A stretch of DNA of 64,000 bases from a halophilic archaeon SHRA6 (GTDB lineage Archaea; Halobacteriota; Halobacteria; Halobacteriales; Haloferacaceae). The stretch lies in the NCBI GenBank assembly GCA_005239175.1, contig SOPS01000001.1, positions 62,001 to 126,000 of the forward strand. Reading direction: 5' to 3'. The position numbers and the translations under genes were made by a program. Shown in pieces: positions 1-64,000 of the stretch (position 1 is the first letter of the stretch; each line of letters starts with the position of its first letter). The notes under the pieces were generated by a model. That model worked only from the letters and a program-made list of their open reading frames with translations. It did not search any database and was not told the origin of the DNA.

Positions 1-1
1 G

Positions 2-502
2 TTCGGCGAATCGAACGTGGGCAGCTACGAGGACGCCCGCGGCTCTGATGAGGTCACCGTTGCGGTTGGTGAGGGAAGCGACGGACTCGCTTTCGATGCA
101 ACCGGTGTGTGGGTCGATCCCGGGACGACGATCGTCTTCGAGTGGACCGGTGAGGGCGGCGCGCACAACGTCGTTGGCGAAGATGGGCCCGCAGCCGACG
201 ACCTCGACAGCGGCGATCCAATCGACGAGGAAGGCCACACCTACGAGTTTGAAGCCACTGAGGATTACGAAGGGATCACCCACTACATTTGTGAGCCACA
301 CGAAAGCCTTGGGATGCTCGGCGGAATTGCGGTTGGCGAGGTCGAAACCGTCGAAACCGGCGGCGGTGGTGGGAGCGGCGGCCCACCATCAGTTCCAGAT
401 TCCGCGTTGACGCTTGGGGTGGCCTCGTTTGTCGCGATGGTCTCGACGCTCGCGTTCGCGCTGTTCTTCTTGAAGTACGGCGGCGACTACGACGACCAGT
501 AA
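2..502 (+). CDS. Halocyanin-like blue copper protein, 5' truncated by window edge
   Basis: The reading frame is open from the first bases of the window, so the true start and the signal peptide lie upstream. The first visible residues (FGESNVGSYEDARGS) match the mature part of the complete halocyanin at 37582-38223. Type 1 copper ligands can be assigned: His in GGAHNVV, then Cys and His in YICEPHE, then Met in LGMLGG. A Gly-rich linker and one C-terminal transmembrane helix (VASFVAMVSTLAFALFFLK) follow, so the cupredoxin domain would be anchored to the membrane outside the cell. The expected role is electron transfer between membrane complexes. It is a paralogue of the protein in the cytochrome b cluster; its own partner genes lie outside the window. 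Confidence 0.9.
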   Translation, partial: FGESNVGSYEDARGSDEVTVAVGEGSDGLAFDATGVWVDPGTTIVFEWTGEGGAHNVVGEDGPAADDLDSGDPIDEEGHTYEFEATEDYEGITHYICEPHESLGMLGGIAVGEVETVETGGGGGSGGPPSVPDSALTLGVASFVAMVSTLAFALFFLKYGGDYDDQ

Positions 503-527
503 CCGTCGCTCGAACGGTTCAGCCGTC

Positions 528-1601
528 TCAGAATAGTCCGCGGTTCGATCGCGCGCGCTCGTAGACTGACAGATATCGATCGACCACCGACTCATAACTG
601 TATGCCTCGTAGGCCTCGTCGATCTGTTTTCGTTCGAGCGATCGGGTTGCAGTGACCTCGTCGGCCAACTCCTGTGGGGAGGTGACCAACCGCCCACGCG
701 TCCCCTGTAGTTTTGATTTGCCCTCGACGAGTTCGTGGGCGCTGGAGCCAACCTGGTACTCGACGATCCCAACACAGCCACACGCCAGCCCCCACAGCAA
801 CTCGGTTGCAAAGGGTTCGAACTCGGCTGTCTGGGCGAACACGTGGGCAGCTTTCATATAGGGGAGGCGCTCGTCGATCTGCAGATCACCGACGAATTTG
901 ACCTTGTCGTCGATCCGAAGGTCCGCAGCTGTTCGAACAGCCGCATCCTTATTTGGGCCATCACCAATAACGACGGCCGACCAGTCGCGGCGGCGCAACT
1001 CTGCGAGCGCCAAGAGGAACGTCTCGACGTTGGCATGTTCGTCCAGACGACGGCTGTAGACCAGATCCACATCCGCCGCAGGTTGTGTCTCTCGGATGAG
1101 TTCCATGTTGACGCCCTCGGGGATGACGTCGATAGCTGACTCGCTCGCGCCGTGTTCGCGGACCATCGTTGCGACCATCCGCGAGGGAACGACGATTCGA
1201 TCGGCCCCAGATACCGCCTTGCGGTATCCACGCAAAGGATCACTGTCGACATCCGACCACCAGTCGACAACAACCGGCACTCGGAGGAACGTTGCTGTTG
1301 CGTTGGCGGCCCGGACGTGTGCCGGCGGGCTGTTGATCGCGTGAATCACGTCCGGTGAGAGTTTTCTGAGTGCGAACGGGAGCTTCGTCGCGAACGATCG
1401 CGGCGATCGATCGTCTGTAATCGCCCGGTAGGTGATCGCATTTTGCTCGAAGGTGTCGTGTTCGCCGTCCCACCACCGTGCACAGCACACGTAAACCTCG
1501 TGGTCGAGACGGGCAAGCGCCCGCGCGAGCCGGTGAACCCGGACGACCGAGGGGGTATCGCGCCAGTGTGGCGTCTCCATCGACACGAACGCGATACGCA
1601 T
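528..1601 (-). CDS. Glycosyltransferase family 4 (GT-B fold)
   Basis: The 357-residue protein begins MRIAFVSMETPHWRDTPSVVR, the N-terminal Rossmann start of GT4 enzymes, with a C-terminal nucleotide-sugar domain from about residue 175 (VDLVYSRRLDEHANVETFLLA, then FVGDLQIDERLPYMKAAHVF). The donor-site region reads EPFATELLWGLACG. In most GT4 enzymes a second glutamate follows seven residues after the first (EX7E); here that position is Trp. No membrane segment is seen, so it should act at the cytoplasmic face. It is convergent with the truncated halocyanin and divergent from the mutase subunit gene. Family assignment is firm; donor and acceptor are unknown. Confidence 0.85.
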   Translation of the reverse strand: MRIAFVSMETPHWRDTPSVVRVHRLARALARLDHEVYVCCARWWDGEHDTFEQNAITYRAITDDRSPRSFATKLPFALRKLSPDVIHAINSPPAHVRAANATATFLRVPVVVDWWSDVDSDPLRGYRKAVSGADRIVVPSRMVATMVREHGASESAIDVIPEGVNMELIRETQPAADVDLVYSRRLDEHANVETFLLALAELRRRDWSAVVIGDGPNKDAAVRTAADLRIDDKVKFVGDLQIDERLPYMKAAHVFAQTAEFEPFATELLWGLACGCVGIVEYQVGSSAHELVEGKSKLQGTRGRLVTSPQELADEVTATRSLERKQIDEAYEAYSYESVVDRYLSVYERARSNRGLF

Positions 1602-1706
1602 ACGCCACCGGAAGGACCGTCTGGTGAAAAATCCACCCGATCTGATCGATCGGATTATCCCTCATTTTCCGTTAGAGTCAAGCGATTGCTGGCCGAATTG
1701 TTCGCT

Positions 1707-2126
1707 ATGAGCACAGATACCGCGCAACGATCGATCCGCTGTCTCGTGGCGAAAGTCGGACTCGACGGCCACGATCGCGGCGCGCACGTCATCGCCCGTG
1801 CGTTCCGAGACGCGGGATTCGAGGTGATCTACTCGGGGTTACACCGTGCACCCGAAGAGATCGTGCAGGCGGCCGTCCAAGAGGATGTCGACGTCCTCGG
1901 TATCTCGATACTTTCAGGCGCGCACAACACGCTCGTTCCAAAGGTAATCGAGGGGCTCAAAGAGTACGACGCCTTCGAGGATACGCTCATTATTGTCGGC
2001 GGAATCGTTCCTGAGGACGATCGCCAGAAGCTCAAATCACTCGGCGTAGCAGAGATTTTCGGGCCGGGAACGCCGATGGAAGAGACGATCGAATTCGTCC
2101 GCGAAAACGCCCCGGAGCGTCCCTGA
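1707..2126 (+). CDS. mcmA2: Methylmalonyl-CoA mutase, cobalamin-binding subunit
   Basis: This is a 139-residue free-standing B12-binding domain. The motif DGHDRG (residues 20-25) supplies the histidine that binds cobalt from below. The later segments ISILSGAHN and IIVGGIVPEDD complete the Rossmann-like cobalamin fold. Archaeal mutases are often split into a catalytic subunit and a B12 subunit; only the B12 subunit is here. An open frame runs further upstream to 1443, but it overlaps the divergent glycosyltransferase and has no family similarity, so the ATG at 1707 is chosen. The meaB-type gene starts 6 bases after the stop, so the two are surely co-transcribed. The pathway is interconversion of methylmalonyl-CoA and succinyl-CoA. 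Confidence 0.92.
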   Translation: MSTDTAQRSIRCLVAKVGLDGHDRGAHVIARAFRDAGFEVIYSGLHRAPEEIVQAAVQEDVDVLGISILSGAHNTLVPKVIEGLKEYDAFEDTLIIVGGIVPEDDRQKLKSLGVAEIFGPGTPMEETIEFVRENAPERP

Positions 2127-2132
2127 GTCTCG

Positions 2133-3197
2133 ATGAGTGAGGTCGATCACGACGAGCTCGTTTCGGCGCTGTTGGCAGGCAAACACCGTGCGCTCGCACG
2201 AGCCATCACGAAGATCGAAAACCGATCGCCAGGGTACCGCGAACTGGTTTCTAACCTCCACAGACACACTGGGACGGCGAGCGTTGTGGGAATCACCGGC
2301 AGTCCAGGGGCTGGAAAGTCGACACTCGTCGACAAACTCGCAAAGCACTACCGCGATCGCGGTGAAACTGTCGGAGTCATCGCCGTCGACCCCTCATCGC
2401 CGTACACCGGCGGCGCGGTACTGGGCGATCGTATTCGGATGGCTTCGAACGTCGGGGATATGGACGTCTTTTTCCGATCGATGAGCGCTCGCGGCCAGCT
2501 TGGTGGGCTGTCAACAGCGACTGCTGATGCGGTCAAAGCCCTCGATGCGTTCGGAAAAGACCGGATTCTGATCGAAACCGTCGGCGCGGGCCAAAGCGAG
2601 GTTGACATCGTCAAAACAGCCGATACGGTCGTCGTTCTCGTTCAGCCGGGGTCAGGCGACGACGTACAGATGCTCAAAGCCGGGATCTTAGAGATCGGCG
2701 ACATCTTCGTCGTCAACAAAGCCGACATGTCCGGGGCGGCCAAAACCGTCGCAGACCTAGAGGAGATGATCCACATGCGGGACAATCCGACTCACGGCCT
2801 GCAGACGGGCCACCACGGATTCGAGATACCCGACCACCCAGATACCGCCGACCCAGCCGAGGAGAACGATCGCTGGGAGCCGCCGGTTGTCGAGACGATC
2901 GCCACAGCGGGAGATGGCCTCGATGAGTTGCTTGACGTGTTGTCGGCGCACCGTGAGCATCTCGAGACAACGGGCGGGCTGGATCGAAACGCACGGATCC
3001 GGGCGGCCGAAGAGATCAGACAGCACCTCCGATCGGACGCTGCGACGCTCTTAGAGGAGGAGATCGATCGACATGGCGGCATCGATGCGCTTGCCGAGCG
3101 TGTTGCCGACCGCGAGACCGATCCGTACACGATCGCAGACGAGATTCTCGATCCGATTCGAGAGGCCATAGGGACGCGATCCGATCGACAGGAGTAG
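2133..3197 (+). CDS. meaB: Methylmalonyl-CoA mutase-associated GTPase MeaB/ArgK
   Basis: A 354-residue P-loop GTPase of the G3E class. Walker A is GSPGAGKS (residues 56-63), VDPSSPYTGGAVLGDRIRM follows as in MeaB/MMAA proteins, ETVGAGQSEVD is the switch region and VNKADM gives guanine specificity. Such proteins gate delivery of adenosylcobalamin to methylmalonyl-CoA mutase and protect it from inactivation. The gene directly follows the B12-binding subunit, which fits that role better than the old lysine/arginine transport name (ArgK). Compared with the family there is an acidic stretch around residues 215-250, typical of halophilic insertions. Confidence 0.93.
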   Translation: MSEVDHDELVSALLAGKHRALARAITKIENRSPGYRELVSNLHRHTGTASVVGITGSPGAGKSTLVDKLAKHYRDRGETVGVIAVDPSSPYTGGAVLGDRIRMASNVGDMDVFFRSMSARGQLGGLSTATADAVKALDAFGKDRILIETVGAGQSEVDIVKTADTVVVLVQPGSGDDVQMLKAGILEIGDIFVVNKADMSGAAKTVADLEEMIHMRDNPTHGLQTGHHGFEIPDHPDTADPAEENDRWEPPVVETIATAGDGLDELLDVLSAHREHLETTGGLDRNARIRAAEEIRQHLRSDAATLLEEEIDRHGGIDALAERVADRETDPYTIADEILDPIREAIGTRSDRQE

Positions 3198-3220
3198 CCT
3201 ACACTTGGCTGGATACGCCG

Positions 3221-5680
3221 TCAGCGGACACGCTCTCGGATCCGACCAACTGCCAGCAACACGGGCCGCCGCTCAATAATCGAAACCCACAATACGAGCG
3301 CAGGTGGGAGCACGACCAGCGACGCGAGATACGCAAGGATAATGCTCACCGCGGTTAGCAGACCAAACTGTCCCAAAAGTGGAGTGATCGCGAGTACTAG
3401 TACCCCCGTTCCCAAGGCAGTTGTCGCCATCGTCCCGGTGAGCGCCCCGCCGGTTCCCCGGAGTGTCGTCACAACAGCGTGGTCAACATCGCCAGTCTCC
3501 TCGTACTCATCGTAAAATCGGTGGGCGACGTGGACCGTGTAGTCTACGCCAAGCCCGATTGTGATAGCCAATATCGTTGCTGTGAGCGCGTTAAACGGTA
3601 TTTCTGCGAGGCGCATCGATGCAGTCAACACCGAGATCGCAACCGTAACTGGAACGAGTGTGACGATGCCGAGCGACGGACGGCCCAAGAAGATGCCGAA
3701 TAAGACGACGAGAAACACTGCCGAGAGTCCGATTGCTGTGGCAAGCGAGATGATCGCCGAGTCAAATATCTCGTCGGCCACCGCCTGGAATACGATAATC
3801 TGGCCGGTTGCGATCGCATCACCGCGGTACCGATCGGCGACATCTCTGGCGTCAGCAGTGATTGCATCGTCGGCGGCGTCTGAGCGGACCTCGTAAACGA
3901 CCCGAGTCGCACGGTTGTCTTCGGTGAGGTACTGGTCAGTGAATCCATCGAAGTCCGAATTCCGCAGTTCGCTGTATATCCGATCGAGATCTCGGTCCGG
4001 CATTCCACCGTCGAGCGCAGATTGGTTGACGAGCGCGGCGAATTCTGGATCCTCATCGGCGTAGGCGTCGATCGGGTCGGCGATACTGTCAGTTCGTGCA
4101 CGACCATCAGCTTCGACGAACGTCGACGGCGGATTCTCCTCTGCACGTTCGAGGGATCGAAGTGCAGTATCGTCTGCCATCCGCGTCTCAATATAGATCG
4201 TGATCGTGTCATCTTCGGAGCTCTCGAAGGTCTCCTCTAAGAAATCGATCGTCGCGGTGACGGTGTAATCCTCCGGTTCCAGTGGGCCTGGCAAGTACTG
4301 GACGTAGGGGGGTTCCTCAGAGGGCGGGAGGAAATCTTCGTCTTCAAACGTAGTGTCAACCCCGGAGCCGTACACCGCCGCCCCACCAGCAAGCACCAAC
4401 ATCAACGCGACAAATACCGCTGGTGCAGGCCGTGACAGCCGATACAATTCTGGCAGTATCGATCCGAGAATGGACCCTTCCGAGCCCATGGGTCTGTTAC
4501 TGAACACTGGTACGCCGCGATCGAGCCGCCACTCGTCGACCACGAGTTTGGCCGCTGGCAGGAAACCGACAAAAATGACGAGCGTGAAAACGATCCCGAT
4601 TGCAGCGACAATCCCAAACTCTCGAAGCGGGTCAAGACTGCTCGTCAGGTTCGCAAGAAAGCCAATAATTGTCGTCCCCGCGATGATCGAATATGCGACC
4701 GACAGCTGTCGTAAGGAGGTTTCCATTGCAGTCTCAGGATCAGCACCACTGACCCGCTCCTCACGATACCTGTTGACCGTGTGAATCCCAAAGTCGATGC
4801 CGATCGCAAGCAACAGTACCGGCACCGAGATCAACACGTCCGAGAACGCGATCCCGACGTAGCCAGTGAATCCGAACGTCCAGATGATCGTCATTAGTAG
4901 TGCAACCGCGCCGAGAACGAAATCAAACGGATCACGATACGCATACGCTAACAGCCCGAGAATGACAATGAGCGCTGCCGGCACGACAATGGCTAACGAG
5001 TCAAAGATCACGCTTTCGAACTCGTCGTCAATGATGCCGCTGCCAAAAACGGTGATATCCCCCGAAGATCGGTCAGCGATGGTTTGTGCGTCCGTCTGGA
5101 CAGCTGTCAAATCCGGCTCCTCTGGAAATTCATGTGTTATTACACCGAGTGATGCCGAGGCGGTCCCAGACTCCGGGTTGTAGTCGTCTGAGAGTAACGT
5201 CGAAAACGCAGGATCCTCACCTGCGTCGATAACTGCCTGGTGGATTTCAGCCTCAGTTGCGCCCTCGATTGCTGCTCGTTGTGCTTCGATCGTGTCTGCG
5301 TCCGGGTCAAGTTCTTGGGCAACCTCTGAGGCTGGTGAATTGAATTCCTCAGCCCGAAGATCATCACGGGTTTCGATCCGTTCAGCGGTCTTTAGCATGT
5401 CGAGAAGTCCTCTGCGGTCGAGCACGTTCGTATCCCGTTGGATGAGCTGTGTGGTTGGATCGTCGCCGCCGAAGGCCGGCTCAAACTGCTCGTTGACCCG
5501 ATCGAGCGCATCGGATTCGGGAATATCATCAGCGAACTGATCGCTCCCTGCTTCAGAATCTAATAGCGTCATCCCCGGCGCAAACAAAACAGTGAGCAGG
5601 AGACAGGCAACGACAATCTGTCGTCGTCGAGCGATTGTTGTCGTCGCGCTGTCTTTGAGGAAGCGTTCGATGCGTCCCAT
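3221..5680 (-). CDS. MMPL/RND-family transporter
   Basis: An 819-residue membrane protein with the RND plan: one N-terminal helix, a large exported loop, a bundle of helices, a second exported loop, and a second bundle. The family signatures GIDFGIHTVNRYREE and GLGVDYTVHVAHRFYDEYEE occur once in each half, as in MMPL and SSD-type pumps. Its start codon directly abuts the stop of the upstream exported protein (5681-7438). The two probably form a unit in which the exported protein is an accessory for substrate capture or periplasm-side docking. Substrate is unknown; lipids or hydrophobic compounds are usual for this family. Confidence 0.9.
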   Translation of the reverse strand: MGRIERFLKDSATTTIARRRQIVVACLLLTVLFAPGMTLLDSEAGSDQFADDIPESDALDRVNEQFEPAFGGDDPTTQLIQRDTNVLDRRGLLDMLKTAERIETRDDLRAEEFNSPASEVAQELDPDADTIEAQRAAIEGATEAEIHQAVIDAGEDPAFSTLLSDDYNPESGTASASLGVITHEFPEEPDLTAVQTDAQTIADRSSGDITVFGSGIIDDEFESVIFDSLAIVVPAALIVILGLLAYAYRDPFDFVLGAVALLMTIIWTFGFTGYVGIAFSDVLISVPVLLLAIGIDFGIHTVNRYREERVSGADPETAMETSLRQLSVAYSIIAGTTIIGFLANLTSSLDPLREFGIVAAIGIVFTLVIFVGFLPAAKLVVDEWRLDRGVPVFSNRPMGSEGSILGSILPELYRLSRPAPAVFVALMLVLAGGAAVYGSGVDTTFEDEDFLPPSEEPPYVQYLPGPLEPEDYTVTATIDFLEETFESSEDDTITIYIETRMADDTALRSLERAEENPPSTFVEADGRARTDSIADPIDAYADEDPEFAALVNQSALDGGMPDRDLDRIYSELRNSDFDGFTDQYLTEDNRATRVVYEVRSDAADDAITADARDVADRYRGDAIATGQIIVFQAVADEIFDSAIISLATAIGLSAVFLVVLFGIFLGRPSLGIVTLVPVTVAISVLTASMRLAEIPFNALTATILAITIGLGVDYTVHVAHRFYDEYEETGDVDHAVVTTLRGTGGALTGTMATTALGTGVLVLAITPLLGQFGLLTAVSIILAYLASLVVLPPALVLWVSIIERRPVLLAVGRIRERVR

Positions 5681-7438
5681 CTACCTGAGTCGGTTCTGGA
5701 GCCAGTTACCGAGACGTTCGGCCCCCGCCAGTATCCGACCGCGAGTATAGACTGCTCCGATTCCGAGCAGTCCGATACCGAGGAGAGCAATCGATCGCCA
5801 ATCTGTCGTGAGGGTTGTCAGTAGTGACTCGAGGAGGCCCTGATCCGTAGATTCGGTGACTTCAACAGGAAGTCGATAGGTATCTGTGAGTTGCTCGTCG
5901 CCGTCTTCGTCGAGGTATCTGAGGTCAACGCTCGTTGCGTACGTCTTTGCAGAGGCTCCGCCGTCGATCTCAATTTCGAAGCTCATTGTCGTAGACTCGT
6001 TTGGCTCAAGGGCGGTGACGAATGCCTCGTCGTCGGTTGCGTCCAGCGGATCGTTCGCGAAGAGCTTCGCCTGGACATCTTCGACGCGCTCGTCGCCAGT
6101 ATTTCGGACAACGACATCATACCGGACGGTGTCTCCGGGTGTCGCGTTCGACGGCACGGTTGCGTTCGGTGTCGCTGGCGATACCGCAAAGACATCTTGC
6201 TCCTCCGCGACGGGGACGACAACATCGAGTGGGTTCGAAACCGTAACATCTCCGTCAGCTGTGCGGTACCGCGTTGCAATGTTCAGTGTGCGATTGCCGG
6301 CGAGGGCGTCGGTTCGGATTCCTGCTTCGAGTGTTACTGTGGCGGACTCACCGACATTGAGTGTCCCAACGGTCGCCTGGGTTTCCCGCGGAACAACGTT
6401 CGGGTCGGTCGGCACCGCCTCTTCAGTTACGCCTTCAACCGCTGGGGCCTCGTTGTCGAACACGACGATCACGTCCTGGGCGGGCACTGGTCCATCGTTC
6501 GTAACCTCGACAGTGAAGTGGCCGTCTTCGCCGATCTGCAATGAACTGTTTATCCCCCGGGCGGCAAACGATTGTTCGGCGAGTGGTGTGATCCCGGTCC
6601 GAACCGTTCGGGCGGTCGCGTCCGCAGACTCGTTGTCACGGTACGCAACGTCGAGTTCGAACGTCGAAGGGCGTTGCGTCGAATCCGCCGCCGCATCCAT
6701 CCGGTAGGTGAACGTCCGGTTCTCACCAGGTTCCCACCGATCGACGAACGTATCAGTTGTTCCTGCGTCGGTCGAGAAGGAAATATCACCGTCGACCGGT
6801 GTCGCCGTGACGTCCGCGTTCGTTGCGACGCCGTCTGCAACATTCCGCATTGTTACGTTTACCAGCCCCGTGGTGCCTGCTTGAACTGTCGAATTGATGT
6901 CAACGACGGCAAACTGTGCGCGGTCCGTGATCTCTACCTCGACGTAGACAATTTCAGTCTCGTCGCGTTCGTCTTGGATCGTGGCACCGTCTTCGACCTC
7001 TGAATTGTACGCGTGGCGATACGCAAGCTCGATCGGGACCTCGTAGACGCCCGGCTCAGCGTCGGCATCCGGGACGACCGTGAACGAAACAGGGCCGGTC
7101 GTCCCTTCACCGATATCACCGACGGGCTGTTCTGCAGTCCGGACGTCGAATGGGACATCCTCCTCAGTTTCATCGTCTGTAACGATGCGAGCAGTAGCAG
7201 ACTGCGCAGTGATAACGTCAGTTTCGAGGTTCTCACTGCCACGATCGCTGAGATCACCCCGGTTGTTGAACGTTACGTCGAGGCTGGCTTCCTCACCCGG
7301 GACAAACGCAGTCTCTGGCGCGTACGCTTCGATCTCCGGTTCACCACGTGCATCGTCAACATCCTGAGCGGTTCCGATCCCTGAGACAATGCCAGAGGTG
7401 AGCAACAAAAAGACAACCACCACCTGGAGTACCCTCAT
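5681..7438 (-). CDS. Exported protein with tandem CARDB/NEW3-like beta domains, membrane-anchored
   Basis: A 585-residue protein with a Sec-type signal (MRVLQVVVVFLLLTSGIVSG), then three or four immunoglobulin-like beta domains of the archaeal COG1361 type. Recurring phrases such as LVNVTMRNVADG, HFTVEVTNDGPVPAQDV and RYDVVVRNTGDERVEDV mark each domain. The protein ends with one transmembrane helix (IALLGIGLLGIGAVYT) and a short basic tail. It lies directly upstream of the RND transporter with zero spacing. The likely role is an exported partner of that pump; this is inferred from the arrangement. A regulator gene diverges upstream. Confidence 0.8.
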   Translation of the reverse strand: MRVLQVVVVFLLLTSGIVSGIGTAQDVDDARGEPEIEAYAPETAFVPGEEASLDVTFNNRGDLSDRGSENLETDVITAQSATARIVTDDETEEDVPFDVRTAEQPVGDIGEGTTGPVSFTVVPDADAEPGVYEVPIELAYRHAYNSEVEDGATIQDERDETEIVYVEVEITDRAQFAVVDINSTVQAGTTGLVNVTMRNVADGVATNADVTATPVDGDISFSTDAGTTDTFVDRWEPGENRTFTYRMDAAADSTQRPSTFELDVAYRDNESADATARTVRTGITPLAEQSFAARGINSSLQIGEDGHFTVEVTNDGPVPAQDVIVVFDNEAPAVEGVTEEAVPTDPNVVPRETQATVGTLNVGESATVTLEAGIRTDALAGNRTLNIATRYRTADGDVTVSNPLDVVVPVAEEQDVFAVSPATPNATVPSNATPGDTVRYDVVVRNTGDERVEDVQAKLFANDPLDATDDEAFVTALEPNESTTMSFEIEIDGGASAKTYATSVDLRYLDEDGDEQLTDTYRLPVEVTESTDQGLLESLLTTLTTDWRSIALLGIGLLGIGAVYTRGRILAGAERLGNWLQNRLR

Positions 7439-7493
7439 TTTCAGTTATCTCCGTGTATGGTATCTGCGTGTAATACCCTTCGCAAACAATGAA

Positions 7494-7510
7494 AAACAAA
7501 TTATTTGTTT
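7494..7510. promoter_or_regulatory. Inverted repeat, candidate operator for the TrmB/RND divergent pair
   Basis: AAACAAA-TTA-TTTGTTT is a perfect 7-bp inverted repeat with a 3-base centre in the AT-rich 188-bp gap between the exported protein gene and the TrmB-type regulator. Its location between divergent starts makes it the best candidate binding site for the regulator. No binding data exist here, and AT-rich palindromes can arise by chance. Confidence 0.4.
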
Positions 7511-7626
7511 CTCGATATATTTGTTGTGGTGTATATAGGTAGACGGCATAGTACCCTGGCGTTATTTGGCGCAAAACGGGATAACTCGTTAGTGAATTTT
7601 TTTGTTTCCAGTTCCTTGAGAACAGT

Positions 7627-8436
7627 ATGGAAACACTTCGAGAGTTGGGGCTGTCGAGTTACGAGGAACGATCGTACCGCGCGTTGCTTGCACTCGGGAG
7701 TGCCACTGCCTCAGATGTTGTTGAAAAAAGTGGCGTTCCGACCGGCAGGATCTACGACTCGTTGAGTGGGTTAGAGTCTCGTGGGCTAGTCAGAGTCCAT
7801 ACGATCGAAAAGCCCAAACGGTACGTCCCTGTCGAGCCAGAGACTGCCGTATCGCGGCTCATCGAATCGCGAAAATCTGAACTGTCCGCAGAGATCAATC
7901 GGTTGGAGGCGAACCAGTCGACGCTTGTTGACTCACTCTCAAGTATCGATCGGCCACGGGATGACTTCTGGACCGCTGCGGTAGGGCCGGACGATTCACT
8001 TGAACTCCTGTTCGAGCGGCTCGATACCGCCGAAGAATCTGTTGTACTCACCGCTGCGGGAGTTTCCGAGCAGTTCGACGTTGACAGCGAGGGAACTGTG
8101 TTGCTTGACTGGCTGCTTGATGCTATCGACGATGGAATCAACGTTTCTGTGTTGCTCTCACCGCCGGTGTACGCCGATGCGGTTTCGGCAGTCGATACAG
8201 AAAAAGCCGCGTTTACCATTGCCAAGACACCGTTTGAACTCCGAGTCACCGATGCAGTGTATGGGAATTTTTACCTCATTGATCGCGCTGAGGTCTGTCT
8301 TGAGGTACCAGACCCAATTCAGCCGAATCATCTCTTCGGCATGCTTAATCTGCGGACACCCCGGTTTTCCGCACGGGTCGCTGAGGGATTTGAATCCATC
8401 TGGGCGGCAGCGGAGCCGATCGAGTCGATCGAATGA
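7627..8436 (+). CDS. TrmB-family transcriptional regulator
   Basis: A 269-residue protein with an N-terminal winged helix (METLRELGLSSYEERSYRALLAL, then TASDVVEKSGVPTGRIYDSLSGLESRGLV), a short helical linker, and a C-terminal effector-type domain with the TrmB layout from about residue 110. The sequence VPTGRIYDSLSGLE is the recognition-helix region typical of TrmB. It diverges from the exported protein/RND transporter pair, with a palindrome between them, so control of that pair is likely. A T-rich stretch about 28 bases upstream of the ATG could be a TATA-like element giving a leaderless transcript. The effector is unknown. Confidence 0.85.
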   Translation: METLRELGLSSYEERSYRALLALGSATASDVVEKSGVPTGRIYDSLSGLESRGLVRVHTIEKPKRYVPVEPETAVSRLIESRKSELSAEINRLEANQSTLVDSLSSIDRPRDDFWTAAVGPDDSLELLFERLDTAEESVVLTAAGVSEQFDVDSEGTVLLDWLLDAIDDGINVSVLLSPPVYADAVSAVDTEKAAFTIAKTPFELRVTDAVYGNFYLIDRAEVCLEVPDPIQPNHLFGMLNLRTPRFSARVAEGFESIWAAAEPIESIE

Positions 8437-8530
8437 GTCCAACAGATTGCTGACAGGCAACATCGGTCTTCGTGTGAGTCACCACCGCTTCGAGGAGGGG
8501 TTTAACACTCGTGACGGACTACTCATATGT

Positions 8531-9457
8531 ATGAATCTTCGACGAGCGATCGGCTACACTGTGGTTGGACTCGGCGGGCTCGCAGCTGTCAACCGGCGAC
8601 TCCAAAACAGCGCACCAGAGCTCGAATCGCCGCTTGCGGGTAGCCACGACGTGTATCGCTGGCGCGGGATGGACATTGCGTACACAGAGGCTGGCGATCC
8701 GACGGCCCAGACCGTGGTCTTCTTCCACGGGATCAACGCCGCCGGATCGAGCGGCGAATTTCGAGCGGTGTTCGACGAACTATCCGAGGAGTATCACGTC
8801 GTTGCGCCCGATCTTCCGGGCTTTGGCTGTTCGGATCGACCGCCGCTTCGGTACTCCGCAGCACTGTACGAGGACTTCGTGACTGAATTCCTCGCAGAAT
8901 ACGACGAACCAGCCGTGGTCGCCTCCTCGCTCACAAGCGCGTACGCGGCCACCGCAGCCACCGAGACACCGGTGTCGTCGCTGTTTTTGATCTGTCCGAC
9001 GGCGATCGCCGGGCCCGAACCACCGAAGGAGTGGCTACTCACACTGGTTCGATCGCCGATCGTCGGCGAAGCGCTGTACAACCTCATCGCCTCGAAGCCG
9101 TCGATTCGCTACTTCAACGACGATCACGGCTACTACGACGCCTCGAAGGCTGGGCAAGAGTGGCAGGACTACGAATGGACAACTGCCCACCAGCCGAACG
9201 CCCGCTACGCGCCGGCATCGTTCATTAGCGGCTATCTCAACTCGGATATCGATCTCGCAGAGACACTCTCGTCGCTCTCGATTCCAGTAACCATGGTCTG
9301 GGGACGCGAGGCAGACATCACGCCGCTGTCTGACGGGCGTGAGCTAGCACAGAAGACGGATGCACGCCTTGTCGTTTTCGACCGCGCGATGTTGCTTCCG
9401 CACGTCGAATTCCCCGAGGAGTTCCTCTCGGTCGCAACTGAAGAGCTCCCAGAGTAG
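8531..9457 (+). CDS. Alpha/beta hydrolase
   Basis: A 308-residue hydrolase-fold protein. The oxyanion-hole strand is VVFFHGINAAGSS and the next strand is YHVVAPDLPGFGCSDRPP. The nucleophile elbow reads VVASSLTSAYA, so Ser lies in an A-S-S-L-T context rather than the usual G-x-S-x-G. The acid is likely Asp in WGREADITP and the base His in LLPHVEFP. A hydrophobic N-terminus (IGYTVVGLGGLAAVN) could tether it to the membrane. The open frame extends upstream to 8000 but overlaps the regulator gene, so the ATG at 8531 is used. The substrate is not predictable. Confidence 0.82.
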   Translation: MNLRRAIGYTVVGLGGLAAVNRRLQNSAPELESPLAGSHDVYRWRGMDIAYTEAGDPTAQTVVFFHGINAAGSSGEFRAVFDELSEEYHVVAPDLPGFGCSDRPPLRYSAALYEDFVTEFLAEYDEPAVVASSLTSAYAATAATETPVSSLFLICPTAIAGPEPPKEWLLTLVRSPIVGEALYNLIASKPSIRYFNDDHGYYDASKAGQEWQDYEWTTAHQPNARYAPASFISGYLNSDIDLAETLSSLSIPVTMVWGREADITPLSDGRELAQKTDARLVVFDRAMLLPHVEFPEEFLSVATEELPE

Positions 9458-9484
9458 TCGATCGCCACGTTCGATTCCAGTCAG

Positions 9485-9910
9485 CTACGAATCCTCGACT
9501 GGTCGAAAGACCACGAGCCGATCGTCTGTCGTCTCGCGAGTTTCGACGCCGATCTGTACCTGTTGGCCCGTCTCCACCGCCTCAGGATCCCGTCCGCGGA
9601 CGATTCCGGATACCCTAACCGGACCGAAGTCGACGATCGCGGTGGCGTAGGGTACATCGTCGGCAAAGCCGGGCGCTGCGACATGGACGACAGAAACGGA
9701 CACGATTGTCCCTGTCTCGGGGAGCGGTTTGTGTGTCAACGCTGGGGAACCAGTGTGTGGACAGACCCGCCGCGGCGGCAGCGACCCGTATCCCGCGGGT
9801 GATTCGAGGTAGTATCCCTCCCCATTGGCGATCGCGTCCAGCCACTCCTCGTAGGAGCCGTGTTCACTCGACAGCGCGGTCTCGCCTGCGGAGTCACGAT
9901 CGTCAGTCAT
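9485..9910 (-). CDS. DUF35-type OB-fold protein paired with thiolase
   Basis: A 141-residue protein with the C-terminal OB-fold of the DUF35 family (PETGTIVSVSVVHVAAPGFADDVPYATAIVDFGPVRVSGIVRG). These proteins usually carry a four-Cys zinc ribbon before the OB-fold. Here only one Cys is visible in that region (RRVCPHTGSPALTHK), so zinc binding is probably lost. Its ATG overlaps the stop of the upstream thiolase gene by four bases, so the two are translationally coupled. In archaea such pairs form complexes in which the DUF35 protein helps channel acyl-CoA between enzymes. Confidence 0.85.
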   Translation of the reverse strand: MTDDRDSAGETALSSEHGSYEEWLDAIANGEGYYLESPAGYGSLPPRRVCPHTGSPALTHKPLPETGTIVSVSVVHVAAPGFADDVPYATAIVDFGPVRVSGIVRGRDPEAVETGQQVQIGVETRETTDDRLVVFRPVEDS

Positions 9911-11079
9911 CGGTCCACCTCCAGCACGTGAACGACAGCACTCGCGACTGTCCCGCCGGCGTTGTGCGTGACGCCAACTGTCGCATCCGGAACGTGATCG
10001 CTGTTCGGATGATCGCCGCGCAACAGCCGCGTCATCTCAGCGATCTGGCTCCCGCCGGTCGCGCCCACCGGGTGGCCTTTCGCCTTCAGTCCACCCGAAA
10101 GGTTGATCGGACGCTGGCCGTCGGCGGTCGTTTCACCGCGGCGGGCCGCGCCGATCCCGTCGCCCGGTTCATAGAAGCCCAGCGACTCGATTGCGAGCAC
10201 CTCCGCGATCGTGAAACAGTCGTGGACCTCTGCGACATCGACGTCTTCGGGGCCGACTCCGGCGTCATCGTAGGCCGCAGTGGCCGCTCTCGTCGCTGCA
10301 GGGGTCTGTGCAATGTGGATTCGTTCCGCAAGCGCCGCCCGATCGCCACCCTGGCCACTGCCGGTGATGGTAACCGGCGCGTTGAGGTCGTGTTCCTCGG
10401 CGTACGATTCGGAGACGAGAACGAGTGCACTCGCACCGTCGGTGATCGGACAGGCGTCGAATAGCCCGAGCGGTGACGCCACCATTGGCGCGTCAAGGAC
10501 CTCCTCGACACTGATCTCGCGCTGGTACTGCGCGTACTCGTTCACCAACGCGTTCTCGTGATTTTTCGAGGCGATGTGGGCCAGATCGGTTCGATCGCCG
10601 CCGAAGGCATCGAAGTACGTCTGTGCCATCAGCGCGTACGCACCAGGGAAGGTCACGCCGGCACGAACCTCGAAGAGCTCGTCGGCGGCGATTGCTAACG
10701 CGTCAGTCACCGCTGGCGTGTCGAGATTTGTCATTCGCTCTGTTCCCCCAGCGAGAACCACGTCCGCCTCACCCGCCCGGATCGCCCGGACCGCCTGCCG
10801 GACGGCCACGCCGGCGGACGCACACGCTGACTCGTACCTCGTTGCCGGACACTGGACGCCCGCAGCGTCGGCGAGAATTGGACCCTGGTGGCCCTGTCGC
10901 TCCGCGTCGACGCCCATGAAGTTCCCGACCGCGAGTTCCTCAACAGCCGATCGATCGACATTGGCGTCCGCAAACGCACGATCGGCCGCCTCTGCGAACA
11001 GTTCTCTGCCGGTGCGTGTTGGCGTGCGGCCAAAGTGTGTGAGCCCGACACCGGCCACGCGTACGGGTTCCATACCCAA
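9907..11079 (-). CDS. Thiolase-family protein (SCP-x type acetyl-CoA acetyltransferase)
   Basis: A 390-residue thiolase fold. The nucleophilic cysteine is in ATRYESACASAGVAVRQA, the active-site His in GHPVGATGGSQIAEM, and the C-terminal loop reads VTHNAGGTVAS where classical thiolases have a second Cys. That change is typical of SCP-x/archaeal thiolases. The coupled DUF35 gene downstream supports action with a small OB-fold partner, as in archaeal acetoacetyl-CoA thiolase/HMG-CoA synthase complexes. Either acetoacetyl-CoA synthesis (isoprenoid precursor) or a degradative role is possible; no HMG-CoA synthase is in the window. Confidence 0.88.
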   Translation of the reverse strand: MGMEPVRVAGVGLTHFGRTPTRTGRELFAEAADRAFADANVDRSAVEELAVGNFMGVDAERQGHQGPILADAAGVQCPATRYESACASAGVAVRQAVRAIRAGEADVVLAGGTERMTNLDTPAVTDALAIAADELFEVRAGVTFPGAYALMAQTYFDAFGGDRTDLAHIASKNHENALVNEYAQYQREISVEEVLDAPMVASPLGLFDACPITDGASALVLVSESYAEEHDLNAPVTITGSGQGGDRAALAERIHIAQTPAATRAATAAYDDAGVGPEDVDVAEVHDCFTIAEVLAIESLGFYEPGDGIGAARRGETTADGQRPINLSGGLKAKGHPVGATGGSQIAEMTRLLRGDHPNSDHVPDATVGVTHNAGGTVASAVVHVLEVDR

Positions 11080-11143
11080 ACGGTCCTCGTGGAAGGGGTA
11101 TATGTTTGCCGGCTACGGCGGTCCGATCGACAACCGCGCCCAA

Positions 11144-11911
11144 TCAGCCGATATATCGGAGTTCGTCGTCAGTTGGCAGTTGGGCTTGCTGTTGGTCTTG
11201 CATCTCGCGGATCTTTCCGACGACCTCTTCCATCTCTTCTGCGCGATCTTCGAGCGAGCCGAAGTCAACCTCGAAGTCGAGGATTTCCTGGAGGACCTCA
11301 AGAACTGCCTGTGCGCTCTTTGGATCGACGAGGTAGCCGCTCGTCTCACCCATCATACAGACCGCATCGAAGCCGCGACGACCCCCAAGTCCGAGGATCA
11401 GCCCGCTGACGCCGACGATCCCACCGGCGGGCTCGTCAGGACGAAACTCGACGCCTGCGTCCTCCAGCGCAGCCTTTTGCTCTGCGGCCGTCACCGCCCC
11501 CAACACGGTGTACTCCTCAACGAGTTCGCCGGTCGGAACGCCACCGAGTGCGAAGGCGCGCTGGGAACCAAACTCCTCAGCAACATCGAGGATTGCGTCC
11601 GTCAGCCGGTAGTGGCCGTCGTTCGTCGATGCCTGGTGATCGCCGGTCAACACCAGCAGATCCGGGCCGTCTCCCTCGGTGTATACCGCGTGGAACGACG
11701 CGCAGGTGAGTGAGGCGATGCCTTCGTCGTCGATGTCCACTTGCGGCGGAAACTCGTCGGCGTAGAGGCGAGCGACCAGTTCGCTGTCCAACTCTTCGAG
11801 GAGGTGCTCGGCGGCGAGTTTCCCCACGTGACCAACCCCTGGCAATCCCTCGATCAACACCGGCTCCGCCAACTCCGGTGATTCGACGTACTCGATATCG
11901 ATCGAATCCAT
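11144..11911 (-). CDS. PAC2-family proteasome assembly chaperone-like protein
   Basis: A 255-residue member of the PAC2 family. VLIEGLPGVGHVGKLAAEHLLEEL is the diagnostic N-terminal motif, followed by DLLVLTGDHQ and a GVSGLILGLGGRRG segment. The C-terminal 40 residues are a charged helix (LEDRAEEMEEVVGKIREMQD). In eukaryotes the family assists assembly of the proteasome alpha ring; archaeal function is less settled. It is the last gene of the L44e-S27e-aIF2a-Nop10 run, an arrangement widely kept in archaea. Confidence 0.88.
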   Translation of the reverse strand: MDSIDIEYVESPELAEPVLIEGLPGVGHVGKLAAEHLLEELDSELVARLYADEFPPQVDIDDEGIASLTCASFHAVYTEGDGPDLLVLTGDHQASTNDGHYRLTDAILDVAEEFGSQRAFALGGVPTGELVEEYTVLGAVTAAEQKAALEDAGVEFRPDEPAGGIVGVSGLILGLGGRRGFDAVCMMGETSGYLVDPKSAQAVLEVLQEILDFEVDFGSLEDRAEEMEEVVGKIREMQDQQQAQLPTDDELRYIG

Positions 11912-11996
11912 GCTATGTACTCGTGCGTGCGCCGCATAAGATACCGTCGGAACGGATTGATCCGATCGGGCTTTTTACGCGATGAAAAATACGTCG

Positions 11997-12191
11997 CTAC
12001 TCACGGCCGTCGCGAGCGCGTTTTTGTTTTCGGGTCCGCCGGTATTCGCCGTAGGGATCTTCCGGACTAAATGGTGCGGGGGCACTGTTTTCGGTGGGCG
12101 CCCCACAGTCGGGGCAGGTCGATCCGAGCGAGTACACCGGTCGATCGTGTGCGTCGCGCCACGCCGAACACACACGGATATCTGATTTCAT
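11997..12191 (-). CDS. nop10: H/ACA ribonucleoprotein subunit Nop10
   Basis: A 64-residue protein with CPDCGAPTENSAPAPFSPEDPYGEYRR, which is the Nop10 signature after the zinc-ribbon-like start. The N-terminal half of the ribbon is degenerate (one Cys in IRVCSAWRD, then CPDC). Nop10 binds Cbf5 in H/ACA guide RNPs that make pseudouridine in rRNA and tRNA. It lies between aIF2-alpha and PAC2 on the same strand with short gaps, consistent with one operon for ribosome biogenesis and translation. Confidence 0.92.
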   Translation of the reverse strand: MKSDIRVCSAWRDAHDRPVYSLGSTCPDCGAPTENSAPAPFSPEDPYGEYRRTRKQKRARDGRE

Positions 12192-12230
12192 GGAGAGATT
12201 GTGGTTACAACGACAGGGGCGGGTACAGCT

Positions 12231-13031
12231 TTACTCGTCGTCTTCGTGTCGTTCTCGGTGGAAGTCGCCCTCGCCGCCGATCGTCTCGATCGCTTCCTCG
12301 GCGCGCTTGGCGCTGGCTTCGAGTTCTGCCTCGGCGGTCTTGTAATCGGGCGCTTTGACCGTGATCCGGTACTCTGGTGAGCCGACGTACGAGACCGACA
12401 GTTCGACCTCGTCTGGAACTTCGCCGTTGCCCTCCGCCGCCTGTAGCGCCTCCTTGATCGCGTCAACGCCGTCGCCGGTCGCGATCGACAGGTCAACGTA
12501 GCCGGTGACGTTCACGTACGGCACAGAGACGTTCTCGCGGGCGGTCGAGACGATCGCCTCGATCTCCTCGTCGTCAAGGTCCGTGTCTTCGAGGGCTTCC
12601 GTGCCGTGGATTGCCGCCGCCTCAAAGGCTTCGTACATCGTCTCGTACTCCGCGAGCATGGCGTTCGCGACGGCGCTGTAGGTCTCGTCGTCAACGTCCT
12701 CGCCGAGGGCGAGCAGCATCCAGTTGTCTGCCTTCTGTTCGTTTTTCCACTCCTGGATCTTCTCTTTACGTTGGTGTTCGTTGACGTCCTTGATCGAGAG
12801 GTCGATCTGCTGGGAAGACTCGTTGACCTCCAACACCTTCGCAACCACAGTCTGTCCTTCACGGACGTGGTCGCGGACATTTTTGATCCAACCGCTGGCG
12901 ACCTCGCTGATGTGGGCGAGCCCGCGCTTGTCCTCGTACTCTTCGAGGTCAACGAAGACGCCAAAATCGGCGATTTCGTCGACTTTCCCCACCACGAGGT
13001 CGCCAGGTTCGGGCCAGCCGCTGTACTTCAT
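12231..13031 (-). CDS. eif2a: Translation initiation factor aIF2 subunit alpha
   Basis: A 266-residue protein with an N-terminal S1 domain (residues about 8-84: [23 protein letters not shown], then [13 protein letters not shown]), a central helical domain, and a C-terminal alpha/beta domain that contacts the gamma subunit ([20 protein letters not shown]). It forms part of the aIF2 heterotrimer that delivers initiator tRNA to the small subunit. The start is 3 bases past the S27e stop, so translation is tightly linked. Confidence 0.96.
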
Positions 13032-13034
13032 CGG

Positions 13035-13208
13035 TTATCGTGCCTCGACAGTCTCGACGACCTCGTGTTCGATCTCAGCCTTGCCGCCGGTCGGGGTCGC
13101 GAGGGTGGTACCGCAGACTGCACAGCTGACTGGGCTTGCGGCCTTTTCGAACACGATCTGTTCGTTCTCACAGTCGCCGCATTTGACGCGAAGGTATGCT
13201 CCTGGCAT
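13035..13208 (-). CDS. rps27e: 30S ribosomal protein S27e
   Basis: A 57-residue zinc-ribbon ribosomal protein: [24 protein letters not shown] gives the CxxC-x14-CxxC ligand set. A longer frame starts at 13244 inside the L44e gene; the ATG at 13208, just after the L44e stop at 13211, matches the family start ([13 protein letters not shown]). It sits between L44e and aIF2-alpha in the conserved cluster. Confidence 0.96.
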
Positions 13209-13210
13209 GA

Positions 13211-13495
13211 TTACTCCTGGAATTCGAGGCGGCCGGCGCGCCATCCTTTTCGCATGTGAGCCTTGCCACAGTCGCTGCAGCGGTACTTGAGGTTCGTCTT
13301 CTTTGTCGGCTTGTCACCGCCGGGGACCTTCGAGAACTTCCCGGAGTTGCCGATCGTCGACGTCTGTCGGCGTCGCTGACGGTCCTGAACCTTTTTCATC
13401 CCGGTCGATCGGCCAGTTCGAACCTTCTCGACCTCGTGTTCCTGATGGGAGTTACAGTGCGGACAATACGTATTCATTCGGCGTGGCATCTGCAT
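13211..13495 (-). CDS. rpl44e: 50S ribosomal protein L44e
   Basis: A 94-residue protein that begins [30 protein letters not shown] and ends in [25 protein letters not shown]. The two CxxC pairs form a zinc finger. It is the first gene of the operon L44e-S27e-aIF2a-Nop10-PAC2, so the operon promoter should be in the 13496-13560 gap. Confidence 0.97.
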
Positions 13496-13629
13496 AACGA
13501 TCTACCTTGCCGGAGGTTTGGCATCGGACGTTAAAACCCGTTTGGTTCGCCCCGGACGCGATCGATCGGGGGGCGATCCGATCTCGCCGCATCGAAGCCG
13601 TTAAGCGGCGACCTGCCGAAGCACCGGTC

Positions 13630-13896
13630 ATGCAACACCTCATCGTGAGAGGGGATCCCGGTATTCGCAAGGGAGCGATTATCAACTACGATGGGACCGA
13701 ACAGATCTGTTTTTCGATCCAACGACAGGGCGACTGGCACGGCCCTGAAGAGGTCCAACTGTGGTGTACGATCGGCACTGAAGATGAGTTCGAAAGCTTC
13801 CAAAAACGCGAGTACGTCCCGCACTTCCTCGAGGTCGAGACGATCGACGCTGCGGCACTCGACGTGGTGCAGGCCCGCAACGAGCTGTCTGTCTGA
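13630..13896 (+). CDS. HAH_0734-family conserved haloarchaeal protein
   Basis: A small 88-residue protein recognised as a conserved haloarchaeal family (HAH_0734 family) from MQHLIVRGDPGIRKGAIINY and RQGDWHGPEEVQLWC. The function is unknown. The longer frame beginning at 13507 includes upstream sequence without family similarity, so the ATG at 13630 is used. It is divergent from the L44e operon and convergent with the HNH-like gene. Confidence 0.88.
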   Translation: MQHLIVRGDPGIRKGAIINYDGTEQICFSIQRQGDWHGPEEVQLWCTIGTEDEFESFQKREYVPHFLEVETIDAAALDVVQARNELSV

Positions 13897-13900
13897 TCAC

Positions 13901-13945
13901 AGATCACTCACAGATCACTCACTGATCGCTCACTGATCACTCGGT
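13901..13945. repeat. Four copies of an 11-bp repeat at a convergent gene junction
   Basis: Four direct copies of an 11-base unit with consensus GATCACTCACT lie between the HAH_0734-family gene and the end of the HNH-like gene, and run into the latter's stop region. The copies differ by one to three bases. This is probably replication slippage. Confidence 0.6.
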
Positions 13946-14469
13946 TCGCCGTACCGATCGAGCGCTGAGTCAAATCCGAACTCTGTCTGTTCTTTCGATC
14001 GCCGCGCTTCCCGTTCGGCGATCGCCTCCAGGTCCGGAGACGCATCGTCGTCGATCCGAGCGAAGCTATTGTGAACCTTCCCGTGGCACCACCGGCAGAG
14101 CGAAACAGTTAGCTCGTGGGTTGGGTCATCGCTCTCGGGGTGGTCCGAGCCGCTGCCATAGGAGAGATGGTGTTCTTCGATCAGGGGGCGGTCGGCCTCG
14201 TGGGCGATCCGAATCTCTTCGAGCCCGCAGCGGACGCACTCGCTCTCGTCAGTCGTCCAGCGGTACTTCGGACACGCCCGCCAGTCGTCGGACTCGCCGA
14301 CGTGACACCGGTACTCGTCGGCCGCACGATCGGCCGCGAACGACGGATCGGCTCCGGTGTACTCCAGCGCGAATCGACAGCGTCCGTCGTCAGTGAGGTG
14401 GTCGCAGTGTCCCGCGACCTCGTAGGGGTCGTCTACACCGACCGGCGTCCCGTTCGGCGTCTGTGCCAT
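13930..14469 (-). CDS. HNH-like protein (DUF7097-type), haloarchaeal
   Basis: A 179-residue protein. The C-terminal half looks like an HNH zinc module: CVRCGLEE, then LIEEHHLSYG, then LTVSLCRWCHGKVHN, giving two CxxC pairs around a His-His motif. The N-terminal half has further conserved Cys residues (GHCDHLTDDGRCRF, YRCHVGESDDWRACPKYRW). Nuclease activity is possible from the HHL motif but unproven. I recall this as a conserved haloarchaeal family (DUF7097). Confidence 0.8.
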   Translation of the reverse strand: MAQTPNGTPVGVDDPYEVAGHCDHLTDDGRCRFALEYTGADPSFAADRAADEYRCHVGESDDWRACPKYRWTTDESECVRCGLEEIRIAHEADRPLIEEHHLSYGSGSDHPESDDPTHELTVSLCRWCHGKVHNSFARIDDDASPDLEAIAEREARRSKEQTEFGFDSALDRYGEPSDQ

Positions 14470-14607
14470 ATCTGTGATAGCACACCCGTCCGAATATATG
14501 CTGCGGCACTCGGAGAATGTATACTACGGCGATCGACCTTGGGCATGCTCACACTCCCGGCGATCGAAACCCGTACGCCTATCATTCCAGACAGCCTGGG
14601 GCAATTC

Positions 14608-14958
14608 GTGAAGATCGTTCACCGAGACAGCGATGGCAACCGCGAGCCGATCGCGACGACCGTCGAGGTTGCGGATTCATTTCTCAGCCAGGCGCGCGGG
14701 TTGATGTTTCGTCGATCAGTTCCTGAGGAATACGCGCTTGTCTTTCGGTTTGACGGGCCGAAGCGTCGGGACCTCCACATGGTGTTCGTTCCGTTTGCGA
14801 TCGACGCGGTCTGGCTTGTCAGCGGTGAGGTGACCCACGTCAAACAGCTCCGGCCATGGATCGGCCGTGGAAAAGCCCGTGCGGACACGATCATCGAACT
14901 CCCAGCGGGGGCGGCTGAATCGGTCGAACCGGGCGATTCGATCGAGATTGTCGATTGA
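14608..14958 (+). CDS. DUF192-family protein
   Basis: A 116-residue protein matching DUF192: VEVADSFLSQARGLMFRRSVPEEYALVFRF, then LHMVFVPFAIDAVWL, then VEPGDSIEIVD. The start is a GTG at 14608. A longer frame exists to 14116, but it overlaps the antisense HNH-like gene and the family alignment begins near KIVHRDSD. The function of DUF192 is unknown. Many members in other prokaryotes are exported, but no signal peptide is seen here. Confidence 0.85.
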   Translation: MKIVHRDSDGNREPIATTVEVADSFLSQARGLMFRRSVPEEYALVFRFDGPKRRDLHMVFVPFAIDAVWLVSGEVTHVKQLRPWIGRGKARADTIIELPAGAAESVEPGDSIEIVD

Positions 14959-15085
14959 TCGCGGAAAAGAAGCCGAATAGGCGTCGATATCTACGATTTT
15001 ATTGCCATCGTGCGTTCGATCTATGTAGTCGGCAGATATGGCTGAGAAGCCGCTCCTTTTAGTAGATCGAGCTACTGAGTCTCGA

Positions 15086-16648
15086 ATGAGTATATGTCTC
15101 GTGATCGATTTATTGGGGTCTTCCCCCGATAACCACCCACTCCCAGTCGACGACGTACAGCTGCTTGACACGACGCTTCGTGACGGCGAACAGGCCCCAG
15201 GCGTTTCTCTCACCCCTGAGGAGAAAATTGAGATCGCCCAGGCGCTCGACGCGGCGGGTATGTCGGTCATCGAGGCCGGTAGCGCCTGTACCAGCGAAGG
15301 CGAGCGCAACTGCATCCGCGCAGTCACTGATCTCGGCCTTGAGGCGAGAGTCACAAGTTTCGCCCGCGGTGTGCAATCTGATATCGACGACGCGCTTGCG
15401 TGCGACGTCGATGGCATCACGCTCGTGGTACCATCCTCGGACCGCCACATCGAGACCAAGGTCGGAACGACCCACGAGGCGGTGATCGACCGCTCTGCAG
15501 AGCTGATCGACTACGCGAAGGACCACGGCCTCTGGGTCGAGTTCCTCGGCGAGGACGGCTCACGGGCGGATCCGGACTATCTGGTCGAACTGCTCGGATC
15601 GGGGCTTGAGGCGGGTGCCGATCGGATCTGCTTTGCGGACACAGTCGGCCACACCACGCCGGAGGCAACCTACCGGACCGTTTCGCGGCTCACAGAGCTC
15701 GGACCCACGAGCGTTCACACCCACGACGACCTTGGACTCGCAGTGGCGAACGCCCACGCCGGGCTCTCAGCCGGCGCAGACATGGTCCACGGCACGATCA
15801 ACGGCATTGGCGAGCGTGCTGGCAATGTCGCCCTCGAAGAGGTTGCGATCGCACTCAGCCACGGCTACGGGATCGAAACACTCGAACTCGAAGCCGTCTA
15901 CGAGCTCGCGACGACCGTTGCTCGAAACACGGGTATTCCGCTCGCACCGAACAAGGCTGTCATCGGCCAGAACACGTTCACCCACGAAAGCGGCATCCAC
16001 ACCGATGGAATGTTGAAAGACGTGGCGACGTACGAGCCGTACCCGCCAGAGACCGTCGGCCGCGAACGCCGGCTCGTGCTCGGTAAACACGCTGGACGCG
16101 CGGGTGTCGAGGCCGCACTGACAGAACACGGCGTCGACGTAACCGACGAGGAGCTCGCGGCTGTCGTCGAGCGCGTCAAAGCCCTCGGCGATCGCGGCAA
16201 GCGCGTGACCGACGCCGACCTGTTGGCGATCGCCGAAGACGTCCAGGGTCGCGATCGCGATCGCTACGTCGAACTCATCGAGTTTTCGGCGATCAGCGGG
16301 ACCAACGTCCCAACCGCGAGCGTAAAGCTCCGAGTTGGTGACGAGGAGTACGTCGCCTCAGGCACCGGATCGGGCCCGGTCGACGCTGCCCTGAAGGCGG
16401 TGCGGACAGCGCTAGGCCAGCGTGCACACGCCGACTTAGAGTCCTACCACGTCGATGCAATCACTGGTGGGACAGACGCGGTCGTCACTGTCGAGGTCGA
16501 GATGTCCCGCGGCGACCACACGGTGTCTGTCGCCGCCTCGGAGGCCGATATCACGCAGGCGAGTGTGACCGCGATGGTCGACGCGCTCGATCGACTGCTC
16601 GTTGCCGCACCACCCGAGGAGCCGGTTCCCGGACCAGCCGACGACTGA
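15086..16648 (+). CDS. Citramalate / 2-isopropylmalate synthase family enzyme
   Basis: A protein of about 520 residues in the HMGL-like/LeuA family. The metal-binding start [15 protein letters not shown], the catalytic strand [15 protein letters not shown], the metal ligands [13 protein letters not shown], and the LeuA dimer (regulatory) domain at the C-terminus ([27 protein letters not shown]) are all present. It condenses acetyl-CoA with pyruvate or 2-oxoisovalerate, giving isoleucine or leucine precursors. From sequence alone I cannot choose between the two; haloarchaea often carry both. The N-terminus is uncertain: frames open at 15038 and 15086, and homology starts near [10 protein letters not shown]. 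No leuC, leuD or leuB is adjacent. Confidence 0.85.
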
Positions 16649-16667
16649 ACGAGAGCGATCGGCTGGT

Positions 16668-17030
16668 TTGAAATTCGGAGCGTATTTTATTCAGCCGGTC
16701 GAACGCGATGACGTGTTCGTCGTCGATATCAAACCCTCGGCCCGAAAGCGAAACCCCAACGTCGGCGAGGTAGTAAACCGCGAGGGGTCGACACACACCT
16801 TCGAGAGTCGGCAGGCCGCCGAAACGTGGGCTGAGGAGTTCGTTTCCTCGACGCGCGATCGGGTGTGGATCCAGGCCGCCCATCCAGCGGACCGATCGGA
16901 CGTCGACGGCTATCTCCTCTCGCGAAACACCCGCGGCGCTGTCGAAGAGCTTGAGGGAGCCTACGACAAGCGGCGACGACGGCTCCGCGGCGGCGATCAA
17001 TCCGCCCAGTCTGGGTTGCCGATCGAGTAG
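16668..17030 (+). CDS. Conserved hypothetical protein
   Basis: A protein of about 120 residues I do not recognise. From a TTG at 16668 it reads LKFGAYFIQPVERDDVFVVDIKP, then HTFESRQAAETWAEEFVSS, then RVWIQAAHPADRSDVDGYLLSR, a small alpha/beta protein with no Cys or membrane segment. The open frame continues upstream to 16602 inside the synthase gene, so the start is uncertain. It follows the synthase by about 20 bases on the same strand, so co-transcription is likely. Confidence 0.65.
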   Translation: MKFGAYFIQPVERDDVFVVDIKPSARKRNPNVGEVVNREGSTHTFESRQAAETWAEEFVSSTRDRVWIQAAHPADRSDVDGYLLSRNTRGAVEELEGAYDKRRRRLRGGDQSAQSGLPIE

Positions 17031-17139
17031 TCAGGGAGCCGACAGCCGCATCGCCAAACCGAATGGACGGATATTCCCGTCCGGGCGACGAGAGTCAGGA
17101 TATGCAGCAATCTATCGTAAACAGCGGTGAGTTCGATCG

Positions 17140-18069
17140 ATGACGCCAAATCGTGTCGATTTCATCGTCGATCTGTTGTATGGGGCCTTGATCTTCGTCG
17201 CCGTCGTGCTCATGCTTGCCGTCGGAACGATCACCGGAATCGCCTTCGGAATCGGGGTTCTCGTGTCGTACGTTATCCACATCGCCTGGAAGATGATGCG
17301 GTTCGACCCCGACTGGATGACACGGGAGGTCGAAAAGACGGTTGGCGATTCGGTTCGCAAAGAGGTTGAAAAATCCGTTGAGGATACCGTTAGCAAGGAA
17401 GTTGAGAAATCAGTCGGGGATACGGTCGAAAAGACCGTCGAAGATACCGTTAGCAAAGAGGTTGAGAAATCGGTCGGTGATACGGTTGAGAAGACGGTCG
17501 AAGACACAGTCACTAAAGAGGTCGAGAAGTCGGTCGAAGATACGGTTGAGAAGACGGTCGAAGACACAGTCAGTAAGGAGGTCGAGAAATCGGTCGGTGA
17601 CACCGTCGAAAAGACGGTGAAAGATACAGTCGAAAAGACGGTCGAAAATACAGTCGAAAAGGAAGTTGAAAAGTCAGTCGAGGATTCGGTTGAAAAGACG
17701 GTCGAAGAGACTGTCGAGGATACAGTCGAAAAACAGGTCCGCAAGTCCGTCGAGGACACCGTGAGCAACGAAATAACAGGTGTCGCTGACCAAGTCGGGC
17801 GGATCGTCAGCGACGAGGTGACGAATCAGATCGGCAAGTCGGTGAGCACAGAGGTCGAAAATGCCGTCGGCCGGCAGGTCAAAGAGACGGTCGCCGCGGA
17901 GGCACGGAAGGCGATCGAAGGGAAGCGATCGGACGCAGACACGACTGATACGCTGTCAGATGACGACGAAGAGAACGGTGCAGATGAGGAGTCAGAGGTG
18001 GATGAAACGAAGGGGACAGATGAGGAGTCTGAGAGTGGTGAGGCGGACGACAACAAGAAAGATCGATAA
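17140..18069 (+). CDS. Membrane-anchored protein with a 4-residue valine repeat
   Basis: A 309-residue protein. Residues 8-50 are hydrophobic (one or two helices: YGALIFVAVVLMLAVGTITG and IGVLVSYVIHIAW). Residues 64-211 are 37 consecutive tetrads with Val at position 1 (VEKT, VEDT, VSKE, VEKS, VGDT and variants). After a 7-residue skip, 11 more tetrads run to residue 262. The tail (263-309) is highly acidic. At DNA level the tetrads form imperfect direct repeats of about 60 bases. No homologue is recognised. The likely layout is a membrane anchor, a long rod of about 200 residues and a charged tail; topology is undetermined. Confidence 0.85.
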   Translation: MTPNRVDFIVDLLYGALIFVAVVLMLAVGTITGIAFGIGVLVSYVIHIAWKMMRFDPDWMTREVEKTVGDSVRKEVEKSVEDTVSKEVEKSVGDTVEKTVEDTVSKEVEKSVGDTVEKTVEDTVTKEVEKSVEDTVEKTVEDTVSKEVEKSVGDTVEKTVKDTVEKTVENTVEKEVEKSVEDSVEKTVEETVEDTVEKQVRKSVEDTVSNEITGVADQVGRIVSDEVTNQIGKSVSTEVENAVGRQVKETVAAEARKAIEGKRSDADTTDTLSDDDEENGADEESEVDETKGTDEESESGEADDNKKDR

Positions 18070-18091
18070 CATCGCGATGGGTCCGATCGGC

Positions 18092-18152
18092 AAGACTCTG
18101 TTGAAACCCTCAGTAATTGATAGTTTAGGAACGCTATGCAGGATACAGAGCG
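18092..18152 (+). repeat. Dispersed repeat family, copy 1
   Basis: CTCTGTTGAAACCCTCAG, a GATAGT element and GCAGGATACAGAGCGC occur in this order, matching copies at 18812-18905 (minus), 42930-42995 (plus) and 47283-47356 (minus). It follows the end of the tetrad-repeat gene. It may be the remnant of an insertion-sequence end or a small non-autonomous element. Confidence 0.55.
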
Positions 18153-18243
18153 CACTTGCACAATGAACTGATCTGGTTGCCGTTGTTGTGAGTGGGGCAA
18201 TAACAGTCGTAACTATTAATGACTCTCTCCGTGCGGAGGTGGT

Positions 18244-18777
18244 ATGCACATTCGTCGAGCCAAGGCTGCTGAGAGCCCGATTCGTCGGTACATGGAAGAG
18301 CTCTGGGTGCCCTATAACCGAGAACTGGGTGAGACGGTCGAAGCGCAAGGGCTCTCTACAGAGTTCGATATAGAGGCAGAAATCGAGTGGCAAACCGACC
18401 ACTTAGACACGCCCGACCGTCGTCTATGGGTGGCACTCGACGATGTTGACGATTCGACAGCACCGCTTGAGGAAATCGATGCGACCTTTGCAGGGTTTAT
18501 TTCTGTAGATTTCAACCCCGCACCGTCCTCTTTCGACTGGCCCGACAGGTTAGTCATTGGTGATTTCTTCGTCAAGAAATTGTATCGTGGAGAGGGGCTG
18601 GCCGATAAACTAGTCGCACGTGCCGTGCAGTTCGCTCGTGAAGCGGGTTGTGAGCAACTTGCACTTGAGGTAGATATCGACAACGAGCGTGCGCTGGCGT
18701 ACTACGAGAAACTCGGCTTCGAGGTTGGGCGGTACAGAATGCGAGCCCCAGTCAAAGAAATTGAACTTGACGTATGA
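18244..18777 (+). CDS. GNAT family N-acetyltransferase
   Basis: A 177-residue GNAT-fold protein. The acetyl-CoA loop is KLYRGEGLADKLVARAVQFA (R/Q-x-x-G-x-A type) and the next helix-strand is CEQLALEVDIDNERALAYYEKLGFE, with the usual YEKLGFE end. The N-terminal half (MHIRRAKAAESPIRRYMEELW) is the substrate side. No neighbours point to a substrate; it lies between two copies of a dispersed repeat and just upstream of the tRNA-Ser locus. Confidence 0.88.
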   Translation: MHIRRAKAAESPIRRYMEELWVPYNRELGETVEAQGLSTEFDIEAEIEWQTDHLDTPDRRLWVALDDVDDSTAPLEEIDATFAGFISVDFNPAPSSFDWPDRLVIGDFFVKKLYRGEGLADKLVARAVQFAREAGCEQLALEVDIDNERALAYYEKLGFEVGRYRMRAPVKEIELDV

Positions 18778-18811
18778 GGATGTTAATCTCGTCGAGTCAC
18801 TAGTGGTTTCG

Positions 18812-18905
18812 TGAAATCCACCGTGTTCCGCTGCTGCATAGACGCTCTGTATTCAGCAATCGATACCTATCAGTCTCAGAGGATTTCAACAGAGCCATCG
18901 GCGAC
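18812..18905 (-). repeat. Dispersed repeat family, copy 2
   Basis: On the minus strand GGCTCTGTTGAAATCCTC is followed, after a spacer with GATAGGT, by TGCTGAATACAGAGCG. This is the best-preserved copy of a family with three other members in the window. It abuts the duplicated tRNA-Ser 3' end at 18911, so it marks the outer edge of that module. Confidence 0.6.
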
Positions 18906-18910
18906 AAAAG

Positions 18911-19033
18911 TACCGAGGGTGAGATTTGAACCGCAGTCGCTCCGCTCCTTGGTTCAAATCTCACGGCTCACGCACAGCCGCTCACGGGTCCGAGATCCAC
19001 AAAAGGATCTCGGAGTGGTGTTCGCGGCAGAAG
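18911..19033 (-). repeat. tRNA-Ser 3'-end module: two perfect hairpins and a duplicated tRNA end
   Basis: Immediately beyond the 3' end of tRNA-Ser comes TGCCGCGAACACC, then a perfect 10-bp hairpin (18989-19014, 6-base loop), then a second perfect hairpin of 14 bp (18919-18964, 18-base loop). The outer arm of the second hairpin is itself part of a second copy of the tRNA 3' end, ending CTCACCCTCGGT at 18913. The copy matches the last 18 bases of the tRNA gene. The same layout follows tRNA-Gln at 63421. Confidence 0.8.
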
Positions 19034-19118
19034 CGCCGAGGGTGAGATTTGAACTCACGTGTCCGAATGGACAGTAGATTTCGAATCTACCGCCTTGGCC
19101 AGGCTAGGCTACCTCGGC
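19034..19118 (-). tRNA. tRNA-Ser (anticodon CGA)
   Basis: The minus strand folds into a class II tRNA: acceptor stem GCCGAGG/CCTCGGC with discriminator G, D-stem GCC/GGC, anticodon stem GTAGA/TCTAC around TTCGAAA (anticodon CGA), a long variable arm GTCC-ATTC-GGAC, and T-stem GTGAG/CTCAC around TTCAAAT. The long variable arm and the G at position 73 are both expected for serine. No CCA is encoded. No intron is seen. Confidence 0.97.
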
Positions 19119-19142
19119 GTACACTCGCATCTGGCTGCCGCG

Positions 19143-19152
19143 GAATATAAAC
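19143..19152 (-). promoter_or_regulatory. TATA box of tRNA-Ser
   Basis: On the minus strand TTTATATTCC lies about 27-32 bases upstream of the tRNA 5' end, the usual distance for an archaeal TATA box. Position and sequence support it as the promoter; a B-recognition element is not obvious. Confidence 0.65.
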
Positions 19153-19192
19153 GCTTTCGATCGCACGCGGGCGCCGTGTGTCGATCCCTCTC

Positions 19193-19260
19193 GAGCGAGC
19201 CGGCTACCAGTCCTCGAGCGAGCACGCCGGCAGTCCTGAGCGAGCAAGCTACCAGTTCCC
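19193..19260. repeat. Three imperfect 22-23 bp repeats upstream of tRNA-Ser
   Basis: Three copies each begin GAGCGAGC and end CAGTCCT or CAGTTCC, with a period of 22-23 bases. They lie in the gap between tRNA-Ser and the MoxR gene, outside both genes. No function is evident. Confidence 0.6.
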
Positions 19261-19339
19261 GATCAACCACCGAACAAATGCCGAACAGCCTAGAGCGATA
19301 TCCAACAACTGCTAAGTCGATCGCGCCTCCTTGTCCGGC

Positions 19340-20308
19340 ATGGAACGACAGGAAGCCACCGCCGCCTGCCGTGAGGTGACAGACGCGATCGGCGCTGCTG
19401 TCATCTGCGAGGAAGCGTTCCTCGATCGCGTCCTCCTCGGATTGCTCGCGCGTGGACACGTCCTCTTGGAAGACGTCCCCGGCACCGGGAAGACCCTCAC
19501 CGCCAGAAGCGTCGCGACCGCGCTCGGACTCGAGTTCTCCCGCGTCCAGTTCACGCCTGATCTGCTGCCCTCCGACGTGACAGGCACGAACATCTACGAC
19601 GAGTCCGACGGCAGCTTCTCGTTCTCGCCGGGGCCGATCTTCGCAAACGTCGTCCTCGCTGACGAGATCAACCGCGCGCCGCCGAAAACACAGGCCGCCT
19701 TGCTTGAAGCGATGGAAGAGGGACAAGTCACCGTCGACGGCAAAACCCACAAACTGCCGTCCCCGTTTTTTGTGATGGCCACGCAGAATCCCGTCGAGAG
19801 CGAAGGTGCATTCCCGCTCCCGGAGGCCCAACTCGATCGCTTCGCGGTCAAAACGAGTCTTGGCTATCCCGATCACGACGGCGAGGTGGAACTCCTCGAA
19901 CGGCGCGTCGGCCGGATCGATCGCAGCCCATCGGTCCGATCGGTACTCTCACCTGAAGCGGTCAGCGACCTCCGGCAGGCACCCGAATCGATCCGTGTCG
20001 ATCCCGATCTCTTCGATTACATGGTCGACATTGCACAGGCAACCCGCGCGGACCGCCGTGTCGACGTTGGCGTATCACCCCGCGGCACCCAGCGGCTGCT
20101 AGAAACCGCTCGCGCGCAGGCGATCCTCGCCGACCGATCGTTCGTTACGCCAGACGACATCACGGCGATCGCCGAACCCGTGCTCGCACATCGGCTCGTA
20201 CTCACTCCGGACGCACTCGTCAATGATATCAGTCGATCGTCGATCGTTGCCGACGTGCTCGATCGCGTGCCAGTCCCGACCGTCGACCCGGAGTCGATCA
20301 GCACATAG
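19340..20308 (+). CDS. MoxR-family AAA+ ATPase
   Basis: A 322-residue AAA+ protein. Walker A is EDVPGTGKT, Walker B is VVLADEINRAPPKTQAALLEAMEE and the sensor region FFVMATQNPVESEGAFPLPEAQLDRF is typical of MoxR. The ATG at 19340 is preferred over the in-frame TTG nine bases upstream. MoxR ATPases act as chaperones for assembling or metallating partner complexes and are usually next to DUF58 proteins; the DUF58 gene here is in the facing, convergent cluster. Confidence 0.92.
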   Translation: MERQEATAACREVTDAIGAAVICEEAFLDRVLLGLLARGHVLLEDVPGTGKTLTARSVATALGLEFSRVQFTPDLLPSDVTGTNIYDESDGSFSFSPGPIFANVVLADEINRAPPKTQAALLEAMEEGQVTVDGKTHKLPSPFFVMATQNPVESEGAFPLPEAQLDRFAVKTSLGYPDHDGEVELLERRVGRIDRSPSVRSVLSPEAVSDLRQAPESIRVDPDLFDYMVDIAQATRADRRVDVGVSPRGTQRLLETARAQAILADRSFVTPDDITAIAEPVLAHRLVLTPDALVNDISRSSIVADVLDRVPVPTVDPESIST

Positions 20309-20343
20309 ACGGACTATCCTTGTCACCGGGGTGGAGCCATCGC

Positions 20344-20880
20344 TCAACGGAACGCAGAGATGACGATCACCGCACCGAAGAGCAACAGCACGACCGCCGT
20401 TGTCGACTGTCCGCCCGCGGTCGCGACATAGAGTCCATAGCCCACTGCCGCTGAGCCGACCCCGACAGCGAGGCTCGTCGCGGCGTGGACAGCCTCAAAG
20501 CGCGCGGTCGATGCGTCCCGGCCGATTCGATCGCCGAGTTCGATCGCCGTCTCTGCGAGGTCCCACGCGAGGACGACACACACCGCTGCAACGAGCAGGG
20601 GCTCCGCGGTTGCGCCAGTGACACCCGCGGCGACGATCCCACCGACCAACAGCAGCGATCCAGCAGAGACGATTCGCAATCGAGCGAGCCATACCCCAAC
20701 GGCGAGGACAATCGTCCCCGCAAATGCTAGCACTGCGCCGTCGATCGACGCCAAGGCGAGCATTGCTGACGCGATCGCGGCGAACGCGACCGCCCCAATT
20801 GCACTCCGCGGTGTGGGAGTCCGATCGATCTCTCCGCTCGGCTGTTCGTCGGCTGCTCGTGCCTCGCTCACCGTGACCAC
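20344..20880 (-). CDS. Membrane protein (DUF7519-type) of the MoxR/DUF58 cluster
   Basis: A 178-residue protein with about five hydrophobic helices (for example AIGAVAFAAIASAMLALASI, GAVLAFAGTIVLAVGVWLA, SAGSLLLVGGIVAAGVTGA) and a polar N-terminus of about 25 residues. It overlaps the end of the DUF58 gene by 13 bases and is the last gene of a four-gene minus-strand operon. I recall this as a haloarchaeal family always seen in this context (DUF7519). The molecular role is unknown. Confidence 0.8.
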   Translation of the reverse strand: MVTVSEARAADEQPSGEIDRTPTPRSAIGAVAFAAIASAMLALASIDGAVLAFAGTIVLAVGVWLARLRIVSAGSLLLVGGIVAAGVTGATAEPLLVAAVCVVLAWDLAETAIELGDRIGRDASTARFEAVHAATSLAVGVGSAAVGYGLYVATAGGQSTTAVVLLLFGAVIVISAFR

Positions 20881-22133
20881 CGCCGTTCAGCCGCGGCGAT
20901 CGCGACGCGGAGTGGCTCGTCTCCCCAGTCGATGACCCGTATCCCAGCCCGCCGCAGCCGCATGAGTTCAATCGCCCGGTCCACACGAGCGAAGCGCGAA
21001 CCAATACTCGTATCGCCCGTTTCGTTTGGACTGACGATCGTCACGAGGTGGCCGTGCGCATCAAGCCGACGCGCAGTTCGGGCAGCAGTCTGATCGCTAA
21101 TCGGGGTCAAAAAGACCACCTGGGCATCTCTTGGCAAGCGCCGCCGGATTCGATTGAACCAGAGCGGCCAGTAGAATTTGCCGTCGCTGGGCGTACTCGC
21201 AAACGCCGGATGCGATCCAAGCTGTTCGCGGAGTCGCACGCCGTGTGCAGTTCCTGCCCCGGGAGCGATCCAGCAGTCCGACGGCGACATCGCCGCGATC
21301 CCGACGCGATCGCCGCTGCCAACGAGTGCAGTGAACAGTTGGCCCGCGGCGTCGACGCTCCGCTCGACGGCGTTGCGCTCCCCCGGATCTTGGGCAACGT
21401 ACGCTGACACTCGTGAGTCAACGAGCAGGACAACCGTCGCTGCGCGCTCTTCGCGGAGTTCGAGCGTAGAAAGTTCGCCGGTTCGTGCACGGCGGTTCCA
21501 GTCGATCCGTTTGACGGGATCGCCTGCACGGTATTCGCGGGTCGAATGAAACTCGACACCCGAGCCGCCAACGTCAGTCACCACACGGCCGCTGTACTGC
21601 GTAGTCAGCCCCCGAAGCGGCAGATCCGAGCCGGCTTCGAACGTCGGGACACAGCGGACCGTTGTTTCGACCGATCGCTCAATGTAGCGCTCCCGCGATC
21701 CGCTCAGATTGCGCGCGACGACCCGCACGTGTTCCCAGGTGTGTTCCCCGCGAGCGGCGGTAACCGCGTATTGCATGGTGGCTTCCTCGCCGGGAGCCAG
21801 CGCGGCCGCCATCCGTGCCGGTTGGTCGGTTGCTTCCAGACCAGGGGGGACACCATCGACAATACGTAGATCCGAAAGCCACGTCTCCCCGGCGTTCCGG
21901 ACTGTTAGTGAGACAAGCATTTCTTCGCCGGGATCGGGCGCATCAACGGAGACCGTCCGATCGATCTCGAGCGCCGGCTCGGGCGCATCGCCAAACGTCG
22001 TAAACGCCGCGTAGCCGATACCAATAACACCGACGAGCACGAGTGACGGAACTCGAAGCGCGATCCCAATTCCGACGACGAGTAGGATCACGCCATTGAG
22101 ACCCGTCCAGCGATTCGTGTCGAAAGCTCTCAT
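20868..22133 (-). CDS. DUF58 domain protein
   Basis: A 421-residue protein starting MRAFDTNRWTGLNG, with two N-terminal membrane helices (GVILLVVGIGIALRVPSLVLVGVIGIGYAAF), a beta-rich segment, then the DUF58 core with STREYRAGDPVKRIDWNRRARTGEL and the VWA-like strand ATVVLLVDSRVSAYV. The frame is open to 22223 but the ATG at 22133 suits the family and the 4-base overlap with the gene before it. DUF58 proteins pair with MoxR ATPases; the VWA-like domain probably binds metal and is thought to be remodelled by the ATPase. Confidence 0.9.
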   Translation of the reverse strand: MRAFDTNRWTGLNGVILLVVGIGIALRVPSLVLVGVIGIGYAAFTTFGDAPEPALEIDRTVSVDAPDPGEEMLVSLTVRNAGETWLSDLRIVDGVPPGLEATDQPARMAAALAPGEEATMQYAVTAARGEHTWEHVRVVARNLSGSRERYIERSVETTVRCVPTFEAGSDLPLRGLTTQYSGRVVTDVGGSGVEFHSTREYRAGDPVKRIDWNRRARTGELSTLELREERAATVVLLVDSRVSAYVAQDPGERNAVERSVDAAGQLFTALVGSGDRVGIAAMSPSDCWIAPGAGTAHGVRLREQLGSHPAFASTPSDGKFYWPLWFNRIRRRLPRDAQVVFLTPISDQTAARTARRLDAHGHLVTIVSPNETGDTSIGSRFARVDRAIELMRLRRAGIRVIDWGDEPLRVAIAAAERRWSR

Positions 22134-22789
22134 TCTCGTGTGTCCTCCTGCGATGGCTGTGTCTGCGATCGCAAGCGGCTCGAAGACGTTTCGCGATCGG
22201 ACTCGCGTGGAGTGTCGTCCCATACTGCTTCGATCGCCTCGATCGAGCGCTCGATTCCAAGCGCATGCACTGATTGCCGACGGAAGAACGATCTGGCACG
22301 GATAGCGATCGGAAACCGCCTGTTCGACAGAAACGCTGCGGCCGCTGGGTCATCGGGCCACCTACCGGACTCGATGGCGTCCAGCGCGGCGGCTTCGTCG
22401 CGATCGGTACGGGCGGCGAGTGCTGCGACCGCGAGCTCTCGGAATCGTTCTCTGAGCCGGCGGCGGTGACTTGCGGCGCCCCGGTCGCCGCGCAGTGCCG
22501 ACGCGGTTTCCTCATCGATCTGTGCTCCTGGCGCTGGAACCGTCTTACGACGTTCTGGATCGCCGAACGACGTTCGGACGCGATCGGCTCTGCGAGCGGC
22601 CGAAACGTATCGGAGCCCCTGTATGGCCGCAAACGCCCCAACAAGCGACAGGAACACCTCGGGGACCGATAGCGCAGCGGCAAACTCACCAACGACGAGC
22701 GCGATCGCACCTGATCCGATCAATACGAGACCGATCGTTGCGATCCAGCCGATCGAGCCGACGAGACCACCGCGGCTACGGTCAGCCAT
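22130..22789 (-). CDS. Small membrane protein (DUF7269-type) of the MoxR/DUF58 cluster
   Basis: A 219-residue protein with two N-terminal membrane helices (WIATIGLVLIGSGAIALVV and VPEVFLSLVGAFAAIQGLRY) followed by a cytoplasmic helical domain rich in Arg and Glu. The start ATG at 22789 overlaps the end of the DUF4129 gene, and its stop overlaps the DUF58 start by four bases, so all are translationally coupled. The open frame further upstream is a shadow of the DUF4129 gene. Function is unknown; the context is assembly of a MoxR-dependent envelope process. Confidence 0.8.
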   Translation of the reverse strand: MADRSRGGLVGSIGWIATIGLVLIGSGAIALVVGEFAAALSVPEVFLSLVGAFAAIQGLRYVSAARRADRVRTSFGDPERRKTVPAPGAQIDEETASALRGDRGAASHRRRLRERFRELAVAALAARTDRDEAAALDAIESGRWPDDPAAAAFLSNRRFPIAIRARSFFRRQSVHALGIERSIEAIEAVWDDTPRESDRETSSSRLRSQTQPSQEDTRE

Positions 22790-23744
22790 CAGATCCCTCC
22801 GCGTACGTGCGCTCGATCCGGCGCAGTGCCTCGACGGCTCGCTGTTCACGTTCGGGTGTAGCCGCAGCACCACCGTAGCGAACCGCTTCAAACACTTCAG
22901 TGAGTGCCTCAACATCATCTGGATCCATTCCCGCGTCAACTGCGGCAGCGGCAAACCCAGCAGGCGTGTGTGTCTCCGGCGAGGGAACGTCGAGTGATCG
23001 GGCCATTGCCGCCCACGCGCGGTACACCTCATTTTCGACCGCGCCGGTGGCCTCAATCCGATCAGCTGCCTGCCCTGCATGCTCGCCGATCGAAGCCATC
23101 TCCGCTGTGTCCGCTTGGTCGTCGTCGTCCGCCGTCGTCTCACCAGCGGACGCTGCAGCCGGCTCGCGGCCGCCGACCGCAAAGAGAAACACGCTCAATA
23201 CCAGCGCAACGACGAGCACGAGACCGAACACGGCGGTTGGAAGCGGGACGGTCGTTGTCTCGCCGTTTTGGCCGTCGCCAGACTCGCCATCTCCGCCGAG
23301 GAGTCCGCCCACGCCGCCGCCGCTGGCGGAATCACCGAGCGAGATAGAAAGCTCGAACGGATCACCACAGACCGCAAGCAACGCATAAAACGGCCCGACG
23401 AGAAGCGCGATCGCGAGCATAACAACGCAGGCAGCGAACAGCGATCGAGTCTCAAGGTACGCAAGTCCGCCAACGATGAGCCACGCCAGGAGAACGATTG
23501 CGATCGTTCGCGGCTGTGACAGCGTGTCGATACAACCGACCGGCGGTGCGAACGACGGTGCCTGTTGCTCGTCTGTCGATTCTTCGGTCGACTCGGGTCC
23601 GTCCCCGAACAGGCTGCCGCTGGATCCGCCGGTTGAACCGTCATCCCCGGCAGGTACAGTGGTGTCGACGGTTGCTGCGCCGATCGCAAGTGCTGATACC
23701 GCAAGGAGGGCGACCACGAGCGTGGCAAGCGAGGTCCGATCCAC
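22782..23744 (-). CDS. DUF4129 domain membrane protein
   Basis: A 320-residue protein: signal or anchor helix (TLVVALLAVSALAIGAATV), a disordered Gly/Ser region, about four membrane helices, then a C-terminal soluble DUF4129 domain (EVYRAWAAMARSLDVPSPETHTPAGFA, then LTEVFEAVRYGG). DUF4129 often occurs at the end of transglutaminase proteins; here it stands alone. It is the first gene of the four-gene cluster (DUF4129, DUF7269, DUF58, DUF7519). Confidence 0.88.
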   Translation of the reverse strand: MDRTSLATLVVALLAVSALAIGAATVDTTVPAGDDGSTGGSSGSLFGDGPESTEESTDEQQAPSFAPPVGCIDTLSQPRTIAIVLLAWLIVGGLAYLETRSLFAACVVMLAIALLVGPFYALLAVCGDPFELSISLGDSASGGGVGGLLGGDGESGDGQNGETTTVPLPTAVFGLVLVVALVLSVFLFAVGGREPAAASAGETTADDDDQADTAEMASIGEHAGQAADRIEATGAVENEVYRAWAAMARSLDVPSPETHTPAGFAAAAVDAGMDPDDVEALTEVFEAVRYGGAAATPEREQRAVEALRRIERTYAEGSDG

Positions 23745-23827
23745 GCAGACGTTTCGGGCATGGCCGAATTAGTCGTTTCGGCCACGAGCCGACCGTAGTT
23801 GCGGCTCGGTTGGTAGCACACACCACA

Positions 23828-24520
23828 TCAGTAGTGCCGATGGAGCTCTCGGCAGGTCTGACGGATCACCCGCTCCTCGGCGCGAGTCATCGCTCGACTC
23901 GCCTCATCGGTGAAATCAACCTGAATCGAGCCACCTGTGGGGAAAAACCGCCCAGCCGCACCAAGGACGTCACTGGGATCGATCGATGTCTCGAAGACGA
24001 ACGCATCCGGATACTGTGCGAGCGGTCCAGTGAACCGAAAGTGTGTGTCGACAAACGCGGTCGCCTCTTCCGGTGTGAACGCGTCACAAACAGCCGGCCA
24101 GAACGCGTCGCGATCGCTTTCGAGCAGCGGACCGAGCGCATCCCCGAACCGAACGGCTCGATCGATGAGCGCGCCTTCTATTTCGGTTCGCCGTTCGTCT
24201 TTGACAGTGGGATCGATCGCAGCAGCGTATGTGTCGGTCTCGAGCAGTCGATCATGGAACGCTGCGGGCGGCTCGTCGCTTTCAGCGTAGTCGAGGATCG
24301 CGCTGAACTGTATTGTAACGTCCTGGCGGTAGCCTCGCAGTTCCGGCTCGATCACTCGCCGGGAGAACGCATCAGACCGACTCAACATCGCATCGATAAC
24401 TCGTGTTGAACCGTTCGTCGCGCCTCGGAGTGCACTAGCGAGACGAAACTCTGAGGCGGTCGTCGACAGCACGTCATCAACGAATCGTTCAAACCCTGCC
24501 TGGGCTGCCTCACGGGTCAT
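23828..24520 (-). CDS. Unknown haloarchaeal protein downstream of topA, 230 aa
   Basis: I do not recognise this family. The 230-residue protein is mostly helical, acidic, lacks Cys motifs apart from two scattered Cys, and has no membrane segment. Features include FERFVDDVLSTTASEFRLASALRG near the start and EERVIRQTCRELHRHY at the end. Its ATG overlaps the stop of the next unknown gene upstream by four bases, and that gene follows topA by two bases, so the three are one operon. Confidence 0.7.
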   Translation of the reverse strand: MTREAAQAGFERFVDDVLSTTASEFRLASALRGATNGSTRVIDAMLSRSDAFSRRVIEPELRGYRQDVTIQFSAILDYAESDEPPAAFHDRLLETDTYAAAIDPTVKDERRTEIEGALIDRAVRFGDALGPLLESDRDAFWPAVCDAFTPEEATAFVDTHFRFTGPLAQYPDAFVFETSIDPSDVLGAAGRFFPTGGSIQVDFTDEASRAMTRAEERVIRQTCRELHRHY

Positions 24521-25281
24521 CGACTGCCCTCCGAGAGCGATCGATCGAGCCCGGCCTCCAGACGCCGCCGCTCGGCCGATAGAATCCGCTCCCAGACATC
24601 GAACAACGCGCTGTTCAGTCCGTACCCCTCGTTTATTGCCCGGACCCAGCGATCGTCGGCAAACAACAGCGCCTGAAATCGCTGCACGTCGGGCGAGAAC
24701 GCCTGATCGCCAGCATAGTGGGCGACCGTCTCCTCGTAGGTCCGATCGACGAGCGACTGCGGGACCTCGATGCCCGACTCACGAGCGACGTGGACGAACC
24801 ACTCCAGGTGGAGAATCGCGTCCGCGAACACGAATCGATCGGCGAACCCAGAGACGTGGCTCACTGCTGTCTTCCCATTGAATCGCACGTCTCGAGGGCG
24901 CGAGAAGGTCGGAGCCCGAAGAGCCGTCGCGTCTGCAGGGTCATTCACCAGCGATCGGGCGGTCCGAGTAAGCCTGATATCGACGTACTTCACGGGCGCA
25001 ATGAGCGCCGCCTCGTACCAAAGCGGCATCCACTCACAGAACGGCTCACAGAATCGGGCATCAGCGAGGAGATCGGCGACGATCGATCGCTGGAGCGACT
25101 CGGAAGCGTCCGAGCCATCAACACCCTGTTGGAGTGCCTGGACACCAGCCTCGTAGTCAACAAACTCGCTCGTGTCAAAACCCATTCCATCAGCCACAGT
25201 CTCGACGTACTCCGCACCGAACAGATACCAGTCGGCGAAGTGTGCGGGCCGCCACAGCCGACACAGCGAAAGGACCGTCAC
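24517..25281 (-). CDS. Unknown haloarchaeal protein downstream of topA, 254 aa
   Basis: A 254-residue protein of no family known to me. It has several aromatic, possibly buried segments (LCRLWRPAHFADWYLFGAEYVE, ARFCEPFCEWMPLWYEAALIAPV) and a middle section with HVSGFADRFVFADAILHLEWFVHVA. No nucleotide-binding motif is visible. It starts two bases after the topA stop and overlaps the 230-residue gene by ATGA, so its expression depends on topA transcription. A role in DNA topology or a link to topoisomerase I would be an inference from position only. Confidence 0.7.
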   Translation of the reverse strand: MTVLSLCRLWRPAHFADWYLFGAEYVETVADGMGFDTSEFVDYEAGVQALQQGVDGSDASESLQRSIVADLLADARFCEPFCEWMPLWYEAALIAPVKYVDIRLTRTARSLVNDPADATALRAPTFSRPRDVRFNGKTAVSHVSGFADRFVFADAILHLEWFVHVARESGIEVPQSLVDRTYEETVAHYAGDQAFSPDVQRFQALLFADDRWVRAINEGYGLNSALFDVWERILSAERRRLEAGLDRSLSEGSR

Positions 25282-25283
25282 AG

Positions 25284-27824
25284 TCAGTCCGCCTTGGCCT
25301 GCCAGTTGCGGACGGTGTCGGGGCCAATACCGTCGACGGAAGTCGCGACGTCGTCCGGGTCTGCCTCCTTCAGCGAACTGACGTCGTCAATCCCCGCGTC
25401 TTTGAGCTTCTCGGCGGTCTTTTCGCCGATTCCCTTGATCGACTCGAGTTCGTTGGCGTCGGGCTGGCGGGCCTGAAACTCGCGATAGTTGCAGATCGGA
25501 CAGCCGAGCTCCCACGGCTCGTCGCCGTTGTGGATCACGAGTTCTGGGAGGTCGTGTTCCTCACAGCGCTCGTCTGTGACCTCAATCTCCCCACGACGCG
25601 GCAGCGGCAACGAGTACTCACAGTCCGGATAGCGGGTACAGCCGACGAGTCGCGAGCCCGATCGGAGCTGTTTGATCGCCAGTTCGCCGCCGTGTTCCTC
25701 CCCGCAGTCCGGACAGACGCCGATGACCTCGTCATCGGCCTCATCAGCCTCATCAGCCTTGCACTGCGGACAGCCGTGGGTGAACGTCTTGCGGCCAGCG
25801 AGCATCTTCACGTGCCGCAGCCCGTGGTCCTCGCATTCTTCCTCAAGAATGAGCGGCTTGCCAGTCGATGGCAGCGGCAGCGTGTACTCACAGCTTGGGT
25901 AGCCGTCACAGCCGACGAAGTACGATCCGTAGCGGCTCTTTCTAAGGAGCAGATTCTCGCCGCAGTCAGGGCACGGGCCGAGCGTCTTGTCGGCCTTGAG
26001 TGACTTCTGGAGGTGTTCGCCGACCTCATCACCGGATTCCATCAGCTCCTCGAAGACGAGTTCGAGCATCTCACGGGATTCTTTCGTGACCTCGTCGTAG
26101 TCTTTCTCGCCAGCGGCGATCGCCTGCATGTCCGCCTCAAGTTGGGCGGTCATCTCCTCGCTCACGATTCGATCGGCGAACCGCTCAGATGCCTCGACGA
26201 CCGCCTTCGCAAGCATGGTCGGCCGGGGCGGATCGTTTTCGATGTAGCCTCTGTCGTAGAGTTTTTCGATGGTATGATGGCGGGTCGACTTCGTGCCAAT
26301 CCCCATCCCCTCCATGGTCTCGATTAGCCTCGATTGGCCGTAGCGTCGTGGCGGCTGGGTCTGTTTGTCTTCGAGGCGCACGTCGGCGATCGAAAGCGTC
26401 TCGCCTTCGACCACGTCGGGGACGAATGTCTCGCCCGCGTTGGAGTACGGGTAGACGGCGTGGTAGCCTTCCTCGACGAGGCGCTTGCCGTTGGCCTTCA
26501 TCGAGAGGTCTGTGATCGTCTCGCCGTCGTCGGTTGCGATCGTTGCGTCGGGCACGACAGCAACCACGCGGAGGTGTTCCCAGATTGCCGCCTCGGCGAC
26601 TGTCGCAAAGAACCGACGCACGACAAGCTCGTAGACCTCGCGTTCGGCCTCCGAAAGGTCCGACCCGTCGGGGAGTTCGCCGGTCGGATGGATCGGTGGG
26701 TGGTCGGTCGTCTCCTCGTCGCCAGCAGTAGGATCGATCGACTCCTGTTCGAGCAGCGATTCGGCGTCGTCGCCGAACTGCCGACTCGCCGCGAGCGCGT
26801 CGAGCAGTTCGCGGGGGTCGAGGTCGTCGGGGTAGACGGTGTTGTCCGTCCGCGGGTAGGTGATGTACCCGGCTGTGTAGAGGTCCTCGGCGATGCTCAT
26901 CGCCCGCTGGGCGGAGTAGCCAAGCGAACCGGCCGCCCGGATGAACTGCGTGGTGTTGAACGGCGTCGGCGGGCTGTCCGTCCTCGTTCGCCGGCGAACC
27001 GCGTCGACGATCGTCTCCGGGGTGGTCGAAAGCGCCTCGTAGACCGCGTGCGCGCGATCGCCGTCCCACAGCCGTTCGGCCTCGTTTTCGTCCTCGTCTA
27101 GGTAGAAATACTGCGCCTCGAAGCCCGCGCCGTCGTCGTTTGTGAGATCACAGAACAGCTCCCAGTAGTCTTCGGGATCGAACGCTTCAATCTCGCGCTC
27201 GCGATCGACGATTAGCTTCAGCGTCGGTCCCTGCACCCGCCCGACAGAGATGAAATCGTTGCCGAGTTGGCGGGCCGAAAGCGAGAGAAATCGCGTGAGC
27301 GCCGCGCCCCAGATCAGATCGATTACCTGTCTGGCTTCGCCCGCGGCGGCAAGGTCGAAATCGAGCGCTTCGGGGTTCGCGAAGGCTTCCTCGACCTCTC
27401 GTTTCGTAATGGACGAGAAGCGAACACGGTCGATCGGGGCGTCCTCGTTGACCTCTCGGACGAGTTCGTATGCCTCCTTCCCGATCAGTTCGCCTTCCCG
27501 ATCGTAGTCGGTGGCGATCGTCACCGCCGACGCTCTGCGGGCAAGCCGGCGGAGGGCGGCGACGATGTTCTCGCGGGTGGGTTGTTTGTCGATCGGCGCG
27601 TCGATAAGTTCGACTGGCTCGACGTCGCGCCAGTCGTTGTACTCGGGTGGGAAATCGACGCCGACGACGTGTCCAGAGAGGCCGATACAGCGCGTGCCGC
27701 CCCACTTGTAGACGTTGACGCCGTTCATTCGCTCCGCATCGGCGGAATCGCCGCTGAGGATCTCGGCGATCCGCCGGGCGGCGTTGTCCTTTTCTGTGAT
27801 AATCAGTTCGGGACCACGACTCAT
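25284..27824 (-). CDS. topA: DNA topoisomerase I (type IA)
   Basis: An 846-residue type IA topoisomerase. The TOPRIM domain is N-terminal (LIITEKDNAARRIAEILS, with the acidic triad region IATDYDREGELIG). The catalytic tyrosine is in GYITYPRTDNTVYP near residue 320. Three C-terminal zinc modules follow: CPDCGENLLLRKS with CDGYPSC, CPQC with CPDCGEEHGGE and CTRYPDC, and CEEHDLPEL with CPIC. The protein ends with two helix-hairpin-helix motifs (LESIKGIGEKTAEKLKDAGI, ATSVDGIGPDTVRNWQ). It relaxes negative supercoils. It is the first gene of an operon with two unknown genes. Confidence 0.96.
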   Translation of the reverse strand: MSRGPELIITEKDNAARRIAEILSGDSADAERMNGVNVYKWGGTRCIGLSGHVVGVDFPPEYNDWRDVEPVELIDAPIDKQPTRENIVAALRRLARRASAVTIATDYDREGELIGKEAYELVREVNEDAPIDRVRFSSITKREVEEAFANPEALDFDLAAAGEARQVIDLIWGAALTRFLSLSARQLGNDFISVGRVQGPTLKLIVDREREIEAFDPEDYWELFCDLTNDDGAGFEAQYFYLDEDENEAERLWDGDRAHAVYEALSTTPETIVDAVRRRTRTDSPPTPFNTTQFIRAAGSLGYSAQRAMSIAEDLYTAGYITYPRTDNTVYPDDLDPRELLDALAASRQFGDDAESLLEQESIDPTAGDEETTDHPPIHPTGELPDGSDLSEAEREVYELVVRRFFATVAEAAIWEHLRVVAVVPDATIATDDGETITDLSMKANGKRLVEEGYHAVYPYSNAGETFVPDVVEGETLSIADVRLEDKQTQPPRRYGQSRLIETMEGMGIGTKSTRHHTIEKLYDRGYIENDPPRPTMLAKAVVEASERFADRIVSEEMTAQLEADMQAIAAGEKDYDEVTKESREMLELVFEELMESGDEVGEHLQKSLKADKTLGPCPDCGENLLLRKSRYGSYFVGCDGYPSCEYTLPLPSTGKPLILEEECEDHGLRHVKMLAGRKTFTHGCPQCKADEADEADDEVIGVCPDCGEEHGGELAIKQLRSGSRLVGCTRYPDCEYSLPLPRRGEIEVTDERCEEHDLPELVIHNGDEPWELGCPICNYREFQARQPDANELESIKGIGEKTAEKLKDAGIDDVSSLKEADPDDVATSVDGIGPDTVRNWQAKAD

Positions 27825-27919
27825 TGAGGCGGGCTACGCCGTCTTGTGGTCTAAACCTTTCGTGGGGCCATGTACCGTGGGTGGCGATCGCGGTGCGAGC
27901 TGGCTACCGGTGGCCCTCG

Positions 27920-28369
27920 CTACTCTGGACCAACGACAAGTACCGGGACATCGAGGGAGCTGGTTAGTCGATCGGCCACTGGGGTCGGCTTCACCACACG
28001 CTCTAAGCCGGTGTGTTTCGGCGAGGCCACGACAACCAGATCGATGTCGTGATCCTCGACGTAATTAATCGCCTCAGCGTGGGGCGTGCCGTATCGGAAG
28101 TGTTTCGTCACGTCGACGCCGCGATCGTCAGCGATCGATTCGACGGACTCGACGGCGGCTTCGCCCGCTTTTTCGCGGCGCTCGACGACCATGTCCCAGT
28201 GTTCTGCGGTGTCGACGACATAGAGCGCATGAACGTCTGCACGTGATCCGGCAGCGAGGCTGACAGCGGTCTCTGCAGCCGAGTCGACAGCCGCGTCATC
28301 AGTGGTGACGACGCAAATGCGATCGAACAGCGATACCGAACTCGATGGGGGTGATGCGTGGATTGACAT
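27920..28369 (-). CDS. Universal stress protein, UspA family
   Basis: A 149-residue single UspA domain: FDRICVVTTDDAAVDSAAETAVSLA at the start, VHALYVVDTAEHWDM in the second strand, and HDIDLVVVASPKHTGLERVVKPTPVADRLTSSLDVPVLVVG at the end. The usual ATP-binding G-x2-G-x9-G-S/T signature is altered (SPKHTGLERVVKPTPVADRL), so nucleotide binding is uncertain. It is divergent from a small membrane protein gene across an AT-rich 180-bp gap. Confidence 0.9.
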   Translation of the reverse strand: MSIHASPPSSSVSLFDRICVVTTDDAAVDSAAETAVSLAAGSRADVHALYVVDTAEHWDMVVERREKAGEAAVESVESIADDRGVDVTKHFRYGTPHAEAINYVEDHDIDLVVVASPKHTGLERVVKPTPVADRLTSSLDVPVLVVGPE

Positions 28370-28549
28370 TCGTTGTTATTCACGATAGTTCACACGTATT
28401 GCAACAATAGTGTACATTTCGTGTTGAATATCGTATTTTCCTGTATATACGTAGGCACTACAGCTACATTAATTTCATCGACAGAGAAAATAATTAACAT
28501 CATCATCCACGTCCATCGCCTTTTTCTTCGCGTTGAGCGTACTAGTAGT

Positions 28550-28870
28550 ATGCTCAGATTCCTAATCGGTGTGATCGGTTTGTTCGAACTCTGCTATCCT
28601 CGTCGTGCAGTGTCGATCTGGACACGGATTGCCTACGAAAACGCCGAGGACGCAGAGCCGCGAAGCTGGCTGTTGACTGCGGCAAAAGCCGAAGGCACAC
28701 TCTTGGTGTTACTCGCGGTCGCGTGGCCATTGGTCGGTGCTGTGAGCGACCGGTCAGCGGATACTGCTGCAGAGACTGACGAAGAAGACCTGTCGATCGA
28801 CACCGCTGACGACGAAAACCCGGAAAACAGCACCGCTGACGACGAAGACACGGAGATCGATATTATCTAA
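28550..28870 (+). CDS. Small membrane protein with acidic tail
   Basis: A 106-residue protein. Two hydrophobic segments (LRFLIGVIGLFELCYPRRAV and LLTAAKAEGTLLVLLAVAWPLVGAV) are followed by a 40-residue acidic tail with a repeated ADDEN/ADDED element. A longer upstream frame exists but its start region is AT-rich promoter DNA; the ATG at 28550 gives a sensible membrane protein. Function is unknown. Confidence 0.65.
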   Translation: MLRFLIGVIGLFELCYPRRAVSIWTRIAYENAEDAEPRSWLLTAAKAEGTLLVLLAVAWPLVGAVSDRSADTAAETDEEDLSIDTADDENPENSTADDEDTEIDII

Positions 28871-28899
28871 CTCACCGAATAGCAGCACCAACAGTCGTT

Positions 28900-30714
28900 T
28901 TATTGGACGTGGCGGTCGAGAAACGCCGCTACCTGTTCAAACTCTTCGATCAGATTTGATCGATCGGTCGTGTGGTGGCCTTCATCTTCGAAAATAAGCG
29001 TCTCGACGGGCACGTCTCGCGATCGCAGCGCATCGGCGATCTGTTCAGTTTCTCCTACGGGAACGCGTGGGTCGTTCGCGCCGTGTTGGATGAACAACGG
29101 ACAGTCAATCGCAGCAACGTCGTGAATGGGACTAATCTCCTGTAAAACATCGCGATCAGCATCCAGAGAGCCGTATTCAGCTTCGCGATGCGTCCGTCGC
29201 CACTCGCCGGTGTTTTCGAGGAAGGTCTCGAAGTCTGCGATCCCGACGAACTCGACGGCGGCCTGCCACAGATCCGGATAGCGAGTGATCGCCGACAGCA
29301 CCATGAACCCGCCGTAGGAGCGTCCGTAGGCGACGATGCGATCGGAATCGACGGCTGGCTGTTCGGCGAGCCACTCGACGGCGGCGCGGATGTCGCGAAC
29401 CGAGTCCAGCCGCCTGTCGACGTCGTCGAGGCGTGTGTACGCCGTGCCGTATCCCGAGGAGCCGCGAACGTTCGGTTCGAAGAGTGCATATCCCTGCTGG
29501 AGGAAGTACTGCCCGATCGGGTAGAACCACGGCCGGCGCTGGTGGTGGGGGCCGCCGTGGATGTCGACGATCACCGGCGTCTCTCCCGTAGATGCGTCGG
29601 CTGGCAACGTCCAGTACGCCGGGATGTCTCGTCCGTCGAACGTTTCATAGCGGATCGTCTCAGGCGATCGAAACCGCTCCTCGGGGATGCCAAGCGTTCC
29701 AACAGGGACGTACGGTTTCGGTCGTTCACCCTCTCCGTCGCCGGCGTCTGTAGGTCCAACCGCAATGCTGTGTGGCGTCGATCGTGACGAATGGGCGATT
29801 GCGTAGCGCTCGCCACCGTTTGATACTGTGACTGATTCGATCACAGCCTCCTTGAGTGCTGGCTCGGCGGTGACAGCAACTGTGGTCCCGTCTCCCGAGA
29901 GCCGCCCGAGGTGCAGCGTGCTGTAGCCGTCGACATTGCGCGTGTACGCGATCGTTCCCGTACTGCGATCGAGATCGAATCCGTCGACGTTCCACCCCTC
30001 GCCGTCGACGACCGTCGCGATCTGGCCGGTGTCGGGATCCATCCGCGCGAGTACGAGCCTGTCGCCCGGTTCGTCGGTGAGACAGTAGATCGCGCCGTTC
30101 GGCCCGAACATCGCTGACTCGTACCGTGTGGTATCGTCGCGGTTCAGTTTCGTCTGTGTCCCGTCAGCAATCGAGATCACAAAGACATCCTGTGCGTTGC
30201 TCGATCGCGCCTTCGTTGCCAACAGTCGATCGCCGTCCGGACCCCAGCCGGCCACCGAGAGAAAGCCGCCGTCACCCTCGCGGACAAGCGTCGCCGAATC
30301 GGGGTCGCCCAAGCGCTCCTGTACGTACACGTCGAAAGTCTGCGGATCGCGTCGATTGGCAGTGAAGGCGATGCGATCGCCGTCTGGCGACCACCCACCC
30401 CATAGGTGGATCGACGAGGTGTCGTCTGTGAGTGCGTGCTGCTCACCCGTGTCGAGATTGTAGCGGAATAGCTGGTCGCGTTCGTCGCTGCCGGCGTCCA
30501 TCCCGAAGACGAACTCCTCGCGGGTCGGTGAAGCTACCACGGTCGAGAACCGCTCGGACTCTGCGGTGAGCCGTTGGGGGTCGCTCGCAGCGTCAGCGCG
30601 GTACCACGCCTGCGGCGTCCCCGTCGTGTCGCGGAGGTATACCAACCCACCATTGGGGGTGAACGAGGGGGTTGTAGCGGCGTCGATGCTCAAAAACCGG
30701 CTGACCGGGAACAT
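28900..30714 (-). CDS. S9 family peptidase (prolyl oligopeptidase-like)
   Basis: A 604-residue protein with an N-terminal beta-propeller (WD-like blades such as GGWSPDGDRIAFTANRRDP and GWGPDGDRLLATKAR) and a C-terminal alpha/beta hydrolase domain from about residue 350. The catalytic triad can be assigned: Ser in VAYGRSYGGFMVLS, Asp in GANDPRVPVGE, His in EDEGHHTTDRSN. No signal peptide is seen, so it should be cytoplasmic and act on peptides. It is convergent with the small membrane protein gene. Confidence 0.92.
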   Translation of the reverse strand: MFPVSRFLSIDAATTPSFTPNGGLVYLRDTTGTPQAWYRADAASDPQRLTAESERFSTVVASPTREEFVFGMDAGSDERDQLFRYNLDTGEQHALTDDTSSIHLWGGWSPDGDRIAFTANRRDPQTFDVYVQERLGDPDSATLVREGDGGFLSVAGWGPDGDRLLATKARSSNAQDVFVISIADGTQTKLNRDDTTRYESAMFGPNGAIYCLTDEPGDRLVLARMDPDTGQIATVVDGEGWNVDGFDLDRSTGTIAYTRNVDGYSTLHLGRLSGDGTTVAVTAEPALKEAVIESVTVSNGGERYAIAHSSRSTPHSIAVGPTDAGDGEGERPKPYVPVGTLGIPEERFRSPETIRYETFDGRDIPAYWTLPADASTGETPVIVDIHGGPHHQRRPWFYPIGQYFLQQGYALFEPNVRGSSGYGTAYTRLDDVDRRLDSVRDIRAAVEWLAEQPAVDSDRIVAYGRSYGGFMVLSAITRYPDLWQAAVEFVGIADFETFLENTGEWRRTHREAEYGSLDADRDVLQEISPIHDVAAIDCPLFIQHGANDPRVPVGETEQIADALRSRDVPVETLIFEDEGHHTTDRSNLIEEFEQVAAFLDRHVQ

Positions 30715-30839
30715 GCGAGATGTCCCGCGGCGATCGACTAAAGAGTTCGTCCCCCAGCAATCACGGCGAACAGCCAGAGTGCAGCGGTCGTACGGTCCGC
30801 AACCACAACGACAAGGTTACCCGGGGCCGTATTTGCCGT

Positions 30840-31514
30840 ATGGCTCAGCTCCTCGTTGTCGGTGGCAGCGGCTTTCTGGGACGGGCGATCTGCCGGCAGG
30901 CCGTCGCTGACGGCCATACCGTCAGAAGCGTCTCGAAAAGCGGCCGCCCCGATGCGTCCCACGCAGATTTGTCACCCAAAACAGACTCCTGGATCGACAC
31001 GGTCGAGTGGACCAGCGCCGACCTGTTTAGCCCACACGCCTGGCGCGATCGCCTCCGTGGCTGTGATCTCGTCATTCACTCAGTCGGGACTGCTCACGAA
31101 GCCCCGACCGAAGGCGTCACGTTCGAGCGAATAAACGGCGATTCGACGATTCTCACTGCACTTGAGGCCGAACGGGCCGGTGTCGAGTCCTTTGCATTTC
31201 TCTCGTCAGCGGCGAACTACCCGACAGCCCGACGAGCGTATCTGCGATCGAAGCGCCGCGCGGAACGGGCAATCTCGGACCTTAATCTCGAACTGACGGT
31301 GCTTCGTCCTGGACCAGTGTACGGCCCCGGACAGCCGCATTTCCCTGGCGCGGTCAACACGCTTCTTGAATGGATCGATCGGGTCCCAATGCTCTCCGAG
31401 CGACTTGGCGACGCCCAGCCACTGCCGGTCGACCACGTCGCACGGGTGACCCTCGACGCGGCGCTAGAGGACGATCGTCGCCTCCTGACGACCGAAGACA
31501 TCGCGCGGGCGTGA
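30840..31514 (+). CDS. NAD(P)-binding protein, NDUFA9/atypical SDR type
   Basis: A 224-residue Rossmann protein: GGSGFLGRAICRQAVADGH gives the G-x2-G-x2-G nucleotide loop, followed by the extended-SDR layout with SVGTAHEAPTEGVTFERIN, AFLSSAANYPTARRAY and LRPGPVYGPGQPHFPG. The family includes complex I-associated and UDP-sugar epimerase-like proteins. No YxxxK catalytic pair is visible (RRAYLRSKRRAE is the corresponding region), so it may be a binding or chaperone protein. The ATG at 30840 is used because the longer frame upstream lies in the divergent promoter region. The MATE gene begins 6 bases downstream. Confidence 0.85.
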   Translation: MAQLLVVGGSGFLGRAICRQAVADGHTVRSVSKSGRPDASHADLSPKTDSWIDTVEWTSADLFSPHAWRDRLRGCDLVIHSVGTAHEAPTEGVTFERINGDSTILTALEAERAGVESFAFLSSAANYPTARRAYLRSKRRAERAISDLNLELTVLRPGPVYGPGQPHFPGAVNTLLEWIDRVPMLSERLGDAQPLPVDHVARVTLDAALEDDRRLLTTEDIARA

Positions 31515-31520
31515 TCGGCG

Positions 31521-32951
31521 GTGGCTGACGCACGCAAGCGCGTCGACATGACGACCGGCGCGATCACACCACGGCTGTTCACGCTTGCGTATCCGCTCGT
31601 CCTCGGCAACCTGCTGCAGACGTTTTACAACCTCGCGGATATGTTCTGGGTCGGCCGCGTGAACGACACCGCGGTCGCGGCGGTCTCGCTCATGTTTCCG
31701 CTCTCGTGGATGTTCGTCTCAACCGCGATGGGGATCACCGCGGCGACGATCGCACTCGTCTCTCAGCACGTCGGCGCGGGCAACGATCGGCGGGCAGACC
31801 ACGTCGTGGCCCAGACGACGCTGCTCGCGCTCGCGGTCTCTATTGTACTCGCGACTGTCGGCTTCGCGGTCCGTCACGACCTGTTGACGCTCATGGGCGC
31901 GCGAGACCAGGTGTTCGTCGAGGCACTTGCGTATATTGAGGTTGTGTTCCTCACCATTCCGCTGACGTTCCTGTTTTTCGCGTTCCGATCGTCGCTGCAA
32001 GGAGCGGGCGATACGAAAACAGCAATGTGGCTCATGATCGTCTCCGCTGGCTTCAACGTCGTGTTCGATCCGTTTCTCATCCTCGGGTGGGGGCCGTTCC
32101 CCGAACTCGGGACCCAGGGTGCGGCGGTCGCGACGTTAGTGGCACGCTTTATCGCCGCTGCCGGCGGGATATACGTCCTCTTGCGCGGCGGTTTCGGCGT
32201 CCAGCTCCGCGTCCGTGACCTTCGTCCGAATCCCGAAATTCTGAAAAAGCTCGTCGGGATCGGCTACCCGGCCACGCTCGACGGGTGGGCGCGATCGTTC
32301 GCGGCGGTCGCGATGGCCTCGCTCGTCGCGCGGTTCAGCGTCGCCGCGATCGCTGCCTACGGCATTGGCGTCCGGATGATGTCCGTCTCGTGGTCAGTGG
32401 CGGGCGCAGTCGGACAGGCGACGGCGACCGGCGTGGGACAAAACCTCGGCGCAGAAACGCCCGATCGGGCCGTCGAGGTGACGTGGAAGGCGACCGCCGG
32501 AACAATGGGTGTGTTGTTCGCCGCGGCAGCGATTGTCGTCGCGTTTCCCGCCGCCGCAATGGGGATTTTCATCAGCGAACAGGCTGTGATCGACGAGGGC
32601 ATTCGGTTCCTGCGGATCATCGCCCCGTCGTGGGCCTTCTTTGGCGGGGTGATGGTGATCCAGGGGGCGTTCCGCGGCGCTGGCGTGACAAAGGTCGCAA
32701 TGGTCCTGTCGTTCCTCTCGCGGTGGATTTTCCGGATCCCGCTGGCAGTTGTCCTCGCGTTCGCGTGGGTTGTGACGATTCCCGGGACGACGACCTCGAT
32801 CGCCGCTCTTGACATGGGCGTTCGCGGACTGTGGATCGCCTACGCGACCGCTGCGGTGCTCTCGTTCGCCGTCGCTGTGGGTTGGTTTACCCTCGGAACG
32901 TGGAAGGGCGGGGTCGTGGAAAAGCCGAGCGATCGAACGCCGGGAGATTGA
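31521..32951 (+). CDS. MATE family multidrug efflux transporter
   Basis: A 476-residue polytopic protein with twelve predicted helices and the MATE start (RLFTLAYPLVLGNLLQTFYNLADMFWVGRVNDTAVAAVSL). The second half repeats the layout (GIGVRMMSVSWSVAGAVGQATATGVGQNLG). MATE pumps use a sodium or proton gradient to export cationic drugs and metabolites. The start is a GTG at 31521, with an ATG 27 bases later as an alternative. It is in the same direction as, and 6 bases from, the NAD(P)-binding gene. Confidence 0.93.
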   Translation: MADARKRVDMTTGAITPRLFTLAYPLVLGNLLQTFYNLADMFWVGRVNDTAVAAVSLMFPLSWMFVSTAMGITAATIALVSQHVGAGNDRRADHVVAQTTLLALAVSIVLATVGFAVRHDLLTLMGARDQVFVEALAYIEVVFLTIPLTFLFFAFRSSLQGAGDTKTAMWLMIVSAGFNVVFDPFLILGWGPFPELGTQGAAVATLVARFIAAAGGIYVLLRGGFGVQLRVRDLRPNPEILKKLVGIGYPATLDGWARSFAAVAMASLVARFSVAAIAAYGIGVRMMSVSWSVAGAVGQATATGVGQNLGAETPDRAVEVTWKATAGTMGVLFAAAAIVVAFPAAAMGIFISEQAVIDEGIRFLRIIAPSWAFFGGVMVIQGAFRGAGVTKVAMVLSFLSRWIFRIPLAVVLAFAWVVTIPGTTTSIAALDMGVRGLWIAYATAAVLSFAVAVGWFTLGTWKGGVVEKPSDRTPGD

Positions 32952-32988
32952 CAACCGCAGTGCAGACGCGACCTGGACGGGCCGGCAA

Positions 32989-33234
32989 TCACCGCGCTTG
33001 ACTGTTGACAGGAAGCTGTACCGCACCGACGTGTTTGACTCCGGGAGCCGCTCCGAGTTGATCGGCGACTGGTCGGTCTGCTCGAAACAGGATCGAACGG
33101 GCGTGGACGAGCGCGATCGATCCCCCGCCCGATTCGATCGTTCGAATCACCCGTTCGATCGCTTCCGGACCAGCCTCCGGATCAAATGCCAGGACAAACG
33201 TCTCTCTGGTGGGAGCGCCTTCACGCTCGCTCAT
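32989..33234 (-). CDS. Small protein, fourth gene of the PASTA operon
   Basis: An 81-residue protein: ETFVLAFDPEAGPEAIERVIRTIESGGGSIALVHARSILFRADRPVADQLGAAPGVKHVGAVQLP. The pattern strand-helix-strand-strand-helix-strand with a final VKHVGAVQ looks like a ferredoxin-like inhibitor/propeptide fold (I9 type), but there is no protease in the operon. Its ATG overlaps the stop of the PASTA gene by four bases. Family assignment is tentative. Confidence 0.7.
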   Translation of the reverse strand: MSEREGAPTRETFVLAFDPEAGPEAIERVIRTIESGGGSIALVHARSILFRADRPVADQLGAAPGVKHVGAVQLPVNSQAR

Positions 33235-34415
33235 TTGGATTCCTCGGCCAGTTTTGTGGCGAGTTCTCGCCAGCGTTCGGCGCGGGTTTTCGAGACGCTT
33301 GCCACGTCGGCGATCGTCTCGATGTCGGCGCGTTGGATGTCACTCACCGACTCGATCCCGACCGAGCCCAGTCGATCGGAGTACGTTGGACCAATGCCGG
33401 TGATCGCAGACACAGGCTGTGTTGTGGCTGTCGGCTGCGTCCGTTCGTCTGTCGGGCTGGTTCGGTCGGGCCGATCGGTGCGGTCTCGATCGATCGTTTC
33501 GCCTTTCTCGTCGCCGGTGTCTTCGCTCTTGGTGTGTTCGGCCACCTCGGAGTCTACGCTCTTGGTGGGTTCGGCCACCTCCTCGTTGGCGTCTACGCTC
33601 TTGGTGTGTTCGGCCTCCCCGTTGGCATCTTCGCTCTTACTGTGTTCGGCCGAGGCGCTGATGTCTTCCCTCTTGGTGTGTTCAGCCGTGGTGCTGGCGC
33701 CGGAATCCTCCCCACCGTCGGCGGCTTCGCTAACAACCAGATCGATCTCCGTGCCCGGTTGGGCAACGTCACCGGGTCGGGGGAACTGCTCAACCACACG
33801 GCCCGCCGGCTCGCCCACAATAACCTCTCGATCGCCAACGGCGAATCCGGCTTCAGTGAGCAGTCGGGTAGCGCTCTCGATCGATCGACCCAGCACGTCC
33901 GGAATCCGTTGGTACATGAGCGCATCATCAGCGTCGCGCTTTTCGACGCCAAATCGAATTGTGCTGAGATTGGCTGCCACAAACTCCTCAGTGGGCCCTG
34001 GGAGGCGGATGCGGGGTTCGTCGTCCTCGTAGGCGAGGTTCGCCTTCAGCTCGACACTGTAGTCCGTAATTTCGTATCCCTGCGCAGAAAGCGCCTCACT
34101 CGCGGCCAGCCGCTCGGAAAACGCAGAGACAACGCGATCGGGATCGATTGCAGGGCGGTCCGCTTGCAGCTGATCGAGGCGTTCGCGGAGCCGATCTCTG
34201 TCGCGTTCGAGCGCGGTAGCGCGGTATTGTAGCTCGCTGCGTTCGGCTTCCAACTCGATGAGCCGATCGCGGAACTGTGTCTCAAGTCGCTCTTTGGTGT
34301 GAACGATACCAGCGAGTTCGCGCTCCTCGGTTCGGGTGAGTTTGTCGGTATTGATCGCTGGCAGCTCCGCGGTGATCGCCGTTTTCAGCCCGGAGGACCG
34401 ATCACGCGAAGCCAT
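33231..34415 (-). CDS. PASTA-domain protein with acidic repeats and C-terminal helix-hairpin-helix
   Basis: A 394-residue protein in four parts. Residues 1-90 form a charged coiled coil (RTEERELAGIVHTKERLETQFRD and following). The middle holds a PASTA domain (IPDVLGRSIESATRLLTEAGF, then VVEQFPRPGDVAQPGTEIDLVVS). Residues about 237-300 carry short acidic repeats around AEHTKSED. The C-terminus is a helix-hairpin-helix domain (ITGIGPTYSDRLGSVGIESVSDIQRADIETIADVASVSKTRAERW), as in proteins that bind DNA or each other. No membrane helix is present, which is odd for PASTA, normally extracellular on kinases. Confidence 0.8.
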   Translation of the reverse strand: MASRDRSSGLKTAITAELPAINTDKLTRTEERELAGIVHTKERLETQFRDRLIELEAERSELQYRATALERDRDRLRERLDQLQADRPAIDPDRVVSAFSERLAASEALSAQGYEITDYSVELKANLAYEDDEPRIRLPGPTEEFVAANLSTIRFGVEKRDADDALMYQRIPDVLGRSIESATRLLTEAGFAVGDREVIVGEPAGRVVEQFPRPGDVAQPGTEIDLVVSEAADGGEDSGASTTAEHTKREDISASAEHSKSEDANGEAEHTKSVDANEEVAEPTKSVDSEVAEHTKSEDTGDEKGETIDRDRTDRPDRTSPTDERTQPTATTQPVSAITGIGPTYSDRLGSVGIESVSDIQRADIETIADVASVSKTRAERWRELATKLAEESK

Positions 34416-34789
34416 TAGCGCTCTCCGCCGGGCGGTACGGGCGCGATCTGGACTCGAACCGTACTCGTCGCATTAATCGTAGTTTCGCGACTGCGGCGCG
34501 ATCCAGCGGGTGAAGCGGCGATAATCGGCCGGTAAGCCCTGACCTCTCCAGCATCGTCGTACACCTCACGCCCGTGGAGCGACAGCTCAACGGAAAGGTC
34601 TGCCTCAGCAGCGGCAAACCGAAACCACGGCGCTTCGAGGCCAGCCGGAAGCGCACCCGCCTCAACAGCGGCACGGTATTCTCGTTCGATCGCCATCGAT
34701 CGTTCATCAAGTGCGACCTGCCCCTCAGCCACGCCCACCGCGAGCGCTTCGATCACCTCGGGGATCGGCCGGGAAAGCCATCGATCCAT
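34415..34789 (-). CDS. Unknown protein, second gene of the PASTA operon
   Basis: A 124-residue protein. The start (IPEVIEALAVGVAEGQVALDERSMAIEREYRAAVE) has the same helix pattern as the start of the next protein upstream (FAELVRQSALAIADGQTALDINSAQ), and both continue with an aromatic-then-acidic strand (WFRFAAAEADLSVELSL here, FYEFAETEIDLRFWVRW there). The two are therefore likely relatives. It overlaps the PASTA gene by one base. No function is known. Confidence 0.75.
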   Translation of the reverse strand: MDRWLSRPIPEVIEALAVGVAEGQVALDERSMAIEREYRAAVEAGALPAGLEAPWFRFAAAEADLSVELSLHGREVYDDAGEVRAYRPIIAASPAGSRRSRETTINATSTVRVQIAPVPPGGER

Positions 34790-34798
34790 TGGGACCGA

Positions 34799-35452
34799 TC
34801 AGGCCTCCTGATCAGGTTCGGCTCTGATCACGTTTGGCACCGCCCCACTCGGCGCAGGCTTCGGGACCAACCGCGTATTTAGCCGGCACGCAGCGTTAGC
34901 GCTCAGTCCGTACACCTGACTGTCGTACTCGGTATGAGTCTTCACGGTAAGGCTCGTCTGCTGTCGCTTGTTGGTCTGCGATCGACTCCCACCAGCACGA
35001 CCGCCGAGCGACAACGGGCCGATCGAGAGACTCACGCCCCCGCCACCGCCGAACTTTCGCTGGGACGTTTCGAGCTTCGTCTCGAGATCGCGGCTGAAAT
35101 CCGAGCTTCGGCTGCCGCTTTGTTCTCGGGTGTACCAGCGGACCCAAAACCGGAGATCGATCTCAGTTTCGGCGAACTCATAAAACGTCGGAGTGATGCC
35201 ATACGCCAGCAGTGAAAGCGGTGCGTCGTTCGTCACCGTTTCGACGTTGGTCACGTTGCCGTCATCGTCGGTCTCCTCGATGAGACTCAAAATGACTGAG
35301 TCTGGATCAAGCTTCATATCCGCGAGTGTCTGGGCGGTCTGTGCAGAGTTGATGTCGAGGGCGGTCTGGCCGTCAGCGATCGCAAGCGCTGACTGTCTGA
35401 CCAACTCGGCGAACGGTATCTCTTTGACGATCTCGTTGACTGGGTCTGCCAT
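34799..35452 (-). CDS. Unknown protein, first gene of the PASTA operon (DUF2589-like)
   Basis: A 217-residue protein with a helical start, a beta segment (NDAPLSLLAYGITPTFYEFAETEIDLRFWV) and a Gly-rich stretch in the middle (KFGGGGGVSLSIGPLSLGGRAGGS). The pattern, with an N-terminal AIADGQTALD helix and later alternating strands, reminds me of DUF2589, which is known mainly from bacteria; this is from memory, not from a search. No catalytic residues are visible. The operon promoter should lie in the 35453-35560 gap. Confidence 0.7.
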   Translation of the reverse strand: MADPVNEIVKEIPFAELVRQSALAIADGQTALDINSAQTAQTLADMKLDPDSVILSLIEETDDDGNVTNVETVTNDAPLSLLAYGITPTFYEFAETEIDLRFWVRWYTREQSGSRSSDFSRDLETKLETSQRKFGGGGGVSLSIGPLSLGGRAGGSRSQTNKRQQTSLTVKTHTEYDSQVYGLSANAACRLNTRLVPKPAPSGAVPNVIRAEPDQEA

Positions 35453-35560
35453 GGCTGTTCTCCAGCCTCAACTCTCTACGAGTTGTTAAATGTTCTCTAG
35501 CATAGTCGTAGATATCCGTTTGGTGTCATATTGCCAAATTACAACGGATTCAAACGGAAA

Positions 35561-35578
35561 AATCGCGCTAGGGCGATT
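35561..35578 (-). terminator. Candidate terminator of the cytochrome b operon
   Basis: On the minus strand AATCGC-CCTAGC-GCGATT forms a 6-bp stem with a 6-base loop, followed by a short T run. It lies about 45 bases beyond the stop of the cytochrome b C-terminal subunit gene, where the transcript should end. Confidence 0.4.
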
Positions 35579-35622
35579 CGAAAAGAAACCCCACAACTTC
35601 AGTCGGTAAAGGAATTACTCTG

Positions 35623-36384
35623 TTACTTTGGTGGCCTGAGCCGGTAGTACCGACGATTGAGGTCGTACATGTACCCCTCACGCATGGTCTTGAGCACCGC
35701 GTACGTGATGATCCCCGAGACGATCGGCAACACGAACGCGAGGTTGAGCTGCAGCGCAAGCGACAGCGGAATCAGGTTCTGAACCGCGATCGCCGCGATG
35801 GTGATCGAGAACACGAAGCCGCCGACACCGATCGCCGCCCAGAAGGGCTGTTCGACCGGCCGTCGAGCGCTGCCTTTGTTCAGGAACGGCACGACGGCTA
35901 CCGCGCTAACGACGACCACGTTCGCGAGCACGCCGTACAGCTGATCGGAGATGATCTTGTCGCCGCCAAGGATCTCCAATCCAGGGTTCAGTGGGTTGAG
36001 CTTGAGGAGCCCGAACGACCAGTAGAGGTACCAGTCGGGTAGAATAACCTCTGGCGTCTTGCTGGGATTTGCCGGCGCACCGAGGTGTGGCGGCACCGTC
36101 GCGGCGATCAACAGAATGACGCCGCTGAAGAACATTGTAATCGCGAGGTTGCGGATGACCTCGTGAGGCCACGTCGGGAATCCGAGCACGTCGCGTTCGA
36201 CGTAGTCAGATTCGGTTCGGAGGTCTTGATCCTCCCGACGGGCCCGCTCGAAGTACTCGTAGGTGAGCCGCGAGAGCCCGGTGCTTCGCGTCTTGCGTTC
36301 CATCCAGGATGGCGTCTCGTCGTCAGGTGCGACTGCGCCCGAGCCGCCGGATTGCACGTCAGGTTTGGTTTCTTCGTCACTCAT
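35623..36384 (-). CDS. Cytochrome b C-terminal subunit (petD-like)
   Basis: A 253-residue protein with about four transmembrane helices after a soluble acidic N-terminus of about 95 residues. The quinone-site motif is PDWYLYW, in the PDWY form found in many Gram-positive and archaeal enzymes rather than PEWY. It corresponds to subunit IV of b6-type complexes. Its gene starts 6 bases after the stop of the cytochrome b gene. It probably forms the quinol-oxidising site of a bc-like complex with that protein. Confidence 0.9.
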   Translation of the reverse strand: MSDEETKPDVQSGGSGAVAPDDETPSWMERKTRSTGLSRLTYEYFERARREDQDLRTESDYVERDVLGFPTWPHEVIRNLAITMFFSGVILLIAATVPPHLGAPANPSKTPEVILPDWYLYWSFGLLKLNPLNPGLEILGGDKIISDQLYGVLANVVVVSAVAVVPFLNKGSARRPVEQPFWAAIGVGGFVFSITIAAIAVQNLIPLSLALQLNLAFVLPIVSGIITYAVLKTMREGYMYDLNRRYYRLRPPK

Positions 36385-36390
36385 GGTTGA

Positions 36391-37185
36391 TCAGTGTGGC
36401 TCCGCGATGCCCTGCATCCAGACGATGCCGACGTGGAGCGCGATGAGCGCGGTCACCACGAACGGCAACACGAACACGTGCAGGATGTACATCCGAACGA
36501 TCGTTGCTTCTCCGAGGGTAAACCCACCGAAGAGCAGCTGTGCACCCCATTCGCCGATGATCGGCACTGCAAGCGCCATCTCAACGCCGATCTGTCCGGC
36601 CCAGAAGGCAAGCTGGTTCCACGGCAGGAGGTAGCCGGTGTACCCGAACACCAGCGTCAGGCTGATGAGCACGATGCCGAGGATCCAGTTGAGTTCACGC
36701 GGCTCTTTGTACGCGCCGGTGAAGTACACGCGGATCATGTGCAAGAACACTGCCGCGGTCATGAACTGTGCAGACCAGCGGTGCAAGCTCCGGAGGTAGA
36801 ACCCGAAGTTGAGGTCCGTCGTAATCGCCACCACGGAGTTGTACGCCATGCTCGGATCGCCGGCCGTCGACGGCGTATAGTAAAACCCGAGGAGCGCGCC
36901 GGTTGCCGCCGCGATGATGTACGCGACGATCGAAAAGAATCCAAGTGAGTACAGCGGGTACCAGTACCAGAACTTGTTGTCGAGGTTGTACTGTTCGGTG
37001 TGGCTCTTCGGCATCTGGAGGTTGACCCGGTAGTACAACGTCTCCAGCACCTCGAGGTAGTCGACGATCCGGAGTCGCTGATCCAGGTAGATAAGCGACA
37101 TGAGGAACGTCTTCTCGATCGGGGTCAGATCCTTGCGCTTGAGCCACGCGTTGTGATCGAATTCGTCTTTTTTCTCTAAACTCAT
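36391..37185 (-). CDS. Cytochrome b N-terminal subunit (b6-like)
   Basis: A 264-residue membrane protein. The four haem ligands are two histidine pairs: LHRWSAQFMTAAVFLHMIR (13 residues between) and LHVFVLPFVVTALIALHVG (14 between). The 14-residue spacing in the second pair is that of cytochrome b6 rather than mitochondrial cytochrome b. The ATG at 37185 (MSLEKKDEFDHN) is chosen; the longer frame to 37275 runs into the preceding gene. It is co-oriented with petD-like, a small membrane protein and halocyanin. Confidence 0.95.
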   Translation of the reverse strand: MSLEKKDEFDHNAWLKRKDLTPIEKTFLMSLIYLDQRLRIVDYLEVLETLYYRVNLQMPKSHTEQYNLDNKFWYWYPLYSLGFFSIVAYIIAAATGALLGFYYTPSTAGDPSMAYNSVVAITTDLNFGFYLRSLHRWSAQFMTAAVFLHMIRVYFTGAYKEPRELNWILGIVLISLTLVFGYTGYLLPWNQLAFWAGQIGVEMALAVPIIGEWGAQLLFGGFTLGEATIVRMYILHVFVLPFVVTALIALHVGIVWMQGIAEPH

Positions 37186-37192
37186 CGTAAAC

Positions 37193-37582
37193 TCACCGTT
37201 TGTAGTACGGGTAAATCGCCCGTTTGACCGTGTCCCACACGTCGTCTGTGTCCACCTGCCTCCCGTCGACGTCATCTTCGCGGATGTAGAGGTCTTCCCA
37301 CTTGCGGCGGCGCTTCTTGACTATCATGACGTCTGGGAGGAACTCCTTGCGATACAGCGCGAGGATGAATCCGAGGTCCATGAAGATGATTGCCAGCACC
37401 GCCCCGAGGAAGCGATTACCGAACTCCGAAAGCCCCCAGCCGGACATAAATCCGTAGATCAACAAGAAGACAAAAACGACCTCAACCACCGTAAGGAGGA
37501 CAATTGCGATCGCTGCGGCGGTGTTCTCTCTGGCGGGTTCGTATCGGTGGATATCACCGTAGGTACTGCCTGAAGACGACAT
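37193..37582 (-). CDS. Small membrane protein of the cytochrome b cluster (DUF7318-type)
   Basis: A 129-residue protein with two transmembrane helices (AAAIAIVLLTVVEVVFVFLLIYGF and FLGAVLAIIFMDLGFILALY) and a basic cytoplasmic region. I recall it as a haloarchaeal family (DUF7318) always located between halocyanin and cytochrome b. Its start overlaps the halocyanin stop by one base. A structural or assembly role in the complex is likely but unproven. Confidence 0.85.
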   Translation of the reverse strand: MSSSGSTYGDIHRYEPARENTAAAIAIVLLTVVEVVFVFLLIYGFMSGWGLSEFGNRFLGAVLAIIFMDLGFILALYRKEFLPDVMIVKKRRRKWEDLYIREDDVDGRQVDTDDVWDTVKRAIYPYYKR

Positions 37583-38223
37583 TACTGGCCCCTCCCCGTG
37601 TTCGGCGATTCACCGTATTTGAGTACGTAGAACGTAAACACGAAACTCATTGCGATTCCGAGGAACGTGATTATACCGAGCCAGTGTTTCTGCAGCGGAA
37701 CACCGACCTCGCCGATTTCTTCGGGCCATGCGCCGCCACCTTCGCCACCGACTTCGACGGTTTCGACCTCGCCGACTGCCACGCCGCCGATCATGCCGAG
37801 GCCCTCGTGGGGCACACAGACGTACTGCGTGATCCCTTCGTGGTCTTCGGTCGCTTCGAACTCGTAGGTGTGGCCCTCCTCGTCGATTGCGTCGCCGCTG
37901 TCGAGGTCGCCCTCCGCCGGCCCTTCTTGAGCAACGACGTTGTGGGCGCCGCCCTCGCCGGTCCACTCGAAAACGATCGTCGTTCCCGGGTCGACCCAGA
38001 CACCGGTCGGATCGAACGAGAGGCCATCGCTGCCGGCGCCGACCTCGACAGTGACCTCATCGGAGCCGCGGGCGTCTTCGTAGGACCCCGTGTTTGTATC
38101 GCCAAACCAACTACCCCAGTCGGGCTCTTCCTCCTGGGCGGCGGCCGTCCCGCTCGTGGCCGTGACGGCCGTTGCGGCGGCGGCTGACCCACCAGCTGTA
38201 CGCATAAAGTCCCGCCGTTTCAT
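37582..38223 (-). CDS. Halocyanin, Tat-exported blue copper protein
   Basis: A 213-residue protein. A twin-arginine signal is clear (MKRRDFMRTAGGSAAAATAV). The cupredoxin domain has the type 1 copper ligands His (GGAHNVV), Cys and His (YVCVPHEGLG) and Met (GLGMIGG). A C-terminal membrane helix (WLGIITFLGIAMSFVFTFYVLKYG) anchors it. It should accept electrons from the cytochrome b complex, taking the place of cytochrome c. The gene heads the cluster. Confidence 0.95.
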   Translation of the reverse strand: MKRRDFMRTAGGSAAAATAVTATSGTAAAQEEEPDWGSWFGDTNTGSYEDARGSDEVTVEVGAGSDGLSFDPTGVWVDPGTTIVFEWTGEGGAHNVVAQEGPAEGDLDSGDAIDEEGHTYEFEATEDHEGITQYVCVPHEGLGMIGGVAVGEVETVEVGGEGGGAWPEEIGEVGVPLQKHWLGIITFLGIAMSFVFTFYVLKYGESPNTGRGQ

Positions 38224-38297
38224 ACAGCTATTGGTCAGAATGGGACGTGCTTAAACCCACCGACTACGGTCGATCGGAGACCATCGAGTACGGCGGT

Positions 38298-39164
38298 TCA
38301 GTCGCGTGATATCGGCTCATTTCCCTCAGCGTTGTCGGGCTCTCGGGGCGCTACCATCTCGGGACGCTCGCCACCCTCCAGCTGCACCGCACGGAGACGG
38401 TTCCGGTACTGCTCAGAGCGGAAGCGATCCGAGAGTCGCGCGTTCGCAACAGTCATGAACAAAAACAGCCCGATCGCGATGAACACGCCTGCAAGCAACA
38501 GGACGACGAGGTTGCCTCGATCGATGAATCCCGGAAGGGCCCAAGCGACAATCGCCGCGAGTCCCGCGAGGATCTGTCCGGCGGCGATAATCTGCAACAT
38601 GAGGTTCCCGAGTTCGCCGCTCTGTTCTGTGACCTCCTCAGGACTTGGTAGCTCGTAGCGCTCGGGTGGCTCCTGTGGGGTGTACTCCTCCATTGAACAG
38701 AGCGCAACCGTTGGCTTCACGTCGCGCAAGACGGTTCCCCGGCCCTCGACGCTGCCGTCGGGGTAGACTGTGGCGTAGCCCTCGTCGGAGTACGCGAGGA
38801 GCCGTGGGCCCTCCTCGTCGTTGAGTCGTTCCAGTACGGCAAACACTTCACGGGTAGCGATGCGGGATTTGAGGTCCTGTTCGACCCGATCGAGCAGTGC
38901 AATCCCGGTGATCCACGTGTCAGGATCGAACGCCACGTCCCACTCCTCAGCCGTCATCTCGGCCATGTCAGCCGGCCTGAAGTCATCGAAATCGTACTTT
39001 TCGTCGACTTGCCGGCGGAGAGCTTCGAGATCCTCGGCGGGGTCTGCCTCGGACTCGTCAGTTGCGGGTCCGTCTTCCCCGTCGGGCGTCGGCGATCGCT
39101 TTTCACCGTCACCGTCGGCGGCTGTGGACGCGTTGTCAGTCCGGTCGTCCGAGGCCTCGCTCAT
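38298..39164 (-). CDS. Membrane protein of the cytochrome b cluster (DUF7319-type)
   Basis: A 288-residue protein with an acidic disordered N-terminus (about 50 residues), a soluble alpha/beta domain (ITGIALLDRVEQDLKSRIATREVFAVLERL) and two C-terminal transmembrane helices (IAAGQILAGLAAIVAWALPGF and NLVVLLLAGVFIAIGLFLFM). I recall it as a haloarchaeal family (DUF7319) beside the cytochrome bc genes. The exact job is unknown. Confidence 0.85.
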   Translation of the reverse strand: MSEASDDRTDNASTAADGDGEKRSPTPDGEDGPATDESEADPAEDLEALRRQVDEKYDFDDFRPADMAEMTAEEWDVAFDPDTWITGIALLDRVEQDLKSRIATREVFAVLERLNDEEGPRLLAYSDEGYATVYPDGSVEGRGTVLRDVKPTVALCSMEEYTPQEPPERYELPSPEEVTEQSGELGNLMLQIIAAGQILAGLAAIVAWALPGFIDRGNLVVLLLAGVFIAIGLFLFMTVANARLSDRFRSEQYRNRLRAVQLEGGERPEMVAPREPDNAEGNEPISRD

Positions 39165-39273
39165 ACCTGCAGTTTAGGCGCTGGGGACTCCTTAGCGTGA
39201 CGGTTGTCGCTCACGGCACCCAACGCCAGCAGATTCGGATCATTTAGGACCGCGCCAACCCTACCCTCGCGTA

Positions 39274-39762
39274 ATGGTAAGCGACGCGGCGATCGCGACG
39301 ATCGTGGGGATCCTCGTGACGTGCAGCCTTCCGTTCTATCTCAAGGGCGCGTGGATTATGATCGACGCCGAAACCGTCACGTGGGGGGTGCTCATGCATC
39401 ACCTCAAGTATATTTTTGTCGGGCTCACGCTGACGACAGTGCCGATGGTCACGTGGATGATCCCACGGCTTTTCGTGCAACTCAACGGGATCAGCGCACT
39501 GCACGCGGTGTTAGGGCTGCAGGCATACGCAATGTTGTTGTTCGGTCTAACCGGAATCGTGCGGGTCTTTCAGGCCAAGCGCGAGGCCGATATGTACCAC
39601 GATCCCGATCCGGACGTGGATATCGACGAGCTTCACGAAAAGATGAGCCACTGGCGCAAGCGGATCCGGGTCGGCGTGTTCGGCTACGTAATCTTTTGGC
39701 TCCTCGCGTGGACCACGGGCGTCGTGCGCTACGGCATTCGGTATCTCACACAGTACTTCTGA
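39274..39762 (+). CDS. Membrane protein, DUF7321-type
   Basis: A 162-residue protein with four transmembrane helices and several His residues in or near membranes (VLMHHLKYIFVGL, ISALHAVLGLQAYAM). A pattern of helix-embedded His residues suggests possible haem binding, but this is not established. It is divergent from the cytochrome b cluster and probably belongs with it functionally. CATTTAGG about 27-35 bases upstream of the ATG may be the TATA box of a leaderless mRNA. Confidence 0.8.
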   Translation: MVSDAAIATIVGILVTCSLPFYLKGAWIMIDAETVTWGVLMHHLKYIFVGLTLTTVPMVTWMIPRLFVQLNGISALHAVLGLQAYAMLLFGLTGIVRVFQAKREADMYHDPDPDVDIDELHEKMSHWRKRIRVGVFGYVIFWLLAWTTGVVRYGIRYLTQYF

Positions 39763-39806
39763 GAGGCGAGCACGACGCGGTCAGGCGTGCCAGTCTCACC
39801 ACGGTT

Positions 39807-40490
39807 TCACCATGGATCGCCGCTGGCCAGGTCGACCTCGTTGTCGTCCTTCGAGGACGGACAGATGTCTTCGAGAACGCAGTCACCGCAGTCGGGGTTG
39901 ATCGCCGTACACGTCTCGCGGCCGTGGCTAATCATCAGGTGGGTGAAATCCTTCCAGTCCTCCTCGGGAACGATCGACATCAGATCGGTCTCGATCGGCC
40001 CAGGATACTGTTCAGTTGTGAGTCCAAGCCGTCGGGTGATGCGCTGGACGTGCGTGTCGACGACAATCCCCTCGACGATTGCATGGCCATGCTGGAGTAC
40101 AACGTTCGCCGTTTTACGGCCGACTCCGGCCAGTTCGGTCAGTTCGTCCATCGTGTCGGGGACCTCGCCGTCGTGTTTCTCGACGATGTCTGTGCAAGCC
40201 GATCGGATGTACTTCGCTTTGTTATTGAAGTACGTAATAGACGAGATTGCCTCCGCCAACTCGTCTTGGTCTGCGTTCGCGAACTCCTCCGCAGAGGTGT
40301 ACGTCTCGAAGAGGTCCGCAGTGACGCTGTTGACCCGCTCGTCGGTACACTGCGCCGAAAGCATGACAGCGATGAGCAGCTCAAGACGGGTTGAGAAATT
40401 CAGCGAGATTGTCGTGTCCGGATACGCGTCGTAGAGTCGATCGATGACCTCAAGCGTCTGGTCTTCACGGGGCGAAAGCGGCGTTCCCAT
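39807..40490 (-). CDS. nth: Endonuclease III (DNA glycosylase/AP lyase)
   Basis: A 227-residue HhH-GPD enzyme. The helix-hairpin-helix is ELAGVGRKTANVV with catalytic Lys126, and the catalytic Asp145 is in GIVVDTHVQRI. A four-Cys iron-sulfur motif closes the domain (CTAINPDCGDCVLEDIC, spacing 6-2-5). It removes oxidised pyrimidines and cleaves the AP site. The ATG at 40490 is used; the longer frame to 40595 is unsupported upstream sequence. Confidence 0.96.
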   Translation of the reverse strand: MGTPLSPREDQTLEVIDRLYDAYPDTTISLNFSTRLELLIAVMLSAQCTDERVNSVTADLFETYTSAEEFANADQDELAEAISSITYFNNKAKYIRSACTDIVEKHDGEVPDTMDELTELAGVGRKTANVVLQHGHAIVEGIVVDTHVQRITRRLGLTTEQYPGPIETDLMSIVPEEDWKDFTHLMISHGRETCTAINPDCGDCVLEDICPSSKDDNEVDLASGDPW

Positions 40491-40601
40491 ACCGCGTACT
40501 TTGGCCACGGAAGATTGAATGGTTCGATCCCCGAAGGAAATTCGGGCAGCTGAACAGCGGTCGGGGCAAAGGCTATGACGATCGCTGCACGTCAATTAAA
40601 C

Positions 40602-40733
40602 ATGAATATCTCGGAATTCGATCACGGCTCGTGGTACGCGATCGGGAGCGTTGCAGTCGGCTACACGCTGCTTTTAGCGATTATTTTTGTCGCGCTGTTT
40701 ATCATTCCGTACGCCGCGTTCGTCGCGTTGTAG
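40602..40733 (+). CDS. Small single-helix membrane protein, 43 aa
   Basis: ATG at 40602 opens a 43-residue frame: a polar start (MNISEFDHGSWYAIG), then one hydrophobic helix (VGYTLLLAIIFVALFIIPYA) and stop at 40733. The composition is that of a real short membrane protein and it stands alone in the gap between nth and the PAN gene. No function is known. Confidence 0.6.
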   Translation: MNISEFDHGSWYAIGSVAVGYTLLLAIIFVALFIIPYAAFVAL

Positions 40734-40803
40734 CGATAGACAGATGCGAAAACGACCGGTGTAAAAATAGCCAGCTGCTCGATCGAGTGTCTCCTCGCGC
40801 AGG

Positions 40804-42018
40804 TCAGGCGAACGCCAACGAGTCGCCGGTGTCTTCGTCTTCGATATTGACCTTCTCCCACGCGTCGATGAAGTCACCCATGTAGATCTCGGTACGGTCG
40901 TCGCGGATCGCGAACATCCCTGCCTCCGTACAGATCGCCTTGATATCCGCCCCAGAGGCGTCGTGGACGAGTTCGGCGAGTTCGGCGAAGTCGACATCTT
41001 CGGCGACGTTCATATTCCGGGTGTGGATCTGGAAGATGAGCTCGCGGCCTTCGATGTCGGGCTTTGGCACCTCGATGAGCCGATCGAACCGGCCGGGCCG
41101 GAGAATCGCCTCGTCAAGCATGTCGAAACGGTTGGTTGCGGCGATGATCCGGACCTCGCCACGATCCTCGAAGCCGTCCATCTCACTGAGCAACTGCATC
41201 ATTGTCCGCTGAACCTCAGCGTCTCCAGAGGTCTTCGAGTCGGTCCGCTTGGAGGCGATCGCGTCGATCTCGTCGATGAACAACACGGCCGGCTCGTTCT
41301 CGCGGGCGACCTCGAAGAGGTCACGGACGAGCTTTGCGCCCTCGCCAATGAACTTGTGCACGAGTTCGGAGCCAGCCATCTTGATGAACGAGGCGTCGGT
41401 CTGGTTCGCGACAGCCTTCGCGAGCATCGTCTTGCCGGTCCCCGGCGGGCCGTACAACAGGACGCCAGACGGCGGTTTGATTCCGACCTTCTCGAACATC
41501 TCCGGGTGTTTCAGCGGCATCTCAACGGTCTCTCTGACCTCCGTCATCTGGTCGTCGAGCCCGCCGATGTCATTGTACGTCACGTCTGGGGAGTGATTGA
41601 CCTGCATCACGCGGGCGCGGACATCAGTTTCGTTGTCGAGTCGCTTGACGATCGACAGTGAGTTGTTGACCGCGACGCGGGCGTCAGGCTCTAACTCTTC
41701 GCGCAGTTCGTCTGTGACCTCCGTCAGCGCTTCCTGGTTGTTGCCGTGCTGTTTGATGACCACGCCGTCGTCGGTCATCTCCTGGACTGTCGCGACAAAA
41801 AGCGGCGACTGTTTGAGCTTTTTGTTCTCGTGCGTCAGCCGCTCAAGCTTCTGTTGGTACTTGTTGTTCTCCGCGTTCGCATCAAGGAGCTTGTCGCGCA
41901 TTTCCTCGTTTTGAGACTCAAGGACTGACAGCCGCTCCTGGAGGGCGTCTATTTGTTCTTGTTGGGACATCGTCTCCTCATCGTACGGGAGATCGACCTC
42001 GTCCACCGTGTCTGTCAT
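40804..42018 (-). CDS. pan2: Proteasome-activating nucleotidase (PAN)
   Basis: A 404-residue AAA+ protein: N-terminal coiled coil (residues about 18-70), OB domain, then the ATPase with Walker A GPPGTGKT (190-197), Walker B PAVLFIDEIDAIASKR and the C-domain. It unfolds proteins for the 20S proteasome. The C-terminus is SLAFA, so the usual HbYX docking motif is present only in an F-for-Y form. Haloarchaea normally have two PAN paralogues; the symbol pan2 is a guess as to which one. Confidence 0.93.
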   Translation of the reverse strand: MTDTVDEVDLPYDEETMSQQEQIDALQERLSVLESQNEEMRDKLLDANAENNKYQQKLERLTHENKKLKQSPLFVATVQEMTDDGVVIKQHGNNQEALTEVTDELREELEPDARVAVNNSLSIVKRLDNETDVRARVMQVNHSPDVTYNDIGGLDDQMTEVRETVEMPLKHPEMFEKVGIKPPSGVLLYGPPGTGKTMLAKAVANQTDASFIKMAGSELVHKFIGEGAKLVRDLFEVARENEPAVLFIDEIDAIASKRTDSKTSGDAEVQRTMMQLLSEMDGFEDRGEVRIIAATNRFDMLDEAILRPGRFDRLIEVPKPDIEGRELIFQIHTRNMNVAEDVDFAELAELVHDASGADIKAICTEAGMFAIRDDRTEIYMGDFIDAWEKVNIEDEDTGDSLAFA

Positions 42019-42156
42019 TACGTTTTATACGGCGGAGAGAAATAAGAGGTTTCGGGTCACGGCCGCTCTTCGGTTTATCCGGTGAACTGATGATTAGTAG
42101 TAATTAAATACGATAGCAACTATTATTACACAGCATCCTATTAGTGTCTATACGAA

Positions 42157-42417
42157 ATGAGTGCCACCAAGACCGTAGCAGCCGAAGAGGCAAGCGATCG
42201 GTGGGAATCCGTCCGTGAGTTGCCACCAAGTGCGAAGCTCGTCGCGAAGGTATTGGACTACAACGACACGCTGACCCAGAGTCAGTTAGCCGAAGAAACC
42301 CTGCTTCCGGCGCGGACAGTTCGGTATGCGCTGACCCGTCTTGAAGAAGAGAACGTGGTCAAGTCGCGATTCTCGTTTTCTGACGCGCGCAAGCGACTCT
42401 ACACGCTCTCGATCTGA
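42157..42417 (+). CDS. Small winged-helix transcriptional regulator
   Basis: An 86-residue protein that is little more than one winged helix: SAKLVAKVLDYNDTLTQSQLAEETLLPARTVRYALTRLEEENVVKSRFSFSDARKRLYTLSI. The helix-turn-helix is at TQSQLAEETLLPARTVRYAL and the wing at FSFSDARKRLY. It belongs to the MarR/TrmB-like group of haloarchaeal small regulators. It is divergent from PAN across an AT-rich gap containing an AATTAAATA element. Confidence 0.85.
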   Translation: MSATKTVAAEEASDRWESVRELPPSAKLVAKVLDYNDTLTQSQLAEETLLPARTVRYALTRLEEENVVKSRFSFSDARKRLYTLSI

Positions 42418-42459
42418 GGGACACGAGAGACAGATCACACACGCGCTCAATCCGAGAGA

Positions 42460-42545
42460 CCACCCTGCAGGCGTTCTATCATAGGAAGCCACCCTACAGG
42501 CGTTCTCTCTGGGAGGCCACCCTGCACGTGGGAGTCAGCCTGCGC
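42460..42545. repeat. Three imperfect 28-29 bp tandem repeats
   Basis: CCACCCTGCAGGCGTTCT recurs at 42460, 42489 (one change) and 42517 (diverged after CCACCCTGCA), a period of 28-29 bases. The repeats lie between the winged-helix gene and the next small gene, outside coding sequence. Confidence 0.65.
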
Positions 42546-42644
42546 GCGCTCAATCGCCCACGCTCCGGCTGACCGCACCCGCCCCGGAAGTCAATCAGAG
42601 TGTTCAACGCCCAGACTTTTGACCGATCAGGCAGCAAACAGCGT

Positions 42645-42884
42645 ATGCGATCGATCGAGTCCGTTCTCAACGCGCTGCAAACCAAGATGGCGACTGCTGT
42701 TGCCCCGTACGAAACCATCATCCGCGAGGCAGATCGTCTTGCCGATCGAACGACAACCGCGCCGAACGAGGCGTTTCTCGATCGGCTTGGGAAGGCGATC
42801 GACACCGCGGATGCAGCGGGCAGAGATGACCTCGCAGAACACGGGCGGGACTTGTTCGAAGAACTTCGATCGCGATCGCGCTAA
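42645..42884 (+). CDS. Small conserved hypothetical protein, 79 aa
   Basis: A 79-residue helical protein (MRSIESVLNALQTKMATAVAPYETIIREADRLADRTTTAP). The longer frame from 42600 adds 15 residues with no sign of conservation; the ATG at 42645 is preferred. No motif or family is recognised. The coding bias (NNC/NNG ends) supports a real gene. Confidence 0.6.
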   Translation: MRSIESVLNALQTKMATAVAPYETIIREADRLADRTTTAPNEAFLDRLGKAIDTADAAGRDDLAEHGRDLFEELRSRSR

Positions 42885-42929
42885 TCGGCAGAAGTACGCT
42901 TTGGGATCAGCCGGCGAGATGTAGTAACG

Positions 42930-42995
42930 TTTGGCTCTGATGAAATCCTTCGAATCTAACAAAAGTGTGTGCTGAATACAGCGCCCGTATCGGTC
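42930..42995 (+). repeat. Dispersed repeat family, copy 3, in a 371-bp gene-free stretch
   Basis: TTGGCTCTGATGAAATCCTT and, after about 22 bases, GTGCTGAATACAGCGC match the copies at 18092, 18812 and 47283. It lies in the gene-free stretch 42885-43255. The rest of that stretch has no supported gene; open frames crossing it have no recognisable similarity. Confidence 0.6.
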
Positions 42996-43255
42996 GCTTC
43001 CGAGCGACGTTTCGTGAGAAGTTGAGCAGTGGGTACAGAAAACCGTTGCAGCACTGACGGCCTACGAGTTACGTACGATCCACTCCGGCAGCTGGTGTCG
43101 GACCCGGGCTCGCCGTTCTCGACGAACCCCGTCGACAAAGAAGTCGCCACACTCCGTGGAGGACCACGTGCGGCCACGTGGGCTCTCTACAGACCTGATC
43201 GTGAAGTCAGATTACCTCTTTGCGAGCGCGGGCGGACTCTCGCCGAATTATGGAA

Positions 43256-43891
43256 TCAGCCGTCCAGCGGCTCCTGTAACGCCTCCTCGATCGGCTCGTC
43301 GCCAGCCGCGAGTTCGAACGTTTCGCCATACGTGCTCTCGGCCCCGAGCGCCGCGACCAGCGTCCGGGAGACGTCCTCGCGTGGGATCTCGACGTCGTCC
43401 CCAGCGAGATTGGCGCCGGTTCTGATCCGTCCGGTTCCGTCCTCGTCCGTCAGCGGTCCGGGCCGGACGATCGTGTACGTCAGGTCACTCTCCTGTAGGT
43501 ACTCGTCGGCCTCAGCCTTCGCCTGGAGGTACTCTCGCAGCTCTTTCGGACCATTCTCGGGCCGATCGGCGTTAATCGAGCTGAGCATCACGAACCGTTT
43601 GATGCCTCCGGATTCGGCCTCGTCGACGAGGTTGATCGCGCCGTCGCGGTCGACGCCCCACACGTCCTCGCCGCCCGAGCCTGCGGCGAAAATGATCGCG
43701 TCGATTCCCTCGACGGCGTGCGAGACGTCCCCGGTCAGATCCGCGACGACCGGCTCGGCACCCAGATCTTCGATGTCCGACGCTTGCGACTCCGATCGAA
43801 CCATCCCCCGAACACCGTGGTCGCTCTCGGCGAGGATGTGGGTCGCGTGCTGGCCGACCTGTCCGTGTGAACCGACAACGAGTACGTTCAT
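43256..43891 (-). CDS. NAD(P)-binding atypical SDR protein
   Basis: A 211-residue protein of the NmrA/atypical SDR group: MNVLVVGSHGQVGQHATHIL has the nucleotide loop GSHGQVG, and further segments are VVADLTGDVSHAVEGIDAIIFAAGSG, KRFVMLSSINADRPENG and YTIVRPGPLTDEDGTG. The ATG at 43891 is used; the frame extends upstream without homology. Such proteins bind NAD(P) as sensors or reductases. Confidence 0.88.
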   Translation of the reverse strand: MNVLVVGSHGQVGQHATHILAESDHGVRGMVRSESQASDIEDLGAEPVVADLTGDVSHAVEGIDAIIFAAGSGGEDVWGVDRDGAINLVDEAESGGIKRFVMLSSINADRPENGPKELREYLQAKAEADEYLQESDLTYTIVRPGPLTDEDGTGRIRTGANLAGDDVEIPREDVSRTLVAALGAESTYGETFELAAGDEPIEEALQEPLDG

Positions 43892-44045
43892 ACCTATATC
43901 TCGGTTGGCATCATAAAGAGGGTAGCGGCGATCGGGGGCCCCGGGAGCGACGCAATAGAGTACATGGGACCACGTTGTGGTGAGTGCCGGATACCTCAAT
44001 GACCTCGCGACCAACCTTGTGACAGCGCGCGGTCCCGACGCACGA

Positions 44046-45443
44046 TCAGAGACTGGAGGGAGCCACGTTGCACACGTCGCGGAAGGCACCCTGGACGACC
44101 TCCGAGATAGCGGGGTGGACGTGGATCGTCTCTGCGATCAGCTCTGCATCGGCACCCGCTGCGACGGCCGTGCTCACCTCGTGAATCATCGTTGACGCCT
44201 CCGGTCCGATGATGTGACAGCCGAGAACCTCGCCCTCGCTCCCCACGATGGCCTTCGCGAATCCGCCCTCGTTACGCAGCGCCACCCCGAGCGCCGTGTC
44301 GTCGTAGGCGCAGGTCCCCACCTCGTAGTCGATCCCCTCGTCGAGATCACCCTCGTTTTGCCCGAGGCTGGCGACCTGCGGCGACCCGAAGATGGCGTGA
44401 GCCATCCCTGGGTACTCGACCGGTCGATCGTTCCCGCGAACGGCGTTCTCGACGACGTATTTGGCCTCTTTGTCACCAGCGTGTTTGAACATATAGTTGC
44501 CCGCGATATCGCCCATTGCGTAGACGCCGTCGACCGACGTACGGAGGTACTCGTCGGTTTCGACGAACCCCTGTTCGTCGGTCTCGATGCCGGCTGCGGA
44601 GACGTTCCAGAGATCGCTGTTCGGTTTCCGGCCCGTTGCCATCAGGAGCCGGTCACCGCGAACATTGATCTCCTCGCCACCGTCCGACTCGGCGGTGACC
44701 ACGCGCTCGCTGTCCTCATTTGCGATTGCCGTCGCTTCGAATCCGAGGTGTAACTCGTGTTTCTCCCGGTAGGCTTCGGTAAGGCGCTCGGCGATCGCCG
44801 CGTCCTCTCGGGCAGCGAGTGCGTCGCCGCGACCGACGATCGTCACGTCGCTGCCTACTTGGGAGAAGAAGTGACTCAACTCGACGGCGATGTAGCCGCC
44901 GCCGACCACGACGAGTCGGTCGGGAAGCGCGTCGAGCCGAAGCGCTTCGTCGCTCGTAAGGTAGGGCGTTTCCTCGGTCCCGTCGATGGAATCCGGGATC
45001 ATCGGTCGGCTACCGCCCGCCAGTACGATTTTCTCGGCAGTGAGCCGGTCGCCATCCCGGCCGTCGCTGCCGTTGACTTCCACCGCGTGTGGGCCGACGA
45101 AGCGTCCCTCGGTCTGATAGAAGGTGAGGTTGCTTCGGTTGCGCGCGCGGCGGGCCTTCTCCTCAGCCGCCTCAGTGACGGTCTCTATCACGTTGTCAAC
45201 GATTTCGGCGAACGAGACGCCATCGACGGAACCCTCGATACCGAACTCGTCGGCGTGACGGATGGTCTCGGCGATGTCTGCGCGGTGAATGAGTTTTTTC
45301 GAGGGGTTACAGCCGCGATTTAGACAGGTGCCGCCGAGCTGCCCTCGCTCGACGAGCGCCGTGTCCATCCCCGCGTCGGCCGCCGCCGCGGCGACCTGAT
45401 TTCCGGTTCCACCACCGAGCACGATGAGGTCGTAATCAGTCAT
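44046..45443 (-). CDS. FAD-dependent pyridine nucleotide-disulfide oxidoreductase
   Basis: A 465-residue class I flavoprotein disulfide reductase. FAD binding is LIVLGGGTGNQVAAAAADAG, the redox cysteines are GGTCLNRGCNPSKKLIH, the NAD(P) site is RLVVVGGGYIAVELSHFF and the C-terminal dimer domain ends with HPAISEVVQGAF, holding the His-Glu pair. It could be a dihydrolipoyl dehydrogenase, or the haloarchaeal bis-gamma-glutamylcystine reductase that keeps gamma-glutamylcysteine reduced. No 2-oxoacid dehydrogenase genes are adjacent, which makes the second option attractive. The ATG at 45443 is used. Confidence 0.88.
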   Translation of the reverse strand: MTDYDLIVLGGGTGNQVAAAAADAGMDTALVERGQLGGTCLNRGCNPSKKLIHRADIAETIRHADEFGIEGSVDGVSFAEIVDNVIETVTEAAEEKARRARNRSNLTFYQTEGRFVGPHAVEVNGSDGRDGDRLTAEKIVLAGGSRPMIPDSIDGTEETPYLTSDEALRLDALPDRLVVVGGGYIAVELSHFFSQVGSDVTIVGRGDALAAREDAAIAERLTEAYREKHELHLGFEATAIANEDSERVVTAESDGGEEINVRGDRLLMATGRKPNSDLWNVSAAGIETDEQGFVETDEYLRTSVDGVYAMGDIAGNYMFKHAGDKEAKYVVENAVRGNDRPVEYPGMAHAIFGSPQVASLGQNEGDLDEGIDYEVGTCAYDDTALGVALRNEGGFAKAIVGSEGEVLGCHIIGPEASTMIHEVSTAVAAGADAELIAETIHVHPAISEVVQGAFRDVCNVAPSSL

Positions 45444-45665
45444 CCTGCCTATCGGTTGGGTGCTCAGGGGATAGCTTCTTTTGCTTGGGAGGGTAGCCAT
45501 GGCCCTATCCCTGTTCGTTTTTCCAGACCCTGGGCGCGAATTGAGCTGATGGAGCTCATACGTATACGAGCATAATCTTGTCGAGTTCTGTCACTCACTT
45601 ACTCAAAAAGACACGAGACTGAAAAATCGAGGGAGTTCAAATTTGTATGAATCGAACATAACATT

Positions 45666-47144
45666 ATGTCCTTAGGAGATAGCATAGCAGGATCGGAGTG
45701 GGATCAGATGTATATTAACGGTGAGTGGGTCGATGCCACCGGTGGCGAGACGCTCGAGGTGTCAAATCCGTCGACACGAAAAGCGTTTGCCGAGGTGCCC
45801 GCAGCGACAAAACAGGACGTGGATGCGGCCTACGAGGCGGCTGAGCGAGCGCAGCCGGGCTGGGAGGCTACTTCACGCGCCGACCGGAACGATCTCGTGA
45901 AGGCAGCACTCGGCACGATCGAGGAACGCTCCGATGAACTCGTCGAGTTACTTGCGCGTGAGGGCGGGAGTGCAAGCAGCAAGGCCCGCGGGGAAGTCGC
46001 CCTCACGCTGAGCGACTTCCAGACCGCACTCGACCTCGCCCCGCCGGAGGAGGAGGTTAGAGACTCGACGTTTACCGAGGGCAAGCGCCATCACATCGTC
46101 GAGGAACCGGTTGGCGTTGTCGGCATCATCTCGCCGTGGAACTACCCCGTGCACCTGACCACCCGCGCACTGGCTCCGGCGCTCGCGCTCGGGAATACAG
46201 TTGTGGTCAAACCGGCCTCGGATACGCCGATCTCGGGTGGACTCTTCTTGGCAGAGATCGCCGACGAGGTTGGGTTTCCGGATGGCGTCGTAAACGTGGT
46301 TACCGGCCGAGGGTCGGAGATCGGCGATCGTATGGCCGGGCACCCGGTGCCGCGTGTGATCTCTTTCACTGGCTCAACCACCGTCGGCAAGCAAGTCGCC
46401 AGCCAAGCGGGTAACAGTATCACTCTGCCGGCCCTCGAACTCGGCGGCAACGGTCCGAACGTCGTCACCGAAGATGTCGACATCGACAGGGCCGCTCGGA
46501 TCGGAGCGGTCGGGTCATTCACCCACCAGGGACAGGTCTGCATTTCCATCAACCGACATATCGTCCACGAGGACGTTTACGACGACTACGTCGAGAAACT
46601 GACTAGCTACGCGGATTCACTCGACATGGGAGATCCCACCACGAATGAGGTCACTCTTGGACCACTAATCAACGAGTCTCAGCTTGATACCATCACGGAG
46701 TTCGTCGACCAGTCTGTTGAGCAGGGTGCGACCCTCGAGACCGGTGGTGAGGCCGACGAACTGTTCTTCGAACCGACGGTCCTCTCTGGTGTAACTAATG
46801 AGATGGCGGCTGCCTGCAACGAACACTTCGGTCCGGTTGCACCGGTAATTCCTGTCGGCTCTGACGAGGAGGCAGTTGAGGTTGCGAATGATACGGAATA
46901 CGGGCTTTCGGCTTCAGTCCAGTGTGATGACAATGCCCGAGCGTGCTCTCTGGCTGACCAAATCGAATGCGGGATGGTCCACATCAACGATCACCCAATC
47001 CAAGACGAGCCCAATGCACCGTTTGGTGGACTCAAACAGTCTGGCCTTGGCCGCTATAACGGTGAATGGGTGCGGGATGAACTCCTCGAGGAAAAGTGGA
47101 TATCGGTCCAGCACGAGGAACGTGAGTACGGTCTGCTTGACTGA
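45666..47144 (+). CDS. Aldehyde dehydrogenase
   Basis: A 492-residue ALDH superfamily enzyme. Family markers are GIISPWNYPVHLTTRALAPALALGNTVVVKPA, the catalytic Glu strand PALELGGNGPNVV and the catalytic Cys in FTHQGQVCISINR near residue 293. It oxidises aldehydes to acids with NAD(P). The gene is isolated between the divergent flavoprotein gene and the mre11 operon, so the substrate cannot be inferred. Confidence 0.95.
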   Translation: MSLGDSIAGSEWDQMYINGEWVDATGGETLEVSNPSTRKAFAEVPAATKQDVDAAYEAAERAQPGWEATSRADRNDLVKAALGTIEERSDELVELLAREGGSASSKARGEVALTLSDFQTALDLAPPEEEVRDSTFTEGKRHHIVEEPVGVVGIISPWNYPVHLTTRALAPALALGNTVVVKPASDTPISGGLFLAEIADEVGFPDGVVNVVTGRGSEIGDRMAGHPVPRVISFTGSTTVGKQVASQAGNSITLPALELGGNGPNVVTEDVDIDRAARIGAVGSFTHQGQVCISINRHIVHEDVYDDYVEKLTSYADSLDMGDPTTNEVTLGPLINESQLDTITEFVDQSVEQGATLETGGEADELFFEPTVLSGVTNEMAAACNEHFGPVAPVIPVGSDEEAVEVANDTEYGLSASVQCDDNARACSLADQIECGMVHINDHPIQDEPNAPFGGLKQSGLGRYNGEWVRDELLEEKWISVQHEEREYGLLD

Positions 47145-47282
47145 TCGGGATTATCGTAGACGGTCTCTGCTGAGGGATCGAGACACAGGGTCAAAAGATG
47201 GGTATCGAAGTCTCCGGATGGCTACGATAACCCCTATGAAACGACGTGCTTCACCCGGAGCAGTTCCGCCGTTCTAATGACT

Positions 47283-47356
47283 GCTGAATGCAACCTCTGT
47301 ATCCAGCACGACTGCTGATACCGATCGTCTGTAGCGGATTTCAAGAAGGCCGAACG
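47283..47356 (-). repeat. Dispersed repeat family, copy 4, in a 386-bp gene-free stretch
   Basis: On the minus strand GGCCTTCTTGAAATCC is followed by a GATCGGTAT element and GTGCTGGATACAGAGG, the same order as in the copies at 18092, 18812 and 42930. It is the most diverged of the four. It lies inside the gene-free stretch 47145-47530, which otherwise shows no supported gene. Confidence 0.5.
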
Positions 47357-47530
47357 TTTGTAACGCTTTGCAACAGGCACCTCAAATTCTAGCCAGAGAG
47401 AGCCTAAATCAGCAGTTCTTGAAACAAAGTGGAAAAGTAATTGCAAACGCTACTAGTGTCGATCGGCCGAGTTTCACTTCCGCCGCACTCGCGGAACGCC
47501 TATCAGCCCCGACGGACAAAGCGGAGATAG

Positions 47531-48961
47531 ATGACACGGGTGATCCACACCGGCGACACCCACATTGGGTATCGACAGTACCACTCGCCGGAGCGACGAC
47601 AGGACTTCCTCGACGCCTTCGAGGCGGTGATCGACGATGCAATCGACGACAGCGTCGACGCGGTGATTCACGCGGGCGATCTATTCCATGATCGCCGCCC
47701 AGAGCTACGCGACCTGTTGGGGACGCTGTCGATTCTCCGACGGCTCGACGACGCGGGAATCCCGTTTCTCGCAGTCGTGGGCAATCACGAGTCGACGCGC
47801 AGCGGACAGTGGCTCGATCTGTTCGAACGGCTGGGGCTTGCGACCCGTCTGGGGGCCGAGCCGATCGAACTTGGGGAGGTCGCGTTCTACGGCCTCGATC
47901 ACGTTCCCGAATCGCGCCGGGACGAGCTCACCTACCAGTTCGATCCGAGCGACGCGGCACACGACGTGCTCGTGAGCCATGGGCTCTTCACGCCGTTTGC
48001 ACACGCCAACTGGGACACTGAACACGTTTTGGAGGCTTCGACCGTACCGTTCGACGCGGTCTTGCTCGGAGATAACCACGCCCCAGGCGTCGAGACGGTC
48101 GACGACACGTGGGTAACGTACTGCGGATCGACCGAGCGCGCGAGCGCGAGTGAACGCGATCCCCGTGGGTACAACCTCGTGGATTTCAGCGATCGAATCG
48201 ACATCCGCCGACGGTCGATCGACACTCGGCCGTTCGTTTTCATTGACGTCGAGCTTGGCGAATCCGAGGGACCGGCTGTCGTCCGCGAACGGCTCCGACA
48301 ACACGACGTCACCGACGCAGTCGTCATCGTCAAACTCACCGGCGAAGGAGAGCCGGTCACCCCTGCTGAAATCGAGGCGGAGGCGCTCGATCGCGGCGCG
48401 CTGGTCGCGCGCGTGAGCGATGACAGAAACAAGGGGGCAAACGCAGCCGCCGACCTCGGTGTCGAGTTCGCTGATCCTGACGCGGCGGTCGACGAAGCGA
48501 TCGCAGACATGGGGCTGTCGACCGCTGGCGAGGCGATCGACGAACTTGTCCGGACAGAAACGATCGCCGATACAAACATCCGCGAGCGGACGAAACAGCA
48601 CGTGAGTGAGCTGCTCGAGGAGGGCTTCGAAGCGTTCGAACCGGTCATGGGCGACGACCAAGAGTCCCAACCCGAAACGGGCGATCAAGAATCTCAATCA
48701 GAGAACGACGATCGAGAGTCTCAATCAGAGAACGACGATCGAGAGTCTCAATCAGAAAAAGACGATCGAGAGCCCCAACCGAAGACCGAACCAGAACCAA
48801 GCAAAACGGACAGCTCCGGCGCAGAAACCGGCGGAAAAAGTGTCACTGGAGAGAGGGAGGCATCGGCAGAACCGACGGCCGAAGAGTCGGGACAAGGCGG
48901 AGACACAGAAACATCAAAACAAAACGCCGACGGCCAGGCGTCAATGGGTGAGTTCCTATGA
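47531..48961 (+). CDS. mre11: DNA double-strand break repair nuclease Mre11
   Basis: A 476-residue protein. The phosphoesterase motifs are in order: GDTHIGY, HAGDLFHDRRP, VVGNHES, LVSHGLF and LLGDNHAPG, all near the N-terminal half and binding two manganese ions. The C-terminal 110 residues are acidic and disordered, with a 9-residue repeat (DDRESQSEN) in several copies between about 48690 and 48780. It acts with Rad50 in resection of DNA breaks. Its stop overlaps the rad50 start by four bases. Confidence 0.95.
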   Translation: MTRVIHTGDTHIGYRQYHSPERRQDFLDAFEAVIDDAIDDSVDAVIHAGDLFHDRRPELRDLLGTLSILRRLDDAGIPFLAVVGNHESTRSGQWLDLFERLGLATRLGAEPIELGEVAFYGLDHVPESRRDELTYQFDPSDAAHDVLVSHGLFTPFAHANWDTEHVLEASTVPFDAVLLGDNHAPGVETVDDTWVTYCGSTERASASERDPRGYNLVDFSDRIDIRRRSIDTRPFVFIDVELGESEGPAVVRERLRQHDVTDAVVIVKLTGEGEPVTPAEIEAEALDRGALVARVSDDRNKGANAAADLGVEFADPDAAVDEAIADMGLSTAGEAIDELVRTETIADTNIRERTKQHVSELLEEGFEAFEPVMGDDQESQPETGDQESQSENDDRESQSENDDRESQSEKDDREPQPKTEPEPSKTDSSGAETGGKSVTGEREASAEPTAEESGQGGDTETSKQNADGQASMGEFL

Positions 48962-51639
48962 GAGTGACGCGCCTGTTCGTCGAGCAGTTCAAACCCTACG
49001 GCGAGGGTACAGTCGAGCTTCGCGACGGCGTAACCGTAATCCACGGCGTCAACGGGAGTGGAAAGTCCTCGCTTTTAGAAGCAATATTTTTCGCCCTTTA
49101 CGGCTCGAAGGCGCTCGATGGAACGCTCGAAGACGTGATGACAAACGGCGCGGACGAGTCGACGATCGAACTCGGCTTCGTCCACAACGGCGACGAGTAC
49201 GAGATTCGCCGGGAGCTGAAACGTTCGGGCGATCGCGTTTCCACCCGAACGTGCGTACTCGAAGGGCCAGACGTGTCGATCGACGGCGCGCGTGACGTAC
49301 GGGAGTTTGTGACGGAACTGTTGCGCATGGACGCGGAAGCGTTCGTTAACTGCGCGTACGTCCAACAGGGCGAGGTAAACAAGCTGATCAACGCGACGCC
49401 GGCTCAACGGCAGCGGATGATCGACGACCTCCTCCAGCTTGGTGTCCTCGAAGCGTACCGAAACCGCGCCGGACAGGCACGACTCGGCGTTGAGGACGTG
49501 CGCTCGAATGCCGAAGGGGCGCTCGAAGCGGTCGAAGAACAGATTGAATCAAAAGAAAAAGACGATCCGTACAGCCGGCTCAACGCGATCGAATCGAAGA
49601 TCAACGACGTCGACGAACGGATCGAACACTACGAAACACAGCGCAGTGAGGCCGAATCGACCAGAGACGAGGCCGAAGCGACACTGTCGGCGTACGAAGA
49701 ACAGCGCGAGCGGCTCGAATCGATCGAAGAATCGATCGCCGAGATCGAATCCGATATCGCCGAGACCGCCGCCGAGCGTGAGACACTGCAGGAACAGATC
49801 GTCGAAGCGCGCGAACGTATCGACGAGATAGACGAACAGATCGACGAGATCTGTGCCTCACTCGACATCGAGGCGACCGATCCAGCGTCGATCGACGGCT
49901 ACAGGGAGAATCTACAGGAAACAAAAGCCGAGCACAAATCCGATCGTGAAGAGGCGACAGTGGAAAAGACGGCGTTCGAAAACCAGGCCAACGCGCTCGA
50001 AGAGAAGGCCGAACGACTCCGCGAGGAGGCCGAGCGTCGGGAAACCGCAGCCGAACAACTCGAATCGGAAGCCCACGCGCTCGCCGAACAGATCCAAGAG
50101 CGCGAGGCGAAACGCACCAAGCTTATCGACGAACGAGAGACGCTTCGTGAGCGCTTCGACGAAACGCCAGTGGCATATGGCGAGGCGTCGACGTATCTCG
50201 AAACCCAGCAGTCGACTCGCCAGGAGCTTGTGACCGAACGAGCGGAGCTGAATGCGTCGATCGACGCGCTCCGATCGGATATCGAAGAGGCCGAAGCGCT
50301 GCGCGAGGCCGGCAAGTGCCCCGAGTGCGGCCAGCCGGTCGAGGAATCGCCGCACGTCGACGGGATCGAGGAGGACAGAGCAGAACTCGAAAACAAACTC
50401 GAAGCGCGCGAATCGCTTGAAGAACAGATCACCACAACCGAAGAGACGATCGAAACCGCAGAAACGCTCGTCGAGGCCGAATCGCGGATGGACGAGATCG
50501 ACACGACAGTCGAACTGCTCGAAGAACGACTCGAGGAGATGCGCGAAACCCAACGTGAAAAACAAGACGAGGCGGCTACGAAGCGCGAAGCGGCCGAAGA
50601 GCGCCGATCGGAGGCCGAGTCGATCGCTGCGGACGCAACACAAAAACGCGAGGATGCTGCCGCGGCCGACGAGCGAATTGAGGCAATCGGCGATCGCCTC
50701 GATGATATCGATGCCGAGCTCGATCGAATCGATCGGGTTGAGTCTCTTCGCGACGATCGAGCCGCCGTCGAAGAGCAGACAGAGCGGATGCACGAAAAGC
50801 GAGCAGAACTCGAGTCCAGAAACGACGAGCGCCGCGAGTGGCTCACAGCGCGCCGCACCGAACGCGACGAGTTGGCGGCCGCGGTTGATGACGAAGCGAT
50901 CGAGGCGGCCCGCGAGCGAAAACAGAAAGCAGTGGACTACATCAAACAGGTGACCGCTGAGCTGGAGTCTTTGGCCGAGCGCCGTGACGACCTGACGGAT
51001 ACCCGTGGTGCAATCAGAGCCGACATCGAGCAGCTCGAATCACTCAGGGATCGCCAGGAGGCGCTGTCGACCCGCGTCGACGCACTCAATTCACTTACTG
51101 AGGAGACGACAGCAATCGAGTCGCTGTACGGCGAGTTACGAGCGAGCCTCCGACAGCAGAACGTCGACACACTCGAACGGATGCTCAACGAGATCTTCGA
51201 GCTCGTCTACGCTAACGACGCCTACTCGCACATCGAACTCGACGGCGACTACGAGCTATCGGTGTTTCAAAAGGACGGCGACCGCCTCGATCCCGAGCAG
51301 CTTTCGGGCGGCGAACGCGCGTTGTTCAACCTCAGTCTTCGGTGTGCGATCTACCGACTACTCGCGGAGGGAATCGACGGCGCGGCTCCGACGCCGCCAC
51401 TGATTCTCGACGAGCCGACCGTCTTCTTGGATACGGGTCACGTCTCGCGGCTGGTGGATCTGGTCGCCGAAATGCGCGGGTTCGGGGTCAGCCAGATCCT
51501 CATCGTGAGCCACGATGACGAGCTGATCGCTGCAGCGGACGATCTGGTCACCGTTGAGAAGGATCCCACGACGAACCGATCGACGGTTCGCCGAGAGTCC
51601 GCGCCATCGCTGTCAGCGCTGCAGTCTGCAGACGACTGA
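48958..51639 (+). CDS. rad50: DNA double-strand break repair ATPase Rad50
   Basis: An 893-residue SMC-like protein: N-terminal Walker A GVNGSGKSS (residues 30-38), two long coiled coils (about 170-440 and 470-720), a zinc hook CPECGQPV near residue 457, then the signature LSGGERALFNLSLRCAIYRLL and Walker B LILDEPTVFLDTGHV. The hook dimerises two Rad50 arms to bridge DNA ends. It is coupled to mre11 by an ATGA overlap. Confidence 0.97.
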   Translation: MRVTRLFVEQFKPYGEGTVELRDGVTVIHGVNGSGKSSLLEAIFFALYGSKALDGTLEDVMTNGADESTIELGFVHNGDEYEIRRELKRSGDRVSTRTCVLEGPDVSIDGARDVREFVTELLRMDAEAFVNCAYVQQGEVNKLINATPAQRQRMIDDLLQLGVLEAYRNRAGQARLGVEDVRSNAEGALEAVEEQIESKEKDDPYSRLNAIESKINDVDERIEHYETQRSEAESTRDEAEATLSAYEEQRERLESIEESIAEIESDIAETAAERETLQEQIVEARERIDEIDEQIDEICASLDIEATDPASIDGYRENLQETKAEHKSDREEATVEKTAFENQANALEEKAERLREEAERRETAAEQLESEAHALAEQIQEREAKRTKLIDERETLRERFDETPVAYGEASTYLETQQSTRQELVTERAELNASIDALRSDIEEAEALREAGKCPECGQPVEESPHVDGIEEDRAELENKLEARESLEEQITTTEETIETAETLVEAESRMDEIDTTVELLEERLEEMRETQREKQDEAATKREAAEERRSEAESIAADATQKREDAAAADERIEAIGDRLDDIDAELDRIDRVESLRDDRAAVEEQTERMHEKRAELESRNDERREWLTARRTERDELAAAVDDEAIEAARERKQKAVDYIKQVTAELESLAERRDDLTDTRGAIRADIEQLESLRDRQEALSTRVDALNSLTEETTAIESLYGELRASLRQQNVDTLERMLNEIFELVYANDAYSHIELDGDYELSVFQKDGDRLDPEQLSGGERALFNLSLRCAIYRLLAEGIDGAAPTPPLILDEPTVFLDTGHVSRLVDLVAEMRGFGVSQILIVSHDDELIAAADDLVTVEKDPTTNRSTVRRESAPSLSALQSADD

Positions 51640-51674
51640 GGCTGCCTCTTTTCGGGGATCAGACGGGTCAGTCG

Positions 51675-51809
51675 CTCCTCGGGACTCAAGCGATTCAGTC
51701 ACTCCTCGGGACTCAAGCGATTCAGTCACTCCTCGGGACTCAAGCGATTCAGTCACTCCTCGGGACTCAAGCGATTCAGTCACTCCTCGGGACTCAAGCG
51801 ATTCAGTCG
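51675..51809. repeat. 27-bp minisatellite, five near-identical tandem copies
   Basis: A 27-base unit (CTCCTCGGGACTCAAGCGAT followed by TCAGTCA) begins at 51675, 51702, 51729, 51756 and 51783, all virtually identical. It lies between the rad50 stop and the end of the convergent DUF7346-type gene, and its last bases reach the latter's stop codon. Near-identity points to recent expansion. It is not a CRISPR, as there are no unique spacers. Confidence 0.9.
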
Positions 51810-52258
51810 CTCGTTGTCTCGACGCCGTCGGATTCGATCGATCGAAGCGCCTTGATGCCCGCAACCGCAAGCGGGGTAGCTTCGTAGCCGCGAGTGCCGG
51901 CGACGTGGGTCTCGTCAACGAGTCCCGCCGCGCGGAACTCTGAGAGCAGCCCAAGGAGGTCGCTCTCACAGAGGTCAGAGACGGCAACGAGATCGACAGC
52001 AGCGATCGGTCCGCGGTCGACCACGGTGACGAGGAGGCCGATCGAGGGGTCGTTGTGTGTCGCCGAAAGAATTCGACGAACCGGCCCCGGAATCGCCAAC
52101 GCGGCCGTTGTGAGCGCCGATTCGTCCGTAACGAGTTCGAGTTCCGATCGTGGGCGATACAGCTCCGTGCCGGATTCTGGGTCGTACAGCAGGGCTGACT
52201 CACTGGACTCCTTGCGGAGGAGGTACGTCTTGCCGTCTGCGTCGCGGACCGTTCGCAT
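51803..52258 (-). CDS. Conserved haloarchaeal protein (DUF7346-type)
   Basis: A 151-residue protein. The start is MRTVRDADGKTYLLRKESSESALLYDPESGTELY; the second half is a winged-helix-like region (LVAVSDLCESDLLGLLSEFRAAGLVDETHV). I recall it as a family (DUF7346) kept near rad50 in haloarchaea, perhaps a regulator. The ATG at 52258 is chosen over a TTG two codons earlier. It is convergent with rad50. Confidence 0.8.
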   Translation of the reverse strand: MRTVRDADGKTYLLRKESSESALLYDPESGTELYRPRSELELVTDESALTTAALAIPGPVRRILSATHNDPSIGLLVTVVDRGPIAAVDLVAVSDLCESDLLGLLSEFRAAGLVDETHVAGTRGYEATPLAVAGIKALRSIESDGVETTSD

Positions 52259-52283
52259 GGACAACTCTCTGAGCGGCAGGGAG

Positions 52284-52685
52284 TTAGCCGTTTTGCGGTG
52301 GCCCCCGATCGGATTTGGCGGCTACGTACGCGTTGTGGGCGCGGTACTGTCGATACGTCTGTGCGATCGCGAAAAGCCCGATGGCGAGCAGTATCCCGCC
52401 GAGGTTGAGGTCGCCTCGGAAGGCAATAAACATCGCACCGAGACTCGTCGACAACAAGCCGACATTCGCGAAGATCACCGCAACGACGAATCGCTTCGTG
52501 ATGGCGGGGTCGGTGTCCTCGATCGCCTGTTCGAGCTGCTTGGACTCCGCTTCGATGTCGGTGGAGAACTCCCCGTCGCTGGTGGATCCGAGAAGCGGAA
52601 TTCCGCCCAGCTCCTCGCTGTCAGAGGCATACCGATTGACGTAGTCGGCGACCCGATCAGATGGCCCCTTTCCGTCGTTGCTCAT
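52284..52685 (-). CDS. Small membrane protein (DUF7322-type)
   Basis: A 133-residue protein: an acidic N-terminus (about 60 residues), then two transmembrane helices (FVVAVIFANVGLLSTSLGAMFIAF and LGGILLAIGLFAIAQTYRQYR). The ATG at 52685 is used. I recall a haloarchaeal family DUF7322 with this layout. It is 25 bases upstream of, and co-directional with, the DUF7346-type gene. Confidence 0.8.
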   Translation of the reverse strand: MSNDGKGPSDRVADYVNRYASDSEELGGIPLLGSTSDGEFSTDIEAESKQLEQAIEDTDPAITKRFVVAVIFANVGLLSTSLGAMFIAFRGDLNLGGILLAIGLFAIAQTYRQYRAHNAYVAAKSDRGPPQNG

Positions 52686-52805
52686 TGCACACTGTCGGAG
52701 AGCAAGCCGCAAAAACGTTGGTTTGTGGGCGACGATCGTTGAGAGTGGACGATCGATGACCGCCACATTCAGTAGTTGGGCGCAGGCGTATCTGTGTGGT
52801 CTCGA

Positions 52806-52985
52806 CTAGGCGTAGTCTTTGAGCCGAACGACGCTCGAGGATTCGAGCCAGGCGAGTGGATTCTGTGCGTCGTAGAATACCACGCCGTTCTCAACGTCGT
52901 ACATCTCAACGGTTGTCTCGCCCGCCGGGAGGGCGGGAGCTCCGTCAGCACGGTCCAACTCGTTGTCGTTGGCGCGGTTTGTCAT
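52806..52985 (-). CDS. Small acidic protein (DUF7331-type), 59 aa
   Basis: A 59-residue frame on the minus strand from ATG at 52985 to stop at 52806: MTNRANDNELDRADGAP, then TTVEMYDVENGVVFYDAQNP and LAWLESSSVVRLKDYA. I recall this as a conserved small haloarchaeal family (DUF7331). It is divergent from the polymerase gene. Confidence 0.8.
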   Translation of the reverse strand: MTNRANDNELDRADGAPALPAGETTVEMYDVENGVVFYDAQNPLAWLESSSVVRLKDYA

Positions 52986-53142
52986 ACCAACACATGGTAT
53001 ATCATAACAGGCTATATGTCTTTTGTTCAGTACAACGTTTTGCCGGACCCGAACAATCGAACAGGATCAACCAGTGACGATCGAACTGGAGCAACTGGCG
53101 AGGATCGAATCGGATCAGTTGCTGACGATCGAATGGCCGTCC

Positions 53143-53149
53143 TTTTTAT
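53143..53149 (+). promoter_or_regulatory. TATA-like box of polB
   Basis: TTTTTAT is centred about 26 bases before the ATG at 53172. This spacing places the transcript start at or next to the start codon, as expected for a leaderless haloarchaeal mRNA, and supports the ATG at 53172 over more distant starts. Confidence 0.5.
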
Positions 53150-53171
53150 CGAGCAGGGCGGTACGTGTGGT

Positions 53172-56100
53172 ATGACGCAGTCGGATCTCGGTCAGTTCGG
53201 TTCCGCGGGTAATTCCGCTGATGATGCGGAATCGACGGCCGATGTCGCCGAAGCCGCGACGGTCGCTGGAAACGGGGAAGGCCACGTGAGCGACGTGGTC
53301 AACGTTGAAGACGCCCGATTCCCCGACGCGACGGGATACGTCGAACTGGCAATTACGCAAGTCGACTACACGATCGAGGGGTCGGGCCGAAACGAATATC
53401 CGGTGATCCACGTCTTTGGGCGGACACCCGACGGCACGGCCGAGCACGTCCGCGTACTCGGCTTCGAGCCGTATTTTTATGTACCAACTGAGACGCTCGA
53501 CGCTGACCCTGTCGAGGAGTACGATTCGATCGTCGACACGAGAGAGACCGATTACGACGGCAATCACTTCAAGAGCATTCGTGGCGAACGGCTCACGAAG
53601 GTCATCGCACGAACACCACGAGATGTGGGACAGATTCGTGACGATTTTGAGCACTACGAGGCAGACATCCTCTTCCCGAACCGGTTTTTGATCGACAAAG
53701 GCCTCGGTGGCGGCATTCGAGTGCCAGCACGGTACCTCGAAGATGACGGGCCGATCCAGATCCCCCACAAAGAGGCCGAACCAGCCGAAGTTGATGCGGA
53801 TATTCGGGTTAACATGTTCGACATCGAAGTCGACGATCGAAACGGCTTCCCCGAGGACGGCGAGGAGCCGATCGTCTGTCTCACGAGCCACGACTCCGTC
53901 GACGACACCTACATCGGCTGGCTGTACGAAGCACCCGTGGGCGATGGACGCACACCCGACGACCTGTCGGAGTACGAGCCGCTTCGCGAAGACACTGACA
54001 TCGAGATCCGATCGTTCGACAGCGAGGAAGCAATGCTCGAGGGATTCCTCGAGTACATTGAACAGACCGACCCTGATCTCCTGTCTGGGTGGAATTTTGA
54101 GGACTTCGACGCGCCGTACCTGCTCGATCGAATGGAGCTGTTGAATCCGAGGACCGACGCAGACCTTTCGATCGATCGGCTCTCCCGCGTTGGCGAGGTG
54201 TGGCGATCGGGATGGGGCGGTCCCGACATCAAAGGGCGGGTGGTCTTCGATCTGCTGTACGCGTACAAACGGACTCAGTTCACCGAGTTAGAGTCGTACC
54301 GACTCGATGCAGTCGGTGAGTTAGAACTCGACGTCGGCAAGGAACGGTACTCCGGAGACATCGGCGATCTGTGGGAGAACGACCCCACTCGATTGCTCGA
54401 GTACAATGTTCGAGACGTCGAGTTGTGTGTCGAGATCGATCGCAAGCAGGCGATCATCCCCTTCTGGGACGAGGTGCGAAAGTTCGTCGGCTGTAAGCTC
54501 GAAGACGCGCCGACGCCGGGGGACGCAGTCGACGTGTACGTCCTGCACAAAGCCCACGGGAAGTTTGCCCTGCCGACGAAGGGCCAACAAGAAACTGAAG
54601 ACTTCGAGGGTGGGGCGGTCTTCGACCCGATCACCGGCGTTCGCGAGAACGTAACGGTACTAGATTTAAAGAGCCTCTACCCAATGTGCATGGTAACAAT
54701 TAACGCAGGGCCAGAAACGAAGGTCGAGGAGGATTTCGACGGCGAGACCTATCGTGCACCCAACGGGACCCGGTTCCGCAAAGAGCCCGACGGGATCATG
54801 CGGGAGATGGTCGACGAACTCTTGACAGAACGCGAAGAGAAGAAATCGCTGCGGAACGAGCATGATCCGGGATCGGAGCCGTACGTCCAGTACGACAGAC
54901 AGCAGGGCGCGGTGAAGGTCATCATGAACTGCTTTACCCCGGACACGGACGTCCTGACGCCGGAGGGTGTCCGATCGATCACCGAACTAGACGTCGGAGA
55001 CCACGTGTACTCGCTCGATCCGAACACGATGACGATGGAAGTCAAGCCTGTAACCGAGACCCACTCGTATCCGGAGTATCGCGGTGACCTCGTCGACCTT
55101 CACACGGATGGAGTCGACTTCCGTGTGACGCCGAATCACCGAATGCTCGTACGAGACGCCGACGAGAACGCGAGCACCGAGGAAGGGTGGGAATTTGTCG
55201 AGGCAGGCGATCTCGATGCGGATGGACACTACGAACTGCCAACGGAGTGGACGTACGACGAGCCGATCGATCCCGCGGAGACAGTCGATCTCCGTGAACT
55301 GGTCGAAGACACGACAGGGATCGCCCGAATTGAAACAGATGGATCGGGGGCCGTTGCAACACCGGCTGGATCACAAACTGGCAAAGAGCGTGTCGAGCGC
55401 GTCAATCACGTCGATCGAGCGGCGTTCGTCAAATTGCTCGGTTGGTATATTACCGGCGGGGAACTGGCTCCCACAGAGACCGACCCATACCAGATCACAA
55501 TTTCGGTGGACGATCTTTCGGGAGAGAATCGATCGAACCTAGACGCCGTCGAAGCAGTCGTGGGTAACCTCGTCTCGAACTATCATCGAGACGATGGAGC
55601 AGTTCACTTTTCGAGCGAGCGCCTGTATCGTGTGCTCGAACGCTGCTGTGGGGGCAGTGAAAAGAAGACGATTCCAGACGTCGTGTTCGAGAGTTCGAAA
55701 GGCGTTCGACGCGCGTTCCTCGACGTGTTGGTTGCGGGTGGTGGGCAGTACGAAGACGGCGAGCGATCGTTCACGTACACGACCGAAAGTCAGCACCTTC
55801 GCGACGACGTGTTGCGGCTGTGTCTCACGTTGGGCCACACCGGACAGTACACACGGGAAGCGGGGGTATGGCACGTTCGATCGGATCAGGCGCAGCAAGC
55901 GACGGTCCAGATGGATCGGGATAGCTCGATCGCAACCGCGACAGCTGGCGTCTACTGCGTAACGGTGGCCGACAACCACACGCTGCTTGCGGGGCGAAAC
56001 GGGACGTTCCAGTTCGTCGGCCAGTCGCTGTACGGCGTGACCGGGTGGGATCGGTTCCGTCTGTACGACAAAGAGGGCGCAGCAGCGGTCACCGCAACCG

Positions 56101-58319
56101 GGAGAGAGGTTATCAATTTCACAGAGACGGCCGCGAATGAGTTGGACTACGAAGTCGCATACGGCGACAGTGTCACCGGCGATCGGCCCGTAGTTGTTCG
56201 AGATCCAGACGGGATGATGCAGGTCAAGCCAATCCGAGAGTTGTTTGCGATGGCGACCGCCGAGCCCGCTGAGAGTGATCTGGTCGTTACTGCAGACGGT
56301 GGCGTCGTCAGCGAAACACAGCGCGGAAAAAATCGTCGATCGCTTCCAGGGTGGGAAGCACTATCGCTGGCGGATGATGGGACTCCGGAGTGGCAGCCCA
56401 TTTCGCAGGTAATCAGACACCAAACCGATACGCCAGTCGTTCGTCTCCAACACAAGTTTGGAGAGTCAGAAACGACCACTGATCACTCCTATATTGTCGA
56501 GGAGGCTGGACGCTACGTCGAATCATCGCCGGAAGACGTGACAGAGCCGCTGCGAATTCCGGACGTACCAGCGGTCGAGACGATCGAGACGATCGACGTG
56601 TATGAGGTACTCTCTGGGTATACGAGAGCATACGCTGATGGACGAAGCGTTGGAACAGCGAATGCAGAAACGAAAGTAAACCGAGTCCATGCAGATGATG
56701 ATCGTGTCTGGTTCGGACATGCTCATCACGGTGCTCTCGATACCAAAGTTACCGTCCAGCGGTATATTGATCTCAACTCCGAGGATGGCAAAGCACTGGT
56801 TCGGCTGTTAGCGGCATACGTGACAGAAGGAAGTGCCTCGACAATCGAAACAACTGATACAAAGTTTGGCGTGAGTATCTCCGAAAGCCGCCGATCATGG
56901 CTGCAGCAACTGCAATCGGATTACCAGCGACTCTTCGAAGGCGCAAAAACGAGCATTATTTCCTCTGATTCGAAGACAAAACGGACTGTCGAATGGAACG
57001 ACGGTGAAGCCTCGACGACATACAACGATGAGACGTTGAAACTACAAATGATGAACGAGCTCTCGGCAGTATTCTTCCGAGAGTTTGCTGGGCAAACCTC
57101 ACGAGGAAAGCGTGTGCCGAATTGTGTGTACCATTTGCCTGAAGAACTGCAGGCATTGTTCATCACAACAGCCGTTGAGGGGGACGGCTCACGGAAGTTC
57201 CCTCGATATAGTGATGAATACTGTGAACGAAACTTCGATTTCGAGACGACAAGCCGTGAACTCGCAGCGGGGCTCTCGATGTTACTCACACAGCGTGGGC
57301 AGAGACATTCGCTCAAGTACCGGAGCGAGAAGGAAAGCTATACAATCAGAACGTGTGACTTCTATCGATCTGGGCGCGATCCGGTTGTAAAACAGATTGA
57401 GCATGATGGATATGTCTACGATCTGAGCGTCGAGACAAATCAGAATTTTGTCGATGGGGTTGGTGGGATCGTCCTCCATAACACTGATTCCGTTATGTTA
57501 GAGCTTGGCCGTGATGTGGAAAAATCCGAGGCGATCGACCAGTCATTCGACATTGAGGAGTACATAAACGGACGGTATGACGACTTCGCGCGCGAAGAGT
57601 TGAATGCAGATGTCCATCGATTCCAGATCGAGTTCGAGAAGCTCTATCGGCGCTTTTTCCAGGCGGGCCGCAAGAAGCGCTACGCGGGCCACATCATCTG
57701 GAAGGAAGGCAAAGACGTCGACGACATCGACATCACCGGCTTCGAGTACAAACGATCGGACATTGCCCAGATCACAAAAGAGGTCCAACTGAACGTGATC
57801 GAGACGATCGTCACAGGAGATGACATCCAGGCTGACCTCGAGGAAGTAAAGACGTATCTCAACGAGATCATCACTGGCTTTTTGAACGGCGAGCGATCGC
57901 TGGAGGAGATCGGTATTCCGGGCGGGATCGGCAAACGGCTGTCGAACTACGATACCGACACCGCCCAGGTTCGGGGGGCGAAGTACGCAAACCACATGCT
58001 GGGGACGAATTTCGATCGCGGCTCGAAGCCGAAACGGCTGTATCTGAAAAAGGTCCATCCGGATTTCTGGCAACGGATGGAAAACGAGCGTGGGCTCGAT
58101 CCACAGACTGACCCGCTGTACGGGGAGTTCAAGCGGAATCCGGACGTTATCTGTTTCGAGTACGCCGACCAGGTTCCAGAGGAGTTCGAAATCGACTGGG
58201 AGAAGATGCTCGAAAAGACGCTGAAAGGGCCGATCGAGCGCGTCATCGAGGCGCTCGGGATGTCGTGGGACGAGGTCAAAAGCGGCCAGGAACAGACGGG
58301 TCTTGGCAGCTTCATGTAA
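53172..58319 (+). CDS. polB: DNA polymerase, family B, precursor with two inteins
   Basis: A 1715-residue precursor; removing the two inteins leaves about 912 residues, normal for haloarchaeal PolB. The 3'-5' exonuclease region is NMFDIEVDD (near residue 215) and WNFEDFDAPYLLDR. Polymerase motif A is VLDLKSLYPMCM (near 496). Motif B (KVIMN-SLYG) is split by intein 1 and motif C (YGD-TDSVM) by intein 2. The C-terminus ends TGLGSFM, a likely PCNA-binding motif (QTGLGSF). The open frame continues back to 52776 but overlaps the DUF7331-type gene; the ATG at 53172 has the better promoter. It is the replicative or repair polymerase. Confidence 0.96.
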   Translation: MTQSDLGQFGSAGNSADDAESTADVAEAATVAGNGEGHVSDVVNVEDARFPDATGYVELAITQVDYTIEGSGRNEYPVIHVFGRTPDGTAEHVRVLGFEPYFYVPTETLDADPVEEYDSIVDTRETDYDGNHFKSIRGERLTKVIARTPRDVGQIRDDFEHYEADILFPNRFLIDKGLGGGIRVPARYLEDDGPIQIPHKEAEPAEVDADIRVNMFDIEVDDRNGFPEDGEEPIVCLTSHDSVDDTYIGWLYEAPVGDGRTPDDLSEYEPLREDTDIEIRSFDSEEAMLEGFLEYIEQTDPDLLSGWNFEDFDAPYLLDRMELLNPRTDADLSIDRLSRVGEVWRSGWGGPDIKGRVVFDLLYAYKRTQFTELESYRLDAVGELELDVGKERYSGDIGDLWENDPTRLLEYNVRDVELCVEIDRKQAIIPFWDEVRKFVGCKLEDAPTPGDAVDVYVLHKAHGKFALPTKGQQETEDFEGGAVFDPITGVRENVTVLDLKSLYPMCMVTINAGPETKVEEDFDGETYRAPNGTRFRKEPDGIMREMVDELLTEREEKKSLRNEHDPGSEPYVQYDRQQGAVKVIMNCFTPDTDVLTPEGVRSITELDVGDHVYSLDPNTMTMEVKPVTETHSYPEYRGDLVDLHTDGVDFRVTPNHRMLVRDADENASTEEGWEFVEAGDLDADGHYELPTEWTYDEPIDPAETVDLRELVEDTTGIARIETDGSGAVATPAGSQTGKERVERVNHVDRAAFVKLLGWYITGGELAPTETDPYQITISVDDLSGENRSNLDAVEAVVGNLVSNYHRDDGAVHFSSERLYRVLERCCGGSEKKTIPDVVFESSKGVRRAFLDVLVAGGGQYEDGERSFTYTTESQHLRDDVLRLCLTLGHTGQYTREAGVWHVRSDQAQQATVQMDRDSSIATATAGVYCVTVADNHTLLAGRNGTFQFVGQSLYGVTGWDRFRLYDKEGAAAVTATGREVINFTETAANELDYEVAYGDSVTGDRPVVVRDPDGMMQVKPIRELFAMATAEPAESDLVVTADGGVVSETQRGKNRRSLPGWEALSLADDGTPEWQPISQVIRHQTDTPVVRLQHKFGESETTTDHSYIVEEAGRYVESSPEDVTEPLRIPDVPAVETIETIDVYEVLSGYTRAYADGRSVGTANAETKVNRVHADDDRVWFGHAHHGALDTKVTVQRYIDLNSEDGKALVRLLAAYVTEGSASTIETTDTKFGVSISESRRSWLQQLQSDYQRLFEGAKTSIISSDSKTKRTVEWNDGEASTTYNDETLKLQMMNELSAVFFREFAGQTSRGKRVPNCVYHLPEELQALFITTAVEGDGSRKFPRYSDEYCERNFDFETTSRELAAGLSMLLTQRGQRHSLKYRSEKESYTIRTCDFYRSGRDPVVKQIEHDGYVYDLSVETNQNFVDGVGGIVLHNTDSVMLELGRDVEKSEAIDQSFDIEEYINGRYDDFAREELNADVHRFQIEFEKLYRRFFQAGRKKRYAGHIIWKEGKDVDDIDITGFEYKRSDIAQITKEVQLNVIETIVTGDDIQADLEEVKTYLNEIITGFLNGERSLEEIGIPGGIGKRLSNYDTDTAQVRGAKYANHMLGTNFDRGSKPKRLYLKKVHPDFWQRMENERGLDPQTDPLYGEFKRNPDVICFEYADQVPEEFEIDWEKMLEKTLKGPIERVIEALGMSWDEVKSGQEQTGLGSFM
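54930..56024 (+). other. Intein 1 in PolB (motif B site), residues 587-951
   Basis: 365 residues starting with Cys (CFTPDTDVLTPEGVRS, block A) and ending GTFQFVGQ before the Ser of SLYG. Block B is VDFRVTPNHRML; the C-terminal splicing strand is GVYCVTVADNHTLLAG. It ends in Gly-Gln instead of the usual His-Asn, a rare variant. The endonuclease region keeps the LAGLIDADG spacing (FVKLLGWYITGGEL, RAFLDVLVAGGGQYEDG), but Gly replaces the catalytic acidic residues in both, so nuclease activity is probably lost. Codon usage resembles the host. Confidence 0.9.
56169..57482 (+). other. Intein 2 in PolB (motif C site), residues 1000-1437
   Basis: 438 residues starting with Ser (SVTGDRPVVVRDPDGMMQVK) and ending GGIVLHN before the Thr of TDSVM. 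Block B is ETTTDHSYIV and the C-terminal strand VYDLSVETNQNFVDG. The endonuclease motifs LLAAYVTEGSAS and ALFITTAVEGDGSRKF both keep the acidic residue, so it may be active. The DNA, above all from about 56640 to 57480, is clearly richer in A and T than the flanking exteins, which suggests recent arrival by horizontal transfer. Confidence 0.92.
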
Positions 58320-58516
58320 CAACAGCGGCTGTTTCTTCGGTCGATTCCCGGAAATCAAGTGAATATTATTCGGAGGAGAAATAATATACTTGAAAAAGAA
58401 GACAAGGTGTTTTGAATTTCACAAACAAAGTTTTCTAAGAGAGAATTACAGCGGGTAAATGCGTAACCATTATGCATCCAAACCCCTATCGTTCAGTCAC
58501 GAGGGACAACACTACA

Positions 58517-59440
58517 ATGGCAACACTCGAAATCAAAAACCTTCACGCTGAAGTGGCTGAAGAGGACGGCGAAACGATTCTTCGCGGCGTCGATCTTACG
58601 GTCAACTCCGGCGAGATTCACGCGCTCATGGGACCGAACGGCTCCGGGAAATCGACAACAGCAAAGATCATTGCCGGCCATCCGGCCTATCGCGTCACTG
58701 ACGGGGAGATACTGCTGCATCTCGATGAACAAGACGTTGCCGACATCGACGAGGAGCTAGACGAAGACGATTACACCTGGAATCTCCTCGAACTCGAGCC
58801 GAACGAGCGAGCGGCACTGGGTATCTTCCTTGGCTTCCAGTACCCAGCAGAGATCGAAGGCGTAACGATGACCAACTTCCTCCGCCAGGCGCTGAACGCG
58901 AAGGCCGACGAGCGTGAGGAACTGTTCGAAGACGAAGACGAGGACGCTGCCGAGGCTGAGGAAGAAGAAGACACAGGCTACGACACCTCGCCGATGGAAG
59001 GTCCGGCCGACGACGGCGAAATTGGCGTTGCGGAGTTCCAACAGTTGCTCAAAGAGAAGATGGAGCTACTCGACATGGACGAGAAGTTCGCTCGCCGTTA
59101 CCTCAACGCCGGCTTCTCCGGCGGTGAGAAGAAACAAAACGAGGTCCTGCAGGCTGCAATTCTCGAGCCGGCGGTCGCCGTGCTCGACGAGATCGACTCG
59201 GGGCTCGACATCGATCGTCTCCAGGACGTCTCGAAGGGAATCAACGCGCTGCGCGACGAGCAGGGAACGGGAATCCTCCAGATTACCCACTACCAGCGAA
59301 TCCTCGACTACGTCGAACCCGACCACGTCCACGTCATGCTCGACGGCAAAGTCGTCAAGAGCGGCGACGCCTCGCTGGCCGAGGAACTCGAGGACAAAGG
59401 ATACGACTGGATCCGCGAGGAAGTATACCAGGCTGCGTAA
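58517..59440 (+). CDS. sufC: Fe-S cluster assembly ATPase SufC
   Basis: A 307-residue ABC ATPase. Walker A is GPNGSGKST (39-47), the signature is NAGFSGGEKKQNEVLQAAI and Walker B LEPAVAVLDEIDSGLDIDRL. It is longer than typical SufC (about 250 residues) because of an acidic insertion around residues 130-165 (rich in E and D), probably a halophilic adaptation. The ATG at 58517 is preferred to an upstream in-frame ATG at 58472. It heads the suf operon and powers the SufB-SufD scaffold. Confidence 0.96.
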   Translation: MATLEIKNLHAEVAEEDGETILRGVDLTVNSGEIHALMGPNGSGKSTTAKIIAGHPAYRVTDGEILLHLDEQDVADIDEELDEDDYTWNLLELEPNERAALGIFLGFQYPAEIEGVTMTNFLRQALNAKADEREELFEDEDEDAAEAEEEEDTGYDTSPMEGPADDGEIGVAEFQQLLKEKMELLDMDEKFARRYLNAGFSGGEKKQNEVLQAAILEPAVAVLDEIDSGLDIDRLQDVSKGINALRDEQGTGILQITHYQRILDYVEPDHVHVMLDGKVVKSGDASLAEELEDKGYDWIREEVYQAA

Positions 59441-59491
59441 CCAATTACAATTACGCACAGGCATATACGTTAGCAAACGAAACTACACATC

Positions 59492-60919
59492 ATGAGTTCA
59501 GAAGACCACCTCAAACAGACAGATACCGAAGCTCGCTTCGAGTTCAAGAAGGAACAGAAGTCCGCGTTCCAGGCCGAGAAAGGCCTCACCGAAGAGACGA
59601 TCCGCGTCATCTCCGAGGACAAAGACGAACCCGAGTGGATGCTCGAGCGCCGCCTCCGTGCGCTCAAGCACTTCCAAAAAATGCCGATGCCAACCGGCTG
59701 GCCCGAGATCCCAGATCTCTCGGAAGTCGACGTTAACGCGATTATCCCGTACATTCGTCCGGATATCGACGTCCGCGGCGGCGTTGACGACTGGCGTGAC
59801 CTCCCCGACGAGATCAAAGACACCTTCGACAAACTCGGTATTCCGGAGGCAGAAAAGAACGCGCTCTCGGGCGTCGGCGCGCAGTACGAGTCCGAGATCG
59901 TCTATCAGAACATGCAAGAACAGTGGGAGAAGAAGGGCGTCATCTTCTGTGACATGGACAAGGCCGTCCAAGAGCACGAAGAGATCGTCAAAGAGTACTT
60001 CATGACGAAGTGCGTCCCGCCAAGCGACAACAAGTTCGCTGCGCTCCACGGCGCGATCTGGTCTGGCGGCTCGTTCGTCTACGTCCCTGAGGACGTGACC
60101 GTCGAGATGCCCGTCCAGGCGTACTTCCGGATGAACTCCGAGGGGATGGGCCAGTTCGAACACACCCTCATCGTCGCCGAAAAGGGATCCGAAGTCCACT
60201 ACATCGAGGGCTGCTCGGCGCCGAAGTACTCGGCGTTCAACCTCCACTCGGGCGGCGTCGAAGTCTTCGTTGGCGAAGACGCCCACGTCCAGTACAGCAC
60301 CGTCCAGAACTGGTCGAAAAACACCTACAACCTCAACACCAAGCGCGCGATCGTCGAGAAGAACGGGCGCATGGAGTGGATCTCGGGCTCGATGGGCTCG
60401 AAGGCAACCATGCTGTACCCCGCCTCGATCCTCAAGGGCCGCGGCGCATCGGACAACCACATCACGATCGCGTTCGCCGGCGAGGGCCAGAACATCGACA
60501 CTGGCGCGAAGGTGTACCACAACGCACCCGACACCAAGTCGACGATCGAGTCCAAGTCGATCTCGAAGGATGGCGGTCGGACCAACTACCGCGGGCTCGT
60601 TCACATCGCTGACGGCGCAGAGAACTCCTCGACCGCTGTCGAGTGTGACGCGCTGATGTTCGACAACAAGTCGACATCGGACACCATGCCGTACATGGAG
60701 ATCAACGAGTCGAAGGTCGATGTCGCCCACGAGGCGACTGTCGGGAAGATCGGCGACGAGGACATCTTCTACCTCCAGTCGCGCGGACTGGATGACGACG
60801 ACGCGAAACAGATGATCGTCTCGGGCTTCATCGAGCCGATCACAGAAGAGCTGCCGATCGAGTACGCTGTTGAGCTGAACCGGCTCGTCGAACTCGAGAT
60901 GGAGGGATCGCTCGGATGA
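59492..60919 (+). CDS. sufB: Fe-S cluster assembly scaffold SufB
   Basis: A 475-residue SufB: VYQNMQEQWEKKGVIFCDMDKA near the middle, the beta-helix core with EVHYIEGCSAPKYSAFNLHSGGVEVFVGE, and a C-terminus with FYLQSRGLDDDDAKQMIVSGF. Cysteine is rare in the protein; Cys in EGCSAPKY is the likely cluster site. The gene lies 51 bases after sufC and its stop overlaps sufD by four bases. Confidence 0.97.
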   Translation: MSSEDHLKQTDTEARFEFKKEQKSAFQAEKGLTEETIRVISEDKDEPEWMLERRLRALKHFQKMPMPTGWPEIPDLSEVDVNAIIPYIRPDIDVRGGVDDWRDLPDEIKDTFDKLGIPEAEKNALSGVGAQYESEIVYQNMQEQWEKKGVIFCDMDKAVQEHEEIVKEYFMTKCVPPSDNKFAALHGAIWSGGSFVYVPEDVTVEMPVQAYFRMNSEGMGQFEHTLIVAEKGSEVHYIEGCSAPKYSAFNLHSGGVEVFVGEDAHVQYSTVQNWSKNTYNLNTKRAIVEKNGRMEWISGSMGSKATMLYPASILKGRGASDNHITIAFAGEGQNIDTGAKVYHNAPDTKSTIESKSISKDGGRTNYRGLVHIADGAENSSTAVECDALMFDNKSTSDTMPYMEINESKVDVAHEATVGKIGDEDIFYLQSRGLDDDDAKQMIVSGFIEPITEELPIEYAVELNRLVELEMEGSLG

Positions 60920-62127
60920 GCGTGCAGGTCCCAGCAACGCTCTCGGCAGAGACTGTCGAGAAAATCGCTGAGGAGCGAAACGAGCCCGAGTGGCTGCTCG
61001 AGGCTCGCCTCGACGCACTCGACGCGCTCGAAGACGTCGAACTCCCAGATGTTATCCAGACACCGGGGCGACGGTGGACCAACCTCGAAGCACTCGATTT
61101 CGAGGCGCTCGTCGATCCGCTCAACCAGTCTGACGAGACCGAACGCGTGAGCGCCGAGGGCGCGACAGTCCTGTCGTTCGTCGACGCGCTCGACGAGCAC
61201 GAGGACCTGCTCCGCGAGCACTTTGGGTCAGTGATTGATCCGGAGACGAACTACCTCACCGCGCTGTCGGCAGCGCTGTTTACCACGGGGACGTTCATCT
61301 ACGTGCCAGAGGGCGTCGACGCTGAAGACGTGAAGATCCGCGCGGAGATGAACTCGCGAACCCTGTTCAGCCACACGCTCGTCGTTACCGAGAAGTCGGG
61401 ATCGGCGACGATCCTCGAGTCGATCGAGAGCGGCGAGGACACCGATGGCGAGGACCGATACTTCAGCAACATCGTCGAGGTCGTCGCTGGCGAGAACAGC
61501 TACGTCCAGTACGGTTCGTTGCAGAACCTCAACGAGGACACCTACCACTACACGCTCAAGCGCGCGGACGCGGACACCTACGCGACCGCAAACTGGATCG
61601 AGGGTAACATCGGCTCGCGGCTGACCCGCTCTGACGTCGAAACCGAGCTGAATGGCGACGGATCGGAGAGCAAGATTGTCGGCTCGTTCTTCGGCCACGA
61701 GGACCAACACCTCGACGTCAACGCTCGTGTCTGGCACAAGGCCGAGCACACGACCGCTGATCTCGTGACCCGCGGCGTGCTCGATGACACGGCTCGATCG
61801 GTCTACGAGGGCGTCCAGGACGTTGGTGTCGACGCGTGGAACACGAGTTCATACCAGCGTGAGAACACGCTGATGCTCTCTGATGAGTCTGAGGCCGACG
61901 CATCGCCGAAGCTCATCATCCACAACCACGACACCGAGGCGAGCCACTCGGCGACGGTCGGACAGGTCGATGCAGAGGATCTGTTCTACATGACCTCGCG
62001 GTCGATCGATCCGCTCACTGCACGGAACATGCTCGTTGAGGGCTTCTTCGTGCCGGTGCTCGAAGAGATCGACGTCGACGAGTTCCGTGAGGACCTCCAG
62101 GAACTCATCGCGGCACGGCTCAGATAA
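60916..62127 (+). CDS. sufD: Fe-S cluster assembly protein SufD
   Basis: A 403-residue SufD-type protein, homologous to SufB in its beta-helix (IYVPEGVDAEDVKIRAEMNS, then HIDVNARVWH-like FGHEDQHLDVNARVWHKAEH) and in its end (DLFYMTSRSIDPLTARNMLVEGF). It lacks cysteine at the SufB cluster position. It joins SufB and SufC in the scaffold complex. Start overlaps sufB by ATGA. Confidence 0.95.
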   Translation: MSVQVPATLSAETVEKIAEERNEPEWLLEARLDALDALEDVELPDVIQTPGRRWTNLEALDFEALVDPLNQSDETERVSAEGATVLSFVDALDEHEDLLREHFGSVIDPETNYLTALSAALFTTGTFIYVPEGVDAEDVKIRAEMNSRTLFSHTLVVTEKSGSATILESIESGEDTDGEDRYFSNIVEVVAGENSYVQYGSLQNLNEDTYHYTLKRADADTYATANWIEGNIGSRLTRSDVETELNGDGSESKIVGSFFGHEDQHLDVNARVWHKAEHTTADLVTRGVLDDTARSVYEGVQDVGVDAWNTSSYQRENTLMLSDESEADASPKLIIHNHDTEASHSATVGQVDAEDLFYMTSRSIDPLTARNMLVEGFFVPVLEEIDVDEFREDLQELIAARLR

Positions 62128-62277
62128 CGCGGCTGCTGTCGCGTTGTTCCAGGGGCCGCCAGACGGCCGGCGGCTGTCGCCTTTTATTTCGGAGGGAATC
62201 GCTTAAGTCCGTCACACGCTCACACCGAGTATGCGCTGTATCGCGTCGATAGAACGGATGTCACGGGTGAACCGGCC

Positions 62278-62775
62278 ATGAGCGTCGGTCATTCGGTGAC
62301 GTCGGATCACCAGCTCGCGCGGCTGTTGCAGATCGGAATCGTCCTCGAAGAGGTTGTGGAGGCGCGTGCGCACCACCACTACCAATCGCTCGCCGAAGAG
62401 GATCGCGACCTCGACGACGAGATCGAGTCGCTGCTGGAACATGCCGCCGAAGAGTCAGCCGAGCACCGCAATGCCCTCGAAGAACTCATCGCGGGGCTCG
62501 AAGCCGACAGCGTCCCCTTCGAAGAGATCGAGACGCTCGTCGAGGCCCAGTATGGGCAAACGAAACCGGAAGACTTCGACGGCATTCTGTACGATCAACT
62601 GTGCAACGAGGAAACCGCCTACAAGTTCTACGACGACCTGATCAAGGCGATCGAGGACAGTGACGTCGAGTTTTCGGTCGATCGAGCGACCCTGCTGTCA
62701 GTATTACGGGACCTCCGGGCGGCCGAACGCGACGGCGTCGAGCGGGTAACGACGATTATGGAGGAACGAGCATGA
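62278..62775 (+). CDS. Ferritin-like / rubrerythrin-type protein
   Basis: A 165-residue four-helix protein with ExxH-type di-iron motifs (EEVVEARAHHHYQSL, EEDRDLDDEIESLLEHAAEESAEHRNALEELIAG) and a C-terminal pair of helices. The family includes ferritin-like proteins that bind or oxidise iron; the closest type cannot be fixed without a search. Its position between sufCBD and a DtxR-type regulator fits iron handling. Confidence 0.78.
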   Translation: MSVGHSVTSDHQLARLLQIGIVLEEVVEARAHHHYQSLAEEDRDLDDEIESLLEHAAEESAEHRNALEELIAGLEADSVPFEEIETLVEAQYGQTKPEDFDGILYDQLCNEETAYKFYDDLIKAIEDSDVEFSVDRATLLSVLRDLRAAERDGVERVTTIMEERA

Positions 62776-62840
62776 ATCGGAATCCGGACCCCAACAGAAA
62801 CGAGAACGAACGTGCGAGCGCGAATGGAGGCGACAAATGA
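62772..62840 (+). CDS. 22-codon ORF linking the ferritin-like and regulator genes
   Basis: ATG at 62772 overlaps the stop of the ferritin-like gene (ATGA) and its own stop at 62838-62840 overlaps the regulator start (ATGA). The 22-residue peptide is MNRNPDPNRNENERASANGG plus DK. It is polar, without clear function. Two overlaps of this kind are unlikely by chance, so it may serve translational coupling. Whether the peptide is used is unknown. Confidence 0.45.
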   Translation: MNRNPDPNRNENERASANGGDK

Positions 62841-63277
62841 ACACTGCCGACCAGTATCTCAAAGCAATCTATCTCATCCAGCAGGCCGAAGACGGTCCCG
62901 CTGCGACCGGGAAGCTCGCCGATCGACTCGACGTGAGTCCCGCAAGCGCGAACGAAATGATCGGCAAGCTCGAATCCCGCGGGCTCGCCGAGCACGAAAA
63001 GTACAAAGGCGTCAAACTGACAGACGAGGGGATCGTCCGCGCCCGTGACGCGTTGCAGACGTACTGCATCATCGAGCGGTTCTTGGCGAACGTCCTCGCG
63101 GTCGAGGAGTTCCGATCGGAGGCCAGGGAACTCGAAGCGGTTATTGACGGGACGGTCGCCGAACGGCTCGACACGATCATCGAGCGGCGGCCGGAGTGTC
63201 CGGACTGTTTCGACCCCGAGGACGACGCGTGTGCCTGTCTTGAGGTCACGTTCGAAGAGGAGACGATCGCTGACTGA
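62837..63277 (+). CDS. DtxR/IdeR-family metal-dependent regulator
   Basis: A 146-residue protein with the DtxR plan: winged helix (NTADQYLKAIYLIQQAEDGPAATGKLADRLDVSPASANEMIGKLESRGL), dimerisation and metal-binding domain (ALQTYCIIERFLANVLAVEEFRSEARELEAVIDGTVAERL), and a short Cys-rich end (CPDCFDPEDDACACLEV) unusual for the family. It likely senses iron or manganese and controls neighbouring iron genes. It is coupled to the ferritin-like gene through the 22-codon ORF. Confidence 0.88.
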   Translation: MNTADQYLKAIYLIQQAEDGPAATGKLADRLDVSPASANEMIGKLESRGLAEHEKYKGVKLTDEGIVRARDALQTYCIIERFLANVLAVEEFRSEARELEAVIDGTVAERLDTIIERRPECPDCFDPEDDACACLEVTFEEETIAD

Positions 63278-63347
63278 TCGAAAATCGCAACGCGTTTTAG
63301 GGGGTAGGCGGTACTGTTTGATACGTCCAACAAGAGGGCGATCGGTC

Positions 63348-63420
63348 AGTCCCGTGGTGTAGCGGCCAATCATAATGGCCTTTGGAGCCATTGACGGCGG
63401 TTCGAATCCGCCCGGGACTA
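63348..63420 (+). tRNA. tRNA-Gln (anticodon TTG)
   Basis: The sequence folds as a standard tRNA: acceptor AGTCCCG/CGGGACT with discriminator A, anticodon stem ATGGC/GCCAT around CTTTGGA (anticodon TTG), T-stem GGCGG/CCGCC around TTCGAAT. No CCA is encoded. Its 3' end is repeated several times downstream. Confidence 0.95.
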
Positions 63421-63725
63421 TTTTGCCGCGAGCAACACCGCGAGCGGAAAATACGTCCAGCGGATTCGGGCCCAGAGGACGAGAGAATTCGAGTCCTCGC
63501 GGTTCGAATCCGCCCGGGACTATCCTGCTGCGAACATTGTCGTGAGCAGCAGGTATCCCTCGGGGATTCGAATCAGAGAGCGGAGCACCGCGGAGCGATC
63601 GTGGTTCGAATCCGCCCGGGTTGTATCTCATGCGTTCGCTATCTGTTCGATAACTCAAACCGATGAAACGAACAGATCCCAATTACGGAGTAGAGCACCA
63701 CGGAGCGATCGTGGTTCGAATCCCA
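63421..63725 (+). repeat. Array of three tRNA-Gln 3'-end modules with hairpins
   Basis: GCGGTTCGAATCCGCCCGGG, the T-arm and 3' end of tRNA-Gln, recurs at 63499 and in shorter form (GGTTCGAATCC) at 63603 and 63713, giving steps of 102, 102 and 110 bases. Each module carries a hairpin after the tRNA end: 63420-63452 (9 bp with one bulge), 63524-63553 (8 bp perfect, 14-base loop), 63641-63677 (9 bp perfect, 19-base loop). A 6-bp hairpin lies just before the next copy (63475-63498; 63587-63605; 63697-63715). The 63587 and 63697 hairpins differ by G-T versus A-T pairing at the same position. No protein gene is supported in this 343-bp stretch. Confidence 0.85.
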
Positions 63726-63763
63726 CCAAGATTATACGACAAAATAAGAGTGCGACTTTGTCA

Positions 63764-64000
63764 CTACTTTTGACGGCGGAGCGTCAGCTTTGCTTGCGCA
63801 ACGTAGGTGTTCGAGTCACAACTCCGTGCGTCACTTACTTTCGATAATAGCGCTTCTGCGTCGACTGGCTCAAGCTGCTCGTTACGAACAAACGCTGTCA
63901 ACAAAGTCGGCGTCGTAATGAGCCGGGTATCGACCAGAGACGCGTGAATAAGCGCGAGTTGGTTGAATTCGTCGCAGAGAAATTGCGTCGCGTCGAGGTC
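63764..64000 (-). CDS. C-terminal part of a PIN-like / predicted nucleic acid-binding protein
   Basis: The frame is open on the minus strand from the window edge to a stop at 63764, giving 78 residues: DLDATQFLCDEFNQLALIHASLVDTRLITTPTLLTAFVRNEQLEPVDAEALLSKVSDARSCDSNTYVAQAK. The pattern TTPTLLTAFVRN...LEPVDAEALLSKVSDARS resembles the C-terminal half of haloarchaeal PIN-domain (VapC-like) proteins. The start and the catalytic acidic residues lie outside the window. It sits directly beyond the tRNA-Gln module array. Confidence 0.6.
   Translation of the reverse strand, partial: DLDATQFLCDEFNQLALIHASLVDTRLITTPTLLTAFVRNEQLEPVDAEALLSKVSDARSCDSNTYVAQAKLTLRRQK

Follow-up and report, generated by a model that had tools for sequence, protein, structure and literature searches.

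In archaea and bacteria alike, mobile DNA classically inserts at the 3′ ends of tRNA genes, and both short non-coding mobile repeats and tRNA-targeted recombination are already known. The 7-bp overlaps and the tRNA targets of tyrosine recombinases have been reviewed (PMC8371274). In Haloquadratum, MITEs, PATEs and SMRs have been described as short, gene-less, structured mobile repeats with fixed terminal repeats or subterminal palindromes, often located within other mobile elements; the mode of SMR mobilisation is not known (PMC3119063). Haloarchaea also carry islands with an HF2-type integrase, inserted directly behind tRNA genes (PMC3119063), and SNJ2-type (pleolipovirus) elements that target tRNA 3′ ends. 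Finally, integron cassette arrays (attI/attC, IntI) are tandem arrays that grow beside a fixed anchor.

The hairpin units reported here resemble each of these systems in part. As in integrons, a tandem array grows beside a fixed anchor, and inverted-repeat exchange sites surround a variable hairpin with one strand favoured, a likeness of architecture only. Unlike integron cassettes, however, the units are gene-less (at ~80 to 140 bp they have no room for a gene), are anchored on a tRNA gene, carry that anchor's own end, and have no integron integrase at their locus; when three recombinases of the own genome were tested for integron-integrase scores, the best was far below the cut-off. Moreover, none of the own genome's integrase matches lay beside an array except the SNJ2-type one that goes with the displaced tRNA-Met unit. 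SNJ2-type elements share with the units their tRNA 3′ targets and their host organisms, and an SNJ2-type island is present at tRNA-Met of the own genome, but their 15-bp core does not include the T loop, their attP lacks the inverted arm and inner hairpin (H) described below, and they are inserted between the tRNA and an older unit. The units have no SNJ2-family integrase gene, and, unlike the 14-15 bp SNJ2-type core, type-1 copies span ~20 bp from the T loop; only type-2 units (Arg, Ala) share the core start. HF2-type islands likewise lie directly behind tRNA genes, but they carry kilobases of genes, lack unit-type arms, and mostly have a long displaced tRNA fragment reaching the anticodon region. 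Like MITEs, PATEs and SMRs, the units are short, gene-less, structured repeats of haloarchaea, but their arms are the neighbouring tRNA's T loop and their sites are tRNA 3′ flanks; MITEs are marked by terminal inverted repeats in common with an autonomous transposon and by a short target duplication, whereas no terminal repeats common to the units were seen, and the units end in a tRNA tail and in a left hairpin, X. No description of these units was found in the open-access literature, which was the scope of the search. As far as found there, the new elements are arms that track the T loop of the neighbouring tRNA and an exchange of cassettes between tRNA arrays. The gain, loss and swapping of hairpin units between species point to a tRNA-anchored mobile repeat that has not been described before.

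The unit behind tRNA-Ser(CGA) and the tRNA-Gln array

The window, that is, the whole stretch of DNA analysed, comprises 64,000 nucleotides (G000:C1:62001-126000) of the own haloarchaeal genome, G000 (3.36 Mb). The tRNA flanks of G000 were examined as separate loci, many of the relatives compared belong to the same family or order, and a congeneric species, G001, was the reference for unit gain and loss. Across the whole window, only two tRNAs matched above the Rfam gathering score, and no unit matched any RNA family. The first, tRNA-Ser(CGA) (19033-19118, minus strand; ARAGORN and Rfam RF00005, 58.7 bits), anchors the array under study; the second, tRNA-Gln(TTG) (63348-63420, plus strand; ARAGORN and Rfam), anchors the window's other array. 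An additional ARAGORN call, tRNA-Ala(CGC) at window positions 32270-32353, was without Rfam support and is probably false.

A single unit, encoded like its tRNA on the minus strand, lies 3′ of tRNA-Ser(CGA) and is composed of X, an inverted T-loop arm, H, and a second tRNA end. Reading from the tRNA, the order is TTCT-GCCGC-GAACACCAC, a 10-bp hairpin, CCCGTGA-GCGGC, a spacer, GTGAGATTTGAACC, AAGGAGCGGAGCGACTGC, GGTTCAAATCTCACCCTCGG and TACTTTTG. X (18977-19032), recognised by sequence and fold and by X hairpins at other tRNAs, has an outer stem of GCCGC (19028-19024) and GCGGC (18981-18977), preceded by TTCT; nested in its loop is the perfect 10-bp hairpin TCCGAGATCC/GGATCTCGGA (19014-18989), also found by sequence and fold. 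The inverted arm GTGAGATTTGAACC (18951-18964; sequence and fold) is the complement of the T loop plus the 3′ T-stem strand, and the H region AAGGAGCGGAGCGACTGC (18933-18950) belongs to the family with the box GAGCGAYYGYGG preceding the copy. The second tRNA-Ser end, GGTTCAAATCTCACCCTCGG (18913-18932), is identical to the tRNA from the T loop onward and lacks the final tRNA bases (CTCGGTA versus CTCGGCG in the tRNA). It is followed by TACTTTTG (18905-18912), the T run past the second end and the site where a further unit would start. The inverted copy and the second tRNA end are the arms of a perfect 14-bp hairpin, GTGAGATTTGAACC/GGTTCAAATCTCAC, in which 18964-18951 pairs with 18932-18919. When the Ser stretch was folded as single-stranded DNA, a z of -5.96 was obtained, and 0 of 200 shuffles was equally stable. 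Both sequence and fold bore out the module that the initial annotation had described behind this tRNA, with its perfect 10-bp and 14-bp hairpins and second tRNA end.

That annotation had also named two short motifs as common to the Ser and Gln arrays, and this held strictly for one of them. The pre-copy motif GGAGCGAYYGYGGTTC matched exactly three times in the window, once at Ser (18928-18943, minus strand) and twice at Gln (63592 and 63702); with two mismatches allowed, there were five matches in the window against 0.88 expected, a frequency above background. The strict pattern TGCCGCGA..AACAC was matched only at Gln, the Ser version being TGCCGCGAACACC. Because this motif forms the 5′ side of the X stem, which varies in sequence between units, the exact sharing of TGCCGCGA is partly coincidence; despite this, the structure common to the two arrays is real.

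The Gln array occupies 63421-63734 on the plus strand. Its first unit (63421-63522) has an X of TTTTGCCGC..GCGGAAAA, the inverted arm GCGGATTCG, an H, and a second tRNA end with 0 mismatches. In the second unit (63523-63624), X is TGCTGC..GCAGCA, the arm is GGGATTCGAA, H contains GGAGCGATCGTGG, and the tRNA end has 5 mismatches in 24; the third, decayed unit (63625-63734) retains the H box GGAGCGATCGTGG and a tRNA end with 6 mismatches in 24. With a perfect tRNA-proximal copy and distal copies at 5-6 mismatches in 24, the array looks as if new units enter beside the tRNA.

Anatomy and distribution of the units

From 143 tRNA loci, 107 distinct units were collected, and an inverted arm was recognisable in 98, with a median length of 118 bp including the tail. 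A unit, ~80-140 bp long, consists of X, an inverted T loop (GATTYGAA), H, and a tRNA copy that runs from the T loop to the 3′ end. X is mostly a hairpin that starts from the T run behind the tRNA, such as GCGGC-GAGCAAACTCGCGA-GCCGC, and its stem sequence varies from unit to unit. H falls into a few scaffold families that recur throughout the class, among them TCAGGGAG...CGACCGTGG, CCCT-stem...stem-CGG and TCACGG...GCATCGGG; within a family, the stem varies on both sides (GCCAG/CTGGC, ATCAG/CTGAT, GGAAG/CTTCC). When stem mismatches were counted as a test of RNA versus double-stranded DNA selection, 28 were G-T and 18 were A-C. Type-2 units were seen at tRNA-Arg of the own genome (loci L023 and L016) and in the tRNA-Ala and tRNA-Arg flanks of G001 (L249, L255 and L270). 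These comprise an inverted copy of the acceptor portion, a hairpin, and a copy whose start, at the 3′ T-stem strand, coincides with that of the SNJ2-type core.

The tRNA-derived parts fit the tRNA beside which they lie. Past the T loop, the second end matched its own tRNA at 9.31 of 10 nt, compared with 4.30 when tRNAs were shuffled; for the stem part of the inverted arm, 3.11 of 6 positions matched, compared with 2.18 for shuffled tRNAs (maximum 2.54). Arm and tRNA agreed at the T loop's variable purine in 94 of the 98 units, a count somewhat favoured by the fact that arms were located by similarity; in the unbiased pattern list of the relative G042, agreement was 22/24. Moreover, the rare T loops TTCAACTC, TTCAATTC and TTCGATTC were mirrored by the inverted arm in most cases. 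The orientation of H was strongly biased: GAGCGNAGCGAG occurred 16 times in sense and once in antisense, and GAGC plus CGAG occurred 568 versus 123 times. The sense strand gave the more stable DNA fold in 87 of 98 units. As a unit-specific marker, GAGCGNAGCGAG was rejected; about 10 of its 21 genome matches lay at tRNA arrays and the others elsewhere, and the reversed control was not independent of it.

In a strict test, 17 of the 43 tRNA genes of G000 had a second end of the T-loop type within 600 bp downstream, and none of the 43 had one within 600 bp upstream. When tails were shuffled among the G000 tRNAs, the downstream count averaged 5.5 with a maximum of 11, an average that arises because T loops and some tails resemble each other. 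When the flanks are read less strictly, a few more come in (Phe, Thr-CGT, Val-GAC and the displaced Met unit). About half of the G000 tRNA genes are followed by such units. The genome has two tRNA-Asp genes 11 bp apart, with a unit behind the second (L025; G000:C1:882715-882871). Of the nine matches to the core pattern GATTYGAAN{14,44}TTCRAATC in the 3.36 Mb of G000, one lies within the tRNA-Ser gene and eight lie in the 3′ flanks of tRNA genes, against 0 for the reversed control; chance is excluded for the pattern at the genome level. Across the class, the pattern was present in 188 of 194 Halobacteria genomes, with up to 24 matches per genome and 0 control matches in all. Outside Halobacteria, 29 of 242 genomes had 1-2 matches and 10 had control matches, which is about chance level. 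When viral contigs were scanned, those among the matches listed were only chance ones from other environments. Loci sampled in other families displayed the identical order of parts at Arg, Leu, Lys, Met, Ser, Gly, Gln, Glu, Val and Pro tRNAs. The proposal of one kind of element at unrelated tRNAs was thereby supported, the skeleton recurring at most tRNA isotypes and across the class. Nearly a whole archaeal class keeps dynamic arrays of tiny cassettes at tRNA 3′ ends.

Gain, loss and exchange of units

Between G000 and G001, sites that are cleanly empty in one species and filled in the other were found precisely at the tRNA 3′ end. At tRNA-Gly(CCC), a 91-bp unit lies between the tRNA and the flank TACCTGCGACG in G000, whereas in G001 that flank follows the tRNA directly. 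At tRNA-Ala(CGC), a 77-bp unit is present in G001 and absent in G000, and at tRNA-Arg(CCT) G000 has an additional unit compared with G001. The tRNA-Ser(CGA) array itself has one unit in G000 and three tandem units in G001, and across the genera of the family its unit is present or absent. A possibility raised at the outset was that relatives might lack the second tRNA end without any other change; the relatives were instead found to differ by clean gain or loss of whole units.

Units are also replaced, in whole or in part. At tRNA-Phe, G000 and G001 have unrelated units in one slot, both ahead of the flank TTAGACTCAG. At tRNA-Lys(TTT), tRNA-Gln and tRNA-Ser(TGA), X is kept between the two species and H is different; the tRNA-Gln of G001 has a hybrid unit made up of the X of Gln unit 1 and the H of Gln unit 2. 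In G042, two kinds of unit alternate (A-B-A-B) within the five-unit tRNA-Ser(TGA) array, and exactly 58 bp, GGATTTGAA-(40 nt H)-TTCAAATCC, are identical between tRNA-Ser(TGA) and tRNA-Pro. On both sides this identity ends at the next base, where the tRNA-specific T-stem starts. In total, 31 pairs of H at least 86% identical were found at different tRNA genes. Despite unlike T loops, the H at tRNA-Gln(CTG) of G134 is identical to that at tRNA-Ser(TGA) of G042 except at 1 of 43 positions, and both arms match the local T loop. Because the 58-bp identity is bounded by the 9-bp T-loop arms, H would be the part that moves and the tRNA-specific parts those that stay. To judge from these sequences, the tRNA-derived ends appear to be resident in an array, and the hairpin H appears to be the travelling part. 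The initial annotation had proposed an element that adapts its tRNA-derived end to its target. The end does match its own tRNA and the arm does follow the T loop, but the clearest transfer between tRNAs moved only H with the universal 9-bp arms, and the tail and X were local.

Candidate recombination mechanism and alternative explanations

We infer that the units are non-autonomous cassettes subject to site-specific recombination at the T loop, perhaps by a tyrosine recombinase provided in trans; we put the probability of this reading at roughly 45%. Strand exchange would occur within a T loop (TTCRAAT), either the tRNA's or a unit's, and this 7-bp sequence would suit the overlap region of a tyrosine recombinase. 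Such an exchange would insert a unit behind the tRNA and restore the tRNA, and H would be swapped as a cassette between its two inverted T-loop sites, leaving the tRNA-specific flanks unchanged. The enzyme would act in trans and would most likely be a tyrosine recombinase, one candidate being the Xer-like recombinase encoded at G000:C3:374766-375806. Homologues of this protein were found in all 194 Halobacteria genomes, in nearly all as a single copy, and none of 238 genomes of the phylum outside Halobacteria had a match at E<=1e-50. It scored 116 bits against an XerA cut-off of 220 and was not named XerA by NCBIfam. It is a candidate for the unit-moving enzyme by co-occurrence at class level, which is not a link; six genomes have the recombinase and no pattern match, and it may simply be a dimer-resolution enzyme.

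The orientation of H together with the sense-strand bias suggests that a folded single strand takes part in the exchange. Loops of the d(GCGNAGC) type fold into DNA mini-hairpins of unusual stability, and this would be in keeping with a folded single strand. Since type-2 units start at the T-stem like the SNJ2 core, more than one enzyme may be involved. Two points count against the cassette reading: exchange at inverted sites would be expected to yield inverted H, yet H is nearly always in one orientation, and homologous recombination with DNA of related species could explain the replacement of whole units at the same tRNA. Moreover, we know of no integrase that uses this inverted-arm site, in contrast to the SNJ2 attachment site, which has been studied experimentally. 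If the units are indeed mobile, they would represent a new type of non-autonomous mobile repeat, with comparative data at hand, in the form of empty and filled sites and of transfers with sharp limits, and with a candidate enzyme present in single copy. A more far-reaching version appears doubtful to us, namely a gene-less system in which hairpin cassettes between inverted T-loop sites behind many tRNA genes are swapped between arrays, the enzyme being a tyrosine recombinase resident throughout the class that recognises T-loop sites as folded single strands, as an archaeal, tRNA-anchored counterpart of integron arrays.

The units might also have spread without a dedicated recombinase, if palindromic hairpins on DNA provoke template switching, microhomology exchange and gene conversion between the near-universal T loops, and if tandems arise by unequal crossing over between tRNA tails. 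The exchange boundaries are the 9-bp T-loop palindromes, the alternating repeats at tRNA-Ser(TGA) of G042 resemble a product of unequal crossing over, hybrid units occur in Lys, Gln and Ser arrays, and haloarchaea recombine readily. We nevertheless consider this explanation unlikely, given that unrelated new units appear precisely at the tRNA 3′ end with the flank otherwise intact (Gly-CCC, Ala-CGC), that a few H families recur class-wide, and that 9 bp is short for homologous recombination.

Alternatively, the units could be RNA trailers with a function at tRNA genes (in termination, in 3′ processing, or as a decoy of the tRNA end) that are kept by selection and reshuffled by homologous recombination. 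Such a role would agree with the sense-strand orientation and stability, with the folding of H as RNA (z -4.7), with the start and stop of every unit at the T run behind a tRNA end, and with inverted arms that track T-loop variants; if true, a large share of tRNA genes would have an unrecognised structured trailer. This seems unlikely to us, however, in that more than half of the tRNA genes are without a strict unit (17/43 have one), the same tRNA occurs with or without a unit in sister genera, the Phe units are completely different between two congeneric species, and kilobase islands part units from their tRNA without loss of the tRNA.

We regard it as very improbable that larger integrative elements, for example SNJ2-like proviruses, lost their bodies by deletion and left the second tRNA ends behind as scars (attR with arms). 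In its favour, integration usually targets tRNA 3′ ends, such elements are marked by a displaced tRNA end (PMC8371274, PMC3119063), and type-2 units start where the SNJ2-type core starts. Against it, the island right ends examined lack the inverted-arm/H structure, in eight cases the unit was already in place when the island entered, and random deletions would not be expected to give the uniform spacing from X to H. Whether the units are mobile cassettes or RNA trailers, a second tRNA end in a haloarchaeal genome is no proof of a former provirus, which matters for automated island mapping.

The evidence on islands is as follows. In eight cases, an integrated island separates a tRNA from an intact unit, which therefore predates the island; these islands do not have the arms of the units. 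At the elongator tRNA-Met of G000, an SNJ2-like island of ~8 kb (L084, 7700-16100, G000:C1), with an integrase 70% identical to that of the SNJ2 virus, separates the tRNA from an intact unit; G001 provides the empty site, with the unit directly behind tRNA-Met. In G179, tRNA-Val and a unit are separated by a 10.4-kb island. No inverted-arm/H structure was seen at the right ends of these two islands or in SNJ2's own attachment region. The interposed islands, the empty site in G001 and the unstructured SNJ2 attachment region led us to reject the units as ends of SNJ2-type elements. A second integrase family was found in 86 of 194 Halobacteria genomes and is termed HF2 type by its layout (behind a tRNA, with a displaced tRNA end), not by comparison with HF2. 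The right ends of its islands, mapped at Leu, Glu, Gly and Met tRNAs, are displaced tRNA fragments with no inverted arm or H in front, and the units were rejected as ends of HF2-type islands; in six cases (L336, L337, L338, L348, L356 and L358), one or two units directly follow the island.

The only candidate for a full-size element with unit arms lies at tRNA-Leu(TAG) of G050 (L300; G050:C14:298000-303500), where a unit is located between the tRNA and the left end of an integrase-bearing 2.3-kb island whose right side runs directly into an inverted arm, H and tail. In a simpler reading, the arrangement may come from the arrival of a unit after the island together with a deletion, or from the entry of an island into the tail of a unit. 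No Pfam domain was found in the integrase-like ORF, whose identity is based on relatives of ~360-440 aa beside tRNAs and on sequence features. Behind tRNA-Leu(TAG) of the own genome (C3:121573-121656), a fragment of an HF2-type integrase (G000:C3:121216-121524) is likely an island remnant.
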